This document shows, piece by piece, positions 1 through 64,000 of a stretch of DNA of 64,000 bases. The position numbers were made by a program, and so were the translations under genes. The stretch's first letter is position 1; every line of letters begins with the position of its first letter. The notes beneath the pieces are model-generated. The model worked only from the letters and a program-made list of their open reading frames with translations, had not been told where the DNA came from and did not search any database. The DNA is from Bacteroidia bacterium (GTDB lineage: Bacteria > Bacteroidota > Bacteroidia > SpSt-205): the NCBI GenBank assembly GCA_026414975.1, contig JAOAHZ010000008.1, positions 1 to 64,000 of the forward strand. Direction: 5' to 3'.

Positions 1-1
1 A

Positions 2-274
2 CTGCTAATAGCGGGGTTTGTGCAAGGTAAGCTGCTGTATGTGTTGGAAGTGCCTTTCCGCTGTATTGAGCCACGTTTAGAGCAGGTACTGGCAAAGCGC
101 TTTCCTTCGGGTAAAAGGGGCAAAGGTGAATATCTCCGCTCTGCTTCCTTCACATATAGAGACTACCAATCCTGCCAAGAAGTAGCGCTTAGGTTCCTTG
201 ATCCGGCTATTCGGCAGTTTAGCGCTTATCTGGCGAAGGGATTTTTAGATTATCTTCACACTCTGGGACTATGA
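2..274 (+). CDS. C-terminal part of an unknown protein, possible restriction endonuclease
   Basis: The frame is open to the left edge of the window, so only the last 90 or so codons are seen. The visible part is basic, with a KRGKG run near the middle, and has no motif I recognise. The stop TGA overlaps the start of the next gene (ATGA), which is a DNA methyltransferase, so the two are probably translationally coupled. A gene fused in this way to a solitary type II methyltransferase is often its cognate restriction endonuclease; that is inference from position only. A GTG at 20 is available as a start but the open frame upstream argues for truncation by the window edge. Confidence 0.55.
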   Translation: MLIAGFVQGKLLYVLEVPFRCIEPRLEQVLAKRFPSGKRGKGEYLRSASFTYRDYQSCQEVALRFLDPAIRQFSAYLAKGFLDYLHTLGL

Positions 275-1068
275 GAAGTCTGCCCTTGGATCAAGTGATA
301 TGCGGTGATGTATTAGAGGTTCTGAGAACTTTTCCTGACAGCTCCATAGACTTGGTCATTACTTCACCCCCCTACAATAAGAAAGAGAAGTATGGCGGCT
401 GGCTTGTGGATAAGGTCATTTATGCGGGGGCAAAAGACCACATGGAGGAAGCGGCCTATCAAGCCTGGCAGCTTGCTGTACTCCAAGAGCTCTATAGGGT
501 GGTAAAGCCTACGGGCAGCTTATTCTACAATCACAAGGTGCGGTATGAGGAAGGCAAGCTCATTCATCCGATGGAGTGGCTTTTGCACAGTCCATGGCAG
601 ATTTGGCAGGAGATTATATGGCATCGTAAGATTGCCGGAAATATACGGGGTTGGCGTTTTTGGAGCGTGGATGAACGAATTTACTGGCTTGTGCGGCAGC
701 GTCCGCCTGAATTAGCCCCTGCCCATGCGAAATTTACTTCTGTCTGGGAGCTGCGTCCTGAGTCAGGCCATAAGCAACATCCTGCGGTATTTCCCATAGA
801 ACTGCCGGCTCGCATTATCTTTTCTATTTTGGAGGATAAGCCGGGGATTGTATTAGACCCATTTTGCGGAACGGGTACGACCTTAGTCGCAGCGAAGCTC
901 TTAGGCAAATCCTACATTGGCATAGATATTAGCTCAGAATATGTAGCCTATGCTGAGCAGCGGATAGCTCAGGCAGAACAAGAACGCCTGCGTCTCCAGC
1001 AAGAGATTCTGCGCCATCAGGTAGAGCTTACCTTCGCTGAGAGGAAAGCCAGGGGCCTCTGGGACTGA
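271..1068 (+). CDS. DNA methyltransferase, type II N4/N6 (beta-type motif order)
   Basis: 265-residue S-adenosylmethionine-dependent DNA amino-methyltransferase. The catalytic motif IV, TSPPYN, lies at residues 31-36 and the AdoMet-binding motif I, DPFCGTGTT, at about 196-204, so motif IV comes before motif I as in beta-class enzymes. SPPY is common in N4-cytosine enzymes but also occurs in N6-adenine ones, so the target base is left open. The C-terminal 40 residues are a charged helix rich in Glu, Gln and Arg. The ATG overlaps the stop of the upstream gene, which may be the matching endonuclease. The target sequence cannot be told from the protein. Confidence 0.9.
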   Translation: MRSLPLDQVICGDVLEVLRTFPDSSIDLVITSPPYNKKEKYGGWLVDKVIYAGAKDHMEEAAYQAWQLAVLQELYRVVKPTGSLFYNHKVRYEEGKLIHPMEWLLHSPWQIWQEIIWHRKIAGNIRGWRFWSVDERIYWLVRQRPPELAPAHAKFTSVWELRPESGHKQHPAVFPIELPARIIFSILEDKPGIVLDPFCGTGTTLVAAKLLGKSYIGIDISSEYVAYAEQRIAQAEQERLRLQQEILRHQVELTFAERKARGLWD

Positions 1069-1261
1069 CTAGCGACGCCAAAAGGCTTACCCGACTTCTA
1101 AAAGCACCTCTGGATGTATTTGGCAGGTAGGTGGAGAATATTGCTTGTACTCGGTGTGTATTTATACTTCGTAAGGAGGATTAGCCGGCTGAAAGCTGAA
1201 TAAACCAAGATTTTTCCTAACTTGAGCCCCCCTTAGTTGAGAGCTCGTTGCCATTCTGCCT
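1069..1261. other. Intergenic gap, no feature recognised
   Basis: 193 bases between the methyltransferase and the membrane glycosyltransferase. A TATACTTCG near 1162 resembles a degenerate -7 box, and a purine-rich AAGGAGGA follows it, but the next start codon lies about 85 bases further on. No convincing hairpin or RNA gene is seen. Confidence 0.4.
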
Positions 1262-2914
1262 ATGAGAAGGATAACTCAGGTTCCTTACTTCCTACCTGCT
1301 CTCGTGAGCTTATGTATAAGCGTGGCAGGGATTGTAGTGTCCTATACTCACTGGGAAAAGGGAAAGCTCGTGCGGTTTGCGCTCATGGACGATGCGATGA
1401 TTTCCATGTCATTTGCCCGCAGCTTGGTGGAGGGGTGTGGTCTTGTGTGGTACTGCGGAGCCCCAAAGGTAGAGGGCTATACTAACCTCGGATGGGTATT
1501 GTACATGGCTTTTTGGCATTTATGGGGGATACCTGCTGCTTATACCTCTATTCCTATCTTCCTGACGGGACTCTTTACGCTTGTATGGCATATTCGGGGT
1601 ATCTATCAACTGACATCCCTTTTTGATAAAAAGGCAGCTCAGATAGCCGTCTGGATGACCGCTATATTCCCTCCCATTATTTTCCATCATACCTCAGGAC
1701 TGGAAGCCGGTTTTTTAGCTATGCTACTCACCTATTTTCTATACGAGATGTTGCGTCCCTCGGGCTCTATTACACGAATGGCTGGCATAGCTGCAGTCGG
1801 CACGCTGGTTCGGTTAGATTTCATATTAGGGGTGACAGCTATAAGTGGAGCAAAAGCTCTATCTCTCCGGGGTGATAAAGTCTCTAATCAGACGAAAGCA
1901 AAGAAATGGGAACCTTCATGGCTGCCTATAATTTTAGCCCTACTCGTAGCTTTAGCCACGACCTTTTGGAGAAAGAGCTACTACGGATTATGGGTGCCTA
2001 ACACCTATACACTAAAGGTATCTTCCGTGCCGTTTTCCTGGCGAGTCCTGAACGGTCTAATCGCAGCTCTCATGCACGTAGGGATGAACCTGCCCGCATG
2101 GGCCTTAGCTGGAGTAGGCTTCTGGGCATGGCGATTTACCTCCCAGGCATGGATATGCATGAGTGTTTTAGGGATCAGTATGGCTTATAGCATTTATGTA
2201 GGAGGAGATATTTATGAATCGGCTTCCTGGAGCAATCGGTTTCTAATGAATGGCTTTGCCCCTCTTCTCCTTTTCGCCTCAATCGGTGTAATCAAAATCT
2301 CTTCAAGTCATATAACTCAAGGGCTGCTGGTGTTGTTAGTGTCTTATGGCTTACCTATGCCCTTGCCTTCTCAAATAGGTTATCGCTGGAAAGGGCTCTT
2401 CCGTTCTCAGGAGACAGCTTATTTTCCTGTTGATGGAATCTTTCCTCCTAAGGCTCGTCTCTTGATAGGACCTGCTGGAACAACCCCCTATTTCCTTCGA
2501 GACTATGAATGGATTGATGCCTTCGGCAAAGTGGATACGGCGGTTGCTCGCCGGGGTTTAGTTGTCTTGTGTAATGGACGCCCTCCCTTTCTGTATTTTC
2601 CTGGTCATACTCGCGTGGATACTTTTCGTCTTTGGGACGCAGATGGAATAGTGGGAGCCACATTTATAAGTCCAAGCTTTTGTACCGATTCAACGGCTCC
2701 TCCTCTGAGTCGGTGGTGGTGGTTCAGGTTTGTGCGATTTGTGTCGCCGTGTAAAGAAGCGGTGCCGGCCTGGTTTCCATTCCCCACCCCAGCTTTCCGA
2801 GAGCGATTCTGTGCGACTTACGAGCCCGTTGAGGGTATCCTAATCACATGGAAGCGAAAGGCCGCAGCGTCGTCAGCTGACAGCTCAGAGTATGCTTCAA
2901 AGGCCCACCCTTGA
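1262..2914 (+). CDS. Polytopic membrane glycosyltransferase, GT-C fold (arabinofuranosyltransferase-like)
   Basis: 550-residue integral membrane protein. A hydrophobic helix (about residues 10-28) is followed by an acidic DD motif (DDAMIS, about 43) in the first extracytoplasmic loop and then VEGYTNLGW about 25 residues later. The arrangement DD...GLV...VEGYTN..W is shared by a GT-C group that includes mycobacterial AftB-like enzymes, which use polyprenyl-phosphate sugars as donors. Eight or more further hydrophobic segments run to about residue 380; the last 170 residues are mostly soluble. The likely role is adding a sugar to a cell-surface glycan outside the membrane; donor and acceptor are unknown. 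It stands alone, with no other cell-wall gene next to it. Confidence 0.7.
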   Translation: MRRITQVPYFLPALVSLCISVAGIVVSYTHWEKGKLVRFALMDDAMISMSFARSLVEGCGLVWYCGAPKVEGYTNLGWVLYMAFWHLWGIPAAYTSIPIFLTGLFTLVWHIRGIYQLTSLFDKKAAQIAVWMTAIFPPIIFHHTSGLEAGFLAMLLTYFLYEMLRPSGSITRMAGIAAVGTLVRLDFILGVTAISGAKALSLRGDKVSNQTKAKKWEPSWLPIILALLVALATTFWRKSYYGLWVPNTYTLKVSSVPFSWRVLNGLIAALMHVGMNLPAWALAGVGFWAWRFTSQAWICMSVLGISMAYSIYVGGDIYESASWSNRFLMNGFAPLLLFASIGVIKISSSHITQGLLVLLVSYGLPMPLPSQIGYRWKGLFRSQETAYFPVDGIFPPKARLLIGPAGTTPYFLRDYEWIDAFGKVDTAVARRGLVVLCNGRPPFLYFPGHTRVDTFRLWDADGIVGATFISPSFCTDSTAPPLSRWWWFRFVRFVSPCKEAVPAWFPFPTPAFRERFCATYEPVEGILITWKRKAAASSADSSEYASKAHP

Positions 2915-3273
2915 ATATATCCTACCAATACATGGGGCTTATGATTGTCAGCACTACTCCCACAGCACCTTCTGAGATGGTAGAAATGCTTTAGGAGCTA
3001 TGTGTCTAACGTCGGCAAATGCCTTCTATGCAGAAGGCGAGGAGCCGTACAAGACACGGCAAGCCTCAGCCTTAAGAAGTAGAGAGCAAAAGAGTGGCTG
3101 CATTGAAAAGGTATCTCAAGATTAGGTTCAAGTCGTGGCAAAAGCCTTTTACGCGGGAGGAGCCCTCATTTTTAGAGCCATGTGTGGATAAACTGGGTTT
3201 TATCAGCACCATGAAGCCCTTGTTCATGTTGAAGGATTGCTTACCTTTGTATCAAAACCAAACTATGCGACAT
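2915..3273. other. Intergenic region upstream of the H1-like gene
   Basis: 359 bases without a convincing gene. It has a perfect 7-bp hairpin at 3021-3038 (GCCTTCT, loop ATGC), not followed by a T run, and the -7 box at 3242-3249. An open frame from 3094 runs into the H1-like gene, but it crosses the promoter and its first 60 residues resemble nothing, so I treat it as non-coding. Confidence 0.5.
3242..3249 (+). promoter_or_regulatory. -7 box TACCTTTG for the H1-like gene
   Basis: Exact match to TAnnTTTG, 24 bases before the ATG at 3274. It decides the start: the longer in-frame candidate at 3094 would begin upstream of its own promoter. Confidence 0.6.
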
Positions 3274-3543
3274 ATGAGCAAGCGTTACGAAGAACTGGAA
3301 AAGCTCGTTGCAGAGCTAACGGTAGACCTGCGAAAGTTTTATGATGATGGGAACAAAGCCGCTGGCACCCGCGCACGCAAAGCCCTTTTGACACTCAAGA
3401 ACTGGTCCCATGAGGTTCGAAAGGAAATCTCAGCGATGAGAACGGCGGCTGAGTCAAAAGGCAGCGGGAAAGGCTCATCTAAGCCAGCTTCTAAAGCGGC
3501 CTCTAAGCCAGCAGCTAAAAAAGCACCGCCTAAAAAGAAGTAA
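3274..3543 (+). CDS. Histone H1-like nucleoid protein
   Basis: 89-residue DNA-binding protein of the Bacteroidota/chlamydial Hc1-like type. Residues 1-60 form a charged helical part (starting MSKRYEELEKL) with the family's central GNKAAGTRARK stretch, followed by a short lysine/alanine/serine-rich tail with PAAKK and PPKKK repeats, as in the C-terminal domain of H1. It probably binds DNA without sequence specificity and helps compact the nucleoid. The ATG at 3274 gives the normal family length; upstream in-frame ATGs at 3265 and earlier exist but the promoter position favours 3274. A tRNA-Glu gene follows 49 bases later with its own -7 box. Confidence 0.85.
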   Translation: MSKRYEELEKLVAELTVDLRKFYDDGNKAAGTRARKALLTLKNWSHEVRKEISAMRTAAESKGSGKGSSKPASKAASKPAAKKAPPKKK

Positions 3544-3575
3544 GGCAAGTCCCCGTCCGCTTACAGAACTTTTAT

Positions 3576-3583
3576 TACCTTTG
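3576..3583 (+). promoter_or_regulatory. -7 box TACCTTTG for the tRNA-Glu pair
   Basis: Exact TAnnTTTG match, 9 bases before the 5' end of the first tRNA-Glu. No second box is seen before the second copy, so both are probably on one transcript. Confidence 0.6.
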
Positions 3584-3592
3584 CGGCGCTTT

Positions 3593-3667
3593 GCCCCGTT
3601 CGTCTAGCCCGGTCTAGGACACCTCTCTTTCAAGGAGGAAACAGGGGTTCGAATCCCCTACGGGGTA
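3593..3667 (+). tRNA. tRNA-Glu (anticodon TTC), copy 1
   Basis: 75-nt cloverleaf. The acceptor GCCCCGT pairs with ACGGGGT (first pair G-U), the anticodon arm CCTCT/GGAGG encloses loop CTTTCAA with anticodon TTC, and the T arm GGGG-TTCGAAT-CCCC is canonical. The discriminator is A and CCA is not encoded. It is identical to the copy 41 bases downstream. A run of seven T follows at about 3680. Confidence 0.97.
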
Positions 3668-3708
3668 CGCAGGCAAAGGTTTTTTTGTTTTATGCAGATG
3701 ATGGCACT

Positions 3709-3783
3709 GCCCCGTTCGTCTAGCCCGGTCTAGGACACCTCTCTTTCAAGGAGGAAACAGGGGTTCGAATCCCCTACGGGGTA
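3709..3783 (+). tRNA. tRNA-Glu (anticodon TTC), copy 2
   Basis: Base-for-base identical to the first copy, and the identity continues through the next seven bases (CGCAGGC), which shows a recent tandem duplication of about 82 bp. Its last ten bases overlap the end of pyrD on the other strand (3774-3783). Confidence 0.97.
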
Positions 3784-4739
3784 CGCAGGCTATTCAGGAG
3801 CTCTCTAATGAGAGGCGGCCCTTTGTAGACTAAGCCCGTATAGAGCTCCACTAAGGAAGCTCCATCCTCTAAGCACTCATGCATATCTCTGGCTGAGAGG
3901 ATTCCACCCACCCCTATTATTGGTATTCCAAAAGGTCTGAGACGTTGGACAAGCCGCCGACGGAAGGGTCTCAAAGGGGCTCCACTTACCCCGCCTGGTC
4001 CCAAATGAGGATACTCCACTTGTGTAGTGGTATTCCCTGCGACCCATCCAGCTATGCCTATCGCCTGAGCCATTTCGCCTAAGGCGTCAATCTCCTCATC
4101 GGTTAAGTCGGGCGAAATCTTGAGGAGTAAGGGTTTGCCGTAGGGATTTTGGTTTTGAAGGGCTTCTACGATGGGTATTAGGGCCTCACGCGCTTGTAGC
4201 TTTCGTAGATTGGGAGTGTTAGGTGAGCTGACATTGATAACGAAAAAATCACCCAAGTCGCGCAAAATCCGAAAGGCATCCGCATAATCTTTGTAGGCCT
4301 CTTCAAGAGGAGTATCTCTGTTTTTCCCAATATTGATACCAATGATAAGCTGAGAGGGACGCTTTTCTAAGCGACGCGCCACAGCTATGGCTCCATCATT
4401 ATTGAACCCCAATCGATTCAAAAGAGCTAAGTCTTTAGGAATCCTGAATAGCCGAGGGAGTGGATTACCAGGTTGCGGACGCGGCGTAACCGTTCCTACC
4501 TCTACAAAAGCTAAACCTAAGTGAGCCCACAAGCCCAGTGCTTCAGCATTCTTATCTAAACCTGCAGCTAAGCCAACTGGATGGCTGAACCTTAGCCCCC
4601 ACAATTCCACTGGGGCAATCTCTAAACACTGCCCACCCCATACCCCCAGCCGACTTAATACTTTAGCCCCCCATAAAACCAGTCGGTGCGCCGATTCAGC
4701 TGGCAGACTAAAAAGCACTGAACGCCAAAGCTTCCACAT
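3774..4739 (-). CDS. pyrD: Dihydroorotate dehydrogenase (quinone), class 2
   Basis: 321-residue FMN enzyme oxidising dihydroorotate to orotate in pyrimidine synthesis, with quinone as electron acceptor at the membrane. Visible signs: an N-terminal helix that opens the quinone tunnel in class 2 enzymes, the GLAAGLDKN substrate/FMN loop, the NVSSPNTPNLR active-site segment with the catalytic-base serine, LLLKISPD, and IGVGGI plus LVELYTGL near the C-terminus for FMN phosphate. The stop codon and last three codons (Arg-Thr-Pro) lie inside the opposite tRNA-Glu copy 2. A -7 box lies only 4 bases upstream of the ATG, so the mRNA is probably leaderless. Confidence 0.95.
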   Translation of the reverse strand: MWKLWRSVLFSLPAESAHRLVLWGAKVLSRLGVWGGQCLEIAPVELWGLRFSHPVGLAAGLDKNAEALGLWAHLGLAFVEVGTVTPRPQPGNPLPRLFRIPKDLALLNRLGFNNDGAIAVARRLEKRPSQLIIGINIGKNRDTPLEEAYKDYADAFRILRDLGDFFVINVSSPNTPNLRKLQAREALIPIVEALQNQNPYGKPLLLKISPDLTDEEIDALGEMAQAIGIAGWVAGNTTTQVEYPHLGPGGVSGAPLRPFRRRLVQRLRPFGIPIIGVGGILSARDMHECLEDGASLVELYTGLVYKGPPLIRELLNSLRTP

Positions 4740-4743
4740 TAAG

Positions 4744-4751
4744 CAAAGGTA
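4744..4751 (-). promoter_or_regulatory. -7 box TACCTTTG for pyrD
   Basis: Exact TAnnTTTG on the minus strand, leaving 4 bases before the pyrD ATG. A second identical minus-strand box lies at 4784-4791, next to the start of the divergent gene. Confidence 0.6.
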
Positions 4752-4792
4752 AAGTAGAACTTCTACGAGCTTGTTTTTTGTTTCAAAGGTAC

Positions 4793-6589
4793 ATGACCGT
4801 CAGTAGAACTATCGCAATTACAGCTACTTTAGCTGCGTCAATGATGCAGGCTCAGCCTCCTGCAAGATTACAACTTATCCACGCCGTCGCTGACCTGGTA
4901 GGACTAAATTCACCCTTTGTAGTTGACAGCATAGACCTCTACGCCGGGGTCGTGAATAATCCGGGTGATACGACATGGCTGGCAGCGAAGATGAACTTCA
5001 AGTTCAGGCAAGCTACCCCCTATCTGACTATCCCTCCTCAAAAGCCTGTAGTGGTAAAGGTCCTACCAGGCGACTTTGCGGACAATCAACATAGTCCCTC
5101 GCCTACCCCTATATTCAGTCAAGCACCTGCGGCCGTGATCCGCTCTTCGCTAGACCCGAATACAGCCTATGTAGGCGTCATTCATGGACAACTAAATCTA
5201 AGCGCTCCCCCCCTCTATGGATTACAAGTAGACTTCTACGATAACGCCCGCCTTACTTCAACCGCCCCTTCGCAGTTCCAAGTCATCGTCTATCACGGAG
5301 CAAATGATGTTGGGGCTGTGGATGTGTATCTACTCTCCCTAACAACTGATGCGTATGAACCTACCGTTAATCTACCTCAATATGACTTCCTCCCCGGCTA
5401 TGTCCCTATCACACAATCAGACCTGGTTGTACTTGATGCCACACCTTCAGATAGAAACACTTTTCTACCCCAAGGCTTTTTAGTACCCCATCCCGCTTCG
5501 TTGGGGCTATTGGGCCAGACAGGTGTTGTGTTTGCTTCAGGGTATGCTAATACAAGCGACCCTCGGAAAGCCTTTGGGTTGCATGTAGCCCTCTCAAATG
5601 GTGGTGTAGTAGCCCTGCCCACAGAGCAGGTTCGACGTCTCCAAGTCGTACACAATGCAGCTGATCCAGCTCTCGGACAGGTGGATTTACATATAGGAGG
5701 AGTTGCCAGTTCTAATCCTATTCCCCTTGACTTCAGAACAGCTTTACCCACTACCTTTGAGGTAGGTCCGGATGGAGCAAATCTACTTATAGAATTCACA
5801 CCAAGGGGCCAATCTAGTCCGATTTTAGCCACAATAAATCTTCCTTTACCTCCAGCAGGCCAAAATCATATTGTCTTCGCTCAGGGTGTGGCTAATCCAG
5901 CTAACTTTGCCGCTAATCCTGATGGCATCTCTACAGCCTTCAGACTCCACGGCATTACGAACATAAAAGGTTGGGCCCCTCCTACCCAGTTCATATTTGT
6001 ACCCTTCCATGGAGTTACAGACGCACCTGCGGTAGACCTATTTGCTGGGAGTACGCCGATAGCTACGGCTATCAAGTACTTAGAATCAGATCCAGAAGTC
6101 GTCTTGCCAGCAGGTACATCAGCCACCGTAGACGTGCGCCCAGCAGGTCAATCGACAACCCTCGCCTCGTTTAGCCTTTCTGCCTCTCAGTCGCAGGGAG
6201 GAAGAGGCGCCGTCATCTTTGCTAGTGGCTTTCTCAATCCAGCGAACAATCAAAATGGACCGGCTTTTGGGTTATTCATCGTCTATCCAAATGGCTCTGT
6301 TGAACCGCTGAGCCGATCTTCTGACATCATACCGGCAAATACCCTCAATTTCCTTGGCGTCAGTGAAAACCCCAGCACCACAGGGGAATGGAAGATTTCC
6401 ATCGGAGCTGCAACTCAGGGTGAGTTTTCTTATACGCTAACCACTCTCTCAGGACAAGTGGTAAGAACAGGCACTTATATCATCCCTGGTGCGGGCACGT
6501 GGGTTTATGAGCTCAAGGCTTCAGAGCTCCCTACTGGTGTATATATTTTGCGCATCGCCGACCAAGTGGTACGGATAGTCCGCCTCTAA
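4793..6589 (+). CDS. Secreted DUF4397-repeat protein with T9SS sorting domain
   Basis: 598 residues from the ATG at 4793; an upstream TTG at 4778 is in frame but less likely. An N-terminal signal peptide ending near ASMMQA is followed by about four DUF4397 repeats, recognised by openings such as RLQLIHAVAD, VIVYHGAND, LQVVHNAADP and PFHGVTDAPAVDLF. The last 80 residues form a beta-rich T9SS type A sorting domain (SENPSTTGEW, then LPTGVYILRI and a basic end). It is therefore probably exported by the Sec system and T9SS to the cell surface. The function of DUF4397 is not established. A clear terminator follows. Confidence 0.8.
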   Translation: MTVSRTIAITATLAASMMQAQPPARLQLIHAVADLVGLNSPFVVDSIDLYAGVVNNPGDTTWLAAKMNFKFRQATPYLTIPPQKPVVVKVLPGDFADNQHSPSPTPIFSQAPAAVIRSSLDPNTAYVGVIHGQLNLSAPPLYGLQVDFYDNARLTSTAPSQFQVIVYHGANDVGAVDVYLLSLTTDAYEPTVNLPQYDFLPGYVPITQSDLVVLDATPSDRNTFLPQGFLVPHPASLGLLGQTGVVFASGYANTSDPRKAFGLHVALSNGGVVALPTEQVRRLQVVHNAADPALGQVDLHIGGVASSNPIPLDFRTALPTTFEVGPDGANLLIEFTPRGQSSPILATINLPLPPAGQNHIVFAQGVANPANFAANPDGISTAFRLHGITNIKGWAPPTQFIFVPFHGVTDAPAVDLFAGSTPIATAIKYLESDPEVVLPAGTSATVDVRPAGQSTTLASFSLSASQSQGGRGAVIFASGFLNPANNQNGPAFGLFIVYPNGSVEPLSRSSDIIPANTLNFLGVSENPSTTGEWKISIGAATQGEFSYTLTTLSGQVVRTGTYIIPGAGTWVYELKASELPTGVYILRIADQVVRIVRL

Positions 6590-6612
6590 AAAATAATCTC
6601 CATCATTCACAA

Positions 6613-6650
6613 GGGCTTCACAGCCTAAATGCTGTGAAGCCCCTCTTTTA
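6613..6650 (+). terminator. Rho-independent terminator
   Basis: Perfect 12-bp stem (GGGCTTCACAGC with its complement) around the loop CTAAAT at 6613-6642, followed by CCTCTTTTATT. It ends the DUF4397 gene. Confidence 0.85.
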
Positions 6651-6780
6651 TTCGTAGCCCATAGTGAATAAGACCTTGAGGCCTTGCGGCTGTGAGTATT
6701 TAGACTTAGGCGGAAACCTATGGGTTTTTCTGCGTTGAGTGAGCGATAGTTTTCCCTTGACGACATACCTACACATTTCG

Positions 6781-6788
6781 TACCTTTG
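6781..6788 (+). promoter_or_regulatory. -7 box TACCTTTG for htrA-sucA-sucB-gldA
   Basis: Exact TAnnTTTG, 22 bases before the ATG at 6811. A CTTGAC lies about 33 bases upstream of the box. Confidence 0.6.
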
Positions 6789-6810
6789 AATAAGTTTTGT
6801 TTTGTCTGGT

Positions 6811-8217
6811 ATGCGCGCCTTGGCGGGAAACGTCGTGGTTGCTGTTGCAGCTAGCTTAGTTACTTTTTGGCTCGTGCGCCAAAGGGAAAATCCTATCTCC
6901 TCCCCTACCCCTCCACCCCTCTATTTACAGCCTGCTCGCTGGGAGGTTCATCCCCCTGTAGATTTCACTATTGCTGCTCAAATAGCCATGCCTGCGGTCG
7001 TTCATATACGGACTCAGACCAAATCCGACCTTCCTTCGTTTCACCGCTTCTTTTTAGAGGAAGATGAGGGAGGATACATTCCCGGCAGCGGCTCTGGGGT
7101 GATTATTAGCCCAGATGGCTATATTATCACTTGTAATCATGTGATTGAAAAAGCTGCCCGTCTTCAAGTTACTCTATACGATAATAGAACCTTTCGAGCC
7201 AGTGTGGTAGGTACCGATCCTTCCACAGACCTTGCTTTGCTCAAGATAGACGCAACGGACCTGCCTTACATGGAGTTTGGCGATTCGGATCAACTTAGAG
7301 TAGGGGATTGGGTCTTAGCGGTTGGCAACCCTTTCAACCTCACCTCTACGGTAACAGCTGGGATTGTCAGCGCAAAGGGACGCACTTTGGGTCTATTGAG
7401 AGAGAAGTTTCCCGTAGAATCTTTTATCCAGACAGACGCTGCTGTCAATCCAGGCAACAGCGGCGGTGCTTTAGTAAGCTTAGAAGGCAAGCTTGTCGGG
7501 ATTAATACAGCTATTGCCTCGATGACAGGTACTTTTGCGGGATATTCATTTGCTGTCCCATCCAGCATTGCCAGAAAGGTCGTGGAGGACCTGCGTCAAT
7601 ACGGTAAAGTTCAGCGAGCCCTTCTTGGAGTTATGATAGAGACGCTCACGCCGGAGCAGCAGAAGGAAGTAGATGCCCCGGTTTCACAAGGCGCATACAT
7701 AAGAGATGTTTATGGAGGCAGCGCAGCCGAGGAAGCTGGTATCCGACCCGGTGATGTAATAGTAGAAATAGATGGACGGCCCATACGCAGCTCAGCAGAA
7801 CTGACCGAACTAGTAGCTCGACATCGTCCAGGCGACCGGATTAAGATTGGGTACTACCGAAACGGAAAGAAAATGGAGACTGTTGCACGCCTCAAGGGAC
7901 GCTCTTCGGAAGAGGACGCCCCTCGTGCGGAGCGGGGAACCTTTTTATCTACTCTTGGAGCCCGGGTACGCCCTCTAACTACGGAGGAGAAAAGCAACCT
8001 GGGGGTAAGCCACGGCCTCAAAGTCATAGAACTAACCCCAGGCCCTCTGATGGAAGTAGGTGTTCGAACCGGCTTTGTGATCACAGCGATAGATCGGCGC
8101 CCCGTCTCCTCACCGGAGGAAGCGGAAGCTATCTTACGCAACCTCCGAGGCGGTGTCCTAATAGAAGGCCTTTATCGGAAAGGCGATAAAGCGTACTACG
8201 CTATCTCTACTGAATGA
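6811..8217 (+). CDS. HtrA/DegP-family periplasmic serine protease
   Basis: 468-residue trypsin-like protease with two PDZ domains, for quality control of envelope proteins. An N-terminal hydrophobic segment (about residues 5-22) is a signal peptide or anchor. The catalytic triad is complete: His in TCNHVIEK (about 110), Asp in STDLALL (about 138) and Ser in GNSGGAL (about 216). PDZ1 covers about 265-365 and a shorter PDZ2 about 380-468. ATG 6811 was preferred over an in-frame TTG at 6802. Its stop overlaps the sucA start by ATGA, so the protease gene leads a metabolic operon. Confidence 0.92.
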   Translation: MRALAGNVVVAVAASLVTFWLVRQRENPISSPTPPPLYLQPARWEVHPPVDFTIAAQIAMPAVVHIRTQTKSDLPSFHRFFLEEDEGGYIPGSGSGVIISPDGYIITCNHVIEKAARLQVTLYDNRTFRASVVGTDPSTDLALLKIDATDLPYMEFGDSDQLRVGDWVLAVGNPFNLTSTVTAGIVSAKGRTLGLLREKFPVESFIQTDAAVNPGNSGGALVSLEGKLVGINTAIASMTGTFAGYSFAVPSSIARKVVEDLRQYGKVQRALLGVMIETLTPEQQKEVDAPVSQGAYIRDVYGGSAAEEAGIRPGDVIVEIDGRPIRSSAELTELVARHRPGDRIKIGYYRNGKKMETVARLKGRSSEEDAPRAERGTFLSTLGARVRPLTTEEKSNLGVSHGLKVIELTPGPLMEVGVRTGFVITAIDRRPVSSPEEAEAILRNLRGGVLIEGLYRKGDKAYYAISTE

Positions 8218-10985
8218 CATCCGCTATGATGGAGACGTCTTACCTCTTTCATGCCACACCCTCGTACATAGAAGGGCTCTTAGCCCAGTATCAGAAAGAC
8301 CCCAAGAGCTTACCTCCAGATTGGCAGCGCTTTTTCGAGGGATACTTCGCTGCTTTAGCGAACGGCACCTCCCCCACCCTCTCTCCGCCAGCTGAGGAAA
8401 TTCAGCGCATAGAAAAAGAGTTTGGCGTGATGCTCCTGATTGCCGCCTATCGCAACCAAGGACACCTTTATGCCAGAGTCAACCCCCTCGCCGACTACAC
8501 CAACTGGGAAGAGAAGCTGGATCAAGCCTTCCCCTTGGAGAACTTTGGCTTGGGTCCCGAAGACTTGGACACTACCTTCCAAGCCGGCAAGCAAATAGGC
8601 TTAGGCCCTGCACCCCTCCGAGATATCATAGCTCATCTACGGCGAGTTTACTGCTCTACCATAGGGATTGAATATCGCTACATCCGCATACCTGAGATTC
8701 TGAGCTGGTTTGAGGAGCGCTTAGAGAAGCCGGAGAATCTTCCAAGTTTTACCCCTGGTGAAAAGAAAACTATCCTACAGTGGCTATGCAACGCCACCAC
8801 ATTTGAGCGGTTTCTCCACCGAAAGTTTGTAGGCCAGAAACGATTTTCTTTGGAAGGAAATGAGGCCATAATACCCGCCCTCTATGAACTGGTAGAGAAA
8901 GGAGCCTTACTGGGTATAGAAGAGTTCGTGTTTGGTATGGCTCATCGGGGACGACTCAATGTCCTGACCAATATCATGCAGAAGTCGTTTCAGGCAGTCT
9001 TTGGAGAGTTTGAAGGTAAGGGTATCGCTACGGATGCATTTGATGGCGACGTAAAATATCACTTAGGCTATTCCAGCGACCCTGAGATTGGAGGTAAGCG
9101 CATCCACCTTTCTATGCTGCCTAATCCCTCTCACTTAGAAGCGGTGGACCCTGTAGCTACGGGTACCACCCGAGCTAAAATGGACCATTTATATGGGGGA
9201 ACTCATGATAAAATCGTCCTTGTTCTTATTCATGGCGATGCAGCTATCGCCGCCCAAGGGGTGGTCTATGAAACTCTGCAAATGTCTTTACTACCTGGCT
9301 ACGAAATAGGAGGCACCATTCACATTGTTTTGAACAATCAGATAGGTTTCACTACAGGTGAAGCTCAAGCTCGCTCCAGTCACTATGCTACAGATGTGGC
9401 TAAAGTAACTCTATCTCCCGTCTTCCATGTCAATGGAGAGGACCCCGAAGCAGTAGTTCATGCGATGCGATTGGCTATTGCTTTTCGGCAGGCATTCAAC
9501 CGAGACGTATTTATAGATGTGATTGGCTATCGTCGGCACGGCCACAATGAAGGGGATGAGCCACGTTTCACTCAACCGCGCATGTATGCGGCTATAGCGC
9601 AGCGGCCTTCCTCCTTTGAAGTGTATGCTCAGCGCCTCATCTCCGAGGGCATTATTACAGAAGCAGACCAAAAGGCTATGGAGAAGGAGCGTACGGATTT
9701 CTATGATGCCCAACTGGAGCGTGCGCGACGCGAAGAACCTCAAATAGACACTCTACCTCGCCGTACATGGCAGGGCATCCGACTTTATGATGACTATGTA
9801 CTTGAGCCTGACCCGGATACCCGAGTCCGCAGGGAAGTATTAGAGTTTATTGCTCAACAGACTCTACGCCTGCCCGAAAACTTCACCCCCCACCCTACGG
9901 TTCGTAAAGTCTATGAAGCTCGGTACGAGGCGGTCCGCCGAGGAAATGGTCTAGACTGGGGGACCGTTGAGATGCTTGCCTATGGTTCTCTGCTTTTGGA
10001 AAACAATCCTGTACGTCTTTCGGGACAAGATGTAGAACGAGGCACCTTTTCCCATCGTCATGCCGTCATCGTGGATCAGCGAACAGAAGCTACCTATGTG
10101 CCGCTCAATCACTTATCTCATCGCCAGGCTCCCTTCTATATCTATAACTCGCCTTTATCGGAGTATGCTGTTCTGGGTTTTGAATATGGATATGCCTTAG
10201 CATCGCCTCATACGTTGGTTATTTGGGAAGCCCAGTTTGGAGACTTTGTTAACGGCGCCCAAATCATCATAGACCAGTATTTAGCCGCTGCTAAGACGAA
10301 ATGGCAGCGCTTGAATGGTATAACGCTTTATTTACCCCATGGATACGAAGGTCAAGGACCTGAACACTCCAGCGCACGACCGGAGCGCTTCCTCACCTTA
10401 GCAGCCCAAAACAACATGTACATATGCAACTTCACCCATCCGGCCAATCTTTTTCATGCTTTGCGGCGTCAACTGCGTTGTAATACGCGTCGACCTTTGG
10501 TCATCTTTACCCCCAAGAGCTTGCTGCGACATCCAGAGTGCGTTGCCACCTTATCAGATTTGACGCAAGACCGATTTCGTCCAGTGCTTCCTGACCCAGA
10601 GGTTACGCCTGACCAAGCCCGCCGCCTCCTCTTATGCACAGGGAAAATCTTTTATGATCTCGTTCAAGTGCGCCGAGAACATTCCAAACATGACACAGCC
10701 ATCGTACGAATAGAACAGCTTTATCCGTTTCCTGATGAAGAGATTCGTCAAGTTTTAGCGGAGCATAGTCAAATACAAGACCTATACTGGGTGCAAGAAG
10801 AGCCCATCAACATGGGGTATTGGAGCTTTATTTTGCGCAACTTTATGGAACATGGCCTGCCGATCCCAAAGCCTATCGCCCGTCGTGAATCCGCCAGTCC
10901 TGCCACGGGCTCTTACAGTCATCACGTACGCCAGCAGAACTATATCCTTCGTAAAGCCCTGGATATTGTAGTAGAGCGAGTATGA
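8214..10985 (+). CDS. sucA: 2-oxoglutarate dehydrogenase E1 component
   Basis: 923-residue thiamine-diphosphate enzyme that decarboxylates 2-oxoglutarate in the TCA cycle and passes the succinyl group to E2 lipoate. Family segments are in order: the N-terminal E2-binding tail ([11 protein letters not shown]), [42 protein letters not shown] and NNQIGFTT for ThDP/Mg binding, and [13 protein letters not shown]. The length matches the family. ATG 8214 overlaps the htrA stop; ATGs at 8226 and 8229 are alternatives. The stop overlaps sucB by four bases. Confidence 0.97.
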
Positions 10986-12190
10986 TAGAAATCCGCGTAC
11001 CGAGCCCCGGCGAGTCTATCACAGAAGTTTTGCTAGATAAGTGGTACAAACCTCAAGGAAGCTGGGTGGAGAAGGATGAACTTATCGCTGAAATCCAATC
11101 AGATAAAGCTGCGCTGGAGGTGTATGCGGAAGCAGCAGGGCGGTTAGAAATCTTAGTAGAAGCAGGCACTTCGGTACCTGTTGGGGCGGTCATAGCTCGC
11201 ATAGACACCGCTGCCCCGAAGCCCACTTCGTCATCCCCAACCAACGGAAATGCCGCTGCAGCAACTCCTTCATCTACCTCGGAGAAGGCCCCCCCATCCG
11301 TTGTAATGCCCTCAGCAGCACGAATTCTCGCTGAGAAAAATATCCCTCCTGAGAAAGTCCAAGGCACTGGACCTGGTGGGCGCATTACCAAGGCCGATGC
11401 CATGGCTGCCTCTCAAACCGCCTCCACGGAACCCCCTCCTATAGCGACCATCCCCTCTATCCCTGAGCCCTCATCTGCCCTATCAGAAAAGCGGGCAGAG
11501 ACCCGCAAAAAGCTGACACCTATTCGCCAAACTATTGCCCGCCGGCTCTTAGCCGCTAAAAATCAAACCGCCATGCTCACCACCTTCAACGAGGTGGACA
11601 TGAGCCGAATCTTAGAGCTACGCAAAGTCTATAAAGACCGCTTCCAAGAGAAATACGGTATCGGCCTGGGCTTCATGAGCTTCTTTACCAAAGCCTGTGC
11701 TACCGCTCTACAGGAGTTTCCCGAAGTCAATAGCCAGCTTCATGAGGATGAACTGATTTACTTCACTTATGTAGACATCAGTGTAGCTGTCAGTACCGAC
11801 CGAGGCCTCGTCGTGCCTGTAGTTCGCAATGCTCATCTTCTTTCGCTGGCTGAGATAGAGCGAACGATAGCCGATTTAGCCGCTCGGGCTCGTCAGAATA
11901 AGATTTCCATAGAGGAGATGCAAGGCGGTACTTTCACTATCACGAACGGAGGGGTGTTTGGTTCGCTATTGTCTACACCTATTCTAAATCCCCCTCAAAC
12001 AGCGATCCTCGGGATGCATAAGATTCAAGAACGCCCCGTGGCCCTGAATGGACAAGTCGTCATCCGTCCGATGATGTATGTCGCTTTATCGTATGACCAT
12101 CGGGTGATAGACGGAAAGGAGGCTGTAAGCTTCCTCGTGCGAGTTAAGGAGCTTTTGGAGGACCCGATTCGTCTCCTTCTCTCTGTGTAA
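10982..12190 (+). CDS. sucB: Dihydrolipoyllysine-residue succinyltransferase, E2 of 2-oxoglutarate dehydrogenase
   Basis: 402-residue E2 core of the 2-oxoglutarate dehydrogenase complex; it transfers succinyl from lipoate to CoA. Domains: N-terminal lipoyl domain (lipoyl-Lys at residue 42 in SDKAALEV), a Pro/Ala/Ser/Thr linker, a peripheral E3-binding domain ([13 protein letters not shown], about 107-145), and a catalytic acyltransferase domain from about 170 ending with the active-site [10 protein letters not shown]. It is coupled to sucA by ATGA and to the ABC gene by TAATG. E3 (lpd) is not in the window. Confidence 0.96.
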
Positions 12191-13116
12191 TGCAGCTCCG
12201 AGTTTCGGAGTTAACCAAGCGGTACGGCACGCAATGGGCCCTCAAGGGGGTTAGTTTCACCTTAGACAAGCCGGGGGTCTATGGTTACTTAGGTCCGAAT
12301 GGAGCGGGTAAATCAACTACCTTCAAAATCTTAACGGGCTACTTGCGTCCCACAAGCGGGCTCGTAGAGTTGGGCGAGTGGCGCCTACCTACTCACAAAA
12401 AAGCCATTCAGCGACAGATTGGCTATCTCCCCGAACATAATCCCCTCTACTTGGATATGTACGTTCGGGAGTATTTGCTGTTTCGGGGGCAGGTATACGG
12501 GCTGAGGGGGGCAAAGCTACGACAGCGAGTGGAGGAGCTGATAGAGCAAGTGGGCTTGACCCCCGAAGCTCACAAGCTCATAGGTGCCCTTTCTAGAGGA
12601 TATCGTCAGCGGGTCGGGTTGGCAGCCGCCTTACTGCATAATCCGCCCCTTCTGATCTTGGATGAACCCACAAGCGGCTTAGACCCTAATCAAGTAATAG
12701 AGATTCGTCAGCTAATCCGTTCATTGGGCACTTCCCATCAGATTATTTTCTCCTCCCACATTCTTGCTGAGGTCCAAGCCATCGCTGATCATGTTCTAAT
12801 TTTACACAAAGGCAAACTCGTTCTGAATGCTCCGCTCAGCGAAGTGGAGCATCACCTCAATAGAGAAGAAGAGTACTTAGTAGAGACAGCCGGCGAAGCG
12901 CTAAACTGGAGCTTTCTACCTGAGGGAGCGACCGTAGAAAAAATCGGAGTTTCCTTGTGGTGCGTGCGAGCGCCGGGCGGAGCTGAAATACGCCGATCTA
13001 TTTACGAAGCCTCTGTCCAGCAAAAAGTACCTCTTTTGCGATTAGAAAAGCGACAGCTACCTCTGGAGGAAGTGTTTCGTCAGCTAACCCAAGAGACGGT
13101 CCCCACGCAAGCCTGA
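12190..13116 (+). CDS. gldA: ABC transporter ATP-binding protein, GldA-like
   Basis: 308-residue ATPase with Walker A GPNGAGKSTT (about 37-46), a Q-loop in RQIGYLPEHNPLY, signature LSRGYRQRVGLA, Walker B LLILDEP and an H-loop FSSHIL. The sequence around the Q-loop and the C-terminal extension resemble GldA, the ATPase of the Bacteroidota gliding-motility ABC transporter GldAFG. GldF and GldG are not nearby, so the specific role is less sure than the family. Its start shares one base with the sucB stop, which suggests co-transcription with htrA-sucAB. Confidence 0.8.
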   Translation: MQLRVSELTKRYGTQWALKGVSFTLDKPGVYGYLGPNGAGKSTTFKILTGYLRPTSGLVELGEWRLPTHKKAIQRQIGYLPEHNPLYLDMYVREYLLFRGQVYGLRGAKLRQRVEELIEQVGLTPEAHKLIGALSRGYRQRVGLAAALLHNPPLLILDEPTSGLDPNQVIEIRQLIRSLGTSHQIIFSSHILAEVQAIADHVLILHKGKLVLNAPLSEVEHHLNREEEYLVETAGEALNWSFLPEGATVEKIGVSLWCVRAPGGAEIRRSIYEASVQQKVPLLRLEKRQLPLEEVFRQLTQETVPTQA

Positions 13117-13206
13117 ATGTCTTTTATGTAGCCCCCCCTGCTACAGTCATCTTACCTAACTCATTGCCGAGACCCTCAGCAGTCTAAGTTTCATTTTATT
13201 TGCTGT
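13117..13206 (+). other. Gap with weak hairpin before the TonB-dependent receptor
   Basis: A 5-bp stem GTAGC/GCTAC with a C-rich loop lies around 13129-13145. Just before the next start is TTTATTTG (about 13197), a one-mismatch form of the -7 box, four or five bases from the ATG. Confidence 0.3.
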
Positions 13207-16122
13207 ATGCACCGTTTTTCTCTATGGGGGCTGGTGGGCGTCATGCTGAGTCAGGTGATTACGGGTACTGTCTACGATGCGGCTACGGGCGAAGCCCTCC
13301 CAGGAGCAAGTGTGCGTATCCAGGGTACAAATGTAGGCACCCTTACGGATGAGAAAGGCGCTTTTTCCCTTCCTCTCAAGGCTAAGCTACCTGTATTTTT
13401 GATTGTTACTTACATCGGCTACGATACAGCCAAAGTACCCGTATCCAGCTTCAAACCCCTGCGAATAGCCCTGGGTGAAAAAGAAGTACTCCAGCAAACC
13501 GTGGAGATCGTAGATATTCGGATCAGTCAGAAACAGCAAGAGTCGCCCCTCACGATTGAAACAATGGACGCAATAGCGGTGCGGGAAAGCCCTTCGCCAG
13601 ACTTCTATGAGAACCTTGCCAATCTCAAAGGTGTAGATATCACAACAGCCAGCCTTGGTTTCAAGATTATCAACACACGCGGTTTCAATAGCACTCGTCC
13701 CGTAAGAACTCTCCAAATCATAGATGGGATGGACAATCAAGCTCCTGGTCTCAACTTTTCTTTAGGCAATTTCGTGGGAGCCTCTGAGCTGGATATTCAA
13801 TCTGTTGAGCTGGTCGTGGGCGCTCAGTCAGCTCTATATGGACCCAACGCTTTCAATGGAGTAATCCTAATGCATCTCAAAGACCCTTTCCTTCATCAAG
13901 GTACATCGGTAAGCTTCAAAGTCGGAAATCGCCGCCTTATAGAAACTAACTTTCGTTTAGCTCAGGTTGTGGGAGCAGCAGAACGGTTCGCATTCAAGCT
14001 AAGTGGGTCTTTCATGCAAGCTCAGGATTGGCCTGCTGACAATGCCGACCCTACCGAACAATCCCTCGTCGGAAAAGATAATCCAGGTGGCTATGATGCT
14101 GTAAATCGGTATGGAGATGAAAATCCAGACCCTCGCTCTAACAATTATGATAATTCCGATTATAGTCGCTTCTTTTTCCCGGGTTTAGGGATTTACCACC
14201 GAACAGGGTATTGGGAGCGCGAGCTGGTAGATTATACAGTAAAAAGCTTCAAACTATCAGGTGGCTTATATTACAAACTCACGCCCGATTTACGCGCAGA
14301 ATACACCGCAAACTTCGGTACAGGCACGACCGTTTATCAAGGGGACAACCGATACAGTATACGGGATATCCTCTTTTTTCAGCAAAAAGTCGAACTCAAG
14401 GGGAAAAACTTTTATCTCAGAGCCTATTACACGACCGAAGACGCCGGGAAGTCCTATGATATTGTCTTTACTGCCCTTCTACTGCAGAACTACGCCAAGC
14501 CTTCAAGCCGGTGGGCATTAGACTACCAAGCAGCCTTTCTACCCTATAGCCAGCGCATCCGACAAGACCCCGACTTTCCAAGCTCCTTCGTCAATAATCC
14601 TAACTTTTACACTCAGTATCAGCAAGTCTTAGCGAAATATCGAGATTCTCTATACGTATGGCACGAGATAGCGCGAGCATTCGCAGATAGCCAAGGCAAT
14701 CCCTTTTTCTGCGATACCTGCCGCAATCGATTAGAACCAGGGACGCCTGAGTTCAATGCAGTATTTCAGCGTATTATCTCCAATCCGAGCTTTTTAGGGG
14801 GAGGTAGCCGTTTCGTAGATAACTCTTCCCTCTATCACATCCAAGGAGGCCATGAATGGACATTCGGGGAGCGATTTCACTTGCATTGGGGCGCTAACTA
14901 CCGAAAGTATCTGCCGCGCTCTTTTGGGACGATTTTCGCTGATACACTGATAGATCCGACTCGTCCCGAACTGGGATACAGACGAATCACGCTATATGAG
15001 TGGGGTGCGTTTGCTCACTTAGAGAGTCGCTGGCTCAAAGAAGATCGCCTGCGCATCGGATTGGCTTTGCGAGCTGATGTCCAGCAAAATTATGTAAGAG
15101 AACGGAATATCTTACAGCGTTTTTCTTTAGAAAAGATGCGCCGGGCCTTGCGTGAGAACTTTATCTACTCCCCAGCGCTTACAGCTACTTATGACTTGAA
15201 ACGTTTCCATACCCTGCGAATCGCTTATACCTCGGCTTTACGATACCCCACCCTACAGGACCAGTATCTCTATTACAATGTTGGACGGGCCATTCTGCGA
15301 GGCAACTTTGAGGGGATGGGCAATATAATCCCCTTAGAAAATCTATACGACTACTTAGCAACGGGGGATCAGCGGTTATTAGAACCCATATTTGTCCCGG
15401 GAGTACGACCAGAACGGTTACGCACCTTAGAAGTAGGATACAAGGGAATATGGAAAGAACGGCTCTTCATAGATGCGGGCTACTTCTTTAGCTGGTATTG
15501 GAACTTTTTGGGATTTCGACTCGTCTCAACGGTACCCGACCTTCTGACAGGACGTCCCGTTCAGATTTACCGCCTCTCAGCCAACGCCTCTGATATTGTA
15601 ACGACCCAAGGATTTGCCCTTGGCCTATACTATTACTTTGCGAAGAAGTACACTTTTTCGGGCAACTACACCTGGGCTGTCTTGAACAGAGGAGGCGCAT
15701 GGATGAATGACATAGCGCGTCAGGTAAACCGGCTTGGGGGACGCCGCATACTCCGTGAGATACCCCCTCATGACGACCCTATTATCCCAGCTTTCAATAC
15801 GCCCCCCCATAAATACGGCCTGGGCCTCAGTGCTCGCGACTTGATTATACCTATAGGAGGGCGAGATATTCGGTATATAGGCTTTGCGGTAACTTGGCGG
15901 TGGATACATGGCTTCCGCTTCGAAGGTTCTCCTCAATTTACAGGCTATGTACCCTCTTACGGAACCTTGGATGGACAAATCAGCTGGCGTCCAGCCTCTA
16001 CACCCGAGATTACCTATAAACTGGGTGGAACTAACCTAACAGGACAACGCTTCTTTCAAGCCTATGGGGCACCCTTCATCGGACGACTTGTATATATAGG
16101 GGTGTGGATAGACCTATTGTAG
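13207..16122 (+). CDS. TonB-dependent outer-membrane receptor
   Basis: 971-residue outer-membrane transporter. After the signal peptide (about residues 1-17) comes a carboxypeptidase-regulatory-like domain (about 19-100: VITGTVYDAATGEALPGA, then GTLTDEKGAF), as in Bacteroidota receptors. A plug domain follows (about 115-215, with NTRGFNS, LQIIDGMD and VVGAQSALYGPNAFNGVI). The rest is a 22-strand-type beta barrel ending in a hydrophobic last strand (RLVYIGVWIDLL). No SusD-like partner lies next to it, so it is not a typical polysaccharide locus; the substrate cannot be told. Energy would come from TonB-ExbB-ExbD, a set of which is encoded at 24758-26532. Confidence 0.9.
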   Translation: MHRFSLWGLVGVMLSQVITGTVYDAATGEALPGASVRIQGTNVGTLTDEKGAFSLPLKAKLPVFLIVTYIGYDTAKVPVSSFKPLRIALGEKEVLQQTVEIVDIRISQKQQESPLTIETMDAIAVRESPSPDFYENLANLKGVDITTASLGFKIINTRGFNSTRPVRTLQIIDGMDNQAPGLNFSLGNFVGASELDIQSVELVVGAQSALYGPNAFNGVILMHLKDPFLHQGTSVSFKVGNRRLIETNFRLAQVVGAAERFAFKLSGSFMQAQDWPADNADPTEQSLVGKDNPGGYDAVNRYGDENPDPRSNNYDNSDYSRFFFPGLGIYHRTGYWERELVDYTVKSFKLSGGLYYKLTPDLRAEYTANFGTGTTVYQGDNRYSIRDILFFQQKVELKGKNFYLRAYYTTEDAGKSYDIVFTALLLQNYAKPSSRWALDYQAAFLPYSQRIRQDPDFPSSFVNNPNFYTQYQQVLAKYRDSLYVWHEIARAFADSQGNPFFCDTCRNRLEPGTPEFNAVFQRIISNPSFLGGGSRFVDNSSLYHIQGGHEWTFGERFHLHWGANYRKYLPRSFGTIFADTLIDPTRPELGYRRITLYEWGAFAHLESRWLKEDRLRIGLALRADVQQNYVRERNILQRFSLEKMRRALRENFIYSPALTATYDLKRFHTLRIAYTSALRYPTLQDQYLYYNVGRAILRGNFEGMGNIIPLENLYDYLATGDQRLLEPIFVPGVRPERLRTLEVGYKGIWKERLFIDAGYFFSWYWNFLGFRLVSTVPDLLTGRPVQIYRLSANASDIVTTQGFALGLYYYFAKKYTFSGNYTWAVLNRGGAWMNDIARQVNRLGGRRILREIPPHDDPIIPAFNTPPHKYGLGLSARDLIIPIGGRDIRYIGFAVTWRWIHGFRFEGSPQFTGYVPSYGTLDGQISWRPASTPEITYKLGGTNLTGQRFFQAYGAPFIGRLVYIGVWIDLL

Positions 16123-16153
16123 ATTCTGAGAAAGTGCTATTTTAGTACCGGGT

Positions 16154-17068
16154 ATGGACTGCTCAGGTTTAGGTGTAGCCTTAGCTACACCCTTCCAAGC
16201 GGACGGCTCTCTGGATGAGCCAGCGCTACGACGCCTCGTGCGTCATCTCATAGAAAGCAAGGTAGACTACCTCGTAGCCCTCGGTACCACAGGCGAAGCT
16301 GTAACTCAAACCTTAGAGGAGCGGCTCCGCGTGGTAGAAGTAGTCTTTGAGGAAGTAGGCGATAAACTGCCAGTCGTCGTAGGGGCTGGGGGATATGACA
16401 CTCGAGCTATTGCCGAGGAGATGCGCCGATACGCTGCACACTTTCCTGTGCGTGCTTTCCTCTCAGTTACCCCATATTACAACAAGCCCACCGCCGATGG
16501 GTTATATACCCACTATGCCTACTTAGCTGAGAGAAGTCCAATCCCGATTATACTGTACAATGTACCCGTACGTACAGGAGTTCATCTACCGCCAGCCGTT
16601 ACTTTGCGTTTAGCCAAGGATTTCCCAGGCCAAATCATAGGGCTCAAAGATGCTTCTTTAGACCTTATCCAAGGCATGGAGCTATACGCTCAGATTCCTT
16701 CAGGGTTCCAGCTCCTATCTGGAGATGATGTATTAGCTGCACCTGCAATCTTGATGGGATATGTAGGGGTAATATCTGTATTAGGGAATGCTCTTCCCAG
16801 TGCTATGAAGCGCCTCGTGGAAGCCGCTGTACAAGGAGATTTGCAGACGGTGCGGGAGTTAGAATCTGCTCTACTTCCTCTCATGCGCCTATGCTTCGCC
16901 GAAGGCAACCCTACGGGCATAAAAGGGCTGTTGGCCGAGCTCAATTTGATTGAGCCTTGGACTCGGCTGCCTCTTCTTCCGGCCTCCGAGCTTTTACGCA
17001 GCCGCTTTAGAGAGCACCTCTCTACCTTACGCTATCACTTGGTCGGAGGGGTGCCTATACAGGCGTAA
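16154..17068 (+). CDS. dapA: 4-hydroxy-tetrahydrodipicolinate synthase
   Basis: 304-residue TIM-barrel lyase condensing pyruvate with aspartate semialdehyde, the first committed step to diaminopimelate and lysine. Visible are the GTTGEA substrate loop (about 44-49), the YYNKPT segment, the catalytic Tyr in ILYNVPVRTG and the Schiff-base Lys in IIGLKDAS (about 164). The length is normal. A TATTTTAG sequence 9 bases before the ATG resembles the -7 box. A long GC-rich hairpin follows the gene. Confidence 0.93.
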   Translation: MDCSGLGVALATPFQADGSLDEPALRRLVRHLIESKVDYLVALGTTGEAVTQTLEERLRVVEVVFEEVGDKLPVVVGAGGYDTRAIAEEMRRYAAHFPVRAFLSVTPYYNKPTADGLYTHYAYLAERSPIPIILYNVPVRTGVHLPPAVTLRLAKDFPGQIIGLKDASLDLIQGMELYAQIPSGFQLLSGDDVLAAPAILMGYVGVISVLGNALPSAMKRLVEAAVQGDLQTVRELESALLPLMRLCFAEGNPTGIKGLLAELNLIEPWTRLPLLPASELLRSRFREHLSTLRYHLVGGVPIQA

Positions 17069-17155
17069 AAGCCTGCGATATAGAGGATTCTCGCAAACTG
17101 ATAGGGGTGTTTTATGCAAGCCGCAGGGATGGGTGGTTTTGTATTTTTTGACTTA

Positions 17156-17199
17156 GAGGGGGGGGGCGCCAGCGCCGAAGGCGCTGGCGCCCCCCCCTC
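17156..17199. terminator. Very GC-rich inverted repeat between convergent genes (possible bidirectional terminator)
   Basis: Near-perfect stem of about 20 bp with a 3-base loop GAA. The outer part is a run of nine G (17158-17166) facing eight C (17190-17197), the inner part CGCCAGCGCC. A six-T run lies 5' of it on the + strand (about 17144-17149) and none follows it on either strand, so it is not a standard terminator. It sits between dapA and the convergent T9SS cargo gene; a similar element is at 54584-54631. Confidence 0.6.
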
Positions 17200-17223
17200 A
17201 CCTTCAGGCCAGCAAGCTAACCC

Positions 17224-19242
17224 TTACTCCAGAACCATCCGGATGCCCTTTGTATAACCCTGATAGGTAACTCCGAGCATATAAACTCCAGAAGACAGCC
17301 CACTGGGTATGACACATTTAGATATACCAGCGGGGCAGTTTCGGGCTTCTTGCCATATTATCCGACCCTGAGCGTCAGCAATTCTTATAACTACCTCACC
17401 CCCTTCTGGCAGATTGATACGCAAAATAGGTGTTCCCTGAGACGGATTAGGGTAAAGCATCACATCCCAATCAAAAGATTGGCCGGAGGTGGAGTTCAGG
17501 GCCATTGAAGTTCCGGCGAGACGAGCTACTAAGCCCACCGCATAGTCTTCGTTCTCTAAGTCTCTATAGGGGGCCCATATGCCACTTATTCCCTCCAGCG
17601 CTCGGCGAGATATAGGTGCAGCCCCATCGCTCACGATGAAGTTGCTATAGGTTGAGCCAGAAGGGGCCAGAGTCCTGAAGCCAACAGCTACACCTTGACC
17701 AGCTTGAAGTGAAATAGGATTAGTGAGGGGAATCACATAACGACGTAAATAGAAGAAAGCTGTCTGATTCTGGTTTGTGTAGAAGTTGAGCGAATCTCCA
17801 TTGGCAAAGTCAGCCTCTTCTAAAGCTACAGAGTCCAGAACTGCCCCCACTGCTCCCGAAGCTGGGTCGTATGCCATCACCCAAAAAGCAACTGGACGAT
17901 TATTAGGAGAACCATCCTCATAAAGCATATCAGCCGAGATCGCCTCTATGACCATATCCTGTGGCATGACGAAAGTCATACCCCCCGCTATGTCAAAGCC
18001 ACCTCCTAACTCCTGTTGCACATCCCAGTTGCCATCGTCATAGCGTAGAATATATCGCCCATACTGCCCCCCTACTTGCCCAGAGTCGCAAAAAACTACT
18101 TCTGTGCCTATCTCGTTATTGAAGTTATTCCCATCTGCCGGAGTTCCTATAAGTTGAACTCGGTTGATAGCATAAAAACTTTGCGTACGCAGGGATGTAA
18201 AGGGAGGCTGGTTTGTATTTAGAGGCTTAGTATAGGTAGCTATCAAGGCGGCACTGGGAGCGAAGTTTCCGTTGGCTAGAAAGATAACTGTATCCCTGTA
18301 AATATCCGCCCCTGTCGTTTGAATCCGTCGGATTCGTATACTAGAGCGAATCTGATTATTGATAACTAGGTTTCCTGTATTCAGGATGCCTGCCTGGATA
18401 GAAGGCGGGGCATTTCCACGTCGTAAGATGAAAATCCCCTCGCTCCTAGGATTGAGAGACCAGTCGGCTTGCGCATCCGTTACGGTACAGGATAGTACGC
18501 GGGGTGGATAAATCTTGATAGCAAACTCTTGAAAAGGAACTGGCCATGCTGCTGCGATATCTAAACCGAACTGACCGGTTATATTTTCCATGCCTACAAC
18601 GTTGAAGTTTCCGTTTGCATAGCTGGAGTGATAGCCTGCCTGGATAAACCGATATTGAAGGGTAATGGAGGAATCAGCGGGATTCAGAATAATCTGGAAG
18701 GAGTTTCGACCGCTCCATTCTCCGGGAGCAGCGCCATTCCAGTAAGGTACGCTATCCCATGTGATTACAAAGCGCCCTTGAGCATCGGTCCCATAATACA
18801 AACGAGCACCCGGCACCGGCTGCCCATCTCCATCTACAAAGGTCAAGTCAGATAAATAAGCCGCTATCCACTCATTAGGAGAAGCCACATTGGGAAAGCG
18901 ATTGAAGTAGGGTAGCAAAGGACTTGATGCCGCTAAATACCCTCGCCCGAAAGTGATATATCCGTTAGAGCCTACATACAGTTTGTCATAGCTGGTCCAG
19001 TAGTATACAAAAGGCGTTGGTAGCAGAATCGGACCCACAAAGTTATCATCGCCCATTCCAGAGAGGATATTAGGGCTTCCACCATTGAGCGTTAGGGGAT
19101 CTACCCAACTATAGGTAGGTGCAGAATCTACCACGGTAGACTGAGACGTGTACCAGCGATACCCACAGCCATCTCCACCCTGAGGGGATGGGGCTTGGGC
19201 CAAGAGTATCCCTAATAGGGAACTTAGCGATCTTAAGCGCAT
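17224..19242 (-). CDS. Large secreted protein with T9SS type A sorting domain
   Basis: 672 residues. A signal peptide (about 1-15) precedes a region rich in aromatic and glycine residues (YVGSNGYITFGRG, FVITWDSVPYW), which resembles the beta-sandwich segments common in Bacteroidota surface proteins. A jelly-roll-like middle part follows, and the end is a T9SS type A sorting domain: YPNPSQG near 595, then LSSGVYMLGV and KGIRMVLE. Function unknown. The box TATATTTG lies 5 bases before the ATG, so the mRNA is probably leaderless. The divergent thioredoxin-NHL gene starts only 22 bases from its start codon. Confidence 0.82.
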   Translation of the reverse strand: MRLRSLSSLLGILLAQAPSPQGGDGCGYRWYTSQSTVVDSAPTYSWVDPLTLNGGSPNILSGMGDDNFVGPILLPTPFVYYWTSYDKLYVGSNGYITFGRGYLAASSPLLPYFNRFPNVASPNEWIAAYLSDLTFVDGDGQPVPGARLYYGTDAQGRFVITWDSVPYWNGAAPGEWSGRNSFQIILNPADSSITLQYRFIQAGYHSSYANGNFNVVGMENITGQFGLDIAAAWPVPFQEFAIKIYPPRVLSCTVTDAQADWSLNPRSEGIFILRRGNAPPSIQAGILNTGNLVINNQIRSSIRIRRIQTTGADIYRDTVIFLANGNFAPSAALIATYTKPLNTNQPPFTSLRTQSFYAINRVQLIGTPADGNNFNNEIGTEVVFCDSGQVGGQYGRYILRYDDGNWDVQQELGGGFDIAGGMTFVMPQDMVIEAISADMLYEDGSPNNRPVAFWVMAYDPASGAVGAVLDSVALEEADFANGDSLNFYTNQNQTAFFYLRRYVIPLTNPISLQAGQGVAVGFRTLAPSGSTYSNFIVSDGAAPISRRALEGISGIWAPYRDLENEDYAVGLVARLAGTSMALNSTSGQSFDWDVMLYPNPSQGTPILRINLPEGGEVVIRIADAQGRIIWQEARNCPAGISKCVIPSGLSSGVYMLGVTYQGYTKGIRMVLE

Positions 19243-19247
19243 ACACG

Positions 19248-19255
19248 CAAATATA
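19248..19255 (-). promoter_or_regulatory. -7 box TATATTTG for the T9SS cargo gene
   Basis: Exact TAnnTTTG on the minus strand, 5 bases before the ATG at 19242. Confidence 0.55.
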
Positions 19256-19264
19256 CAACTTGGG

Positions 19265-21166
19265 ATGAAATGTGTTTATACAAAGTTGTGGCGTGTGTTT
19301 CTGTTATGCATTGCGTCAGCGACTTGTGAGCCTATGCGTCGTGCCCCGGAATTTCCTCCAAATCTCCAGTGGCTCAATGTGAGTCGCCCACTCCGTTTAC
19401 ATGAGGATTTGAGAGGACGATTTGTACTCTTAGACTTTTGGACTTATTGCTGCATAAACTGCATGCATGTACTACCTGAGCTCAAGCGCATAGAGAAAGA
19501 GTTTCCCCAACTAACCGTCATAGGGGTTCATTCAGCGAAGTTTGATAATGAGCAAGATGTGGAGAATATTCGAGCAGCGATCTTACGATATGACATAGAG
19601 CATCCTGTTCTCGTAGATGTAGGCTATAGAGTATGGCAGGCTTATGGGGTTCATGCTTGGCCTACATTCGTTCTGATCAGTCCTCGGGGTGATGTATTGT
19701 GGCAGTCTGCAGGTGAGGGTATTTATGAGCGGCTCGTACCACTTTTGCCCAACTGGATAAAGAGCTATGAAAAAGCATTAAGTCCATCGCAGCTACCTTT
19801 GAGATTAGAAAAGCACAGCCGAGCTAAAGGTCTTCTGGCTTTCCCAGGTAAGCTTGCCTTAGCGAAACGCCCCTCTAAGAGGGAGCCTATCTTGTACCTG
19901 TCCGACTCCAATCATAATCGCATCATAGGTATCTCCCTGTTTGGAGAAGTCCAAGAGGTAATCGGAAGTGGTAGCGAGGGTTTGAAAGATGGCTCATACG
20001 AAGAAGCCGAGTTCTTTCGTCCTCAAGGTCTCAGCTACGACGCTCAAACAGACGCCTTATATGTGGCCGATACCGAAAATCATGCTATCCGAAAAATAGA
20101 CCTCCAGACTCGGCGAGTACAAACTATAGCGGGTAGGGGGCAACAGGCACGCCGCCTCCTTCGAGAAGGACACGGACCTCACATACCTCTCAATTCGCCC
20201 TGGGATGTAGCGGTGAGAGGCGAGACTTTATACATAGCGATGGCAGGATGCCACCAGATTTGGACCCTTAATCTAAAGACTCTTCACAGTCAGATATATG
20301 CGGGTTCTGGGTATGAAAACATCATAGATGGCCCTCGCTTTGCCGCTGCTTTAGCTCAGCCTTCTGGGTTAGCCTTAGCTCACGACGGCAACCTGTATTT
20401 CGCTGACAGCGAAACCTCCTCTATCCGATACATAGAGGGAGACCAGGTAAAAACTTTGGTCGGTAAAGGACTTTTTGAGTTTGGGATGAAAGATGGAGAG
20501 AAGCAAGAAGCCCTTCTCCAGCACCCCATTGGCTTATGCTACCACGAAGGCAACCTGTACATCGCTGATACGTATAATCACGCTATCCGTCGTCTTAACC
20601 TCCAAACCGGACAGTTAGAAACCATAGCGGGTACCGGCAAGCGCGGCTATAAAGATGGACCTGCCCATCAGGCAGAATTCAATGAACCCAATGATATCTT
20701 ATATGCTGAAGGTTACTTTTACATCACTGACACGAACAATCATCTCTTGCGGCGATACGACCCTAAGCGAGACGTAGTAGAAACCATGGAACTGTACCCC
20801 TTAGACAGACTGGCATGGTTCCCGAAGAGGCAACAGGCTATCTTCCCCGAGGCTATACCTCTCCCCCCTCAAGCTATACCTAAAGGTAAGTCATGGACCC
20901 TCCACCTCAATCTGCCCTTAGACTACAAACTAACCGAAGCGGCCCCCCATACGCTGAGGATTCACACAGATTCTTTTGGAATAAAAGATACCCTTCCCAC
21001 CCTTAGTGGCCCGTCAAAAGCAACGCTCACCCTCTACCTCTGTGAAAAAGACCACGAAAGAGCACTTTGCTTTCCCGTTACCTACATATTACCACTGATT
21101 CCCGATGAAAACACAGGTGCAGAAGTCCATGTAACCTTACCTGAGATACAGCGAATGCATCGATAG
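19265..21166 (+). CDS. Thioredoxin-like/NHL-repeat protein (NHLRC2-type)
   Basis: 633 residues. The N-terminus is hydrophobic and ends in a Cys-containing stretch, so it is probably exported, perhaps as a lipoprotein although the lipobox is imperfect. Residues about 30-170 are a TlpA-like thioredoxin fold with LDFWTYCCINCMHVLPEL, where CINC is the CxxC pair. Residues about 195-520 are a beta-propeller of NHL repeats (repeated LYVADTENHAIRKID-type segments and TIAGTGKRGYKDG turns). The last 100 residues form a beta domain. The same architecture is found in NHLRC2 and its bacterial relatives; the physiological substrate is unknown. Confidence 0.82.
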   Translation: MKCVYTKLWRVFLLCIASATCEPMRRAPEFPPNLQWLNVSRPLRLHEDLRGRFVLLDFWTYCCINCMHVLPELKRIEKEFPQLTVIGVHSAKFDNEQDVENIRAAILRYDIEHPVLVDVGYRVWQAYGVHAWPTFVLISPRGDVLWQSAGEGIYERLVPLLPNWIKSYEKALSPSQLPLRLEKHSRAKGLLAFPGKLALAKRPSKREPILYLSDSNHNRIIGISLFGEVQEVIGSGSEGLKDGSYEEAEFFRPQGLSYDAQTDALYVADTENHAIRKIDLQTRRVQTIAGRGQQARRLLREGHGPHIPLNSPWDVAVRGETLYIAMAGCHQIWTLNLKTLHSQIYAGSGYENIIDGPRFAAALAQPSGLALAHDGNLYFADSETSSIRYIEGDQVKTLVGKGLFEFGMKDGEKQEALLQHPIGLCYHEGNLYIADTYNHAIRRLNLQTGQLETIAGTGKRGYKDGPAHQAEFNEPNDILYAEGYFYITDTNNHLLRRYDPKRDVVETMELYPLDRLAWFPKRQQAIFPEAIPLPPQAIPKGKSWTLHLNLPLDYKLTEAAPHTLRIHTDSFGIKDTLPTLSGPSKATLTLYLCEKDHERALCFPVTYILPLIPDENTGAEVHVTLPEIQRMHR

Positions 21167-21309
21167 GCATAGGGGGATAAACTATGTCTTAGTTAGTAGG
21201 GCTCCTCGGTGTTGTAAAGTCCCCCTTGGAAGCACTCAGTTAGACTCTCAAGGACTGGAAGAGGCGAGCAGAAGCCTTAGTACAACCAAATGTAAATGAG
21301 CTGAAGGGC
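21167..21309. other. Short gap, nothing recognised
   Basis: 143 bases between the convergent thioredoxin-NHL gene and folA. No strong hairpin or RNA gene is visible. Confidence 0.3.
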
Positions 21310-21801
21310 CTATCGGGTGCTAAAGCGTAAGTATTCCACGCGTATAAAGGGAATGCAGGCCTCATAGAAAAGCTCCCATCCGGTAACCCGCCATTCCGCT
21401 TCTGATAGGTCTGGAAATACCTTATCTCCCTCCACATGCATAAAGACCCAAGTTAAGAAGAGCCTATTTACCTCTGGCAGGGTGAGAGCCCAGCGATAAA
21501 GTCTCTCCCCTCCGACAAAAAAAGCGGGCCGATCCTCTAGGCGAAGGGCTTTCAAAAGGCTTTCGGGCTCGGGAAAGAGCTTCACAGACTGATGAGAAGC
21601 CAGAGTTCGGCTGAGCACCCATATTTCGCGTCCCTGAAGGGGTCGGCCTATGCTCTCCCAGGTATGCCGTCCCATAATCAGAATACCGCCCCACGTGAGC
21701 GATCTAAAGAGCCGCAGCTCTAAAGGTAGATGCCAAGGCAGACGCCCCGAACGCCCAATGACTCTATTTGGATAAGCTGCAGCTGCCACAATACTCCACA
21801 T
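21310..21801 (-). CDS. folA: Dihydrofolate reductase
   Basis: 163-residue NADPH-dependent reductase of dihydrofolate. Family marks: the N-terminal strand MWSIVAAAAYPN followed by VIGRSGRLPWHLPLEL (Trp/Pro of the active site and the acidic Glu at the position of DHFR Asp/Glu27), ILIMGRHTWESIG for NADPH and folate, and AFFVGGERLY near residue 90. ATG 21801 was chosen over the TTG at 21807. A TACC-TTTTTG sequence 3 bases upstream looks like a -7 box with two extra T. thyA is not in the window. Confidence 0.93.
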   Translation of the reverse strand: MWSIVAAAAYPNRVIGRSGRLPWHLPLELRLFRSLTWGGILIMGRHTWESIGRPLQGREIWVLSRTLASHQSVKLFPEPESLLKALRLEDRPAFFVGGERLYRWALTLPEVNRLFLTWVFMHVEGDKVFPDLSEAEWRVTGWELFYEACIPFIRVEYLRFSTR

Positions 21802-21929
21802 CGGCAAAAAGGTAGCACATCCCTACCCAATCTAAGCTATATACCCCTAAAGCGTCGCTTCTACCGTCTCACTTTGATGAACGCAACGCTGTCCCTTCTG
21901 AGCAGTCCAGCTTTATTATCCGCATTACT

Positions 21930-23390
21930 TTATTTTGATGAAAGTTCATCGCGTACAAGGAGAGTCCTAAGAGAAGTAGCGGGAAGAGCATAGAGCCGAG
22001 GGTGCCCTTCCCTGATTTCCACAGGGCGCCAGAAAGGCATGCTTTGCTGAACGCCTAAATAGCTATAGGTACCCGCAGGCAACCACAGAAGCTCCCCAGA
22101 AAGAGCTGGTATTACTGATCCACCTGTGTATGGAGCAGCACCGTATAGTCGCCAATGCACAACGAGGCTATCCGATGGCAAACTCACCGGATGCTTGCGA
22201 GCGGGTAGCTTCAGAGGAATGGTATCTCCTGCAGAGGTACACAGGAAGGTCTCTACCTCGCCTTCCGTTGGGAGAGGTGAAAGCCATACTTCTCCCGGCA
22301 AAAAGCAAGCGTCAGCGAGAAACAGCGAGTCCCCCTTTCGCCCAACCCAGAACGTATCTAAAACGGCCATCGTATCTATCCATCGCAAGTAGATGTAGGG
22401 GGTTCTTGCATTCACAGCCGAGAACCAAAAAACTCGTGGCGTGTATGCCTGAGTGTCTATTTTATCAAGGTTTGCAACGATCGTATCGGTGTAACCTGCA
22501 GAATCAGCTACGATGAGTAGATTATGCGGTTTGGTCTGAAGAACGGTCTCTGATAGATGAAACGCTTCTCCCCCTCTTAGAAATACCGGCTCTGTGAAGA
22601 ACATGAGTATCGTAGCTGAGTCAGGGACTTGAAAGCGGGGGGCTACGGGAGGCAAGGTATCAGCTCGCCAGCGATACCAAGGAGGTAAGTGGATAGATTG
22701 AAGCAAAAATGCCTCTTGAGGTCCAAACTCAAAGGTTCTACCCCCATCCTTTTCAGAAGGTGATAGCGTATCAGGCGGTGGCACTTGGAGAGGCTGTTGA
22801 GGCAGCCATACTGGTTCAGAGAGCGACCATCGTCCGTCATTATCTTGGTCTTCCCAGGCCCAAGCTTCATAAACCCCAGGTGGAAGGCCTGCAACATATA
22901 AATGCTTCCGCCATCCAGCGAAGCGATACACATGCCGACCTCGGTGAAAATCAGCCCAAATAACGGCCTTATCGTTCGCTTCCTGCAGAGGTACGGCTAT
23001 AAACAAGGATTCTACCGGACAGCTGCTCCATAAAAGAGTTGGCGGGAGAGGGTTATTCTCTGTGAAATCCTTCAGGCCCGGTCCGCCCCATAACGAAACG
23101 CAGTCTTCTATCGGTAGGCTATCCAGTCTAATATCAATCTTCTTACCCCTTAGAGAAGCTCGGAAAGGGAGGGAAGGATTCATCCAGAGTCCCGGCCCTG
23201 TAAGCTGCGAAGCTGGGGAAAGATACTCATCCCATCGTAAGCGAAGGCGTCGTCCCTTGCGTAAGCGAGAAACACTCCGCAGAGCAGGAGGATCTACATC
23301 CATATCCCCTCCATCAGGTGGATGAATGGAAGCACATCCAGAAGCAAAAAAGAACGCAGTCAAAATCCACCCAAGGCTCCTAAAAGTCAT
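21930..23390 (-). CDS. Ig-like (Big_5) domain lipoprotein
   Basis: 486 residues. A type II signal peptide ends in FFASGC, so Cys18 or so is lipidated. The start CASIHPPDGGDMDVDPP is the hallmark of a Bacteroidota family of lipoproteins carrying an N-terminal SbsA-like Ig domain (about 35-125). The remainder is beta-rich with many Trp and Pro residues and includes a pre-peptidase-like or carboxypeptidase-like part (GVYEAWAWEDQDNDGRW, about 170-190). It would be an outer-membrane-anchored protein of unknown function. There is no clear -7 box upstream. Confidence 0.75.
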   Translation of the reverse strand: MTFRSLGWILTAFFFASGCASIHPPDGGDMDVDPPALRSVSRLRKGRRLRLRWDEYLSPASQLTGPGLWMNPSLPFRASLRGKKIDIRLDSLPIEDCVSLWGGPGLKDFTENNPLPPTLLWSSCPVESLFIAVPLQEANDKAVIWADFHRGRHVYRFAGWRKHLYVAGLPPGVYEAWAWEDQDNDGRWSLSEPVWLPQQPLQVPPPDTLSPSEKDGGRTFEFGPQEAFLLQSIHLPPWYRWRADTLPPVAPRFQVPDSATILMFFTEPVFLRGGEAFHLSETVLQTKPHNLLIVADSAGYTDTIVANLDKIDTQAYTPRVFWFSAVNARTPYIYLRWIDTMAVLDTFWVGRKGDSLFLADACFLPGEVWLSPLPTEGEVETFLCTSAGDTIPLKLPARKHPVSLPSDSLVVHWRLYGAAPYTGGSVIPALSGELLWLPAGTYSYLGVQQSMPFWRPVEIREGHPRLYALPATSLRTLLVRDELSSK

Positions 23391-23492
23391 CTCATCTGAC
23401 GCCTTTTTAGCTGAAAACCCATCCCAGCGCTGCCACCTGATGAAGCATAAGCCTCCAACAAACAGCCTCTGTATGGGAGATAGGGGAAGCTC

Positions 23493-24068
23493 TCAAATAG
23501 AATGGGGGTCTTGAGAGGAGCGGACTTTTTCGGGCTTCCATGGTATTTCTTCAGCCTGGTTAAGGTAGCTCATATGCCGACCTAACACAAAAAGCCAATC
23601 ACTCAGACGATTGAGAAACTCTATGAAAAGAGGATTGACTGGCTCGGCAAGGTGAAGAGCCACGAGGCGCCGCTCAGCGCGCCGACATACAGTACGAGCT
23701 AAATGCGCATAGGCTTCGGGCATACAGCTTCCGGGTAGGATGAAGTGCCTCATCGGAGGTATCACCGCTTGACGATGGTCTATGTCATTTTCCAACCAGC
23801 GAACCTCCTCTGACTCTAAGGTCGGAAGGGGTATAGGCTTCTCAGAGCGTCCCGCCGCTAAATGAGACCCTATCGTAAAGAGCGCCCACTGAATGCGCCG
23901 CAGAGCTTCTTTATCCTCAGGAGGAACATACTGAGCCAATATCCCTAAAACAGCATTCAGTTCATCCAGCGTACCGTAGGCTTCTATGCGTGGGTCAGCC
24001 TTAGAGACCCGCTGGCCTCCTAATAAGCCCGTATCACCTTTGTCACCGGTTTTGGTGTATATCTTCAT
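23493..24068 (-). CDS. Cob(I)alamin adenosyltransferase, PduO/MMAB type
   Basis: 191-residue ATP:corrinoid adenosyltransferase making adenosylcobalamin. It shows the N-terminal ATP loop KIYTKTGDKGDTGLL, then RIEAYGTLDELNA, and the conserved C-terminal CRRAERR and LNRLSDWLFVLGRH. ATG 24068 preferred over TTG 24071. The box TAACTTTG lies 4 bases upstream, inside the 3' end of the preceding lipoprotein gene, so it has its own promoter and is probably leaderless. A cobalamin-binding protein is encoded at 59868-60734. Confidence 0.93.
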   Translation of the reverse strand: MKIYTKTGDKGDTGLLGGQRVSKADPRIEAYGTLDELNAVLGILAQYVPPEDKEALRRIQWALFTIGSHLAAGRSEKPIPLPTLESEEVRWLENDIDHRQAVIPPMRHFILPGSCMPEAYAHLARTVCRRAERRLVALHLAEPVNPLFIEFLNRLSDWLFVLGRHMSYLNQAEEIPWKPEKVRSSQDPHSI

Positions 24069-24564
24069 CAAGCAAAGTTAGGCTAAAACTTGCGTGCAGA
24101 TACCGTCTCTCCGGACTCAGACGAAGAACGACTCGGCTCGTATCACTCAATCTCCATTCTAAATCCCCTACCTTTCCCTGCGGACTCCCATAGCGAGCGG
24201 TATAGGTTTGGCGAAGGAGCTGGTATAAATCGGTCATCTGAGAGAAGCTATCCGACTCCCACAAAAGGCCTACACTGTAGATTCGTTCCCCCCGGCTGTA
24301 GTATTCGACCCATAGCTTGCCTCCTACAGGGGTAGGGTACTGAAAGGTATAGCCTAAGGAATCTTGGTAATATGGCACAGTCTCAACAGCCTTAGCCCTC
24401 TGGATAGGCTGTCCCAACAAACTATAACGCGGGGTAGTCGTATCCTGAGCATACTCCCACCAAGAAGGCGGAGCCTGCGAAGAGGAAGTGCATGCGACGA
24501 GAAGAGCTAAGCTGATGATAACTTTTCCGCAAAACCAAAGTACCTCCTCGGAGAGTCTTTCCAT
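24043..24564 (-). CDS. Small lipoprotein of unknown function
   Basis: 173 residues from ATG 24564. A hydrophobic segment ends in the lipobox LLVAC (Cys about 25), then Ser/Pro-rich sequence. The soluble part has no motif I recognise; it contains PRYGS-like and YSVGLLWESDSF segments that suggest a small alpha/beta domain. Its end overlaps the start of the adenosyltransferase gene by 26 bases in another frame. The in-frame start at 24615 is less likely because the hydrophobic segment would then sit too far in. A TACTTTCG (24593-24600) lies 28 bases upstream. Confidence 0.65.
   Translation of the reverse strand: MERLSEEVLWFCGKVIISLALLVACTSSSQAPPSWWEYAQDTTTPRYSLLGQPIQRAKAVETVPYYQDSLGYTFQYPTPVGGKLWVEYYSRGERIYSVGLLWESDSFSQMTDLYQLLRQTYTARYGSPQGKVGDLEWRLSDTSRVVLRLSPERRYLHASFSLTLLDEDIHQNR
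24073..24080 (-). promoter_or_regulatory. -7 box TAACTTTG for the cobalamin adenosyltransferase gene
   Basis: Exact TAnnTTTG, 4 bases before the ATG, placed within the coding end of the upstream gene. Confidence 0.55.
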
Positions 24565-24757
24565 CCTGTATGACTCGGATTGCTTTTCTTTCCGAAAGTA
24601 AATGAGGACCTTCAAGGGGCTTCATGCCTCGACAAGGCAAATCATAAACCCACCCAACAAGACCCACCCTGGGCTAAAGAGCCATGAGCTAATCCAAGAA
24701 AGCGAGCCTGCTTATTATTGCGCATAGAGCCGAAAGAGGGAAAGGTCCTATCACGAG
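24565..24757. other. Gap downstream of tonB, nothing clear
   Basis: 193 bases between tonB and the lipoprotein gene. Apart from the degenerate box at 24593-24600 only a 5-bp hairpin (TGCCT/AGGCA near 24625) is seen. Confidence 0.3.
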
Positions 24758-25453
24758 TCACCGAAGCTTGAAGCGGATGGTTACGGTCATACGCTGAATT
24801 TGATTTCGGGGTATAGGGTTGAATCGCCACTGAAGAATTGCTTCTTCCCCGGCTCGCTTGAGTTCCGGGGGAGCTTGAAGGTCTAAAGCGCGCACATGCG
24901 ACACGCGCCCATCGGGCAAAACGAAAAGCTCAAACTTTACTCGGGCTTCTCGCTGCACGGTGTAACGCGGGGCAACAAAGTGAATGAGGCGACGCTGGGA
25001 TGCTCCTTCATCTCCTTCCCCAAACTCTAACAACCCCTTGCCTAAGTCTCCAGACGTAGAAGCGTCTGGAACACCGCCGGGCTGGAAAACTTCAGTCTCC
25101 TCTTCGGCTTCCTCCTCGGCCTCCTCGGTGGATTCCTCTGCCTCAGAGGAAGGCTGAGGAGATGGGGTAGTAGGCTGGGGAGATACAGTTCGGACAGGAC
25201 TTGGTTCAGGTGCCGTCACCACAGGCTCAGGAGGCGCAGTTGAGGCTTTGGAGGGCTTCACCGATCCCACCGTTTGAGTATAGCCAAAATCTATCATTCC
25301 AGCTATGATATACGGATTCTCATCCTCGGGCGGAATGGTTCCCCGCACCAAAACCCAGATATACGCAATCACAAATACTACTAAGAAGAAAACCGCTGTA
25401 ACCAGAGCGCTGATTCGGCGGGCCTGCGCCTCATCTTGAGCGTATCCCCTCAT
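24758..25453 (-). CDS. TonB-family energy transducer
   Basis: 231 residues. One N-terminal membrane helix (about 15-37, LVTAVFFLVVFVIAYIWVLV) is followed by a long periplasmic linker rich in Pro, Ser and Glu (about 65-125, including an almost all-acidic EEAEEE stretch) and a C-terminal TonB domain (about 145-231: YTVQREARVKFELFVLPDGRVS and ILQWRFNPIPRNQIQ). It transmits proton-motive force from ExbB/ExbD to outer-membrane receptors. The start overlaps the exbD stop by ATGA. It is the last gene of the exbB-exbD-tonB unit. Confidence 0.9.
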   Translation of the reverse strand: MRGYAQDEAQARRISALVTAVFFLVVFVIAYIWVLVRGTIPPEDENPYIIAGMIDFGYTQTVGSVKPSKASTAPPEPVVTAPEPSPVRTVSPQPTTPSPQPSSEAEESTEEAEEEAEEETEVFQPGGVPDASTSGDLGKGLLEFGEGDEGASQRRLIHFVAPRYTVQREARVKFELFVLPDGRVSHVRALDLQAPPELKRAGEEAILQWRFNPIPRNQIQRMTVTIRFKLR

Positions 25454-25851
25454 GAGCGTTTGGTGGCTATAACGACCGCTCCTCGGTACTCAGCGATTAG
25501 GGAGATGGCATAAGCAACTTCGTCCATCGTTACCGTCCTATCCGTACGAAGGGTAATCGTTCGGGCGTTAGGGTCTTTCGGCAAAGGGGTGAGAGCCGCA
25601 CGAATATAGCCCTCTAAGGCTTCTTTTTTGATACGCTGATTATCCCAATACCATTCGCCCTTGGCTGTAATCGTGATGCTATGAGGCGCTGGGCTGGGCT
25701 GAGTAGAGCGCCCTTGAGGAAGCTGAACCTGTACGCCACTCTGCGTAACAAAAGTGGAAGTTAGCATGAAGTAAACAAGTAGCAGAAATACCATGTCAGC
25801 GATGCTCGCCAAGGCGAAATCAGACTGAGGCTGAAGCCGGCGACGAAACAT
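25450..25851 (-). CDS. exbD: ExbD/TolR-family biopolymer transport protein
   Basis: 133 residues with one N-terminal membrane helix (about 13-33) that carries the functional Asp in IADMVFLLLVYFML; the periplasmic part has the ITITAKGEWYWDNQ and TLRTDRTV segments of the family. It forms the proton channel with ExbB. Three bases separate it from exbB upstream and it overlaps tonB downstream. Confidence 0.92.
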   Translation of the reverse strand: MFRRRLQPQSDFALASIADMVFLLLVYFMLTSTFVTQSGVQVQLPQGRSTQPSPAPHSITITAKGEWYWDNQRIKKEALEGYIRAALTPLPKDPNARTITLRTDRTVTMDEVAYAISLIAEYRGAVVIATKRS

Positions 25852-25854
25852 AGC

Positions 25855-26532
25855 TTACCGCACCGGTTCTTGAAGTACATCAATAAAGGCGGTGCTGGCT
25901 GCTTCCATCTTGAGAATAAATCCTTGAATCCGATTAACCAGCATATTATACGCAAACTGTAGGGGGATTGCCACAATGAGACCAGCTGCCGTCGTAATCA
26001 TCGCCTCATAAATCCCATCAGCCAGAGCAGCGGGATTCACATTGCCCTGAAGCTGAGATATTTTCATAAATGCCTGAATCAGACCCGTTACAGTACCTAA
26101 AAAGCCTACCATGGGCGATAGAGCGGCTATAGTGGCTAAATAAGGAATGTTTTTCTCAAGTTGGAGTATTTCCAGATTGCCTTGATTCTGGACAGCAGCG
26201 GTGATATCCGGGAGCGGAGAACCAAGCCGACTAATCCCCTTACTCAACATACGAGCAAAGGGCGTTTGGCTGGCCGTACAGAGAGCCTCGGCTCGTCGCA
26301 CGTCCCCCTGACGTATAGCTGCTTTCACCTGCTCCATAAAGTCCCGTGGATCCTTATCGTACTTGGCTATGAGGAGATAACGCTCCAAAAAGATATAAAG
26401 CCCAATAGCCGCCATCACAATCAAGACAACCATAGCCCACCCTCCCATGATAATAAAGTCTAAAAGGGTGAGTTCCACAGGCTTAGGAGGGGGGAGGGAT
26501 ACTTCTCCTGCAGGCGTTTGAAGCCAGAACAT
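25855..26532 (-). CDS. exbB: MotA/TolQ/ExbB-family proton channel protein
   Basis: 225 residues from ATG 26532 (TTG 26538 is also in frame). Three membrane helices are visible: about 25-50, 125-150 (ATIAALSPMVGFLGTVTGLI) and 165-190 (ITTAAGLIVAIPLQFAYNML), the last two with the conserved Thr/Pro pattern of the family. It partners with ExbD to energise TonB. The box TATTTTTG lies 3 bases before the ATG, so the operon mRNA is probably leaderless. Confidence 0.92.
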   Translation of the reverse strand: MFWLQTPAGEVSLPPPKPVELTLLDFIIMGGWAMVVLIVMAAIGLYIFLERYLLIAKYDKDPRDFMEQVKAAIRQGDVRRAEALCTASQTPFARMLSKGISRLGSPLPDITAAVQNQGNLEILQLEKNIPYLATIAALSPMVGFLGTVTGLIQAFMKISQLQGNVNPAALADGIYEAMITTAAGLIVAIPLQFAYNMLVNRIQGFILKMEAASTAFIDVLQEPVR

Positions 26533-26535
26533 GCC

Positions 26536-26543
26536 CAAAAATA
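26536..26543 (-). promoter_or_regulatory. -7 box TATTTTTG for exbB-exbD-tonB
   Basis: Exact TAnnTTTG, 3 bases before the ATG at 26532. Confidence 0.55.
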
Positions 26544-26610
26544 CGCTACACCTGACTCATCAGTAGGATGAAAGTGCTGCTCAATGAAGCTACAAAACCA
26601 AGGCTAAGCT

Positions 26611-27252
26611 CTACTTATTCTTATAGGCTTGGTAGTAGTCGCATAAGTCCACGAAAGGGCAGGCATTGCAGAGGGGCTTTCGCGCTGTACAGTGATACCG
26701 CCCGAAGAGGATGAGCCAGTGATGCGCCCGAGCTAAATAAGCTGGTGGAATAATTTGGCTCAGCTCCTCCTCTACCTTTTCTGGAGTCTTGCCTTTAGCC
26801 AGGCCGAGGCGGCGACTTACCCGAAATACATGGGTATCTACGGCGATGACGGGGGCTTCCCAGAGTATCGAGGCGATTACGTTGGCACTTTTTCTTCCGA
26901 TACCAGGCAGCTTCTGGAGAAGGTTGGGGTCGCGGGGAAGTTGCCCCTGATATTCAGAAACCACCGTGCGAGCCAACTGGATCAGACGGTGCGATTTGCT
27001 ATTTGGATAGGATATGCTCTTGATATAGGAATATACTTCCTCGGGCATGGCCCGAGCCAGCGTCTCAAAATCAGGAAATCTTTCAAAAAAAGCAGGGGTG
27101 GTCTGATTCACTCGAACATCTGTGCATTGAGCAGAGAGTACCACTGCCACAGTCAGCTCATAGGGATTGCGATAATGAAGTTCGGTCGTAGCTGCACCGT
27201 AACGCGCCTCTAAAACAGGAAGGATTTGGCCTATCTTTTCGGCAGGTGACAT
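26611..27252 (-). CDS. nth: Endonuclease III (DNA glycosylase/AP lyase)
   Basis: 213 residues from ATG 27252. It removes oxidised pyrimidines and cuts the abasic site. Signs: LSAQCTDVRVN, the helix-hairpin-helix LPGIGRKSANVI with the catalytic Lys, VDTHVFRVSRRLG with the catalytic Asp, and the C-terminal 4Fe-4S cysteines CTARKPLCNACPFVDLC (C-x6-C-x2-C-x5-C). TTG 27267 would add five residues. No exact -7 box is present; a TAAGTTGC lies 20 bases upstream. Confidence 0.96.
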   Translation of the reverse strand: MSPAEKIGQILPVLEARYGAATTELHYRNPYELTVAVVLSAQCTDVRVNQTTPAFFERFPDFETLARAMPEEVYSYIKSISYPNSKSHRLIQLARTVVSEYQGQLPRDPNLLQKLPGIGRKSANVIASILWEAPVIAVDTHVFRVSRRLGLAKGKTPEKVEEELSQIIPPAYLARAHHWLILFGRYHCTARKPLCNACPFVDLCDYYQAYKNK

Positions 27253-27386
27253 AGACGAGGAGAGCAACTTACAAGTTTAAGAGTAAATAGATAAGGAGAG
27301 CGCTTGACTTAGACCAGCACTAAACCGGCATCTGTCCTCTCAGCGACTATTCCTTTGAGCCCTGGACGGTCGTAGGGGTTTTTTGT

Positions 27387-27394
27387 TAACTTTG
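27387..27394 (+). promoter_or_regulatory. -7 box TAACTTTG for tRNA-Gly
   Basis: Exact TAnnTTTG, 7 bases before the tRNA 5' end. It may also serve the NHL-OmpA gene 35 bases after the tRNA. Confidence 0.6.
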
Positions 27395-27401
27395 CTGGGC
27401 T

Positions 27402-27474
27402 GCGGGAGTAGCTCAGCTGGTAGAGCGTCAGCTTCCCAAGCTGAAGGTCGCGGGTTCGAAACCCGTCTCCCGCT
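27402..27474 (+). tRNA. tRNA-Gly (anticodon CCC)
   Basis: 73-nt canonical cloverleaf: acceptor GCGGGAG/CTCCCGC, D arm GCTC/GAGC, anticodon stem TCAGC/GCTGA with loop TTCCCAA (anticodon CCC), T arm GCGGG-TTCGAAA-CCCGT. Discriminator T, no encoded CCA. It reads GGG codons. Confidence 0.96.
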
Positions 27475-27508
27475 CAATAACCTAAGCCTCTTCGCCAGTG
27501 CGTTTATC

Positions 27509-29518
27509 ATGATGAGATTTTGCGTTGTGCGTGGTAGGGCCACTCTCACCCTTCTTGGACTAACTCTACGGCTTGCTGCTCAACCTTTGGAAATCACTTA
27601 CAAGGTAGAAGTCTCTACCATTGCGGGTAGCGGCAAGGTTGGCTATAAAGGTGGACCAGCCTTAGAAGCTGCCCTCAATCGTCCCAACGGCATTGTCGTT
27701 GATAAAGCAGGTAACATTTACTTCTCTGACGATGAGAACCACTGCGTGCGAAAGGTTACAACCGATGGACGAGTCGTGCTGGTAGCGGGGCAGCCGCGCA
27801 GTCCGGGTTTTGACGATGGAGAGCGGGAAGAAGCCTCCTTCAATAGCCCCCACGGCCTCACCTTAGACCCTAACGGCAACCTCTACGTATGCGACTACTT
27901 CAATCACGCCATTCGTAAAATCTCACCCGCCGGGGAAGTTACTACCTACATAGGCAGCAAAGGTGGCGGGTTTAAGGACGGAGGAGCGGACGAAGCTCGA
28001 TTCCTTTTCCCTATAGCCATCGTGCGAGACAGTAAAGGCAACCTCTGGGTGTTAGATGGAGGGAATCACGCCCTACGCAAGATTACACCTCAACGACGCG
28101 TCTACACCGTGGTAGGCACGGGCCTACCCGGATATAGAGATGGCGCCGGTAAACAAGCCCAGCTAAACTCTCCAGTGGGATTAGCCATAGATAAATATGA
28201 CAATCTCTACATCGTAGATGCAGGCAATCGGTGTATCCGCAAGGTCACACCCGATGGAATGGTAAGTACTTACGTAGAGCTTTCCTTTCGGGGATGGACG
28301 ATTCGAGGCGAACTAAGTGGAGGGCTTAGCTTCTCTACTTCAGGAGGAGGTCATGGCGGCGGCGTAGCGGTAGATTCAGAAGGCAATCTTTACATCGCCG
28401 ACGGCGGGCGCCACATCGTCTATCAAATAAACACAGCTGAAAAAACCGTAGAAATTCTCGCTGGCACAGGGCGCCCTGGATGGATAGATGGCGACGGGCG
28501 ATTTGCCCGTTTCAATGAACCCGTGGAGATCTGTGTTGCCGATAAACCGAATGTATTTTATGTTTGTGATTATAGGAACGCTGCGATTCGCCGCATTACC
28601 ATCGAAAAGCTGGAAAAATACAAGCGAACGCAACCTGTAGATACGTCTAAAGTTCAACCCATTCCTCTCACCGTACGAGTCGTAGATGCCCAGACGGGCC
28701 GTCCGCTACCCGGCGTTCGGCTAAAAGCCTCACCCCCCCAGAAAGACTTTCCCCTTACAACCTCTGATCGAGGAGAGGTCCGAACTGAGATTGCCTCTGG
28801 AAACTATACGCTCACGCTATCCGTCGAAAAGCAGGGTTACAAACCTCAACAAAAATCCATCAAGGTAGAAGGCCTCCCCATAGACGTAGAGCTCCAACTC
28901 ATACCTGAAGGCCCCCCACCCCCTCCTCCTTTCTATGTGCGAGTCTTAGACGAAAGCACGCTAACACCCGTTGAGGGCGCCCAAGTTCGCTTCATCAGCC
29001 AGGGAATGCTCCTCCAAGCTGGAACCACTCCTAGTACTGGCGAATACAGGCCTTCCATCGCAGGGAAGGTAGAGGTACGAGTAGAAAAGAAAGGCTACTT
29101 CCCTTCTATGCAGTGGGTGGAGGTGCGTCCAGGGGATTCTCTCATCATCAAGCTCAAGCCAGCAACCGTAGGAGCGGTTCTTCGAGAGACACGGATTCAT
29201 TTCAAACCTAACAGTCCTCAACTGGAGCCCAGCTCCTACCCCATATTGGACCAGATAGCTGATTTCCTCAAAGCCAACCCCCAGGTGCGCCTGAGGATTC
29301 ATGGACACACGGACATCGGAGACCCCGACCCTCGCCATAACCAGCGCCTATCCGAGGAACGGGCTATCAATGTGCGTCAGTACTTGATAAAGAAGGGTAT
29401 CGCGCCCGAGCGATTAGAAGCAGTCGGCCATGGCAATACCCAACCCATAGCCGATAATCGCACCCCGGAGGGACGGGCTCAAAATCGTCGCGTGGAGTTT
29501 GAGGTCATAGAGCTCTGA
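27509..29518 (+). CDS. NHL beta-propeller, carboxypeptidase-like and OmpA-domain protein (PorE-like architecture)
   Basis: 669 residues from ATG 27509; the open frame continues upstream through the tRNA but that part is not coding. After a signal peptide (to about residue 25) come some six NHL blades (about 35-370, repeats of GNLYVCDYFNHAIRKI type), two carboxypeptidase-regulatory-like beta domains (about 385-460 and 470-545), and a C-terminal OmpA peptidoglycan-binding domain (about 550-669; GHTDIGDPDPRHNQRLSEER). T9SS protein PorE has a propeller, a carboxypeptidase-like domain and an OmpA domain plus TPRs; this lacks the TPRs and a lipobox. The TGA overlaps the rnr ATG by one base. Confidence 0.8.
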   Translation: MMRFCVVRGRATLTLLGLTLRLAAQPLEITYKVEVSTIAGSGKVGYKGGPALEAALNRPNGIVVDKAGNIYFSDDENHCVRKVTTDGRVVLVAGQPRSPGFDDGEREEASFNSPHGLTLDPNGNLYVCDYFNHAIRKISPAGEVTTYIGSKGGGFKDGGADEARFLFPIAIVRDSKGNLWVLDGGNHALRKITPQRRVYTVVGTGLPGYRDGAGKQAQLNSPVGLAIDKYDNLYIVDAGNRCIRKVTPDGMVSTYVELSFRGWTIRGELSGGLSFSTSGGGHGGGVAVDSEGNLYIADGGRHIVYQINTAEKTVEILAGTGRPGWIDGDGRFARFNEPVEICVADKPNVFYVCDYRNAAIRRITIEKLEKYKRTQPVDTSKVQPIPLTVRVVDAQTGRPLPGVRLKASPPQKDFPLTTSDRGEVRTEIASGNYTLTLSVEKQGYKPQQKSIKVEGLPIDVELQLIPEGPPPPPPFYVRVLDESTLTPVEGAQVRFISQGMLLQAGTTPSTGEYRPSIAGKVEVRVEKKGYFPSMQWVEVRPGDSLIIKLKPATVGAVLRETRIHFKPNSPQLEPSSYPILDQIADFLKANPQVRLRIHGHTDIGDPDPRHNQRLSEERAINVRQYLIKKGIAPERLEAVGHGNTQPIADNRTPEGRAQNRRVEFEVIEL

Positions 29519-31596
29519 TGCGACCCACTGCAGCTGCGCTCATCCCTATCTTTCTCCAAAAAGGCTCTAAGAAGTGGCGATTCTCTCAGTTGCTGGAGCA
29601 AGTACGCCCCGTCATGGACGAAACAGCTCTGCTTGTAGAGTTAGAAAGTCTCGTGGAAGAGGGATGGATTGAGAAAGACGCCAAAGGTCGCTACGCTCTT
29701 GCCCTATTGGGGCGCGTCTTCATCGCCGAAGTGCAAACCCGTTACGAGGAAGCGTATGTGTATTTAGACCCCCTTGCTCTCAAGATAACCTTAGGAGACT
29801 TCCGCAAACTCAGAGTGCTTCCTGGCGAAAAGGTAGAGGTGGAGATACACGCCATCTACCCCGATCAAGTTTTAGGACGATTACTGCGCCGAGTCACTCC
29901 CTCCACCCGCACTTTCGTGGGCATAGTGGAGGAGGGACGGAACCGTCGTCTATACGTCACGCCTCAACAGCCGCCACTCGGTATAGATTTTCAGCTTCCT
30001 AAGGAGACCCCCTCCTCACTCGTCGGCCAAAAAGTCGCTTTGCGGTTTTTGTCTTGGGGACTCAAGTATCCAATCGGAGAAATTATCCAACTTCTTGGCC
30101 CCCCTGGTCAGCATGAAACCGAGATTCATGCTATCATGTTTGAGTTTGACTTGCCTGAAGGGTTTTCAGATGAGGTAATAGCCGAAGCTAATGAGCTCCC
30201 AGATAGCATTCCTCCCCAAGAAGCGGCTCGACGACATGACTTTCGCGACATACCTACTTTTACCATAGACCCCGAGGATGCTAAAGACTTTGACGATGCA
30301 ATCTCTTTTCGCATCCTCTCTAATGGCCTATTTGAAGTAGGCGTGCATATCGCCGACGTAGGATACTACGTCCGTCCCAACACCGCCTTGGATCGTGAAG
30401 CCTATGCTCGCGGCACCAGCGTGTATTTAGTAGATCGTACCATTCCCATGCTGCCCGAGCGATTGAGCGCCCATCTATGCTCTCTTCTCCCTTATGAGGA
30501 TCGGCTCGCTTTTTCTGTCGTCTTCCAGCTGGACTCTAAGGCCAACATACAGGCTACCTGGATAGGACGCACTCTTATTCGCAGCCAATATCGCTTTACT
30601 TACGAAGAAGCCCAAAACGTTTTAGAAACTCAACGGGGGCCTTTCGCTGAAGAGCTCCACCTTTTGAATGCATTAGCAAAGCAAATACACCATCGTCGTC
30701 TAAAGGAAGGAGGGATTCGCTTTGAAACAGAGGAGATCAAATTTCATTTGGACGAGTTCATGCGCCCTACCGCTCTGTATATCAAGGAGCGAAAAGATTC
30801 TCATAAGCTAATAGAGGAGCTGATGCTATTAGCCAATCGCCATGTAGCGCTCTTTCTATCTCAGCAGCGAGGCATCCCAGCGGTGTATCGGGTCCACGAC
30901 ATGCCTAAGCCAGACAAACTCAAAGCCTTACAAGTTTTTTTGGAAGGTTTCGGCTACGAAATAGATACGCGATCAGCTCGGACCCTCACCCAATCGCTCA
31001 ATCAGCTTGTGGAGGCCATAGAAGGCAAACCAGAAGCCCACATCATCCAAGCGGTTGCTATTCGCTCCATGCCTAAGGCTCTCTATACGACCAACAACAT
31101 CGGACACTATGGATTAGGCTTTACCCACTACACCCATTTCACAAGTCCGATACGACGCTATCCAGACCTATTAGTACATCGGATTTTAGCGGCGGTGCTG
31201 GAGGGCACTCCATCACCCTATCCAGACGGGAAACGGTTGGCTGAGCTATGTCGCTACAGTTCGCAGCGGGAAAAGCTCGCCGAGCAGGCCGAGCGAGCCT
31301 CTATTCGATACAAACAGTTAGAATACCTCAGCCAAATGCAAGGTAAAGAGTTGGAGGGCATCATCGTAGGGATAGAATCGTGGGGGTTCTATGTGGAACT
31401 CACACAAAGCAGAGCGGAAGGGCTTATTGCGTTGCGTAGCTTGCCGACGGATATATATGAGATAGACCCCTACCATCATTCTCTAAAAGGGCGCTATACT
31501 CGCCAGCGCTATCGTTTAGGTGACCTAGTACGAGTTCGTGTTATAGGCATTGACTTTGACCGTAGGCTGATAGACCTGGAGCTGGTAAATGCATAA
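29518..31596 (+). CDS. rnr: Ribonuclease R (RNB-family 3'-5' exoribonuclease)
   Basis: 692 residues. An N-terminal winged-helix part (about 1-70) and cold-shock-like domains (to about 230) precede the RNB catalytic domain, with the metal-binding FTIDPEDAKDFDDAIS (about 243-258), YLVDRTIPMLPERLS and HYGLGFTHYTHFTSPIRR. A C-terminal S1 domain (about 600-690, LEGIIVGIESWGFYVEL) follows. It degrades structured RNA. Compared with E. coli RNase R the basic C-terminal tail is missing. It is coupled to the NHL-OmpA gene by TGATG and converges on clpX with a 44-base gap lacking a clear terminator. Confidence 0.93.
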   Translation: MRPTAAALIPIFLQKGSKKWRFSQLLEQVRPVMDETALLVELESLVEEGWIEKDAKGRYALALLGRVFIAEVQTRYEEAYVYLDPLALKITLGDFRKLRVLPGEKVEVEIHAIYPDQVLGRLLRRVTPSTRTFVGIVEEGRNRRLYVTPQQPPLGIDFQLPKETPSSLVGQKVALRFLSWGLKYPIGEIIQLLGPPGQHETEIHAIMFEFDLPEGFSDEVIAEANELPDSIPPQEAARRHDFRDIPTFTIDPEDAKDFDDAISFRILSNGLFEVGVHIADVGYYVRPNTALDREAYARGTSVYLVDRTIPMLPERLSAHLCSLLPYEDRLAFSVVFQLDSKANIQATWIGRTLIRSQYRFTYEEAQNVLETQRGPFAEELHLLNALAKQIHHRRLKEGGIRFETEEIKFHLDEFMRPTALYIKERKDSHKLIEELMLLANRHVALFLSQQRGIPAVYRVHDMPKPDKLKALQVFLEGFGYEIDTRSARTLTQSLNQLVEAIEGKPEAHIIQAVAIRSMPKALYTTNNIGHYGLGFTHYTHFTSPIRRYPDLLVHRILAAVLEGTPSPYPDGKRLAELCRYSSQREKLAEQAERASIRYKQLEYLSQMQGKELEGIIVGIESWGFYVELTQSRAEGLIALRSLPTDIYEIDPYHHSLKGRYTRQRYRLGDLVRVRVIGIDFDRRLIDLELVNA

Positions 31597-31640
31597 GCTG
31601 CCCCCCTCCCTGACTAATGGGGTAAGAGCAACTTAGCAGC

Positions 31641-32864
31641 CTATCCCGCCAATCTCAAGGGAGCCAAGCGAGCTCTTACCATTTCCTCCGTAACCTCTAC
31701 ATGCGCTCCGGAAGGGCGCTGATACAAAACATCCTCCAGCACCGTCTCCATCAGACTGCGCAAGGCCCGAGCCCCTGTGCCAAGGGATAAAGCCTCTTGG
31801 GCGATAAGTCTCAGAGCACCTTCCGTAAAGCTGAGTGTTATGTTATCCCAGGCGAGAAGCTGTTGGTACTGCTTCACCAGGGCGTGGCGCGGCTCAGTAA
31901 GGATGCGAAAAAGCGCTGTCTCATCCAACGGCTCCATCGCCGCAATCACAGGCAAGCGTCCTACAAACTCAGGTATCAACCCAAATCGCCGCAAATCTTC
32001 GGGCTGGACGTACGCATAGAGCGATTCTGAGGGGCTCTCGGCCAGCTCCCTTCTGCGAAAGCCTATGGTCTGCTTGGAGAGACGCCGAGCAATAATCTTA
32101 TCCAGTCCTTCAAAGGCTCCCCCACAAATGAAAAGAATATTTTCCGTATTGACTGGAATAAAGCTTTGCTCAGGATGTTTTCGTCCACCTTTTGGCGGCA
32201 CATTAGCAACCGTACCTTCTAAGAGCTTCAGTAGAGCTTGCTGAACTCCCTCGCCCCCCACATCTCGTGTCAGGGAAGGATTTTCAGATTTTCGGGCTAT
32301 CTTATCAATTTCGTCAATATAGACGATACCTATCTGAGCAGATTCCACATCGTATTCAGCAGCTTGGAGAAGCCTCACTAAAACATTCTCTACGTCTTCC
32401 CCTACATATCCAGCTTCGGTTAGAGTCGTCGCATCGGCGATAGCAAAAGGGACTTTGAGATACTCAGCGATGGTACGAGCTATGAGGGTTTTGCCTGTTC
32501 CCGTAGGACCGATGAGGAGGACATTGCTCTTTTCTACGCGGACGGCGGGGGATGACTCTCTTTTTTCTAGCAAGGAAGCGATTCGCCGATAGTGGTTATA
32601 AACGGCGATAGCTATCTTACGCTTAGCGGATTCTTGGCCGATGATATACTCGTCCAAATGAGCTTTGATCTGAGCGGGAGAGGTAGGAGGCATTTTCCAT
32701 CCTCGCAAACGGCGACTGCGGCGCAGCTCTTGACTAGCAGCCTCATGGATGTGGGTAGCGCAGTCTATACATATGAATGCCTCTCGGATGGGAGACTGTA
32801 CTAAAGGCACTTGCCCACCTGAGCGACCACAGAAATCGCATGAGGGTGCTTTAGCGCTGTCCAT
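31641..32864 (-). CDS. clpX: ATP-dependent Clp protease ATP-binding subunit ClpX
   Basis: 407 residues from the ATG at 32864; the frame opens earlier at 32900 but the family start fits [13 protein letters not shown]. Zinc-binding N-domain with CDFC and CIDC pairs (about 9-40), Walker A GPTGTGKT (about 120), Walker [11 protein letters not shown], and the substrate-loop region ending with TGARALRS. It unfolds tagged proteins for ClpP. Its start overlaps the clpP end by 14 bases; it is last in the tRNA-tig-clpP-clpX unit. Confidence 0.96.
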
Positions 32865-33558
32865 CGCCAGCAAAGAGCTTCGTCGGACGAAGCACCTCAT
32901 CTACCAAGCCATACGCCTGAGCTTCATCGGCTCGCATCCAGTAGTCTCGGTCGGAGTCTTTCCAGATTTTCTCATAAGGCTGACCTGTATGAAAAGCCAA
33001 GATTTCGTACAACTCCCGCTTGATCTTTTGTATCTCGGCATGTACGATTTCTATATCAGAGGCTTGTCCTTGGACGCCTCCTAAGGGCTGATGTATCATG
33101 ACTCGGGCGTGAGGCAGGGCAGCTCGCTTGCCTTTAGTTCCCGCTGCCAAAAGCACCGCGGCCATAGAAGCCGCCATACCCGTGCAGATGGTATTGACAT
33201 CGGGGCGCACATACTGCATCACATCGTAGATACTTAACCCATCATAAACAGAGCCTCCCGGCGAGTTGATATAAATAAAAATATCTCGCTTTGGGTCAGC
33301 CGACTCCAAGAATAGAAGCTGAGCATTGACAATATTGGCAATTTGGCCATCTATAGGATACCCAAGGAAAATGATCCTATCCATCATAAGCCGAGAAAAA
33401 ACATCCATGACAGCGATATTGAGCTGCCTTTCTTCGATGATATTGGGGGTTAGATTGTAAAAGGAGCTACGCAGTCGGGCCTCGTACTGGTCTATGCGCA
33501 GACTTTCTATCCCCAGATGACGCACAGCATAACGGCGAAACTCGTCTTGAGGTGTCAT
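32851..33558 (-). CDS. clpP: ATP-dependent Clp protease proteolytic subunit
   Basis: 235-residue serine peptidase. Catalytic Ser131 in GMAASMAA and His156 in VMIHQPLGG are clear, with [12 protein letters not shown] for substrate binding. The N-terminal 40 residues before the usual start of the mature protein are somewhat longer than in E. coli and may be a propeptide. The start overlaps the tig stop by four bases (ATGA), and the end overlaps clpX. Confidence 0.96.
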
Positions 33559-34889
33559 AGGGTGTAAAGTAAAATCAATTTTAGAGGGAGTAAGTGTTCC
33601 GTTGGTTCCCCAAACTTTTCCTTCAGAAAGGTCTCTAACCGCTGCAGCTGGAGACCCCGACGAAGGCTACTCTCGTTTCTCTCTAACAAACTGGCGATAA
33701 ACTTATCTCTGGCAGCTTCAGACTCCCTGAGAAGGCTTAGAAACTTTTGCGATTCTTCGGATATATCGCCCACCTTTTGAATATTCTCCCATATAGTCTC
33801 CTGAAGCTCCGCCTGACTCACCTGAAGAGCAGGCTCCGTAGCTACGAGATTTTGAAACAAGAGCTCCCAGGCTAATTCCTGCTGAAACTCTGTGTAATCT
33901 AACCTCTCGCCATTAGCCTGCGAACGAGAAGCCAGGTAGAGAATGTATAAGTACTGAGCAATATCAGAAGGAATGGTTATGTCTGCGGCATGGAGAAGAC
34001 GATTTTTTAGAAGGCGACCATTGAGGTCTCGTAAGGCTTTATGGACATGGTGATGGAGGAGTTTCTGCCACTGCTCCTGAGGTGCAAAGTCTGGGTTTTC
34101 GTGGAAGTGCAGCTTCTCCTCTGACGCTTCTAAAGAGAGCGGGATAGCTGAGGCAGCAGCCGTCAGAGTCAGCTTAGTCTCCTCAGCAGTAATAGGCGAG
34201 TACTCTGGATAGTAGACGCGAATGTACTCTATGTAAGAACTCAGAACTTGGGGTGGAACTTCAAATGTGTCGCCCACCTTATGCCCTGCCAAGTACCGCC
34301 AAGGGAAAGGCTCTATAAACGAATTCCATCTCAGTTGGAGAGGTATGCCCCCTTCCTTCGGTTTCCAGAGAAGATGCAGGAGAACAAATCGATCGGCAGG
34401 AAAAAACTCGGGTAGCACTTCCAGCTTTTCCAGGCGCCCGAGAATAATCTGGATATAACGCTGAAAGATGCTCAAGTCATCGGGGGCCTCTTGATAGGCA
34501 TAACGCACGAGGGATACTGGTTTCTGAATAAGGGCTTCTTGAGCTACAACCAGAGCTCGGAAAGTGTAGACGTAGTCCGCCAAAGGAGGCTTAACTTGAT
34601 AGGTTTCGGGCGTGCGCTGATGAAGCGGATACTGAAAGAGCTGCTTATCTCCCAGAAGCTCCTTGAGGGCCTTCATAAATCTATCGGCAAGCAGTTGAGA
34701 CAAAACCTCCTCGCCATAGCGCCCCATGATGACATCGCTGGGCACCTGACCCGGACGAAAGCCAGGCAAGGTCAGCTCTCGTCGCAGCTCTCGGATTCTA
34801 TGCCTATACGCTTCGGCATAAGCCGAAGCGGGAATATGGATAGTTCCTTCGGCTAAGTATGGCTTAGGGAAGTGGATGGAGGATTCCAA
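33555..34889 (-). CDS. tig: Trigger factor, ribosome-associated chaperone
   Basis: 444 residues. The N-terminal ribosome-binding domain has the signature [10 protein letters not shown] (about 39-48); the C-terminal chaperone part is helical. The middle region does not show a clear FKBP-type prolyl isomerase motif, so that domain is divergent or degenerate. The only start that keeps the N-domain complete is TTG at 34889; no ATG occurs until well after the signature. This TTG is just 1 base beyond the 3' end of tRNA-Leu, so tRNA 3' processing would give an almost leaderless mRNA. It overlaps clpP by four bases. Confidence 0.88.
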
Positions 34890-34890
34890 G

Positions 34891-34972
34891 TGCGGATGGA
34901 GGGACTCGAACCCTCAACCCCAGAGGGACCAGATCCTAAGTCTGGCGCGTCTGCCAATTCCGCCACATCCGC
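34891..34972 (-). tRNA. tRNA-Leu (anticodon TAG)
   Basis: 82-nt class II tRNA on the minus strand: acceptor GCGGATG/CATCCGC, anticodon stem CCAGA/TCTGG with loop CTTAGGA (anticodon TAG), a long variable arm TCCCTCTGGGGTTGA, T arm GAGGG-TTCGAGT-CCCTC, discriminator A. No encoded CCA. It lies 3 bases after tRNA-Arg and 1 base before the tig start codon. Confidence 0.96.
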
Positions 34973-34975
34973 CTA

Positions 34976-35048
34976 TGGCACCGGCGGGACTCGAACCCAC
35001 ATTTGGAGTTTAGGAAACTCCCGTTCTATCCAGTTGAACTACGGCGCC
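34976..35048 (-). tRNA. tRNA-Arg (anticodon CCT)
   Basis: 73-nt cloverleaf on the minus strand: acceptor GGCGCCG/CGGTGCC (one G-U), anticodon stem GGAGT/ACTCC with loop TTCCTAA (anticodon CCT, reads AGG), T loop TTCGAGT, discriminator A. It is the first gene after the palindromic promoter. Confidence 0.95.
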
Positions 35049-35064
35049 TACCTTTGCAAAGGTA
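35049..35064. promoter_or_regulatory. Palindromic two-way promoter, TACCTTTG joined to its complement
   Basis: TACCTTTGCAAAGGTA is a perfect 16-bp palindrome formed by two opposed -7 boxes. The plus-strand box (35049-35056) serves the oxygenase gene whose ATG starts at 35064, inside the palindrome's last base. The minus-strand box (35057-35064) serves tRNA-Arg, whose 5' end is the next base after the palindrome. Confidence 0.7.
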
Positions 35065-36023
35065 TGGAAAACCTGCCACTTTTAGACCTGAGGCAGTTTC
35101 AGGAAGGCGATTTTAAGCAGAAGTGGCACTTTGTAGAGGCCTTAGGAGCGGCCTTCTCGGAGATTGGGTTCGTACTGATTGAGCACCACCTTGTTTCCCC
35201 CGCCCTCCAACAAGCGATGTATGAGAAGGTTCAGCAGTTTTTCGCCTTACCTGCAGAGGTAAAGGCCCAGTACATCATCCCGGGCACAGCAGGTCAGCGA
35301 GGCTACACCCCGCCTAATCAAGAACACGCTAAAGGTCATTCCGTTCCAGATCTCAAAGAATTCTTTCACATCGGACCCGAGATCGAGGACCCTACCGACC
35401 CCCTATACGAGCGACTGCCTCGGAATGTATGGGTCAAGGAGATACCAGGCTTCCGAGAAACCTTTCTGTCAGCTTATGCGAAGTTTATGGAGACGGGACG
35501 CTATCTCCTGCGAGCTATAGCTTTGTATCTTGGATTAGAAGAGGGATATTTTGATGAGCTTATTAGGAATGGGCCGAGCTTGCTGCGCCTGCTTCATTAC
35601 TATCCCCTTTCCGAAGGGATACCCATTCCAGAGGGAGCTACTCGCGCCGCCGAGCATGAAGACATCAACCTTATCACCCTCCTTATCGGCGCCAGCGCAG
35701 AAGGGTTAGAAGTGCTTACACGAGAGGGACACTGGCTTGCTCCGAAAGTAGAACCCCACCAGATGGTCATTAATGTGGGGGACATGCTCCAGCGCCTCAC
35801 TAATAATAAGCTGCGGAGTACCACCCACCGCGTCACCTTGCCTCCACCTGATAAGCGGCATCTGCCAAGGTATTCTATTCCGTTTTTTCTACACCCCCGC
35901 CCAGAAGTCAGCCTCGCCTGCCTCCCCTCTTGTATAGACGAGCTCCATCCTAAGGCTTACCCCGATGCCACTGCCGAAGAGTACCTTAACGAAAGACTCG
36001 TGGAGCTTGGACTCAAGAAGTAG
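35064..36023 (+). CDS. 2-oxoglutarate/Fe(II)-dependent oxygenase, isopenicillin N synthase-like
   Basis: 319 residues from ATG 35064; the longer frame to 34872 runs across both tRNAs and is not coding. The N-terminal DIOX_N region (about 5-130, LPLLDLRQF and EIGFVLIEHHLV) precedes the double-stranded beta-helix core with iron ligands HEDINL (His and Asp, about 194-196) and His in RSTTHRV (about 253), and the cosubstrate Arg in RYSIPFF. The family oxidises small molecules; the substrate cannot be told and no biosynthetic cluster surrounds it. With only 7 bases between the -7 box and the ATG, the mRNA has almost no leader. Confidence 0.85.
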   Translation: MENLPLLDLRQFQEGDFKQKWHFVEALGAAFSEIGFVLIEHHLVSPALQQAMYEKVQQFFALPAEVKAQYIIPGTAGQRGYTPPNQEHAKGHSVPDLKEFFHIGPEIEDPTDPLYERLPRNVWVKEIPGFRETFLSAYAKFMETGRYLLRAIALYLGLEEGYFDELIRNGPSLLRLLHYYPLSEGIPIPEGATRAAEHEDINLITLLIGASAEGLEVLTREGHWLAPKVEPHQMVINVGDMLQRLTNNKLRSTTHRVTLPPPDKRHLPRYSIPFFLHPRPEVSLACLPSCIDELHPKAYPDATAEEYLNERLVELGLKK

Positions 36024-36039
36024 AGGCCTCTAATCCCGC

Positions 36040-36139
36040 TGAGGGGCGGGGGATTTGAACCAGGACTTAGGGCTGTACCTAATCCATGGCTGTATAGTAG
36101 GAAACGCAGCTTTGCGAGTACGCTTCTAGACTACCCCCC
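36040..36139 (-). other. tRNA-like element, possibly a degenerate tRNA
   Basis: On the minus strand GGGGGGT (36139-36133) can pair with GCCCCTC (36047-36041), followed by A as discriminator. A canonical T loop TTCAAAT is followed by CCCCC, and TAGTCTAG near the 5' end resembles a D arm. The 5' strand of the T stem does not match (only two pairs), and no normal anticodon arm is visible. Inside are a hairpin GGATTAGG/CCTAAGTCC (one bulge) and CGCA/TGCG. It begins 2 bases after the DUF1573 stop. It may be a decayed tRNA, a tRNA with an insertion, or another small RNA. Confidence 0.35.
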
Positions 36140-36141
36140 AC

Positions 36142-37305
36142 TTATTTAGTTACCGCTTCAATCTCTCCCTGAATAATCAAGTTGGTGGTAGGCTGCCGAG
36201 GGTCATTGGTAATGACTGTGACGCTTTTAGAGTCACGGCCCGAGCGCCCCGTAGAGTCAAAAGTAACTTTGATGGTGGTACTCTCGCCAGGTTTGAGCTC
36301 TGTTTTGTCTGGATTAGCGGCTGTGCAGCCGCAGCTCGCCTTTACCTTGCGGATAATGAGAGGCTTGCGTCCTGCATTCGTGAGACGAAACTCATGGACT
36401 ACTTTTTCTCCTGCTTTGATTTTACCGTAGTTGTATTCTGTAGAGCTAAACTCGGCCCGAGGCGCTTCTCTAAGCTGCTCATCCGTAAGCTCCCCAAAGT
36501 ATTCCTCTATGTTTGCCGTTACATAGAAGGGCTTGTCTGGCTCAGTTGCATCGTTCGTTGGCAGCTTGAGCATGTGATATACAAAGCCATAGTCTCCCGC
36601 GGAGCCGGCATCATACTCTACGACGACTTGGGCTGTGTCTTTCGGAGGAAGTACATAAGCGGAGACGGTTCCTTTAGGGGTAAGGTAGCTTACTTTGATA
36701 TGCGAGGGGACATCTTTGAAGTTTCGAAGTTCCATCGGTTTATCGGAGTCGTTGTAAAGGGTAACGCTTAGGGTTCGCCGCTCGTTAGTCTTGATAGTGC
36801 CGAACGAAACATGATTGGCTGGGCCAAAGCGGAGGTTGCCTAATTTGGTAGGATAAAAGTCTTCTGGCCCCTTAGGACGGGGGAGAACTTCACCTTTGAT
36901 AGTGAGAATGTAAGATTCTTCTTTTGTGGTATCTTTTTCAGACCGAACCCGCACGGTTAGGGTTTTAGAGAAAGGGCCGGGACGACCCCATGCATTATAC
37001 AGAGCCTCTACGAAGCCTTCCTTACCAGGGGCAACAGGCTCTTTACTCCAACTGGGGGCCGTGCACCCGCAAGAGGCTTTCACATCTAAAATCCGAACGG
37101 GCTCTTTGCTTACATTTTTGAAGGTAAAGCGTGTAGTGGCCGTTCGATCTTCTTCCTTTATCTTACCGAAGTCGTGCTCTATTTTAGGGAATTCGATCAG
37201 CTTCGTAGAAGACGGTTCAACGGTAGCGGTAGGTGCAGAGACTTTCTTTGTCCGCTGAGCCCACACGAGCGCTGCAACTATTAAGCCGAGTGCAAGGGCA
37301 CGCAT
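36142..37305 (-). CDS. Secreted protein with two DUF1573 domains
   Basis: 387 residues with a signal peptide (about 1-16). Two DUF1573 (Ig-like, MSP/ASPM-type) domains are evident: about 38-135 and 280-385, each with the family pattern FPKIEHDFGKIKE or TEYNYGKIKAGE followed by VKASCGCTA. A middle region (about 150-260) is a further beta domain. The paired CGC motifs may bind a metal or form a disulphide. The DUF1573 function is not established. TATTTTTG (37314-37321) lies 8 bases before the ATG. Confidence 0.85.
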   Translation of the reverse strand: MRALALGLIVAALVWAQRTKKVSAPTATVEPSSTKLIEFPKIEHDFGKIKEEDRTATTRFTFKNVSKEPVRILDVKASCGCTAPSWSKEPVAPGKEGFVEALYNAWGRPGPFSKTLTVRVRSEKDTTKEESYILTIKGEVLPRPKGPEDFYPTKLGNLRFGPANHVSFGTIKTNERRTLSVTLYNDSDKPMELRNFKDVPSHIKVSYLTPKGTVSAYVLPPKDTAQVVVEYDAGSAGDYGFVYHMLKLPTNDATEPDKPFYVTANIEEYFGELTDEQLREAPRAEFSSTEYNYGKIKAGEKVVHEFRLTNAGRKPLIIRKVKASCGCTAANPDKTELKPGESTTIKVTFDSTGRSGRDSKSVTVITNDPRQPTTNLIIQGEIEAVTK

Positions 37306-37313
37306 ATCCAGGG

Positions 37314-37321
37314 CAAAAATA
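37314..37321 (-). promoter_or_regulatory. -7 box TATTTTTG for the DUF1573 gene
   Basis: Exact TAnnTTTG, 8 bases before the ATG. It sits only 12 bases past the stop of the upstream gene. Confidence 0.5.
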
Positions 37322-37332
37322 CGATATTCCTT

Positions 37333-39957
37333 TCAGCGGAAGTGATTCCGATTCTGCGCAAAGAACGAAGCATAATCATGCATCCGACGCTGGGTGAAGG
37401 CTATGCGGAAATTCGCCTGTGAGATGGGGAAAAAGTCCTGAGGAGACTGAATCCCCAACTCTTGAAACCAGCCTTCCTTTTCCACGGTTTGGATGTAAGC
37501 GAGGGCGCTGCGATAATCCGAAAACTGAGCCACATAGGCCAGATGATGAGAGTTATTGTAGAGGAAGACCGTGAGGGTCAGACGCTGCTCTCCGAAATAG
37601 TGCTCATGCGTACGAGCTAAATGCTGTTTCAAGACATCGCTGGAGGTCTTATCCTTAGGCACGAGAAGAATAACGAGGATAGCTTCACCCGCCCGAGACT
37701 GAAGAGTGAAACCGCTGGTGTTTTCGGATCGGGTATTTTCAGAGGTTGATTGAGGGGAGGATGAGGTCCCGGGTTGAGCTTCGGCTACAAGTTGGGTTTG
37801 TCCTTTCTCTAACCGCTGAAGTAACTTCTGGGCCAGCGGAGTGCAAGCAGCTTGGGGGTAAGATTGAATCAAGGTGCGCAATAAGGGCATGGCTTTTTCA
37901 GGCTGACTAAGGTGAGTGTAAGCCGCCGCTATGAGATACAAGATAGGGGGCTCCGAAGAGGTGCCTTTCCAGCGATCCTGTGTAGCTTCTCCGAAACCTA
38001 TCACCGTCCAATAATCGCCTTGTTCGTAGTTCTCTAAGAGAGCTTGATGAATATCCAAGTTAGTGGCAGTAATCTCATTGAGCCGCCCACCCGAACGAAG
38101 CAGTTTAGCGTACTCCGAATCAGGATACTTCTCCAGCAGCTCTTTTTTATACGGGTCGGCAGCGGGCGTGCCTGTATGCAAGGCATAAAGACCATAAAGA
38201 GCGGGTATTTGGGCTTCGCTACGGTGAGGTAAGCGCTGCCTAAGCCAGTGGTATAGTTTCTCCGCAGAATCTTTCCGGGCGAAGGCTTCTACATACACCT
38301 GGGCTAATACAAGCGTAGCCCCAATTAGTGTATCTTCAGTGGCGCGCTTCTGAGCAGGCGTGCGCGGTATCGTTGCTAAGAGGCGTTTTTTGAGGACCTC
38401 TACGCGCTGGGGGGTAAGCTGAGCTATATCGTCAGGCCACTCAACGGCGGTAGAGTCGGCTGCATCCTTTTTGCCTTTCTGCTCCTCTTTGCGATCGGCG
38501 AAGCTGACCGTTTTATTGCGGCGACGCCAGTGATCCTCGTCAGGACGCTCCCCCCACAGCCGTACAAACTCCTGCTTACCATTAGAGACTTGAATAGGAT
38601 TGTCAAAATAAAATCCTCCTGCGCGAGCTCCGGAGGTAGAAACCGATTGCAAGAAGGGATTGGAGGATGCACTCGCTGGCGAAGCTTCACGCTGCGACTG
38701 GGCTTTTTCTGTAGCTCTGCGCATCACCTCCGCTTGAATGTAAGCTTCTATAGCTCGCTCCTGGGCTTCTGGGCTCATTTCAGATAGCGCCAAAAGGCTG
38801 TCAGCAACACGAAGTTTAGCCTTGAGGTTTGCATATTCTTTGAAGCGGGCTTGAAGGGCTTTGATTTCTAAGGTCTTGGGATGCTTCTCAGGAATCAAGG
38901 TGGCGGCTGAGTCAAAGTGCTTTTGCGCCGATACAAGATCATTCAACTGCTCAAAGTATATTGTACCTGCCTCATAATGAGCCAAAGCCCGAGCTGGTGA
39001 CTGACCCACACTACCTGCCTTCTTATACGCTGTAAGAGCCGCTTCGTATTGTCCCTTTTCCCTATACATCTGCCCGATACGATAGTAAATCTGGTCCCGA
39101 TAATCTTCGTACCGAGCATTCTGAGCCATCTTTTCCAGGTGTCGTATGAGGCGTGGGTCCTTGCTTCCTCTCAAAAGGCTAAGCTGAAACTGGGCTTGAA
39201 AAGTGAGACCGTTGGTAGCGTTGAGACGATAGACTTTCCGAAAGGCTTCTTCGGCTAAATCGTATTTCTTCTCGTGAAGGTAAAGTTGTCCCAAGAGAAA
39301 ATAGCCCCGAGCCCGCCGTAAACGCGTATCTAAGTGCCTGACACTGCGCTGTAAAAATGGACGAGCCAACTCTGGCTGGCCTTTGGCTATCAGCGTCTGG
39401 GCCAAAAGCGCATCTATATGAACTTTGTAAGATTTGACTTGCTTCTCGGGTAGGTTCAGTGCCTCGGTAAGGCGTGTCTCTGCTCTATAGGGGTTATCGT
39501 CATGCAAAGCGGCATAAGCTTGCCACCAGTAAATCTTTGCCCGTAAAGGGGTATGAGGAAAGGCGTTCAGGACATAGTTGAAGTTTAGCTCGGCATTCGG
39601 AAGGTTATTGCGGAGAACCCATGACTGTCCTATAAGGGTGCGGCTATCGTCTATATAACGACCATTTTTATGACGGAAAATGATCACCTCGCATTTCTTG
39701 GTAGCCTCTTCCAAGCGGGCGTATTGAGAGCGGGCAACGGCTGCATCTACGATGGGATAGACCCGAATAAACCCCTCAGCGGGTTCAGGGGTTTGCTGTT
39801 CTATCTCCCGCTGGGCAAGGCGAAAACGCTGTTCTGCATGGTAGTAGCCATTGAAATAAGATACAAATGTGTGCCAGCTCCGGGCTATAACATTATTGCG
39901 CTCAGCGCTACAACCAAACAGTCCCAAGAGAAGTGCCGGTGCCCATCTCCGCTGCAT
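37333..39957 (-). CDS. TPR lipoprotein, SprE/PorW-like
   Basis: 874 residues. A lipoprotein signal ends in LLLGLFGC (Cys16). Tandem TPR helices fill about 80-380 (RGYFLLGQLYLHEKKYDLAEEAF and similar), followed by a charged low-complexity stretch (about 400-520), more TPRs (about 530-690) and a C-terminal alpha/beta repeat domain where LTLTVFLYNN and FPISQANFRIAF resemble the end of PorW. Length, lipidation and order fit SprE/PorW, a gliding and T9SS accessory lipoprotein that links to PorN-side machinery. The upstream neighbour is another T9SS-related protein. TATCTTTG lies 22 bases before the ATG. Confidence 0.72.
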   Translation of the reverse strand: MQRRWAPALLLGLFGCSAERNNVIARSWHTFVSYFNGYYHAEQRFRLAQREIEQQTPEPAEGFIRVYPIVDAAVARSQYARLEEATKKCEVIIFRHKNGRYIDDSRTLIGQSWVLRNNLPNAELNFNYVLNAFPHTPLRAKIYWWQAYAALHDDNPYRAETRLTEALNLPEKQVKSYKVHIDALLAQTLIAKGQPELARPFLQRSVRHLDTRLRRARGYFLLGQLYLHEKKYDLAEEAFRKVYRLNATNGLTFQAQFQLSLLRGSKDPRLIRHLEKMAQNARYEDYRDQIYYRIGQMYREKGQYEAALTAYKKAGSVGQSPARALAHYEAGTIYFEQLNDLVSAQKHFDSAATLIPEKHPKTLEIKALQARFKEYANLKAKLRVADSLLALSEMSPEAQERAIEAYIQAEVMRRATEKAQSQREASPASASSNPFLQSVSTSGARAGGFYFDNPIQVSNGKQEFVRLWGERPDEDHWRRRNKTVSFADRKEEQKGKKDAADSTAVEWPDDIAQLTPQRVEVLKKRLLATIPRTPAQKRATEDTLIGATLVLAQVYVEAFARKDSAEKLYHWLRQRLPHRSEAQIPALYGLYALHTGTPAADPYKKELLEKYPDSEYAKLLRSGGRLNEITATNLDIHQALLENYEQGDYWTVIGFGEATQDRWKGTSSEPPILYLIAAAYTHLSQPEKAMPLLRTLIQSYPQAACTPLAQKLLQRLEKGQTQLVAEAQPGTSSSPQSTSENTRSENTSGFTLQSRAGEAILVILLVPKDKTSSDVLKQHLARTHEHYFGEQRLTLTVFLYNNSHHLAYVAQFSDYRSALAYIQTVEKEGWFQELGIQSPQDFFPISQANFRIAFTQRRMHDYASFFAQNRNHFR

Positions 39958-39979
39958 GAATCAAAAGCCCCAGTGCTGT

Positions 39980-39987
39980 CAAAGATA
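39980..39987 (-). promoter_or_regulatory. -7 box TATCTTTG for the SprE/PorW-like gene
   Basis: Exact TAnnTTTG, 22 bases before the ATG at 39957. Confidence 0.5.
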
Positions 39988-40070
39988 AGAGATTTAGCGC
40001 ATATGAGAGAGCAACCCGACCCAAACTTTTTGCTTGAGCCGATGTTCAATACGTACGCCCCAACCCAGCT

Positions 40071-41333
40071 TTAGTTTAGCCAGCGGTGGCCCACTACGCG
40101 GTCTTCCCTATCAGTGAAGCCCCGATACAGCACGAGGATGGCGTATGTATTCTCAGCCTCAAAGAAACTGCCCTCTATGGGTTCTGCTTCAAAAGCCTTT
40201 TTTTCTGCATCCCAAAGCGCATACAAGTAGTCGTACACGCCCTGCTTAAGGAGAATGCGTCGGCGATATTCAGCTGATGATGCATCATACATAAGCTCAT
40301 AGCGACGATCGGGGCACCACCCCATGAAGCCTCCTATGACGTAAAGCGGCTTAGGATAAGGCGTGGCTGCGCCTAAGCGGAATTCCACCCAGAAATAATC
40401 TCCTTGCGTAGCTGCTGCAGCGTCTCGCCCCATCCACTGACGTGCCGTGTCTAAAAGAGCGTCCTGAAGCTGGATGATGAATCGTCCATTCAAATCTATC
40501 TGGCGTGTGTAGGCTAAACCTGCCCTTGGCCGCTCCGAAGTCAAGAGTACGACAATCCCGCTATCTGTCCATATTGTTCGTTCTATCTGAAAGCTTCGGC
40601 GCCGAAGCACCGAGCGCAGGTCCAACATCCGAAATTCTACCCCAGCTGGGATATCCAAAGCCGGCTGAAACCGATACTCCATGTAGTCGGGATGCATAAA
40701 AGTCGGCTTGATACCCACACGAGCATTATCCCAACGCCCATTCTGGAGGAGCATACAAGAGAATTCCTGGTACATCTGAGTACTGCGAAGTTGAGCAGGG
40801 TATACCTTGAACGCTATAGTTTGCAGGCCTTGCCTTGCACCTGTAACGACTTGACTCGCCTGGAGATCAGGGACGATGCGAACGAGATTTTCCACTACAT
40901 AGAAGCGTCGCCGCAAGGCCAGCCGTTTTGAATCTCTATCTCTAAAGACCTCAATGACATACAAACCGCTGCGTAAGAAGCGATTCTCTAACCTGTACAA
41001 GTAGTGGATATAGGGCACTCGCGTGTTATAGGCGGGAGCAAACTCGGTAATGCGGTCGGTGGGGTACCCCCCCCAGTATTCGGCCATAGGCATAGAGGAG
41101 GGCTTCCACTCCCGGGTGCACAACTTTACTTCCACCCAGAAGTCAGACGGAGTATCCACCCCTACTTCATCAAACTCAAGAGTGAGGTGCTGAGCCTCTC
41201 CTTGTCCAAGGAAAGGAAAACTGAGGGTATTATTGCCCCTGTAAAACTGCACAGAGTAGATTTGGGGCTCACAGACCTCCTCTGCGAGCTGAGCCACACC
41301 TACTCCAAGGAAAAGGATACCTAATAGGCGCAT
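40071..41333 (-). CDS. DUF5103 protein, T9SS plug-like
   Basis: 420 residues with a signal peptide (about 1-17). The N-terminal region has the DUF5103 pattern: YSVQFYRGNNTLSFPFL, LEFDEVG, FWVEVKLCTREWKPSS, then TDRITEFAPAYNTRVPYIHY. DUF5103 proteins are annotated as the T9SS plug, which closes the periplasmic side of the SprA translocon; that role is known from Flavobacterium and is inferred here. The second half is a beta domain with repeated aromatic strands. TAACTTTA (41338-41345), one base off consensus, lies 4 bases before the ATG. Confidence 0.78.
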   Translation of the reverse strand: MRLLGILFLGVGVAQLAEEVCEPQIYSVQFYRGNNTLSFPFLGQGEAQHLTLEFDEVGVDTPSDFWVEVKLCTREWKPSSMPMAEYWGGYPTDRITEFAPAYNTRVPYIHYLYRLENRFLRSGLYVIEVFRDRDSKRLALRRRFYVVENLVRIVPDLQASQVVTGARQGLQTIAFKVYPAQLRSTQMYQEFSCMLLQNGRWDNARVGIKPTFMHPDYMEYRFQPALDIPAGVEFRMLDLRSVLRRRSFQIERTIWTDSGIVVLLTSERPRAGLAYTRQIDLNGRFIIQLQDALLDTARQWMGRDAAAATQGDYFWVEFRLGAATPYPKPLYVIGGFMGWCPDRRYELMYDASSAEYRRRILLKQGVYDYLYALWDAEKKAFEAEPIEGSFFEAENTYAILVLYRGFTDREDRVVGHRWLN

Positions 41334-41337
41334 GAGG

Positions 41338-41345
41338 TAAAGTTA
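41338..41345 (-). promoter_or_regulatory. Near-consensus -7 box TAACTTTA for the DUF5103 gene
   Basis: One mismatch to TAnnTTTG (last base), 4 bases before the ATG. Confidence 0.4.
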
Positions 41346-41425
41346 GGCCATCTGGTGGAGGACTTAGGGGGACCTATGCCTGTACTTCAGGACAGCCTTT
41401 CCCTCAAGGGTAGTACTTCCCACCC

Positions 41426-41806
41426 TCAAGCTATCAATAGCTGATATGCCTCAGCCCGCAGCAAATCACTTAGCTCCGCCGGCTTCTCTACCCGAACTCT
41501 CACCATCCATCCCTCTCCGTAGGGGTCTTGATTCACCTTCTCCGGGTGGGCATCCAGTATCGCATTCTTCTCTAAGATGGTCGCCGATACCGGGAGATAT
41601 AAGTCTGAGACAGTCTTGACCGCTTCAACGCTCCCAAATACCGCTCCAGCCTCCAAAGTTTGTCCCACGGTAGGAATATCAACATACACAATATCGCCGA
41701 GCTGGGACTGAGCATAATCGGTGATGCCAATGAGCGCTTCCCGCTCGCCCGTCATGCGAAGCCATTCGTGCTCACGGGTGTAGTAGAGGTCTTGCGGACA
41801 ATTCAT
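41426..41806 (-). CDS. gcvH: Glycine cleavage system H protein
   Basis: 126 residues from ATG 41806. The lipoyl domain carries the modified Lys64 in VEAVKTVSD; other family segments are YYTREHEWLR, GITDYAQSQLGDIVYVD and NQDPYGEGWMVRV. It shuttles the aminomethyl group between the P, T and L proteins; gcvP and gcvT are elsewhere. The GTG at 41815 falls within the -7 box TATATTTG (41815-41822) and so is rejected as start; the ATG leaves 8 bases after the box. Confidence 0.96.
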   Translation of the reverse strand: MNCPQDLYYTREHEWLRMTGEREALIGITDYAQSQLGDIVYVDIPTVGQTLEAGAVFGSVEAVKTVSDLYLPVSATILEKNAILDAHPEKVNQDPYGEGWMVRVRVEKPAELSDLLRAEAYQLLIA

Positions 41807-41814
41807 ACCTGCCA

Positions 41815-41822
41815 CAAATATA
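41815..41822 (-). promoter_or_regulatory. -7 box TATATTTG for gcvH
   Basis: Exact TAnnTTTG, placed between the end of the FAH-family gene and gcvH, 8 bases before the ATG. Confidence 0.55.
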
Positions 41823-41824
41823 CC

Positions 41825-42817
41825 CTAAGCCGCATGAATCACATTTCGTAGATGTCCCAACTCAGTCCCCGTAAGAACCACCTCATCGCCTATGCGAAGC
41901 CAAACTTCAGCAGCGGTAGGGTCTGCTCGTCTGCGCGTTCCATTTATCTCCAAAAAGCAGCCAGTGCCCACCGTACCTGAGCCGATGACCTCTCCCGGAT
42001 AGATTTCCACACCGTAGCTCACTCGCTCCAAAATCTCTGCAAAAGTCCAACTCATATCGGAAAGGTATCCATAGCTGACAGGCTGACCGTTCACTTCGGC
42101 TTGGAGAGCCAGTCTGTAGGTCCTCCCTACATGACCTGAGGGGGGGGCTGTCTGATACGGAACTAAATCCTCTGGGGTAACTACCCACGGCCCTAAGCTG
42201 GTAGCAAAATCCTTGCCCTTGGCTGGACCCAAATTGAGTTTCATTTCTTCCATTTGGAGAGAGCGGGCACTCCAATCATTCATGAGCATGTAGCCGAAAA
42301 TGTACTCGTCGGCTTTATGGGCCGGTACATTTCGTCCAGACTTTCCCAAAATCACTGCTACCTCCAACTCAAAGTCTAACTTTTCCGTGTGACGCGACTC
42401 TACATAAATAGGTCCAGGCCCAGTGATAGCCAAGGCGTTAGAGAAGTAAAACACAGGAAACTGATCAAACTCAGGGATCATTTCTAATCCGCGGTTACGG
42501 CGAGCTGCTTCTACATGCTGACGAAAGGCATACCCATCGCGCAAGCTAAGGGGTCGCCTAACGGGGGAAAGAAGATGAACGGCTGCATAAGGCACCTGTA
42601 GCTCTCCAAAATCTCCTCTCTCATGATAGCGCCTGTGAACCCATTCTACCCAGCTCTCCCATTCCAACCGATGTCCAATATAGCTCTCTACATCCCTACA
42701 ATCAAACCGTCGTCCCAAAGCTCGTCCCACACGATTTAGGGACAGCACGAAAGCGCCTGATGAGTCCAAGATACCAAGCGACTCCTCCCCTTGCCAGATG
42801 AAACGAATAAGCTTCAT
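41825..42817 (-). CDS. Fumarylacetoacetate hydrolase-family protein
   Basis: 330 residues. The C-terminal FAH fold has the metal-binding ELEVAVILGKSGRNV (Glu of the ExE motif) and GYMLMNDWSAR (Asp), then LGPAKGKDFATSLGPWVV and GSGTVGTGC. This 330-residue form is common in Bacteroidota and probably cleaves fumarylacetoacetate to fumarate and acetoacetate, the last step of tyrosine breakdown; hmgA and hppD lie at 55849-58161. Two ATGs are near (42823 and 42817); the first leaves only 2 bases after the -7 box TACTTTTG, so the second is preferred. Confidence 0.85.
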   Translation of the reverse strand: MKLIRFIWQGEESLGILDSSGAFVLSLNRVGRALGRRFDCRDVESYIGHRLEWESWVEWVHRRYHERGDFGELQVPYAAVHLLSPVRRPLSLRDGYAFRQHVEAARRNRGLEMIPEFDQFPVFYFSNALAITGPGPIYVESRHTEKLDFELEVAVILGKSGRNVPAHKADEYIFGYMLMNDWSARSLQMEEMKLNLGPAKGKDFATSLGPWVVTPEDLVPYQTAPPSGHVGRTYRLALQAEVNGQPVSYGYLSDMSWTFAEILERVSYGVEIYPGEVIGSGTVGTGCFLEINGTRRRADPTAAEVWLRIGDEVVLTGTELGHLRNVIHAA

Positions 42818-42825
42818 GTGCATAG

Positions 42826-42833
42826 CAAAAGTA
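42826..42833 (-). promoter_or_regulatory. -7 box TACTTTTG for the FAH-family gene
   Basis: Exact TAnnTTTG, 8 bases before the ATG at 42817. Confidence 0.5.
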
Positions 42834-42970
42834 CTACCCGAACTCTGACTTTATTTCCCCCTAGTCCGCTAAGGGCGAGCTTCAGTCTGGCCCAACAGAG
42901 AAGGAGCAAAACGCCAACAGGGACCGCATACCTCAAGGAGGGTTTGAAGAATAAACAGAGAGGGCCTCTC

Positions 42971-42978
42971 TATCTTTG
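42971..42978 (+). promoter_or_regulatory. -7 box TATCTTTG for the PurF-like gene and murQ
   Basis: Exact TAnnTTTG, 4 bases before the ATG at 42983. It shows that the open frame upstream to 42791 is not coding. Confidence 0.6.
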
Positions 42979-42982
42979 TTTC

Positions 42983-44845
42983 ATGTGTGGGATTGTCTGG
43001 CTGCGGCTTCTCCGTCCCTTAGAAGCCTATCCTTCCCCCGCTTGGGCTCTGAGAAAGGTTACGCTCCTACTTCAGAAACAACGGAACCGAGGCCAAGACG
43101 GAGCTGGTATTTTAACCTATAAAGCGCAATCGCCCGTAGGCAGGCCTTACTTTTATGTCAAAAAGCGCACTAAGCCTGCCCCGCCTTGGAGATTTCTCAT
43201 AGAGGATATCTGGAGTGAATGGGAAAACTGGCAAAAGGAAGGTCAGAGTCCCTACGAGTTCCCCTTTTTGGGGGAAGGGTATTTAGCCCACCTGCGGTAT
43301 GGCACCTTCAGTGGATATGGATTAGAGGATACCCATCCAGTTGTGCGGATAGGAAGCTGGCCTTCCCGTAGCCTCGCCATAGCAGGTAACTTCAACCTAA
43401 CGAATGCCGAGGAGCTCTTTCAGCGTCTCGTAGAACTCGGGCAGCATCCACTTCACCGAGGCGACACTTACACGATCGTAGAACGAATGGGGCACTTTTT
43501 AGACGAAGCGGTAGAAGAGCTCTATCAACAAGCTAAACAAGAGGGGCTTTCTAAGTTAGAGGCCAGCCAATACATTCAGCAGCGCTTCCCAGTAAGCACA
43601 TGGCTGGGTCGCAGCTCACGACGATGGGATGGGGGTTATGTGATTGCTGGGTGGATCGGGAATGGGTGGGGATTCGTCATGCGAGACCCTCTCGGGATTC
43701 GTCCAGCCTATTACTTAGCCACCCCTGACGTACTTGCTGTAGCATCTGAAGCCGCTGCCCTTCACAATGTCTTTGAAGTGCCTCCAGAAAAAGTTCAAGA
43801 ACTCCCTCCTGCTCATGCCCTTATCGTAGCACCCGATGGCACTTGGGCAATCAAGCCTTTTACCGATCCCGCTCCTAAGCCAGCTCGTTGTAGCTTTGAA
43901 CGCATATATTTCTCTCGGGGCAACTCCCCCCACATTTACACCGAGCGAAAAACTCTGGGCGCCCTCTTAGCTCATGAAATAGCTCGCGCCTTGGATTATC
44001 ACTTTGAGAACACCATTTTCACCTACATCCCTAATACCTCTCAAGCGGCCTTCTGGGGGCTGCTCAAAGAGTTAGAAAACATCCTTATCTTGCGTCAGTT
44101 CCGTCAAATCCAATCTCAGAAGCTCTCTGAAGAAGAGCTACGCACTCTGCTGCATCAGCGTATCCGAGCTGAATACTTAGTCTGGAAAGACACCCAAAGC
44201 CGAACTTTCATTTCCTCTCCTGCCCTACGGAGGGATATGTCCCGTCATGCTTACGATGTGATTTACAATATAGTACGACCTGGTAAAGATACCCTTGTCT
44301 GCTTGGATGATTCCATTGTGAGAGGGACGACGCTGCGAGAGACACTCCTCCAAACCTTGGGGCGATTGTCGCCGGCGCGACTTATTATCGCTTCTTCGGC
44401 CCCCCAGATCCGCTATCCAGACTTTTATGGAATTGATATGGCCTCTCTCCATGATCTCATTGCTTTCCAAGCTGCGATAGCCCTACTCAAAGAATACAAC
44501 TTGGGCGAAGTCCTAGACCACACCTACGCCCTCTGTCAACGCAGCTATGGGACCGACGAGTTCCTCCGGAATAACTACGTAAAAGCCATATACGCTCCTT
44601 TCACCGAAGCCCAAATAGCAGCGAAAATAGCTGAGCTGGTCCGACCACCTGATTTGTCTATTCCAGTTACCATCATCTATCAGCCCGTAGAAAATCTTCC
44701 GAAAGCGTTGCCTAATCACCGAGGCGACTGGTATTTCACAGGCAACTATCCCACTCCCGGCGGCTATAAACAGGTCAATCTGTCTTTCATGCAGTTTTAC
44801 GAGGGAAAGCTCCAAAGACGCGCTTACGAGACAGAGGTCCGATGA
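42983..44845 (+). CDS. Amidophosphoribosyltransferase-like protein
   Basis: 620 residues. The N-terminal class II glutamine amidotransferase domain begins MCGIVW, so Cys2 becomes the nucleophile after Met removal; RNRGQDGAG and the later GGYVIAGW follow as in PurF. The C-terminal phosphoribosyltransferase domain carries the PRPP loop CLDDSIVRGTT (about 435-445) after a helical insertion. It is longer than the usual 470-500-residue PurF and resembles a second, longer PurF-type protein seen in Bacteroidota; the first step of purine synthesis is likely but not proved. The start lies 4 bases after the -7 box. Its TGA overlaps the murQ ATG. Confidence 0.82.
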   Translation: MCGIVWLRLLRPLEAYPSPAWALRKVTLLLQKQRNRGQDGAGILTYKAQSPVGRPYFYVKKRTKPAPPWRFLIEDIWSEWENWQKEGQSPYEFPFLGEGYLAHLRYGTFSGYGLEDTHPVVRIGSWPSRSLAIAGNFNLTNAEELFQRLVELGQHPLHRGDTYTIVERMGHFLDEAVEELYQQAKQEGLSKLEASQYIQQRFPVSTWLGRSSRRWDGGYVIAGWIGNGWGFVMRDPLGIRPAYYLATPDVLAVASEAAALHNVFEVPPEKVQELPPAHALIVAPDGTWAIKPFTDPAPKPARCSFERIYFSRGNSPHIYTERKTLGALLAHEIARALDYHFENTIFTYIPNTSQAAFWGLLKELENILILRQFRQIQSQKLSEEELRTLLHQRIRAEYLVWKDTQSRTFISSPALRRDMSRHAYDVIYNIVRPGKDTLVCLDDSIVRGTTLRETLLQTLGRLSPARLIIASSAPQIRYPDFYGIDMASLHDLIAFQAAIALLKEYNLGEVLDHTYALCQRSYGTDEFLRNNYVKAIYAPFTEAQIAAKIAELVRPPDLSIPVTIIYQPVENLPKALPNHRGDWYFTGNYPTPGGYKQVNLSFMQFYEGKLQRRAYETEVR

Positions 44846-45669
44846 GCCGCTGGATCACCGAAGAAGACGCTGGGTATGGAGCCATAGAGACTTGGGAGAT
44901 AGAGGCTCTCTTATCTGTAATGCACAGCGAAGACAGAAAAGCGGTGGAAGCCGTCGGCCAAGTGATTCCCCAAATAGCCCGATTCATAGAAGCCTTATTG
45001 CCTCGGCTCCGAGAAGGAGGACGCTTGATCTATGTAGGCGCAGGAACTAGCGGGCGCTTAGGCGTCTTAGACGCCGCCGAATGCCTCCCTACCTTCGGTA
45101 CGACTCAGGTGATTGGACTGATTGCTGGTGGCGAAAAAGCCTTACGGGGCCCTGTAGAAGCCGCAGAAGATGATGAAGCAGCCGCAAGACGGGATTTAGA
45201 AGCTATCCGTCTGTCTGAACGAGATACTGTGTTTGGCATTAGTGCCAGCGGGCGAACCCCTTATGTGTTAGCTGCACTCCGCTACGCCCGAGAGCGAGGC
45301 GCCCTCACAGGCGGCTTTACCGCTAACCCCAGCACTCCTCTGGAAGCTCTCGTACAGTACCCCATCGCTGTACTCACAGGTCCAGAAGTCGTCACAGGTA
45401 GCACTCGGCTCAAGGCTGGCACGGCAACAAAGCTGGTCCTAAACATGATATCCACTGTGAGCTTCACTAAACTGGGGCGAGTTCAGGGGGGACGAATGAT
45501 AGACCTACAGCTCGTCAATCAGAAGTTGTGGGGGCGAGCCATTCGCTACCTTCAAGAAGCGGGCTCTCTATCTGAAGCAGAAGCTGAGGCCCTCCTGCGA
45601 GAGACAGGAAGCCTTCGCTTAGCCATGATGAAGGTGGAAAAAGCCCCCCCTTCTGCATCAGAACCGTAG
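44842..45669 (+). CDS. murQ: N-acetylmuramic acid 6-phosphate etherase
   Basis: 275-residue SIS-domain lyase that splits the lactyl ether of MurNAc-6-phosphate to GlcNAc-6-phosphate in peptidoglycan recycling. Signs: IYVGAGTSGRLGVLDAAE (about 63-80), EDDEAAARRDL with the catalytic acidic residue, GISASGRTPYVLAAL, and GSTRLKAGTATKLVLNM. The length is slightly shorter than the usual 300 residues because the C-terminal helical end is short. It is coupled to the PurF-like gene by ATGA, an unusual pairing. Confidence 0.93.
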   Translation: MSRWITEEDAGYGAIETWEIEALLSVMHSEDRKAVEAVGQVIPQIARFIEALLPRLREGGRLIYVGAGTSGRLGVLDAAECLPTFGTTQVIGLIAGGEKALRGPVEAAEDDEAAARRDLEAIRLSERDTVFGISASGRTPYVLAALRYARERGALTGGFTANPSTPLEALVQYPIAVLTGPEVVTGSTRLKAGTATKLVLNMISTVSFTKLGRVQGGRMIDLQLVNQKLWGRAIRYLQEAGSLSEAEAEALLRETGSLRLAMMKVEKAPPSASEP

Positions 45670-45679
45670 AAAGGGGCCT

Positions 45680-46354
45680 TTACTCCCCTTCTCCTGAGGA
45701 AATAGCCCCTCCCCCGACGAGAAGACGAACGTAAAGCTGGGTAGGGGTGATTTCAGGTCCATTTCGCAAGTCCACTCCTGCTGCTCCCCAATCCTCAAAT
45801 CCGCCCAGACCTCGGCTGTATCCCAACTCTAAGCCTACCATAGGCCCCTTAGCCGAGAAATATTGCAAACTCAAGCCGAGACCGCCTATTATGCCACTCG
45901 TGGATAGAGTACGAGGTGGGATGCCCCCGGCCGGGTCTATTGCTTGCACGAAGCTGACTTCTTCAGGGCGATTGGAGACCGTAAAACCATATCTCCCGCC
46001 ACCAATCCCCACTGTAGGCAGAATGACCAATCGGCTGCCTAACCTCCATAAATACCCTAATCGGAAAAGGCCATACCCTCCACCCAGATCACCCCCAATA
46101 ATAGCCTCTCCATATCCTCCTAAGAAGATCCGACTCAAATAGCCTCCTCCCCCACCCCCGACTATAATACCTGAGGGAGAAGCAGGTACCGATAATCCGT
46201 TCGCTCGTAAAGCGTCCCTGAGAGCATTATGTCCACTCAAAACGGTATACCCTATTGAAAACCAGCCTGCTCCACCCCCTATGCTCCGAGACTGAGCTGC
46301 GGCTAATGACAGTGCAGCTGCACTTCCGACTAATAGGCTTGCTACCTTTCTCAT
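45680..46354 (-). CDS. Glycine-rich probable outer-membrane protein
   Basis: 224 residues with a signal peptide (about 1-20, ending LAAAQS). The rest alternates short hydrophobic and glycine-rich strands (VGGGGGGYLSRIFLGGYGEAIIGGDLGGG), which fits a small beta barrel or glycine-rich surface protein. No named family is recognised. TACCTTTG (46360-46367) lies 5 bases before the ATG. It converges with murQ; only 10 bases separate the stops, with a weak AAGGGG/CCCCTT hairpin across the junction. Confidence 0.65.
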   Translation of the reverse strand: MRKVASLLVGSAAALSLAAAQSRSIGGGAGWFSIGYTVLSGHNALRDALRANGLSVPASPSGIIVGGGGGGYLSRIFLGGYGEAIIGGDLGGGYGLFRLGYLWRLGSRLVILPTVGIGGGRYGFTVSNRPEEVSFVQAIDPAGGIPPRTLSTSGIIGGLGLSLQYFSAKGPMVGLELGYSRGLGGFEDWGAAGVDLRNGPEITPTQLYVRLLVGGGAISSGEGE

Positions 46355-46359
46355 GCCTA

Positions 46360-46367
46360 CAAAGGTA
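46360..46367 (-). promoter_or_regulatory. -7 box TACCTTTG for the glycine-rich protein gene
   Basis: Exact TAnnTTTG, 5 bases before the ATG at 46354. Confidence 0.55.
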
Positions 46368-46480
46368 CACGGCTATGCTAGTTGACTAAAACATTCCCAA
46401 ATGGATTTACGAAATCCAAGAGCCGACCTTTTCCCAACCCTATCCTTGAGCTTACGCAGGTAGGTTTCTTTAGTATAAAG

Positions 46481-46510
46481 ACTAAAAGCGCCAGCTCAAC
46501 GAGCCGGCGC
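46481..46510 (-). terminator. Minus-strand terminator
   Basis: On the minus strand a 10-bp GC-rich stem with one mismatch and a 3-base loop (46510-46488) is followed by TTTTAGTCTTTA. No recognised gene lies just upstream, so it implies a minus-strand transcript from the 46511-46900 region. Confidence 0.6.
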
Positions 46511-46562
46511 CAGACCTCCTAAGACCACTACTGTGCTATACAAAGAGGATGAACGTTTCAGT

Positions 46563-46727
46563 TCACTTTTTAGTATCCGACGGACACGAGCCTTGAACCT
46601 CCAATAACCATCGGATAGAAGGGATAGGCATTATTTGCGATGCAGTGCCGCTTTCCAGAGAGGTATCCCGCATACCTCTTCCTCCAGGCTGGGCCGCCGT
46701 AGAGTATAGCTCTAAGATTGCTTCCAT
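46563..46727 (-). CDS. Possible small protein of 54 residues
   Basis: An ATG-started frame (MEAILELYSTAAQPGGRG...) ending 53 bases before the minus-strand terminator. A TTTCCTTTG, which partly matches the -7 box, lies about 18 bases upstream. The peptide has no signal or known motif, and an 8-bp hairpin lies within it. It may be coding or may be a chance frame inside a small RNA. Confidence 0.25.
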   Translation of the reverse strand: MEAILELYSTAAQPGGRGMRDTSLESGTASQIMPIPSIRWLLEVQGSCPSDTKK

Positions 46728-46923
46728 GGTATCTACCTTACAACGCAAAGGAAATAGATGTCTCAGGCACACTCCTGATGCGTTTTTGGACGCTAATGAA
46801 GAATGAGAAGCAAGATTTAGGTCTTATTTATTCGCAGAGAGAGACTTGGGGGCTGCTCATGGCTTCACCCTACCTAAAGAGTCATGTTATTCACGGAGTT
46901 TTAGACCTTTGCCTTCATTACTC

Positions 46924-48135
46924 ATGAGTCAGAAAGCCTGGTTGGCGGTCCTTGTGGCTACGCTTGGCTACTTCGTGGATATTTACGACCTAATACTTTT
47001 CTCTGTAGTCCGAGAAGCAAGCCTTAGTGACTTAGGTTATTCAGAGTCAGAGCGATTGCGGTATGGGGTATGGCTCATCAACCTTCAAATGACGGGAATG
47101 TTGCTGGGTGGGCTTCTCTGGGGAATCCTAGCCGATAAGCGAGGGCGGCTCTCCATTCTCTTTGGGTCCATAATCACTTACTCGGTAGCTAATCTACTGA
47201 ACGGCTTAGTGGAAAGCGTAGAGGGATATGCCATTTGGCGATTTATAGCGGGGATAGGCTTAGCCGGAGAGTTGGGAGCCGGCGTTACCCTGGTGGTTGA
47301 ACTCGTGCCGGCTTACTTACGAGGCTGGGGCACTACCTTAATCGCTACGGTGGGGATACTGGGGGCGGTAGTAGCCAGTATAGTCGGCGAGAGCTTTCCA
47401 TGGCGGACAGCCTACTTCATCGGCGGTGGAATGGGTCTAATCCTACTGGTCTTACGCATTGGGGTTGGTGAATCTGGGCTCTTTGAGTCTATACGCCGCC
47501 AAGGCGGGATACCAATGGGGGACTTTTTCCAAATTTTTCGTAGGCGAGAACGGTTTATCCGATATTTGCACGTTATCTTGGCAGGGGTGCCGATTTGGTA
47601 TGTGATTGGGATTCTCATCACATTTGCGCCTGATCTTTTTCGGGAAATCGGTTTATCGTCTGTGCGAGCCAGTCAGGCGGTCATGTATGCTTACATAGGG
47701 CTGTCTATAGGAGACTTTTTAGCGGGTCTCCTTAGTCAGGTCCTGCGCAGCCGAAAGCAGCCCGTTATTCTCTGGCTCAGCGTAGGTGGATTACTTTCCA
47801 TAGCCTACAATCTAATCCCCTTCTCCGATGCTACGCTTATCTACGGCATGGCCCTTTTACTGGGACTCTTTTCAGGATATTGGGCGGTATTGATTACAAG
47901 CGCTGCTGAACAGTTTGGAACAAATCTGCGAGCGACAGTAGCTACCAGCGTACCTAACTGGATTCGGGGCTCCCTTGTTTTGTCTACCCTGCTCTGGAAT
48001 CTATTTCATAGTTTTCTACCTCTTCGGCAGAGCGCTTTATTCACAGGCCTAATGCTATTTAGCCTAGCCTTGTGGTCTGCCAGTCGGCTGCGAGAGACCT
48101 TTGGCTCATCGTTAGATTTTGTGGAACGGGATTAG
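46924..48135 (+). CDS. MFS transporter
   Basis: 403 residues from ATG 46924 with 12 membrane helices. The loop after helix 2 has the MFS pattern WGILADKRGRLSILFGS (about 62-78), and helix 1 has GYFVDIYDLILFSVV with two acidic residues, as in metabolite/proton symporters of Bacteroidota. The motif PNWIRGS near the C-terminus follows helix 10. The substrate cannot be told; aromatic acids or sugars are possible for the family. An in-frame ATG at 46846 would add a non-hydrophobic extension and is not preferred. It overlaps the convergent ABC1-kinase gene by 4 bases. Confidence 0.85.
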   Translation: MSQKAWLAVLVATLGYFVDIYDLILFSVVREASLSDLGYSESERLRYGVWLINLQMTGMLLGGLLWGILADKRGRLSILFGSIITYSVANLLNGLVESVEGYAIWRFIAGIGLAGELGAGVTLVVELVPAYLRGWGTTLIATVGILGAVVASIVGESFPWRTAYFIGGGMGLILLVLRIGVGESGLFESIRRQGGIPMGDFFQIFRRRERFIRYLHVILAGVPIWYVIGILITFAPDLFREIGLSSVRASQAVMYAYIGLSIGDFLAGLLSQVLRSRKQPVILWLSVGGLLSIAYNLIPFSDATLIYGMALLLGLFSGYWAVLITSAAEQFGTNLRATVATSVPNWIRGSLVLSTLLWNLFHSFLPLRQSALFTGLMLFSLALWSASRLRETFGSSLDFVERD

Positions 48136-49469
48136 GCTGATGAGACTTTCAAATGAGCATAATCATAGTAAGGAAGGTATTCACAACGCGTATCTAACTC
48201 TACGCCAAGCTGGTGAAAAAGATTGAAGAGACCTAAAAAGGTCCGATTCAGAAACAGAAAATCTCTCAGGCCTCGCAGCTCACGGGTGCGTGCGATTTCC
48301 TCTCCCACTGCATTGAGCACTTCAAAAAACTCCTTCTGTCTAAAGTCCATTCGTCCTAAGCGATAGGGCGTCGCTAAAATCTGGGCAAATCGACTAAATA
48401 GGTCCCGAACATACTCGCGCTGCTCGGGCGTGTCAGTCGGACGATAAATAGCCAGCTTTTCAAAGAGCGAATCCAACTTTTTACGATTTTTGGACTCATA
48501 AACCTTCGGATCACCTAAGGAGAAGTAGGCATTGTACAGCTCTTGGGGAATCAACTTAGTGCAGCCGAAGTCTATGACTCCCAATGTCCCATCACTCCTA
48601 AATAGAAAGTTGCCTGGATGCGGGTCAGCATTGACTTGGCGCAGCTTATGGATTTGAAAGTTGTAAAAGTCCCAGATAATCTGCCCAAAACGCTGCTTCT
48701 GTTCATAAGGAGGGTTCGTAGCCAGATATTCCCGTAAGTGCAAGCCATCCAACCACTCCATTGTTAGGACTTTGTCGCTGCATAGCTCAGGATAATACTC
48801 GGGGAATCGAAGATCGGTCAGCTCTTTGCACAATTCTCTAAAGGCAAGAGAGTTAGCTAGCTCTTTGCGATAATCAGCTTCTTCTAAAAACTTCTCCTCC
48901 ATTTCCTGGATGTACGGTTCAAGCTCTTCAAGAGGTATGCGCGTGATACGGGGAGCAAACGTGCGGAAAATCTTCATGTCTGACTGGATAGACTCAGCAA
49001 CCCCTGGATACTGAATCTTGACCGCCAGCTTCTTACCATTCTTCCATGCCTCATGCACCTGACCTAAGGAGGCAGCCCGAATAGCATGGATGCTGAACTT
49101 ATCAAAGACCTTTTCAGGAGGTTGCCCAAGGCTGCGTTTGAAGACCTGAACGACCATGGGGCCGCTCATCGGAGGAACGCTATACTGAGCATTTTGCATG
49201 ACCTCTACAAAGGACTTGGAGAAGTTGATCGTATCCAGGGATATTGTCTGAGCGACCTTGAGGGCAGAGCCCCGTAGCTGGGTAAAAGTCTTGAGGAGAT
49301 CTTCAGCATTCTCCCGATCCAGCTCTTCCTGAGACACTTCTTGACCGAGGAGTTTCTTAGCCTGATGCTTTACAACATTAGCACCGACCTTCAAGCCCCC
49401 TTTGAGAAACTGAGAAGCTCGGGCTATCTTACCTGTTGGAAGTCTATCCTGCTCTTCGGCCTTTGCCAT
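48132..49469 (-). CDS. ABC1/ADCK (UbiB)-family protein kinase-like protein
   Basis: 445 residues. Family marks: the N-terminal KxGQ-type segment replaced here by KTFTQLRGSALKVAQTIS, the Ala-rich loop AIRAASLGQVHEA, VKIQYPGV with the ATP-binding Lys, EMEEKFLEEADYRKE, and QVNADPHPGNFLF with LGVIDFGCTK for metal binding. Such proteins support ubiquinone/menaquinone metabolism or lipid homeostasis. The box TACCTTTG (49477-49484) lies 7 bases before the ATG. It converges on the MFS gene with overlapping stops. Confidence 0.88.
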   Translation of the reverse strand: MAKAEEQDRLPTGKIARASQFLKGGLKVGANVVKHQAKKLLGQEVSQEELDRENAEDLLKTFTQLRGSALKVAQTISLDTINFSKSFVEVMQNAQYSVPPMSGPMVVQVFKRSLGQPPEKVFDKFSIHAIRAASLGQVHEAWKNGKKLAVKIQYPGVAESIQSDMKIFRTFAPRITRIPLEELEPYIQEMEEKFLEEADYRKELANSLAFRELCKELTDLRFPEYYPELCSDKVLTMEWLDGLHLREYLATNPPYEQKQRFGQIIWDFYNFQIHKLRQVNADPHPGNFLFRSDGTLGVIDFGCTKLIPQELYNAYFSLGDPKVYESKNRKKLDSLFEKLAIYRPTDTPEQREYVRDLFSRFAQILATPYRLGRMDFRQKEFFEVLNAVGEEIARTRELRGLRDFLFLNRTFLGLFNLFHQLGVELDTRCEYLPYYDYAHLKVSSA

Positions 49470-49476
49470 AATGCGG

Positions 49477-49484
49477 CAAAGGTA
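49477..49484 (-). promoter_or_regulatory. -7 box TACCTTTG for the ABC1-family gene
   Basis: Exact TAnnTTTG, 7 bases before the ATG at 49469. Confidence 0.55.
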
Positions 49485-49541
49485 CGCTTTTCATTTGTCT
49501 GCATGAAGAGATACCCGCTGAGAGTAGCTAATGGCACAAAC

Positions 49542-51077
49542 CTATTTAGGGCAGTCCTGGGTATCTATGATTTCTACGCCCGTGATCTGTTTATTAGCGA
49601 TGTAAAGCCGAATCCTTTTGATTTTGCACACAGGAGGCATCGGTACTTCGCGGGTTATAGTTCGGCGTAGAGGGGGTAAACCCGGGATACGACGAGCGCG
49701 AGAGTCTATTTCTGTCTGCGTAACTAATTGCGGCTTGGGCACATAATATTGGTACAACCAGCCTTCTACGAAGGTCTTTCCATCTTGCCTCCCATACTGA
49801 GGTTTATCTTTCCATGCGACAGAGTCGCGCCGAAGGGTCTTCCAAAAATCGGTAAAGTACTTTTGCATAGCTTTTTCCTTAGGGAGGTGCTGATCGCCAA
49901 AGAAAGGGGTAAGGGACTCGGCAAGAAGCCGAGATAGCATGGCTTCATCGTGATCATGTAAAGCTGCAGCGAAAGAGTCAGCTAGGGCGAGCGCCGCCGC
50001 CCGAGCACGCATGTACCAAAAAAGATAAGCCCCCCCACCAAGCAGGCTTATTCCTATTCCTATCAGGGCTAGGCGGAGCCAAGAAGAAAGTCCTACCTTT
50101 TTTTGCTCCTCTTCAGCGGCTCTTCCCGATGAAATAACGGTTGACGTTACCTGAGTCTGGGTAAGAGCTGGATTCCGCATGACAAGAGATTCTTCTGAGG
50201 AGTCATACTTAGGCAAAATGTGCAAAAGATCGGCAGAAAAAGCTTGACATGAAGTGTACCGCTCCTCTCGTTTTTTAGCCAAGGCCTTTTTCAATATAGG
50301 CTCAAAATCAGGGGCGATCTTGGGATTGAGTTCGCTAAGAGAGGGAGGGGGTTCGCTCGCTATTTTGATAAGAATCTCAAACTCCGATAGCTGAGAACGG
50401 TCATAAAGTTCCCGCCCTGTGAGCATTTCAAAAAGCACCACACCGAGAGAGTAGATATCAGAGCGATGGTCTATGTCGTTAGAACTCTTAGCTCTAAGCT
50501 GTTCAGGGCTCATGTACGAGACCGTACCCAGTGTAGTACCCGTTCTGGTTAGGTCGCTATCGGCTGCAGCTGCGGTCGGATCAGGAGTAACAATGCGGGC
50601 TATACCAAAGTCTAAAATCTTGACCACATTGTCCGTCCGAAGCAAGATGTTGCTGGGCTTTATGTCGCGATGGATAACACCGTTGTCGTGCGCATACTGA
50701 AAAGCGTCTAAAACTTGTAGGAAGATATTGATCGCCTGTTTAGGTGGTATAGGTCCTCGCAGAACCCGATGGATGTACCTATCCAACGCAATCCCCTCCA
50801 CATACTCCATGATGAGAAACAGACCTTCCTCTGGACGGGCCCAATAATCGTATAACTGAACAATGTTGGGGTGATTGAGCTTAGCTAAAATCAGAGCTTC
50901 TCGTTTGAATCGCTCTTGAATCCGAGGATCTCGCGCCAAGTGGGGGCTTATAACCTTAATCGCCACCTTGCGTCCAATCTCGGTATGAACGCCGAGATAG
51001 ACTTCCCCCATTCCGCCTTGTCCCAAGAGCTTCTCTATGCGATAGTTAAGGAGCTTTTTTCCGATAAGGGTACTCAT
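49542..51077 (-). CDS. Transmembrane Ser/Thr protein kinase
   Basis: 511 residues. The Hanks-type kinase domain (about 10-275) is complete: GQGGMGEV, VAIKVI with the ATP Lys, HRDIKPSNILL (catalytic Asp), DFGIAR, and SYMSPEQL in the activation segment. A membrane helix (about 335-355, LALIGIGISLLGGGAYLFW) is followed by an extracytoplasmic domain of about 150 residues that starts like an NTF2/SnoaL fold (ADSFAAALHDHDEAML). The start overlaps the PP2C gene stop by ATGA, so kinase and phosphatase are co-expressed with pdhA. Confidence 0.93.
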   Translation of the reverse strand: MSTLIGKKLLNYRIEKLLGQGGMGEVYLGVHTEIGRKVAIKVISPHLARDPRIQERFKREALILAKLNHPNIVQLYDYWARPEEGLFLIMEYVEGIALDRYIHRVLRGPIPPKQAINIFLQVLDAFQYAHDNGVIHRDIKPSNILLRTDNVVKILDFGIARIVTPDPTAAAADSDLTRTGTTLGTVSYMSPEQLRAKSSNDIDHRSDIYSLGVVLFEMLTGRELYDRSQLSEFEILIKIASEPPPSLSELNPKIAPDFEPILKKALAKKREERYTSCQAFSADLLHILPKYDSSEESLVMRNPALTQTQVTSTVISSGRAAEEEQKKVGLSSWLRLALIGIGISLLGGGAYLFWYMRARAAALALADSFAAALHDHDEAMLSRLLAESLTPFFGDQHLPKEKAMQKYFTDFWKTLRRDSVAWKDKPQYGRQDGKTFVEGWLYQYYVPKPQLVTQTEIDSRARRIPGLPPLRRTITREVPMPPVCKIKRIRLYIANKQITGVEIIDTQDCPK

Positions 51078-52483
51078 TTCTTCACTACAGGCACGACCAA
51101 CTTTTGGCCTACTCGAATCTTCTCCTCTTCTATGTGATTAGCTCGCTTGATAGCCTCTATACGAGTGCCATACTTGCGAGCGATGGAAGACAAGGTTTCT
51201 TTCTCTTTCACGGTATGGGAGTGTATCGCTCTTACAGGGATCTTGAGCTTTTTGCCCGCTTGAATGTGATCGTCTCTCAGACCATTCACCTGCCGCAGCT
51301 CAGCCAAAGAAGTACCGAAGATTTCGGCGATTTTTCTCAGATTATCGCCCTTTTGGATGGTATAATCAAAGGTTTTCCCCTCACTTGGGTTAGTTTCAGA
51401 CTTGGAAACCTTGGGCGCAGTGGGACGAGGAGAGGCGGTATGGGGAAGCTCAGTAGGAGGATTAGAAGGAGGGAGAGTAGGTGTTGGAGAACCCGTAGGA
51501 ATGGGGTCTTCAGTAACATTTGAAGGAGGCTCGGGCTCGCTCGGAGAAGAAGTAGTAGAGCTGCTACTATCCGCACTGATCTGCCCGTCATCCATGATAA
51601 TGATCTCTCCTGCTTCGCTGGCTGGGGAACTTCGTCTGCCCCGAGCAAAGACTAAGACCAAAATGAGCAAGACGGCTATAGCGATACCCCCGCCGATGAG
51701 GTATTTCTGGGGTGGTAGCTTGAGATTCATATTCGCTACAAAGGTAGAGCTTTTGGTGGGGGCTCGAAGCAAAACCACTGTCATGTTGTCATAGCCCCCG
51801 TTTTCGTTGGCTTTCTGTATGAGTTGTTCGGCTTTGGTCTGTAAAGAAGAGTCATCTGGATGAGCCAAGACCTCTAAAAAGTCTTCTTGGGACAAGGCCC
51901 CTGATAGTCCATCGGTGCATAGGATGTAGAGAGCGCCCCTCTTAAGAGGCTGCCGCTCTACATGGGGTGTAGGGGGGGGATGCTGACCTAAACTTTGAGT
52001 AAGGACGCTGCGATGAGGATGATGAAGAGCCTGCTCCGCTGTGATGATCTTGGAAGCTACCATTTGATTCACCAAGGTATCATCTTGTGTCAGGGGCACC
52101 CACTCCCCTTTCACTAAGGCATACAAACGGCTATCCCCCACATGTCCATACACAATGGAGTCTTTGGTTAGGAGAGCTATCACAATGGTAGAACCAAAGC
52201 CCTTTACTTGGGAATGAGTCTGAGCATGAAGCAATAGACGCTGGTTGGCAAAGAGAATAGCATCTCGGACTAAACCTTTGAGGTCCTCCGTGGGTGGAGC
52301 CTCGCATAAGAATTGATAAGCCGATTCAGCGGCAAGGCGGGCTGCTACTTCGCCGGCTTCGTGGCCACCCATCCCATCGCATACGATAGCCACGTAGCCT
52401 TGAGGGATAGGTCCATGATAGAAAAAATCCTCATTGGTCGTACGGACACGCCCGGGATGAGTAGCAGCCCCGACACTTACCAT
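51074..52483 (-). CDS. PP2C phosphatase, membrane-anchored, with two LysM domains
   Basis: 469 residues. A PP2C-type phosphatase domain (about 1-235) carries the metal-binding acids in NEDFF, VCDGMGGHEAGE, GDSRLYAL and YDNMTVVLL. One membrane helix (about 256-274, GGIAIAVLLILVLVF) leads to a Ser/Pro/Thr linker (about 290-360) and two LysM domains (about 364-408 and 418-463; IQKGDNLRKIAEIFGT and VKEKETLSSIARKYGT). LysM binds N-acetylglucosamine-containing glycans, so the outer part may touch peptidoglycan. It would reverse phosphorylation by the adjacent kinase. It overlaps pdhA by 7 bases. Confidence 0.92.
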   Translation of the reverse strand: MVSVGAATHPGRVRTTNEDFFYHGPIPQGYVAIVCDGMGGHEAGEVAARLAAESAYQFLCEAPPTEDLKGLVRDAILFANQRLLLHAQTHSQVKGFGSTIVIALLTKDSIVYGHVGDSRLYALVKGEWVPLTQDDTLVNQMVASKIITAEQALHHPHRSVLTQSLGQHPPPTPHVERQPLKRGALYILCTDGLSGALSQEDFLEVLAHPDDSSLQTKAEQLIQKANENGGYDNMTVVLLRAPTKSSTFVANMNLKLPPQKYLIGGGIAIAVLLILVLVFARGRRSSPASEAGEIIIMDDGQISADSSSSTTSSPSEPEPPSNVTEDPIPTGSPTPTLPPSNPPTELPHTASPRPTAPKVSKSETNPSEGKTFDYTIQKGDNLRKIAEIFGTSLAELRQVNGLRDDHIQAGKKLKIPVRAIHSHTVKEKETLSSIARKYGTRIEAIKRANHIEEEKIRVGQKLVVPVVKK

Positions 52484-53493
52484 TCTCGTATGAAAGGGTA
52501 ATCCGTCTGGACATACACATCTTGATACAACTGATCTGGGGTCGGATAGGGACTTGCCTCCGCAAAGGCAACCGCATCGTCTACTTCTGCAGCCACCTCC
52601 TCTTCTATTTTATCTATCTCTTCTGGGGTAGCCAGGCGGTGTTCATACAGATAACTCTGAAGATGAGCCAAAGGGTCGCGCTCTTTATAGGCTTCTACTT
52701 CCTCTCGGGTACGATACTTGGCAGGGTCCGACATGGAATGCCCCCGATAGCGATATGTAAGGACTTCTAATAGGTAGGGACCTTGACCCGAGCGAGCTTG
52801 GTCTGCGGCTCGCTTCATCGCTTCATACACGGCAAACACATTCATTCCATCCACCTGTTGAGAGGGCATATCGTAGGCGCAAGCAAGTCTATAAATATCG
52901 GTCACATTAGAGCTGCGATGGACAGCGGTGCCCATAGCATACTGGTTGTTTTCGCAAACATATACCACGGGGAGACGCCAGAGCATTGCCATATTGAAGC
53001 TCTCATGAAGCATGCCTTGACGAGCCGCTCCATCCCCAAACATCGTTACACAAATCAGGTCCTCATTTCGGTACTTGATAGCAAAAGCCACACCCGTACC
53101 AATACCGATCTGCGCCCCCACAATCCCATGTCCCCCCAGGAACCGATGCTTAGCCGAAAACATATGCATAGAACCGCCCTTACCCCGAGAACAGCCCGTC
53201 TCTTTCCCCATGAGCTCAGCCAAAATAGCCCGCATGGATATACCTCGGAAATAAGCGTTTCCATGCTCTCTATAACCTGTTATCACATAGTCCTCTTTCC
53301 GAATGGCCGCTTCTATGCCCATGCCCGTAGCCTCTTGCCCAATATAGAGATGCAAAAATCCACGAATCTTCTGCTGAGTGTAGAGCTGAGCTGCCTTTTC
53401 CTCCATACGGCGCACTGCTAGCATCTGCCTATACCAATAGAGCACTTGTTCCCTCGTATAAGAGGGAGCATCCGAAGCCTTTACCTTTGCCAT
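52477..53493 (-). CDS. pdhA: Pyruvate dehydrogenase E1 component, alpha subunit
   Basis: 338 residues from ATG 53493. It binds ThDP through FGDGAARQGMLHE...NN (GDG...NN motif about 165-200) and decarboxylates pyruvate with the beta subunit, which is not in the window. RYRGHSMSDPAKYRTREE (about 249-266) matches the phosphorylation loop of mitochondrial E1-alpha: Ser253 aligns with site 1, while the site 2 serine is replaced by Lys. It overlaps the PP2C gene by 7 bases. The box TATCTTTG lies 4 bases before the ATG, so the mRNA is probably leaderless. Confidence 0.94.
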   Translation of the reverse strand: MAKVKASDAPSYTREQVLYWYRQMLAVRRMEEKAAQLYTQQKIRGFLHLYIGQEATGMGIEAAIRKEDYVITGYREHGNAYFRGISMRAILAELMGKETGCSRGKGGSMHMFSAKHRFLGGHGIVGAQIGIGTGVAFAIKYRNEDLICVTMFGDGAARQGMLHESFNMAMLWRLPVVYVCENNQYAMGTAVHRSSNVTDIYRLACAYDMPSQQVDGMNVFAVYEAMKRAADQARSGQGPYLLEVLTYRYRGHSMSDPAKYRTREEVEAYKERDPLAHLQSYLYEHRLATPEEIDKIEEEVAAEVDDAVAFAEASPYPTPDQLYQDVYVQTDYPFIREW

Positions 53494-53505
53494 GAAGCAA
53501 AGATA
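53482..53505. promoter_or_regulatory. Interlocked divergent promoters of pdhA and recF
   Basis: The minus-strand box TATCTTTG for pdhA is at 53498-53505, and the plus-strand box TACCTTTG for recF at 53482-53489 lies inside pdhA codons 2-4 (GCA AAG GTA read backwards). The boxes face apart with their start sites crossing, so each transcript begins inside the other's promoter. Confidence 0.55.
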
Positions 53506-53510
53506 CAGAA

Positions 53511-54539
53511 GTGCTTCGGGCGATTGAGCTGCACAACTTCCGGTGTTATGAGATAGGACGCTTTTATTTAGGCGAAAAAGGGACAGCATGGGTAGGACCT
53601 AATGCTTCAGGCAAAACATCTGTTCTGGAAGGCCTACAAAAAGTGGCTTTGCTGAGAGGGTTTGGCAAAGATGGAGAGATAGTACGCTGGGGGGCTTCCC
53701 AGTACCGTTTGCGCGCGCTTTGGCACAATAGCGTAGTGGAAGTGGTTTATGAGTTAGGAAAGGGAACGCGTCTCTTTTGGGACGGAGAACCTATCTATCC
53801 CCTCTCGCAGTGGATCGGGCGTCTGCCTGTGGTATCCTTGCGTCCGGGTGACTTAAACTGGATAGAAGGAAGGGCAGCTGAACGGCGACAGTGGGCCGAT
53901 AGACTCCTTAGCCAGGCTTACCCCGAGTACCTCAGCGCCCTTTCTCAGTATCAGCGTGCTTTAGAGCAGCGCAATGCCCTCCTAGCCCGTGCAGACCCCT
54001 CCCCGCAAACAGAGCTATGGGAACCTATACTCATCCGAGAAGGCATCTTTATACAGACCCTGCGTTACGAACTCAGTAAGCGGCTGTCCGAGTCTCTACA
54101 AAAGTTTTACGCTCACTTTGGCAAGGAGCCTGTTCAACTAACCTACAAGTTCTCTGTAGAGCCCCTGAAGGAGACTTGGGAAAGGGCTTGGAAGCGCTTA
54201 CGCAAAGATGAGTATAGGCTCAAACGCACCCTGATAGGCCCGCATTTGGAGGATTTCATAGTCCTTTTGTCGGGTCAACCTGCCCGAGGTTACGCTTCGG
54301 AGGGCCAGAAAAAGTCTCTGCTATTAGCCCTAAAATGGGCAGAGGTGGCTCATCTTCATCAGAAAGGATATCATCCCATCCTTTTGCTGGACGATATCGG
54401 CGAGAAGTTAGACCTCTACCGACTGAGAGCGGTAGGACATCTAAGTCGGTTAGCTTCTCAGACTTTTCTGACCGACACCGATGAAAGGCGAATTCGGGAT
54501 ATTTTTCCAGAGGTGGAGATTATTCACACCTGCAGTTAG
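53511..54539 (+). CDS. recF: DNA repair and recombination ATPase RecF
   Basis: 342 residues from GTG 53511. RecF loads RecA at gaps through RecFOR. Signs: N-terminal LHNFRCYEIG, Walker A GPNASGKTSVLE (about 29-40), the EGRAAERRQWADRLL segment typical of RecF, signature YASEGQKKSLLLALK, and Walker B LLLDDIGEKLD. An upstream ATG at 53492 is out of frame. It lies 21 bases past its -7 box. dnaA and dnaN, common neighbours elsewhere, are absent. A GC-rich hairpin follows. Confidence 0.92.
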   Translation: MLRAIELHNFRCYEIGRFYLGEKGTAWVGPNASGKTSVLEGLQKVALLRGFGKDGEIVRWGASQYRLRALWHNSVVEVVYELGKGTRLFWDGEPIYPLSQWIGRLPVVSLRPGDLNWIEGRAAERRQWADRLLSQAYPEYLSALSQYQRALEQRNALLARADPSPQTELWEPILIREGIFIQTLRYELSKRLSESLQKFYAHFGKEPVQLTYKFSVEPLKETWERAWKRLRKDEYRLKRTLIGPHLEDFIVLLSGQPARGYASEGQKKSLLLALKWAEVAHLHQKGYHPILLLDDIGEKLDLYRLRAVGHLSRLASQTFLTDTDERRIRDIFPEVEIIHTCS

Positions 54540-54583
54540 GATGGTCTGAGGGCTAAAAGCGTGGTATTGAAGGGCTTAGTTTT

Positions 54584-54631
54584 TTGGGGGGGCGGCGGCA
54601 GCGCCTGCGGCGCTGCCGCCGCCCCCCCCAA
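54584..54631. terminator. GC-rich inverted repeat between convergent genes (possible bidirectional terminator)
   Basis: Stem of about 21 bp with loop TGC: TT plus seven G (54586-54592) and CGGCGGCAGCGCC face GGCGCTGCCGCCG, eight C and AA. A six-T run lies directly 5' on the + strand (54580-54585). It sits between recF and the glycosyltransferase gene and shares its GGCGCTG core and G/C base with the element at 17156-17199. Confidence 0.6.
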
Positions 54632-54661
54632 CTATCCCCAAGACGAGCCCAACCCCCTTCT

Positions 54662-55852
54662 CTACTTCCTCACAAGCGCCTTTATCCAGCTCAAAGCTGA
54701 CTCTACAGCTTGATGAGAAGGGATTTGAGCGATGCAGGGATACGTTCGACTTCGGCTAAACTGATACTGGCACATCCAGCCGCAGCCAAAACAGGGCATT
54801 TCGTAGGTAATGACTTTGAGAGGAAAAGCTACCTCGGGTGGATAGGGAATAAAACGTCCCCAATGTCCTCCGCCTGCCATCATTAGAGTAGGGACTCCTA
54901 ACGTGGCAGCGATATGGCCTAAGCCCGTTTCAAGCCCTACTACCAGCACAGCATTTCGGATTTGCTCCGCAGCCTCCCGGAGAGTAAGCTTTCCTAGCCA
55001 ATCTTCTACCCCAGGTCTTATTAGGGAGGCGACTCGAGATCGGTCCGCTGCCGTTCCTATTAGACGAACCGGGAAAGATGTGCTGCGATGGACATATTCT
55101 ATTAGCACTCGCAGTAAATCTACAGGCGGGATCCGACCCGGCGACCCAGCCCCAACTAGCGCAACAGCATAGGATGAGGAGGGTCGGTACAAGCGGTCCC
55201 TGAGAGAAGTATAAATCGCCCAATCCAAGCCAGGGAATTCCAGTTCCTGAAGCCACGCATGGTAACGACTCCACTCATGAGCGAGGGGGGGAAGGGGATC
55301 TCTTCTAACCTTGCGATATAAAGACTTGTCTATGCAGTAGCTCAGTATAGCTGGCTCAGCTGCATGGTAGTCACGAGCCCACGCAATCCGTTTAGAAGCA
55401 GGCAGGTTCCAAGCCAACCAATCCTCGGCTACGATCCGACGAGTGAAGGTAGTCTGCCAAAGAACCTCCACCGGAGGAATGCGACGATGCAGCTCACTTA
55501 GTAAAGCGCGGCGATACCGAAAGCTGCGCCGTAAGCGTACGGGCTGGACGGGGATAACTTTATCAAATAATCCCGTCCACAGAGCCAAGTCTGCCCACAG
55601 ATCATTCGCCACAAGGTAAAAAGGCTTCTCGGGATGAGCTTTCCTGAGAGCAGCTACGAAGGGAAGCCACAGCCAAAAATCTCCCAATCCATCCAAACGA
55701 ATGAACAGAAAACCCTCCCCCTCCTTGGTGATAGCCGGGCGAAGAGAAAGGGTAATCAACCCCTCCAACACCGTCCATGTGCTGCGAAGCGCTACTTGAC
55801 TACGCCATGCTATCCGATGCCAGAGGCGAGGCAGCGAAGAAGGGACTTTCAC
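54662..55852 (-). CDS. Glycosyltransferase family 9 (heptosyltransferase-like)
   Basis: 396 residues, GT-B fold. Residues 46-75 have [21 protein letters not shown], the acceptor-side start typical of lipopolysaccharide heptosyltransferases, and the C-terminal half has [19 protein letters not shown] (about 295-315), the ADP-sugar binding segment. Four cysteines near the end (CFGCGWMC and CIAQ) could bind a metal or an Fe-S cluster, as in some GT9 proteins. It probably acts on surface polysaccharide. The start overlaps the hppD stop by ATGA. Confidence 0.82.
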
Positions 55853-56979
55853 AGATTGCCACGCCGTGCCTGCTCCCGTTCTATGGCTTCAAAAAGAGCC
55901 TTAAAGTTCCCCTTCCCAAAAGAGCGGGCCCCCTTCCGCTGAATGATTTCATAAAATACCGTTGGACGATCCTGAACAGGTTTAGTAAAGATTTGCAGGA
56001 GATAGCCTTCCTCATCCCTATCCACGAGAATACCCAACTCCGACAGCACCTCCAAGGGCTCATCAATAAGTCCCACCCGGTCTGAGAGAGACTCATAATA
56101 GGCTTTCGGCGTCTCCAAAAATTCTACCCCGCGTCGTCGCAGTTCGCGTACGGTGTGGATAATATCGTCCGTAGCTAAGGCGATATGCTGTACCCCTTGC
56201 CCGTGATAAAACTCTAAGTACTCCTCAATTTGCGATTTGCGCCGCCCTTGAGCTGGCTCGTTGATAGGAAACTTAATGTACTCATTCCCATTCGCCATTA
56301 CCTTGCTCATGAGAGCCGAGTACTCGGTGGATATGTCCTTGTCGTCAAAGGAAATAAGCTGCTTGAATCCCATCACATCCCGATAGAACGCCACAAATTG
56401 ATTCATCTCCCCCAGATATACATTCCCGACGCAGTGATCCACATATTTCAGGCCCACAGGTTCGCTTTTGCCAAAACCCTCCCAAGGTACAAACCCCGGT
56501 AAGAAGGGACCATTATAGTTTCGCCGCTCTACAAATAAATGTACCGTATCGCCGTAAGTGTGAATCCCCGAGAGAACAACCGTGCCATGCTCATCACTGA
56601 GCGTAGTAGGTGAGAGATAGGACTTTCCCCCACGCTTAGTCGTCTCCTCGTAGGCCTTTTTAGCATCCTCTACCCACAGGGCCAGAACTCGTACCCCATC
56701 TCCATGACGGTAAATGTGGTCTGCAATGAAGTTGCCGGGATGATACGGCGTAGTCAAGACAAGCGTAACCTTGCCTTGACGCAAGACATAACTCGCAGCT
56801 TCGCGATACCCCGTCTCTAAACCGCGATAAGCTACAGGCTGAAATCCAAACGCATGTTGGTAGTAATAAGCGGACTGCTTGGCATTCCCGACATAAAACT
56901 CAATATGGTCGGTGCCTAAAATAGGCAGGAAATCGGTTGTCTCCGAAGGTCTTGATAAGGTTTCGGTAAGCGGGTTCAT
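55849..56979 (-). CDS. hppD: 4-hydroxyphenylpyruvate dioxygenase
   Basis: 376-residue Fe(II) vicinal-oxygen-chelate enzyme converting 4-hydroxyphenylpyruvate to homogentisate. The iron ligands are visible: His in [10 protein letters not shown] (about 178), His in [11 protein letters not shown] (about 258) and Glu in FYEIIQRKG (about 343). The C-terminal [16 protein letters not shown] helix is typical. It lies 3 bases after hmgA, the next enzyme of the pathway, and is coupled to the GT9 gene. Confidence 0.95.
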
Positions 56980-56982
56980 ATG

Positions 56983-58161
56983 TTATGCACTTTTTTCAGT
57001 TTCTGGTAGCCAGGTCAAGTAGTATTCAGGCATCTCTATAGCCAGGGCCTCAGCGGTAATCATCAGAGGGCGGAAGGTATCCACCATGACGGCAAGCTCC
57101 TTGGTCTCCTTCGCCCCGATGCTTTTTTCTACAGCGCCTGGATGAGGTCCATGTGGTATCCCCATAGGATGCAAGGTGATCATACCCCGCTCCACATGCT
57201 TACGACTCATAAACTCACCCTCCACATAGTACAGGACCTCATCTGAGTCCACATTGCTATGATTGTATGGAGCGGGGATAGCCAGAGGATGATAGTCGTA
57301 GAGCCGAGGCACGAAAGAGCATACTACAAACTGACGCGCTTCGTAGGTCTGATGAACCGGTGGAGGCTGATGCACTCGTCCAGTTATCGGCTCAAAATCA
57401 TGAATAGAAAAAGCGTAAGGATATAGATAACCATCCCACCCCACGAAATCAAAGGGATGATTTGCCAGAATGTAAGTAAAGAGCTCGCCTCGCTTCTTGA
57501 TCTTGACCACAAACTCTCCTGTCTCATAATGGGTCTCCAAATCCGTAGGAGGTCTCAAGTCCCGCTCACAAAAAGGAGCATGTTCCATAAGCTGCCCATG
57601 ATCGTTCATGTACCGCTTGGGAAAACGGATAGCCCCACAATAAGATTCTATGATGAACAAGCGATTCTGAGGGGTGTCAAAGTGGATTTGATAAATCGTG
57701 CCTCGGGGGATGTGGAGGTAGTCGCCAGGCCTAAAGGTTATCTTGCCGAAGCCTGTACGCAGCTCCCCTGTGCCCTCGTGCACAAAAATTAGCTCGTCGG
57801 CCGAAGCATTCTTATAGAAATAGTCCGAAAACCCTTGGGTAGGAGCCGCTAAGGATAAATGCACATCGTCATTGAAGAGTATCACCGCTCGGCTGGCTAT
57901 GTAGTCATCTTTAGGCTGAATCTGAAACCCGCGAAAGGCTCGATGTCGCATGTTGTTTTCCACGGCTGCCTTTGGACGCAGGTCTATCGTTTGGTTCTCC
58001 ACCGCCCGTACTGTCGTAGGGGGATGGACATGATACACCAAGCTATAAATGTCAGAAAAACCCTCTGTACTGATAAGCTCCTCAGCGAATAGCTTTCCAT
58101 TATTTCGGAACTGTGTGTGTCTCTTATGAGGAACTTGACCAAGACGAGTGTAGTAGGGCAT
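56983..58161 (-). CDS. hmgA: Homogentisate 1,2-dioxygenase
   Basis: 392 residues from ATG 58161 (the frame opens at 58203). It opens the homogentisate ring to maleylacetoacetate. Two cupin halves are visible, with HEGTGELRTGFGKITFRPGDYLHIPRGTIY split over about 128-157 and the iron-site HPMGIPHGPHPGA near 335-347. The box TACCTTTG (58166-58173) lies 4 bases before the ATG, so it begins a probable leaderless hmgA-hppD-GT9 mRNA. The isomerase for maleylacetoacetate is not in the window. Confidence 0.94.
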   Translation of the reverse strand: MPYYTRLGQVPHKRHTQFRNNGKLFAEELISTEGFSDIYSLVYHVHPPTTVRAVENQTIDLRPKAAVENNMRHRAFRGFQIQPKDDYIASRAVILFNDDVHLSLAAPTQGFSDYFYKNASADELIFVHEGTGELRTGFGKITFRPGDYLHIPRGTIYQIHFDTPQNRLFIIESYCGAIRFPKRYMNDHGQLMEHAPFCERDLRPPTDLETHYETGEFVVKIKKRGELFTYILANHPFDFVGWDGYLYPYAFSIHDFEPITGRVHQPPPVHQTYEARQFVVCSFVPRLYDYHPLAIPAPYNHSNVDSDEVLYYVEGEFMSRKHVERGMITLHPMGIPHGPHPGAVEKSIGAKETKELAVMVDTFRPLMITAEALAIEMPEYYLTWLPETEKSA

Positions 58162-58165
58162 GCAG

Positions 58166-58173
58166 CAAAGGTA
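58166..58173 (-). promoter_or_regulatory. -7 box TACCTTTG for hmgA-hppD
   Basis: Exact TAnnTTTG, 4 bases before the hmgA ATG; it rules out the longer open frame. Confidence 0.6.
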
Positions 58174-58256
58174 GAAAATCTGCTTGATTCTCCCAAGGAA
58201 CATGGACTCGGCTCAAGGCCAAGAGTCTGCGGCTTACTATAATCCCCTTAGCCTAA

Positions 58257-59861
58257 CTAAGCCCCAGCGTATCGCACCGCCGCCTCCAAGAATCCCGTAA
58301 AGAGCGGATGAGGATTCTCTACCTGACTCTGAAACTCCGGATGAAACTGCACTCCGATGAAGAAGGGATGATTCGGAAGCTCCACGATTTCAGCGAGGTC
58401 CTTTTCGGGATATCGCCCACTGACGATAAGCCCCGCCGACTCCATGGCAGAACGGTAAGCGTTATTGAGCTCATACCGATGGCGATGTCGCTCGTGGATG
58501 ACAGGCTTTTGATAAAGACGCCAGGCCAATGTGCCTTCTTTGATTTCACAAGGATAGCTCCCCAAGCGCATAGTTCCTCCTTTTGCAGAGAGTTGTCTCT
58601 GCTCAGGCATCAGGTCTATGACGGGATAAGGCGTATCGGGATATATCTCCGTAGAATGAGCGCTTCCCCACCCCAGCACATTTTGAGCAAACTCCACTAC
58701 AGCCATTTGCATGCCGAGACATATGCCGAAAAATGGAATGTGGCGTAGGCGAGCATGCCGGATGGCTAGAATTTTGCCTAGAATCCCCCGCTCTCCGAAA
58801 CCAGGAGCCACCAATATCCCGTGAGCCCCTTTGAGCTTGAGTTCCACATTTTTGGGAGTTAGCTCGGCAGAATGAACCCAAAGCACCTCTACCTTAGTAG
58901 ATTGCCATCCACTGGCATGCGTAAGGGCCTCATGAATAGACTTATACGCGTCATGAAGCTCCACATACTTTCCGACTAAGGCGATCCGTACGAGACGCTG
59001 AGCTTTCTTCAAACCCTCTACGAAAGCGCGCCAGCGACTCAGATCCGGCTCCGCTCGTGTAGGCAGCCGAAAACGCCGAAGGATGACTTCATCCAGTTTT
59101 TCCTTACGCAACTGAAAGGGTACTTCGTAAATAGTTGGAACATCCACCGCTTGTATCACAGCATTGCGAGGCACGTTGGTAAGAAGGGCTATCTTAGCAC
59201 GCATCTCCTTTGGAAGGGGCTTAGGCGTGCGGCATATCAGTACGTCTGGCTGTACGCCAGCTCGTTGTAACTCCCGGACAGAATGCTGAGTAGGCTTTGT
59301 CTTCAGTTCCCGAGTGGCTTCCAAATACACAATCAGGGTAAGGTGTAAGAAAAGGACTCGCAGCGGTCCGAGTTCGTAGTGAAGTTGACGCGCGGCCTCT
59401 ATGTAAGGCAGCGATTCTATGTCGCCGACGGTACCTCCCAGCTCCGTGATGACAAGGTCATACGGCTCCTGCTGAGCCAAGAGCGTGAAGCGGCGCTTGA
59501 TTTCATCGGTTACATGCGGAATGACCTGCACCGTCTTACCTAAGTACTCCCCTGCCCGCTCCCGTTCAATGATAGCCTGGTATATCTTTCCCGTGGTTAC
59601 ATTGTGATGGCGGGTGGTCTGGATGCCTAAAAATCGCTCGTAATGTCCCAAATCCATATCCGTCTCGGCTCCATCGTAGGTAACAAAGACTTCACCGTGT
59701 TCATAAGGATTGAGCGTGCCGGGGTCTACATTGAGGTAGGGGTCAAACTTTTGGAGGGTCACTCTAAAACCTCGGGCTTGAAGGAGTTTAGCTAAAGAGG
59801 CCGCTACAATCCCCTTGCCTAAAGAAGACACAACACCCCCAGTGATAAAGATATACCGCAT
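58257..59861 (-). CDS. pyrG: CTP synthase
   Basis: 534 residues. The amidoligase domain begins YIFITGGVVSSLGKGIVAASL with the ATP P-loop and KFDPYLNVDPGTLNPYEHGEVFVT; the C-terminal class I glutamine amidotransferase domain (about 290-534) has the nucleophile Cys in GICLGMQ and the HPEF pair with Glu. It makes CTP from UTP and glutamine. It is the last gene of a unit starting at the O-antigen-ligase-like gene; only 6 bases separate it from the cobalamin-binding protein gene. Confidence 0.97.
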   Translation of the reverse strand: MRYIFITGGVVSSLGKGIVAASLAKLLQARGFRVTLQKFDPYLNVDPGTLNPYEHGEVFVTYDGAETDMDLGHYERFLGIQTTRHHNVTTGKIYQAIIERERAGEYLGKTVQVIPHVTDEIKRRFTLLAQQEPYDLVITELGGTVGDIESLPYIEAARQLHYELGPLRVLFLHLTLIVYLEATRELKTKPTQHSVRELQRAGVQPDVLICRTPKPLPKEMRAKIALLTNVPRNAVIQAVDVPTIYEVPFQLRKEKLDEVILRRFRLPTRAEPDLSRWRAFVEGLKKAQRLVRIALVGKYVELHDAYKSIHEALTHASGWQSTKVEVLWVHSAELTPKNVELKLKGAHGILVAPGFGERGILGKILAIRHARLRHIPFFGICLGMQMAVVEFAQNVLGWGSAHSTEIYPDTPYPVIDLMPEQRQLSAKGGTMRLGSYPCEIKEGTLAWRLYQKPVIHERHRHRYELNNAYRSAMESAGLIVSGRYPEKDLAEIVELPNHPFFIGVQFHPEFQSQVENPHPLFTGFLEAAVRYAGA

Positions 59862-59867
59862 AAAAGG

Positions 59868-60734
59868 TCAGAGAAGAGGAGCCCAGAGTCGTCCTATGTG
59901 CCGATTGAATCGGTAGGTAGGGGTGTGTAAGAGCTCATACAGACCTTCAGCCGCCGACACTAAGAGCGGGCTTGGATAAAAGAGACCTGCCGTACCTTTG
60001 AAAGCGTAGAGCCGTTTGGCTCGGAAGGCACTCAGCCCTTGCACTTGAGGGAGTCGAGCCCACTGGGACAAAGCCTCTCCAGCTTCGTTTAGCGTACTAC
60101 CAGGCAGAGATAGAATAATGACTTCAGGGTCTAAGTGAAGGAGCTTCTCCCAGAAAAGCCGTTCGCCGACAAGCACATTCACTCCCCCACCCCATGTAGC
60201 AACTAACTCAGCCCAGCGCCCCATGGCCGAAAGCGGTATGGTAGGCTGAAGGCATGCAACGGTGGGCTTGTGGGTTAGCCGTTGAGTCAAGGACAAGAGG
60301 CGCTCGTACCGACGCCGCTGGTCGTCAAACCACCGTTCAAACGAGCGCCCTGCCCGAAGCTGAGTCTTGAGGGATAAGACCAGCTTCTCGTAAGAGTCCC
60401 AATCTGCGGCTCGGATGGGTAGAAGCTGCGCAGGGTATCCAACCGCCTTTTGAAAGAGGTTCATAAGATCAGCCTCGGCAAGGTCTGGAGGCATTGAGTC
60501 TATGAGGAAAGCTATGCCATCGGGTCTGAGGGTAGAAAGGGCTCCATAATCGGGGGCGTACGGCCCGAGAAAAGCCTCCCAGCCTTCCCGATGAGCGTTA
60601 GGGCGAGTACAAACGGGGAGGTTTTGAATAGAAGCAGGTTCCTTGCATAAGTGACTGCGCCCGACTAAGGATCGCATCCCCGCGGCCTTGACTATCCAAA
60701 GAGTAGTTTCTGGGGCGAGAGAAGCCCAGCGCAT
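59868..60734 (-). CDS. Cobalamin-binding protein, BtuF-like, without signal peptide
   Basis: 288 residues. The start WASLAPETTLWIVKAAG, followed by LVGRSHLCKEP and LPVCTRPN, matches the cobalamin-binding branch of the periplasmic binding protein (ABC type III) family, with DYGALSTLRPDGIAF in the middle and VIILSLPGS in the second lobe. No signal peptide is seen with this start, as in other members of this branch, so its cell location is uncertain. No BtuCD transporter is nearby. It lies 10 bases after the O-antigen-ligase-like gene and 6 bases before pyrG. Confidence 0.75.
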   Translation of the reverse strand: MRWASLAPETTLWIVKAAGMRSLVGRSHLCKEPASIQNLPVCTRPNAHREGWEAFLGPYAPDYGALSTLRPDGIAFLIDSMPPDLAEADLMNLFQKAVGYPAQLLPIRAADWDSYEKLVLSLKTQLRAGRSFERWFDDQRRRYERLLSLTQRLTHKPTVACLQPTIPLSAMGRWAELVATWGGGVNVLVGERLFWEKLLHLDPEVIILSLPGSTLNEAGEALSQWARLPQVQGLSAFRAKRLYAFKGTAGLFYPSPLLVSAAEGLYELLHTPTYRFNRHIGRLWAPLL

Positions 60735-60744
60735 GCCACCAAAG

Positions 60745-62004
60745 CTACGACTTGCCCGCTGTAAGCTGACTCCATAGCAACCCCGTCCCCCACAAAAACG
60801 CCGTAACCCCCACCTGTCGCTCTAAAAACGCCTCCACTTGCAGAAGAAGGAGCCAGTAAATAATCCACCCTTCCCATCGTCTATCCAGTCTCTTCCACAG
60901 AGCTGCTACCCAAAACAGGACAAAAAGCCCTACCCCCACTAACCCCAAACCTACGGCATACTCTACGAACTGATTATGAGGCAAAATATAGGTTTCTCGG
61001 TCCCAACGATACGGCAGACGAGGTATCTGAGCGAAAATCGCTGACTCGTTATCTGCAATCCCCACTCCAAACAAAGGCGAACGCCGAAAAGCATGACAGC
61101 TCGCCTCTAAAGCTGCTAATCGGCGTGCAACAGAAGCATAGGTAATATACCCCCCTGGCTTGTAAGTAGCTAAATCCTCCCTCAAGCTCTGCCAGCGTTT
61201 CTGGATGGGGGGAAAGGTTAGCCCAAGCCCTACTAAACCCCCCCCTACCCCTGCTATAGCCACCACGGCCCATATCCATCGCTTCGGGGATCGAAGCGCC
61301 CATAGTCCCACAAGCGCAAGACCCGTCCCATACAAAGCCCCTAATCCCGTCCTTAGCGCCAGAGTGTGCAGAATCACCCCATACAACCCAGCTATAATAA
61401 GGCGAAGTTTTTTGCCCCCATATAGTGGAAGGGTCCATAAAAAGAACAAACCCACCCCAACTAACCCTGCATAATAGATGTGAGATAGGCCGCCCAGCAT
61501 AGGGATGTAGCGCCCCTGCCGAATCTCCTCCAACCCCCACGCAAAGTTCTGTAGGAATCGTACAAGGGTGCCCATTCCTACCGTAAGCAAGCTCAGATGA
61601 TAGCTCAGATGAATGAATTTTTGGGCAGGCTCCTCAGTGCGCTTCCATGAGAGGATCGCAGCAGGGAGTAAAAAAAGGAAAGGCAGTTTTACTCGCATCT
61701 CCACGAGCCACTGACTCTTGTTGGTCGTGTAAAACCATGATACAGCATGAAGCCCATACAGAAGTAAAAACGGTAGGTAGAGCCCCCCCCACTCGCAAAA
61801 GGTCTGCCGAAGCGTGGCGCGCCCTCTCCTATCTGCCACTAAGCTCATTAGGAGTCCCCCTACACCGATGCTGATTAGACTATGAGAAAAGCTAAGCCCT
61901 ATCGCTACACTCAGCGAGGATATCACACTGAGGGCATATAAAAGTCGAGAAGCAATTGAAGGCTTTGGTATCCCTTCAGAGGCAGAACTACATCTTCGGC
62001 ACAC
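60745..62004 (-). CDS. O-antigen ligase/polymerase-like membrane protein
   Basis: 419 residues, about ten or more membrane helices. A large periplasmic loop near residues 270-340 is followed by LPHNQFVEYAVGLGLVGVG, the HNxxL..G..G pattern of the Wzy_C/O-antigen ligase family. It would join or polymerise surface glycans. The GTG start at 62004 lies 4 bases after TAGCTTTG (62009-62016); this match, and the lack of a nearer ATG before the first helix, support GTG. It leads a unit with the cobalamin-binding protein and pyrG. Confidence 0.78.
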   Translation of the reverse strand: MCRRCSSASEGIPKPSIASRLLYALSVISSLSVAIGLSFSHSLISIGVGGLLMSLVADRRGRATLRQTFCEWGGLYLPFLLLYGLHAVSWFYTTNKSQWLVEMRVKLPFLFLLPAAILSWKRTEEPAQKFIHLSYHLSLLTVGMGTLVRFLQNFAWGLEEIRQGRYIPMLGGLSHIYYAGLVGVGLFFLWTLPLYGGKKLRLIIAGLYGVILHTLALRTGLGALYGTGLALVGLWALRSPKRWIWAVVAIAGVGGGLVGLGLTFPPIQKRWQSLREDLATYKPGGYITYASVARRLAALEASCHAFRRSPLFGVGIADNESAIFAQIPRLPYRWDRETYILPHNQFVEYAVGLGLVGVGLFVLFWVAALWKRLDRRWEGWIIYWLLLLQVEAFLERQVGVTAFLWGTGLLWSQLTAGKS

Positions 62005-62008
62005 TGGG

Positions 62009-62016
62009 CAAAGCTA
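62009..62016 (-). promoter_or_regulatory. -7 box TAGCTTTG for the O-antigen-ligase-like gene
   Basis: Exact TAnnTTTG, 4 bases before the GTG start. Confidence 0.5.
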
Positions 62017-62070
62017 CCCATATCAGCTTGAGATAGACCACCATCCTACAGACCCAATGGCGTTGGTTAG

Positions 62071-62766
62071 CTATCCGTCTGATTGAGGTGTTTCTCTCAA
62101 ACCTGCTCTAAGATTGAGTAGCTCCACCCCAAGGGAAAATAGCATGGCAAAGTAAATGTAGCCTTTGGGTATTTCCAATCCTGTTCCTTCGGCTACCAGC
62201 GCAAATCCCACGAGCAAAAGAAAAGCAAGGGCTAACATTTTGATGGTAGGGTGTCGCATGATGAAGTTTTGAATGCGTTGGGCTGCAAAAACCATAAGTA
62301 GGAAGGCCGCTCCGATGGCTAATATCGCTATTTCCACCCTTCGGCTCATGCCCACTGCCGTCAGAATAGAATCCGCCGAGAAAACGAAATCTATAACTGC
62401 CACCTGAGCCAAAACGCCTGTAGAGGAACCGAGACGCTCTGGACTGCCTTCAGACCGACGATGAATCTCTTTCACAGCTTTGTACAAGAGGAATAGCCCC
62501 CCTCCCATCAGGAGAAGCTCGCGCACGCCCACTTCGTGACCCATTATCGTTAGCAAGGTCCGATCTAAGCGAAGGAGTTGGAAAGCCCCCAGCAGCAGAG
62601 CCACTCTAAGAAGCGGAGAATAAACCAGCCAAAATCGCCACACCAGCCGCCGACGAGCAGACGGCAAACCCTCCGCCACAATCCCGACAAATATCACATT
62701 ATCTATCCCTAAGGCTATCTCCATGAGCAGCAGCGTGATAAAGCTTAGAATTCCTTCACCCCACAT
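62071..62766 (-). CDS. TerC-family membrane protein
   Basis: 231 residues, about seven membrane helices. The TerC pattern is seen twice: MEIALGIDNVIFVGIVAEGLP near the start and VIDFVFSADSILTAVGM (about 123-139), with the paired Asp residues in helices 1 and 4. Family members are linked to metal (manganese) export and metalation of secreted proteins, and to tellurite resistance; the specific role here is inferred only from family. No exact -7 box is seen upstream. Confidence 0.88.
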   Translation of the reverse strand: MWGEGILSFITLLLMEIALGIDNVIFVGIVAEGLPSARRRLVWRFWLVYSPLLRVALLLGAFQLLRLDRTLLTIMGHEVGVRELLLMGGGLFLLYKAVKEIHRRSEGSPERLGSSTGVLAQVAVIDFVFSADSILTAVGMSRRVEIAILAIGAAFLLMVFAAQRIQNFIMRHPTIKMLALAFLLLVGFALVAEGTGLEIPKGYIYFAMLFSLGVELLNLRAGLRETPQSDG

Positions 62767-62842
62767 ACAACGCAGCTAAGGACGGCCAAACGCTTCATCC
62801 AAAGGGTTCAAGCGAGATTCCGAAAACTCCACGAAGGAGATT

Positions 62843-63379
62843 TCAGTTGGGGTAGGAAAGGATATGCACGATAGGCACGCCAAAGGGTTCTAAGGCTTGA
62901 CGACCCCCTAAGTTTTCAAGAACAATCAAGAAGGAAAATCCTACTAGGGTAGCCCCGATCTGTTCAACCAGTTTAGCAGCGGCAGCGGCTGTCCCCCCTG
63001 TAGCAAGAAGGTCATCGTGAATCAAAACCCGATCCCCTGGTTGAAGGGCATCTTTGGGTATCTCTACGGTAGCTGAGCCGTACTCTAACTCATAAGATAC
63101 ACTGGCTGCCACTTCTGGGAGCTTACCCTTTTTGCGGACTATGGCAAAGCCTGCCCCAAGCTCAAGAGCAATCATCGGCCCCATCAAGAAGCCTCGGCTT
63201 TCTATACCAACCACCTTCGTTACATCTCGGACACGAAAGTGGCGAGATAACTCCTCTACGCATCGCTCCACGAGCTTTGGCTTGAGAAAGATAGGAGATA
63301 TATCCCTAAACAGCACGCCTTTCTGAGGAAAATCTGGTATAGTACGAACGGTCTGTTGAAGCTCTTTTTCTAAAAGCAT
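62843..63379 (-). CDS. apt: Adenine phosphoribosyltransferase
   Basis: 178 residues from ATG 63379. Signs: IPDFPQKGVLFRDISP, IESRGFLMG and the PRPP loop VLIHDDLLATGGTAAAA. It salvages adenine to AMP. A GTG at 63385 overlaps the last base of the -7 box TAACTTTG (63385-63392), so it cannot be the start on that transcript; the ATG leaves 5 bases. The box also contains the stop codon of the upstream gene. Confidence 0.95.
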   Translation of the reverse strand: MLLEKELQQTVRTIPDFPQKGVLFRDISPIFLKPKLVERCVEELSRHFRVRDVTKVVGIESRGFLMGPMIALELGAGFAIVRKKGKLPEVAASVSYELEYGSATVEIPKDALQPGDRVLIHDDLLATGGTAAAAAKLVEQIGATLVGFSFLIVLENLGGRQALEPFGVPIVHILSYPN

Positions 63380-63384
63380 CGGCA

Positions 63385-63392
63385 CAAAGTTA
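63385..63392 (-). promoter_or_regulatory. -7 box TAACTTTG for apt
   Basis: Exact TAnnTTTG, 5 bases before the ATG; its TAA is the stop of the helix-hairpin-helix gene. Confidence 0.5.
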
Positions 63393-63998
63393 CTCGCCCG
63401 TGAGATACCCCTTAAGGCGATCTTTTAGGGAATCGGGCAGCCAACCTTGCCAGATTTCAGGTGGGATTGGCTCAGGTCCCCAGAGCGTCCGCTCCTGCAC
63501 GAGTCGGCGCGCCAGCTTCCATGAGATGTAAGGGTGGGCCGCTAAAGACTCAACAGGGGCATATCTCAAAGACAAGGGGGGCCGCTTAGGGGGGCCAATA
63601 TACAAGTAGGGTATAGATTTTTGGATAGCCTCTGGGCGAAGGCCCCATATCTCACGAAGCTGCTCTAAAGAGATAAAGTAGCGCAGTTTAGCCCTATATT
63701 TCACAATCCGCTCAGCCGATTTAGTCCCTATACCTGGAAGCTGTTCCAGCTCGGCTGCAGTGGCAGCGTTGAGGTCCAAACGCCAAGGCCCACGCCGCTC
63801 TTTCCCAAAAGAGAGGGAAACACCACCCAACGAGCCGTATATACGAAGCCGATGGCGCTCCAGCGCATGCAGGCCCCGAAATGAGTCTATCTCTGCCCAG
63901 TCCGAAAAACCACCCAACTTATACCGGTACCGGATGAATCTCCCGGCTATAGAGGAACGACATAAAAGCGAGGCAGCAAGCTGGCCGCTGTCCACAGC
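63390..63998 (-). CDS. Helix-hairpin-helix protein, ComEA-like, 5' end cut by window
   Basis: About 203 codons are visible and the frame is open to the right edge, so the N-terminus is probably missing; a GTG at 63995 also exists. Several HhH DNA-binding motifs are present: RLDLNAATAAELEQLPGIG (about 95 codons in), LEQLREIWGL and further degenerate copies to the end. Bacteroidota proteins of about 300 residues with serial HhH motifs are common and often exported; their function is not known, though DNA uptake is suggested by ComEA. Confidence 0.75.
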   Translation of the reverse strand, partial: AVDSGQLAASLLCRSSIAGRFIRYRYKLGGFSDWAEIDSFRGLHALERHRLRIYGSLGGVSLSFGKERRGPWRLDLNAATAAELEQLPGIGTKSAERIVKYRAKLRYFISLEQLREIWGLRPEAIQKSIPYLYIGPPKRPPLSLRYAPVESLAAHPYISWKLARRLVQERTLWGPEPIPPEIWQGWLPDSLKDRLKGYLTGE

Positions 63999-64000
63999 GT

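Follow-up and report, generated by a model that had tools for sequence, protein, structure and literature searches.

Protein genes directly behind tRNA genes in a lineage of Bacteroidia with short promoter-to-start distances: a probable case of bacterial tRNA punctuation at the trigger factor locus

The trigger factor gene of a Bacteroidia bacterium (GCA_026414975.1) raises the question of how a messenger RNA is made when its start codon lies one base behind a tRNA. The gene was analyzed in a stretch of 64,000 nucleotides of contig JAOAHZ010000008.1, referred to here as the window. On the minus strand, a -7 box of the TAnnTTTG class, TACCTTTG (35064-35057), is followed by tRNA-Arg(CCT) (34976..35048), which begins 8 nt past the box, and after a spacer of three bases by tRNA-Leu(TAG) (34891..34972). 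Neither tRNA encodes CCA. According to Infernal, tRNA-Leu ends with its discriminator A34891; the end given by ARAGORN takes in C34890 as well. The junction (34887..34890) consists of this C, as a one-base leader, and the TTG with which tig (33555..34889) starts. Downstream on the same strand, clpP (32851..33558) shares 4 bases with the end of tig. The longest ORF of clpX (31641..32900) overlaps clpP, with a second Met near 32864 as another possible start. The coordinates confirm the layout described in a first-pass annotation of this DNA, namely one -7 box, two tRNAs three bases apart and the overlapping genes tig, clpP and clpX. Its statement that no further -7 box lies between tRNA-Leu and tig likewise held for TAnnTTTG.

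The tig product matches Pfam Trigger_N with an E value of 4e-14. The preceding stop in its frame lies inside tRNA-Leu, no ATG, GTG or TTG occurs from this stop to TTG 34889, and the next candidate start is found 40 codons further on. Thus the TTG one base past the discriminator stands as the only workable start, as the annotation had proposed. It is separated from the GFRxGxxP motif by 41 residues, the same distance as at most other Bacteroidia loci, where the codon is usually ATG; the script that picked these starts is biased towards ATG and towards a distance near 44 residues, and its choice was therefore not blind. The family was searched for tig in 12 genomes, the own genome included, and 11 of these gave a match. 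The annotation had suggested looking for the same order and spacing in related genomes, and the tRNA-then-tig order is indeed kept in all 11. The leader after the discriminator measures 1 nt in eight loci, 3 nt in two and 10 nt in one, and is therefore 1-3 nt long in 10/11. It is a single C in L001-L007 and L011 and comprises three bases in L008 and L009. A TTG or GTG is present at the tRNA junction in 10/11 loci, 41 residues ahead of GFRxGxxP in nine of them and 39 in L011. At L007 the script picked an ATG four codons downstream, and the junction TTG is present there as well. The sole family member with a 10-nt spacer, L010 (genome G008), has AGGAGG and an ATG start 39 residues before the motif. 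Since the family's trigger factors share 35-58% identity with the window protein, the recurrence of the junction in 11 genomes is, judged by this divergence, more than chance. In G002, a congener that is 98% complete, no trigger factor match was found at E 0.001.

Outside the family, the motif was read in 18 of the loci L012-L030 (none in L025), and tRNA-Leu(TAG) lies upstream of tig in 11 of these. The gap, measured from ARAGORN's end with the C included, is 16-269 nt in ten and an overlap in one, and several of the L012-L030 spacers contain a terminator-like hairpin by eye. A second set of 79 tig loci includes nine family members, which show the same picture as the family, and three loci (L072, L078, L132) with a tRNA-Leu 103-119 nt upstream. 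No tRNA-Leu was found upstream in 67 loci, most of them with titles such as Bacteroidales, Bacteroidaceae or Prevotella. In one of the 67 a tRNA-Met is located at a distance of 2.6 kb, and in a few the upstream sequence covered is 39-800 bases long. As tRNA-Leu is found upstream of tig outside the family too, at distances down to 16-18 nt, the linkage predates the family, in which the loss of the leader is new. An extreme arrangement occurs in the sister family f2, represented here by one genome (G012, L264 4742-4832), in which tRNA-Leu encodes CCA and the tig ATG begins with the last A of this CCA. Clean maturation of this tRNA would spoil the start codon of tig, so that making of the tRNA and translation of the mRNA could compete.

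The arrangement is not confined to tig. In the own genome (G000), 45 tRNAs were identified with Infernal and grouped into 34 runs. In 13/34 runs a frame on the same strand starts 1-8 nt past the discriminator, in 12 of the 13 at 1-4 nt. The genes concerned are secE, prs, dxr, tig, ligA, those for class 1 FBPase, ribosomal protein L25, DUF2480, an OsmC-like, a TPR/cytochrome-like, a PhoD-like and a 199-aa protein, and a 69-aa frame without family. The complete single-contig genome of a congener (G005) has such starts in 12/34 runs, and its set equals that of G000 except for the 199-aa protein, as compared by eye from the N-terminal residues. In both genomes tRNAs thus directly abut coding sequences. 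The two control genomes from other families, for which, as for G005, the acceptance of frames differed slightly from the G000 survey, harbor no case: 0/39 runs in G052, with the nearest start at 19 nt, and 0/28 in G259, with three runs ending at contig ends and the nearest start at 13 nt. A Fisher test of 25/68 runs (G000 and G005) against 0/39 (G052 alone) gave p 2e-6. Since a dozen other genes have this layout, the tie to tRNA that the annotation had drawn from this locus is not special to protein folding. The base after the discriminator of the last tRNA of each run is C in 32/34 runs of G000. C prevails at this position in G052 and G259 too and is therefore not a trait of this lineage. A class-wide scan for a T-loop pattern followed by ATG proved noisy, and nothing rests on it. 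It yielded 94 matches in the 12 family genomes (mean 7.8; reversed-pattern control 1.25) and a mean of 3.1 (control 0.7) in 47 tallied of 383 other rows (G013-G059, one each for f3-f49). Genomes outside the family scored as high (G035 13, G193 12, G115 11), and 6 matches were found in G052, where the tRNA-by-tRNA survey had no case.

A second junction with TTG is that of dxr. The succession tRNA-Val(CAC), C, TTG is present in 10/10 genomes of the genus with a match, the own genome included (11 searched), and in each a box lies 5-10 nt ahead of tRNA-Val. The TTG of the G000 gene aligns to position 1 of TIGR00243; the match contains one stop in G004 and is in pieces in G007. The congener without a tig match, G002, has dxr in the usual place. 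In G000 and G005 together TTG is the start codon at 5/25 tRNA junctions compared with 9/184 starts led by a box (p 0.016), a comparison of few cases that are related by descent, in which the 184 contain background.

The short leaders of the tRNA-headed genes have a counterpart in the genes led by a box. In a survey of 573 kb of G000 with 410 genes from a simple hexamer caller, in which small overlaps between stretches were kept, TAnnTTTG occurred within 72 nt of the first ATG 104 times, compared with 31 times for the reversed box. Of these boxes 70/104 end 3-9 nt before the ATG, with a peak of 31 at exactly 4 nt, whereas the reversed box does so in 1/31. By the same measure the relatives G005, G009, G003 and G007 have 40/50, 8/13, 5/5 and 6/9, so that the five family genomes total 129/181. 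The three control genomes total 21/93 (G052 6/37, G047 4/22, G259 11/34). Gene calls were crude throughout. Boxes are also found 4-11 nt ahead of the 5' ends of tRNAs, in 31/34 runs of G000 and 28/34 of G005 compared with 9/39 of G052 and 8/28 of G259. The starts led by a box in G000 are ATG in 89, GTG in 31 and TTG in 4 cases (reversed box 1, 6 and 4), and in G005 in 46, 9 and 5 cases (reversed box 1, 2 and 1). Shine-Dalgarno-like 4-mers precede 41/404 starts in G000 and 11/143 in the control G052, so that G000 has no more of them than a relative without the trait. A search for 16S rRNA, intended for the anti-Shine-Dalgarno sequence, gave no RF00177 match in 5 genomes, and its control was positive in just 9/14. 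A sigma-70 scan was set aside as addressing the wrong promoter class. From these distances the lineage looks largely leaderless.

The enzymes of tRNA processing are represented. An RNase Z-like gene of G000 (C57:64963-65853) covers model positions 2-300 with 261.6 bits; matches below the curated cut-off of 292.95 are the case in all 12 family genomes and in 15/21 genomes searched, and the match is split in G007 and weak in G008. RNase P RNA scored above its cut-off in 12/12 family genomes, and on this ground a loss of RNase P, with tRNAs starting near +1, was rejected. Folding of tRNA-Leu together with the start of tig was uninformative, as the predicted fold breaks the tRNA. RNase Z leaves a 5' phosphate on the downstream product. 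We propose that in this family transcription of mRNAs and tRNAs alike would start only a few bases away from the gene product. About one third of the tRNA transcription units would run directly into a protein gene, co-transcribed from the promoter of the tRNA as the sole one visible. RNase Z would cut the precursor right after the discriminator, or one base further on, past the C, and thereby mature the tRNA 3' end. The RNA freed downstream would carry a 5' phosphate 0-8 nt before its start codon, and ribosomes would accept such RNAs as leaderless mRNAs, including those that begin with UUG or GUG. Where leaderless initiation is normal, a tRNA gene set directly ahead of a frame would need nothing more. 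Since most box-led genes of G000 look leaderless, a near-leaderless tig mRNA made by tRNA 3' processing would fit this genome, and expression of tig, clpP and clpX would then be coupled to tRNA synthesis. In E. coli, translation of leaderless mRNAs is reported to require a 5' phosphate, and UUG and GUG to be much less efficient in them than AUG (PMC9031893).

Such compressed transcription starts combined with leaderless mRNAs made by RNase Z, a bacterial form of "tRNA punctuation", are the best explanation of the whole and a likely one. The broader reading has rather more for it than against it: the lineage would largely have given up 5' leaders in mRNA and tRNA, and tRNA 3' maturation would serve as a standing device that makes about a dozen leaderless mRNAs, one-to-one with tRNA, among them those of tig-clpP-clpX, dxr, secE, prs, ligA, FBPase and ribosomal protein L25. 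The weakest point of the mechanism is UUG, as box-led starts are mainly ATG or GTG, yet tig and dxr use TTG. Against it also count the 10-nt leader of L010 with its AGGAGG and ATG, the overlap of CCA and ATG in G012, the linkage at 16-18 nt outside the family, the RNase Z scores under the cut-off and the 21/93 boxes of the controls that are equally close to ATG. All data are DNA, and the named relatives are metagenome-assembled genomes (e.g. Bacteroidia bacterium SKYB95, SKYB116 and KatS3mg025).

Among the alternatives, compaction would explain the tight spacing by itself; ribosomes would translate the precursor uncut or after a cut at another site, and the lack of a leader would be without function. 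The overlaps of tig, clpP and clpX, family genomes of about 1.4-2.3 Mb, a called coding fraction of 0.89 in the congener G005, higher than in the controls, and a linkage of tRNA and gene that predates the family are in line with this reading. However, the coding fraction of G000 is 0.80, compared with 0.81 in G052 and 0.85 in G259 (2.0 Mb), and yet these two controls pooled have a start within 8 nt in 0/67 runs. In addition, a start codon next to a folded acceptor stem would leave no room for the 30S subunit, and the box-led genes share the habit of short leaders, which makes compaction by itself unlikely. A promoter of another type inside the tRNA genes could give tig an mRNA of its own, leader included, and, if dependent on an alternative sigma factor, would escape a scan that covered TAnnTTTG alone. 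We consider this improbable, as TAnnTTTG is absent from the stretch that separates tRNA-Leu from tig and from the tRNA of the 12 other tRNA-gene pairs of G000, and as the layout is found with a variety of tRNAs, which are constrained in sequence. In the 3-9 nt before the starts of these 12 genes, no match to 5/6 or 6/6 of the fixed bases of TAnnTTTG was found either. It is very improbable that the tig start has been misread through an assembly error or use of a later start, because, although TTG is a weak start codon and L007 has a possible ATG four codons on, the layout is repeated in eleven genomes and the next candidate in the window, 40 codons on, lies beyond the stretch ahead of GFRxGxxP that is common to the family.

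Punctuation of transcripts by tRNAs is a textbook feature of animal mitochondria. In bacteria, the tRNA-tufB operon of E. coli is an example of co-transcription of tRNA and a protein gene, which is not known to lie directly at a tRNA 3' end. The mitochondrial scheme, due to Ojala, Montoya and Attardi 1981 as described in PMC10941002, resembles the present one in that protein genes lie directly against tRNAs and the RNAs would be freed through cuts made by RNase P and RNase Z. It differs in that the present case concerns a bacterial genome, about one third of the tRNA runs and many promoters, with a cutting that is predicted. In Thermococcus kodakarensis, tRNA-Lys is reported within the 159-nt 5' UTR of TK0306 (PMC4247193); there, as with tufB, tRNA and protein gene share one transcript, but the gene is not directly at the tRNA 3' end. 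Zheng 2011 (PMC3160421) reported leaderless genes in 1/37 genomes of Bacteroidetes/Chlorobi (2.4%), having sought Pribnow-like signals only and with a warning of misses in Bacteroidetes, and PMC5397173 lists the Bacteroidetes among the groups reported with many leaderless mRNAs. In view of these two reports, the idea of leaderless mRNAs in this phylum is not new. Like the bacterial leaderless mRNAs of PMC3160421, the box-led genes of this lineage have a promoter element so near the start codon that hardly any leader, if any, would be left; here, however, the signal is TAnnTTTG, and tRNA processing would account for some of the leaderless mRNAs. The primary transcriptome of Bacteroides thetaiotaomicron (Ryan 2020, PMC7366714) shows the same TAnnTTTG promoter class with longer leaders, the median 5' UTR being 32 nt and about 3.7% lying under 10 nt. 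The new elements are a signal that runs through the lineage and is tied to TAnnTTTG, together with a set of genes headed by tRNAs. No description of leaderless mRNAs made by tRNA processing in bacteria was found in the literature searched, most subscription papers being outside its reach. If the proposal is true, a punctuation scheme can arise outside organelles with ordinary tRNA-processing enzymes where leaderless initiation has become general, and several housekeeping genes have their output coupled to tRNA synthesis. The system would, in addition, allow leaderless initiation at UUG and GUG to be tested.

Two further features of the window were noted. The -7 box of the tRNAs forms one half of a perfect 16-bp palindrome, TACCTTTGCAAAGGTA (35049..35064), which the first-pass annotation had missed. 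The palindrome consists of two abutting TAnnTTTG boxes, the minus-strand box of the tRNAs (35064-35057) and a plus-strand box (35049-35056) that belongs to a divergent 2OG-Fe(II) dioxygenase-like gene (35064..36023, plus strand), whose ATG 35064 lies 7 nt past its own box. The identical palindrome is present in L002, and L003 has two abutting boxes in an imperfect palindrome. As the pair in the window is the single instance in 464 kb of the genome, abutting boxes were rejected as a general device. Elsewhere in the window, tRNA-Gly(CCC) (27402-27475) and a 669-aa frame 34 nt downstream of it, with no TAnnTTTG box to separate them, perhaps represent a leadered case of the same linkage of tRNA and gene.

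Follow-up and report, generated by a model that had tools for sequence, protein, structure and literature searches.

Facing -7 boxes between a tRNA-led tig/clp unit and a 2OG-Fe(II) oxygenase gene: a predicted bidirectional promoter in a family of Bacteroidota

The 16-bp palindrome TACCTTTGCAAAGGTA was located by exact match at positions 35049-35064 of the window, the 64,000-nucleotide stretch of DNA analysed here, where it separates two divergent sets of genes. It had originally been predicted that the start codon of an oxygenase gene overlaps the last base of this palindrome and that tRNA-Arg adjoins its other end. Both contacts are present: the oxygenase ATG occupies 35064-35066 on the plus strand, with its A as the last base of the palindrome, and the 5' end of tRNA-Arg lies at 35048 on the minus strand. 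The gene on the right (35064-36023, plus strand) is an open reading frame for a 2OG-Fe(II) oxygenase of 319 amino acids, identified by Pfam matches PF14226 and PF03171. Its start is supported by a Pfam match that begins at residue 4 (DIOX_N, residues 4-125), and the best solved structural match is 3oox, a putative 2OG-Fe(II) oxygenase. The mRNA is predicted to be near-leaderless, with a 5' UTR of about 2-3 nt. Beyond the 3' end of the gene lies a tRNA-like stretch (approximately 36040-36141, minus strand) with a T-arm-like segment, GGTTCAAATCC, and a G/C-rich end; it is recognized neither by ARAGORN, with introns allowed, nor by Rfam, and is possibly a decayed tRNA.

To the left, reading from 35048 on the minus strand, the genes follow one another almost without gaps. 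The unit opens with tRNA-Arg (CCT; 34976-35048) and tRNA-Leu (TAG; 34890-34972), both assigned by ARAGORN and the Rfam tRNA model. These are followed by tig, encoding trigger factor (33555-34889; Pfam Trigger_N, with the start placed from its position in relatives), by clpP (32851-33558; Pfam CLP_protease and open reading frame), which shares 4 nt with the end of tig, and by clpX (31641-32900; NCBIfam PRK05342/TIGR00382 and open reading frame). The TTG start of tig comes 1 nt after the discriminator base of tRNA-Leu, and the ten family genomes read at this junction (loci L002-L011; here 34887-34892) have a TTG or GTG start 1-3 nt past that base. An order-level relative (L160) has an ATG 2 nt past it, and one family genome, G008, is an exception with a Shine-Dalgarno-like GGAGG and an ATG. 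Given this proximity, processing of the tRNA-Leu 3' end would release a leaderless tig mRNA, in the manner of tRNA punctuation in mitochondria.

The original prediction described the palindrome as two opposed TAnnTTTG boxes, and this reading holds on both strands: one copy occupies 35049-35056 (plus) and the other 35057-35064 (minus), facing each other with 0 nt between them. Both carry all six letters of the -7 consensus of the Bacteroidetes primary sigma factor and stand at distances from their genes that fit this role. In the promoters studied, the box spans -12 to -5 and transcription starts 4-5 nt after it (PMC6847099). On this basis, the plus-strand TACCTTTG, which lies 7 nt before the oxygenase ATG and is represented in relatives by TA[CT][CA]TT[TCA]G at the equivalent place, is predicted to direct a start at about 35061-35062. 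The minus-strand TACCTTTG, 8 nt before tRNA-Arg, would likewise direct a start at about 35052-35051 for the tRNA-Arg/tRNA-Leu/tig/clpP/clpX unit; among other leading tRNAs, a sample of ten unrelated ones from this genome (G000) and a relative (G005) all have TAnnTTTG 4-12 nt upstream. The likeness to sigma-ABfr promoters, with their -7 TAnnTTTG and -33 TTTG elements (PMC6847099, PMC7366714, PMC9723704), lies in the -7 element, which is complete in the minus box of all ten family genomes and in the plus box of four. Direct reading shows no -33 element (TTTG/TTG) where one would be expected for either box and none is evident in 148 promoters of the genus, nor is the element evident in the promoters of F. 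johnsoniae (PMC6847099).

Ten family genomes, this one and nine others, keep tRNA-Arg and the oxygenase gene as divergent neighbours; G002 has no match to the oxygenase, tig or tRNA-Arg and was left out of the locus scoring. The genomes are mostly metagenome-assembled and related by descent, so that counts of them are not independent, and the argument from conservation rests instead on the saturation of synonymous sites: at 4-fold sites of the oxygenase gene, identity among the family genomes is 0.25-0.40. Against this background, the facing boxes of nine of the ten genomes (this one and eight others) are spaced by exactly 8 and the plus box precedes the ATG by 7 nt, while the minus box stands anywhere from 8 to 24 nt from the tRNA. 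The minus box retains the full consensus in every genome, as TACCTTTG in nine and as TACTTTTG in G010. The plus box is more varied, its last four letters being TTTG (four genomes), TTCG (five) or TTAG (one), although its TA, its TT and its final G, five of the six consensus positions, are invariant. The strength of the plus box is uncertain in the six genomes that depart from TTTG. The exact palindrome is confined to this genome and its nearest relative, G004. An alignment of relatives had been proposed as a check on whether the symmetry is kept; strict symmetry is lost outside these two genomes, while the opposed boxes persist in nine of ten. Loss of the palindrome in close relatives, which had been named as grounds for refutation, is thus seen for the exact symmetry and not for the facing boxes, and it is on the boxes that the hypothesis depends. 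As far as the sequences tell, the conserved feature is a pair of facing boxes at fixed spacing and not a letter-for-letter symmetry.

Two genomes show the halves apart. The G003 boxes, each complete, are 54 bp apart, the tRNA box standing 5 nt from its tRNA and the oxygenase box, a full TAnnTTTG, at the canonical 4 nt from the ATG. G008 yielded no oxygenase gene (its assembly is 83% complete, with the region upstream of tRNA-Arg present); its tRNA-Arg has one box, TAACTTTG, and no palindrome. The halves are therefore modules, each of its own gene, and are best regarded as separate putative promoters, not as an operator.

Numbers of matches carry little of this argument. TACCTTTGCAAAGGTA occurs once in the whole 2.2-Mb genome; the expected number of matches to TANNTTTGCAAANNTA is 0.01 in the 64-kb window and about 0.25 in 2.2 Mb, the latter figure obtained by scaling the per-spacing rate, so that a single match per genome is not far from chance. 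We reject chance because the arrangement is conserved at saturated divergence and recurs at other loci. A search of 12 family genomes gave 16 sites for a version with the boxes at spacing 9, TANNTTTGNCAAANNTA, and none for the reversed pattern; 14 of the 16 belong to two divergent gene pairs, one formed by recQ and a kdsD-like gene (SIS/CBS domains by Pfam) and the other by recA and a fumarylacetoacetate hydrolase (FAH) gene. These sites are mostly orthologs and hence represent few independent events; the recurrence is strong because three different gene pairs are involved and each is conserved. Between recQ and the kdsD-like gene, TACCTTTG-N(1-2)-CAAAGATA is present in all 11 family genomes that have the gene. 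Between recA and FAH, TAYCTTTGNCAAAGGTA is present in G003, G005, G006, G008 and G009, where the palindrome overlaps both start codons (CATAYCTTTGNCAAAGGTATG). The FAH gene of the present genome (window positions 41825-42823) and its recA stand beside other genes, and each carries a single box and no palindrome. Outside the family there is no enrichment over the reversed-pattern control (8 genomes with a match, 13 for the control). The palindrome is therefore a feature of this group, and the idea of a Bacteroidia-wide feature was rejected. A regulon of near-copies was also rejected: besides the original there are five with at most two mismatches, placed inside reading frames or at one-sided gene starts. 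Elsewhere in the window, at 53482-53505, boxes at spacing 16 face each other between a leaderless pyruvate dehydrogenase E1-like gene (minus strand) and a recF-like gene (plus strand, GTG at 53511), both named by reading their sequences, and the predicted starts nearly coincide.

Statistics at the genome scale drew on stretches of approximately 0.75 Mb of this genome and 0.4 Mb of G005. An ATG exactly 4 nt after TAnnTTTG occurs 27 times in 353 kb of this genome (4 expected) and 36 times in 400 kb of G005 (3.5 expected). The excess spans 3-9 nt and the oxygenase gene, at 7 nt, falls inside it. In 585 kb from other Bacteroidota the sharp 4-nt peak is absent and the starts are spread, most at about 15-25 nt. 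Since transcription begins 4-5 nt past the box, the mRNAs from many promoters of the genus should have no leader or almost none; box 42971-42978, with an ATG at 42983, is an example from the window. Judging from these distances, leaderless mRNAs appear to be widespread in the genus, unlike in the Bacteroidetes studied previously. There, leaderless mRNAs make up 5.5% in F. psychrophilum (PMC9723704) and 5' UTRs of less than 10 nt about 3.7% (PMC7366714), and in a survey of 37 Bacteroidetes/Chlorobi genomes leaderless genes were rare, with one genome at 2.4% (PMC3160421). The right half of the palindrome was also considered as a Shine-Dalgarno or other translation signal before the ATG. This was rejected: AGG occurs in 5 of 40 (G000) and 7 of 26 (G005) near-leaderless genes that have 6-8 nt between box and ATG, and in G003 it is GGGG that precedes the oxygenase ATG.

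The arrangement at 35049-35064 most likely works like a bidirectional promoter; what the DNA itself shows of this predicted core is the boxes, their spacing, conservation and recurrence, and the natural separations. Bidirectional promoters of prokaryotes likewise have a short, pseudo-symmetrical core between divergent genes (PMC12825309), and here core elements on opposite strands abut between divergent genes, at spacing 8 in nine of ten genomes. The symmetry of the E. coli cores resides in a single -10 element used in both directions, whereas here two complete -7 boxes abut with no shared bases. TAnnTTTG is not self-symmetrical, so that here two whole boxes abut instead. The present case differs further in having a tRNA-led operon on one side and a nearly leaderless mRNA on the other, and the latter brings the start codon into contact with the promoter box of the opposite direction. 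Common start-site distances in E. coli are 18, 10 and 23 bp (PMC12825309); the separation predicted here, 9-11 bp, approximates the 10-bp class.

We consider it quite probable that the two boxes belong to two promoters in use, which share the core at 35049-35064 and are read by the Bacteroidetes primary sigma factor. Depending on the orientation in which it binds, RNA polymerase would start either the tRNA-Arg/tRNA-Leu/tig/clpP/clpX unit, near 35051, or the near-leaderless oxygenase mRNA, near 35062. The open complexes would melt overlapping DNA, approximately 35049-35062 for the plus direction and 35064-35051 for the minus direction. From this geometry we infer that one DNA molecule can hold only one open complex at a time. 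In E. coli, polymerase binds such cores in two mutually exclusive orientations, with steric exclusion between them; there is no competition at basal activity, and the weaker side is repressed only when the other direction is strongly activated (PMC12825309). The original prediction that polymerase can hardly serve both directions at once would accordingly hold for a single copy of the DNA. Its extension to mutually exclusive expression of the two genes goes beyond the evidence, since in E. coli basal activity is too low for competition (PMC12825309).

If the two directions do compete, the contest is likely to be uneven. Scored with a matrix built from 186 promoters of the genus, which gives relative values, the minus box outscores the plus box in ten out of ten genomes (Wilcoxon p=0.002, a guide only as the rows are related). 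Traffic on the tRNA side is therefore likely to limit the oxygenase, and the degeneracy of the plus box in six genomes also points to a bias towards the tRNA side and not to an even switch. Most likely, judging from these scores, the tRNA/tig/clp side would limit the oxygenase during fast growth, as a bias rather than a clean alternation. That the overlap has a regulatory effect at all is plausible, though we would stop short of calling it probable.

The alternative that weighs most with us shares this anatomy and denies only the coupling: two working promoters may have been packed together by genome compaction, too weak to interfere with each other and with no regulatory consequence of their overlap. 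Divergent leaderless promoters packed close together are common in the genus, G003 manages without an overlap and the five E. coli bidirectional promoters had basal activities too low for competition (PMC12825309). Packing alone does not readily account for a spacing that stays fixed in nine genomes while the flanking distances change freely, or for an oxygenase gene that accepts a non-canonical 7 nt from box to ATG and so keeps the overlap. Similarly, the recQ/kdsD-like boxes stay 9-10 apart though both leaders are long enough to allow drift. We regard compaction without consequence as a serious possibility, if not the expected outcome.

That only the tRNA-side box works, the other having decayed or arisen by accident and the oxygenase being expressed by other means, seems improbable. 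Six of the ten genomes do have TTCG or TTAG in the plus box, and the minus box is never degraded. Nevertheless, five of its six consensus positions are invariant at saturated divergence, TTCG-type boxes in G005 show their own excess of ATG at 4 nt (7 against 1.4 expected) and the G003 oxygenase has a full box at the canonical distance. An operator for a dimeric repressor or activator of both genes, for example an SOS-type regulator, has in its favour the perfect dyad in this genome, the near-copies elsewhere and the presence of recA and recQ among genes with a similar palindrome, as with the LexA-like SOS operators of Bacteroidetes, palindromes before recA and other repair genes (PMC8565304), but we consider it highly unlikely and have largely rejected it: the half-sites are 8, 9 or 10 apart, a variation seen between recQ orthologs too and hard for a rigid dimer to accommodate, symmetry is broken in most genomes with each box still readable, the halves lie 54 bp apart in G003, the recA of this genome, beside another gene, has no palindrome, which thus tracks neighbourhood and not gene identity, and the known motifs, with their fixed dyad spacing (GGA-N5-TCC or CTAA-N5-TTAG; PMC8565304), are not matched.

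Bidirectional promoters are already known for sigma factors of the E. coli sigma70 type, where the -10 element is nearly symmetrical, and what is new here is a variant for the Bacteroidetes sigma factor; our literature search found no report joining bidirectional promoters to the Bacteroidetes -7 box. Three unrelated gene pairs conserve this layout of two whole, individually asymmetrical boxes abutting at a fixed spacing. Firstly, because some relatives have the boxes apart or lack one of the genes, competition between polymerases can be tested by simple comparison. Secondly, if the coupling is real, a tRNA-led chaperone/protease operon would be tied to an oxygenase through the geometry of the DNA alone. 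A more ambitious version of the preferred reading is doubtful in our view, namely that double -7-box palindromes form a regulatory device of this family, in which traffic from the growth-linked tRNA/tig/clpPX side would set the opening frequency of the oxygenase promoter, and likewise at recQ/kdsD-like and recA/FAH, with no transcription factor involved.

Two further observations concern related arrangements. The form CAAANNTANNTTTG, in which the boxes overlap by a shared TA, occurs 9 times in 1.34 Mb (other Bacteroidota loci together with G000 and G005) against about 3 expected from base composition, and would be the closer Bacteroidetes analogue of the symmetrical -10 element. In a distant Bacteroidia genome (L261, near position 1500), TAACTTTGTCAAAGTTA lies between divergent HU-like and mutY-like genes, named by reading their sequences; from this site, the facing-box arrangement may arise independently elsewhere.
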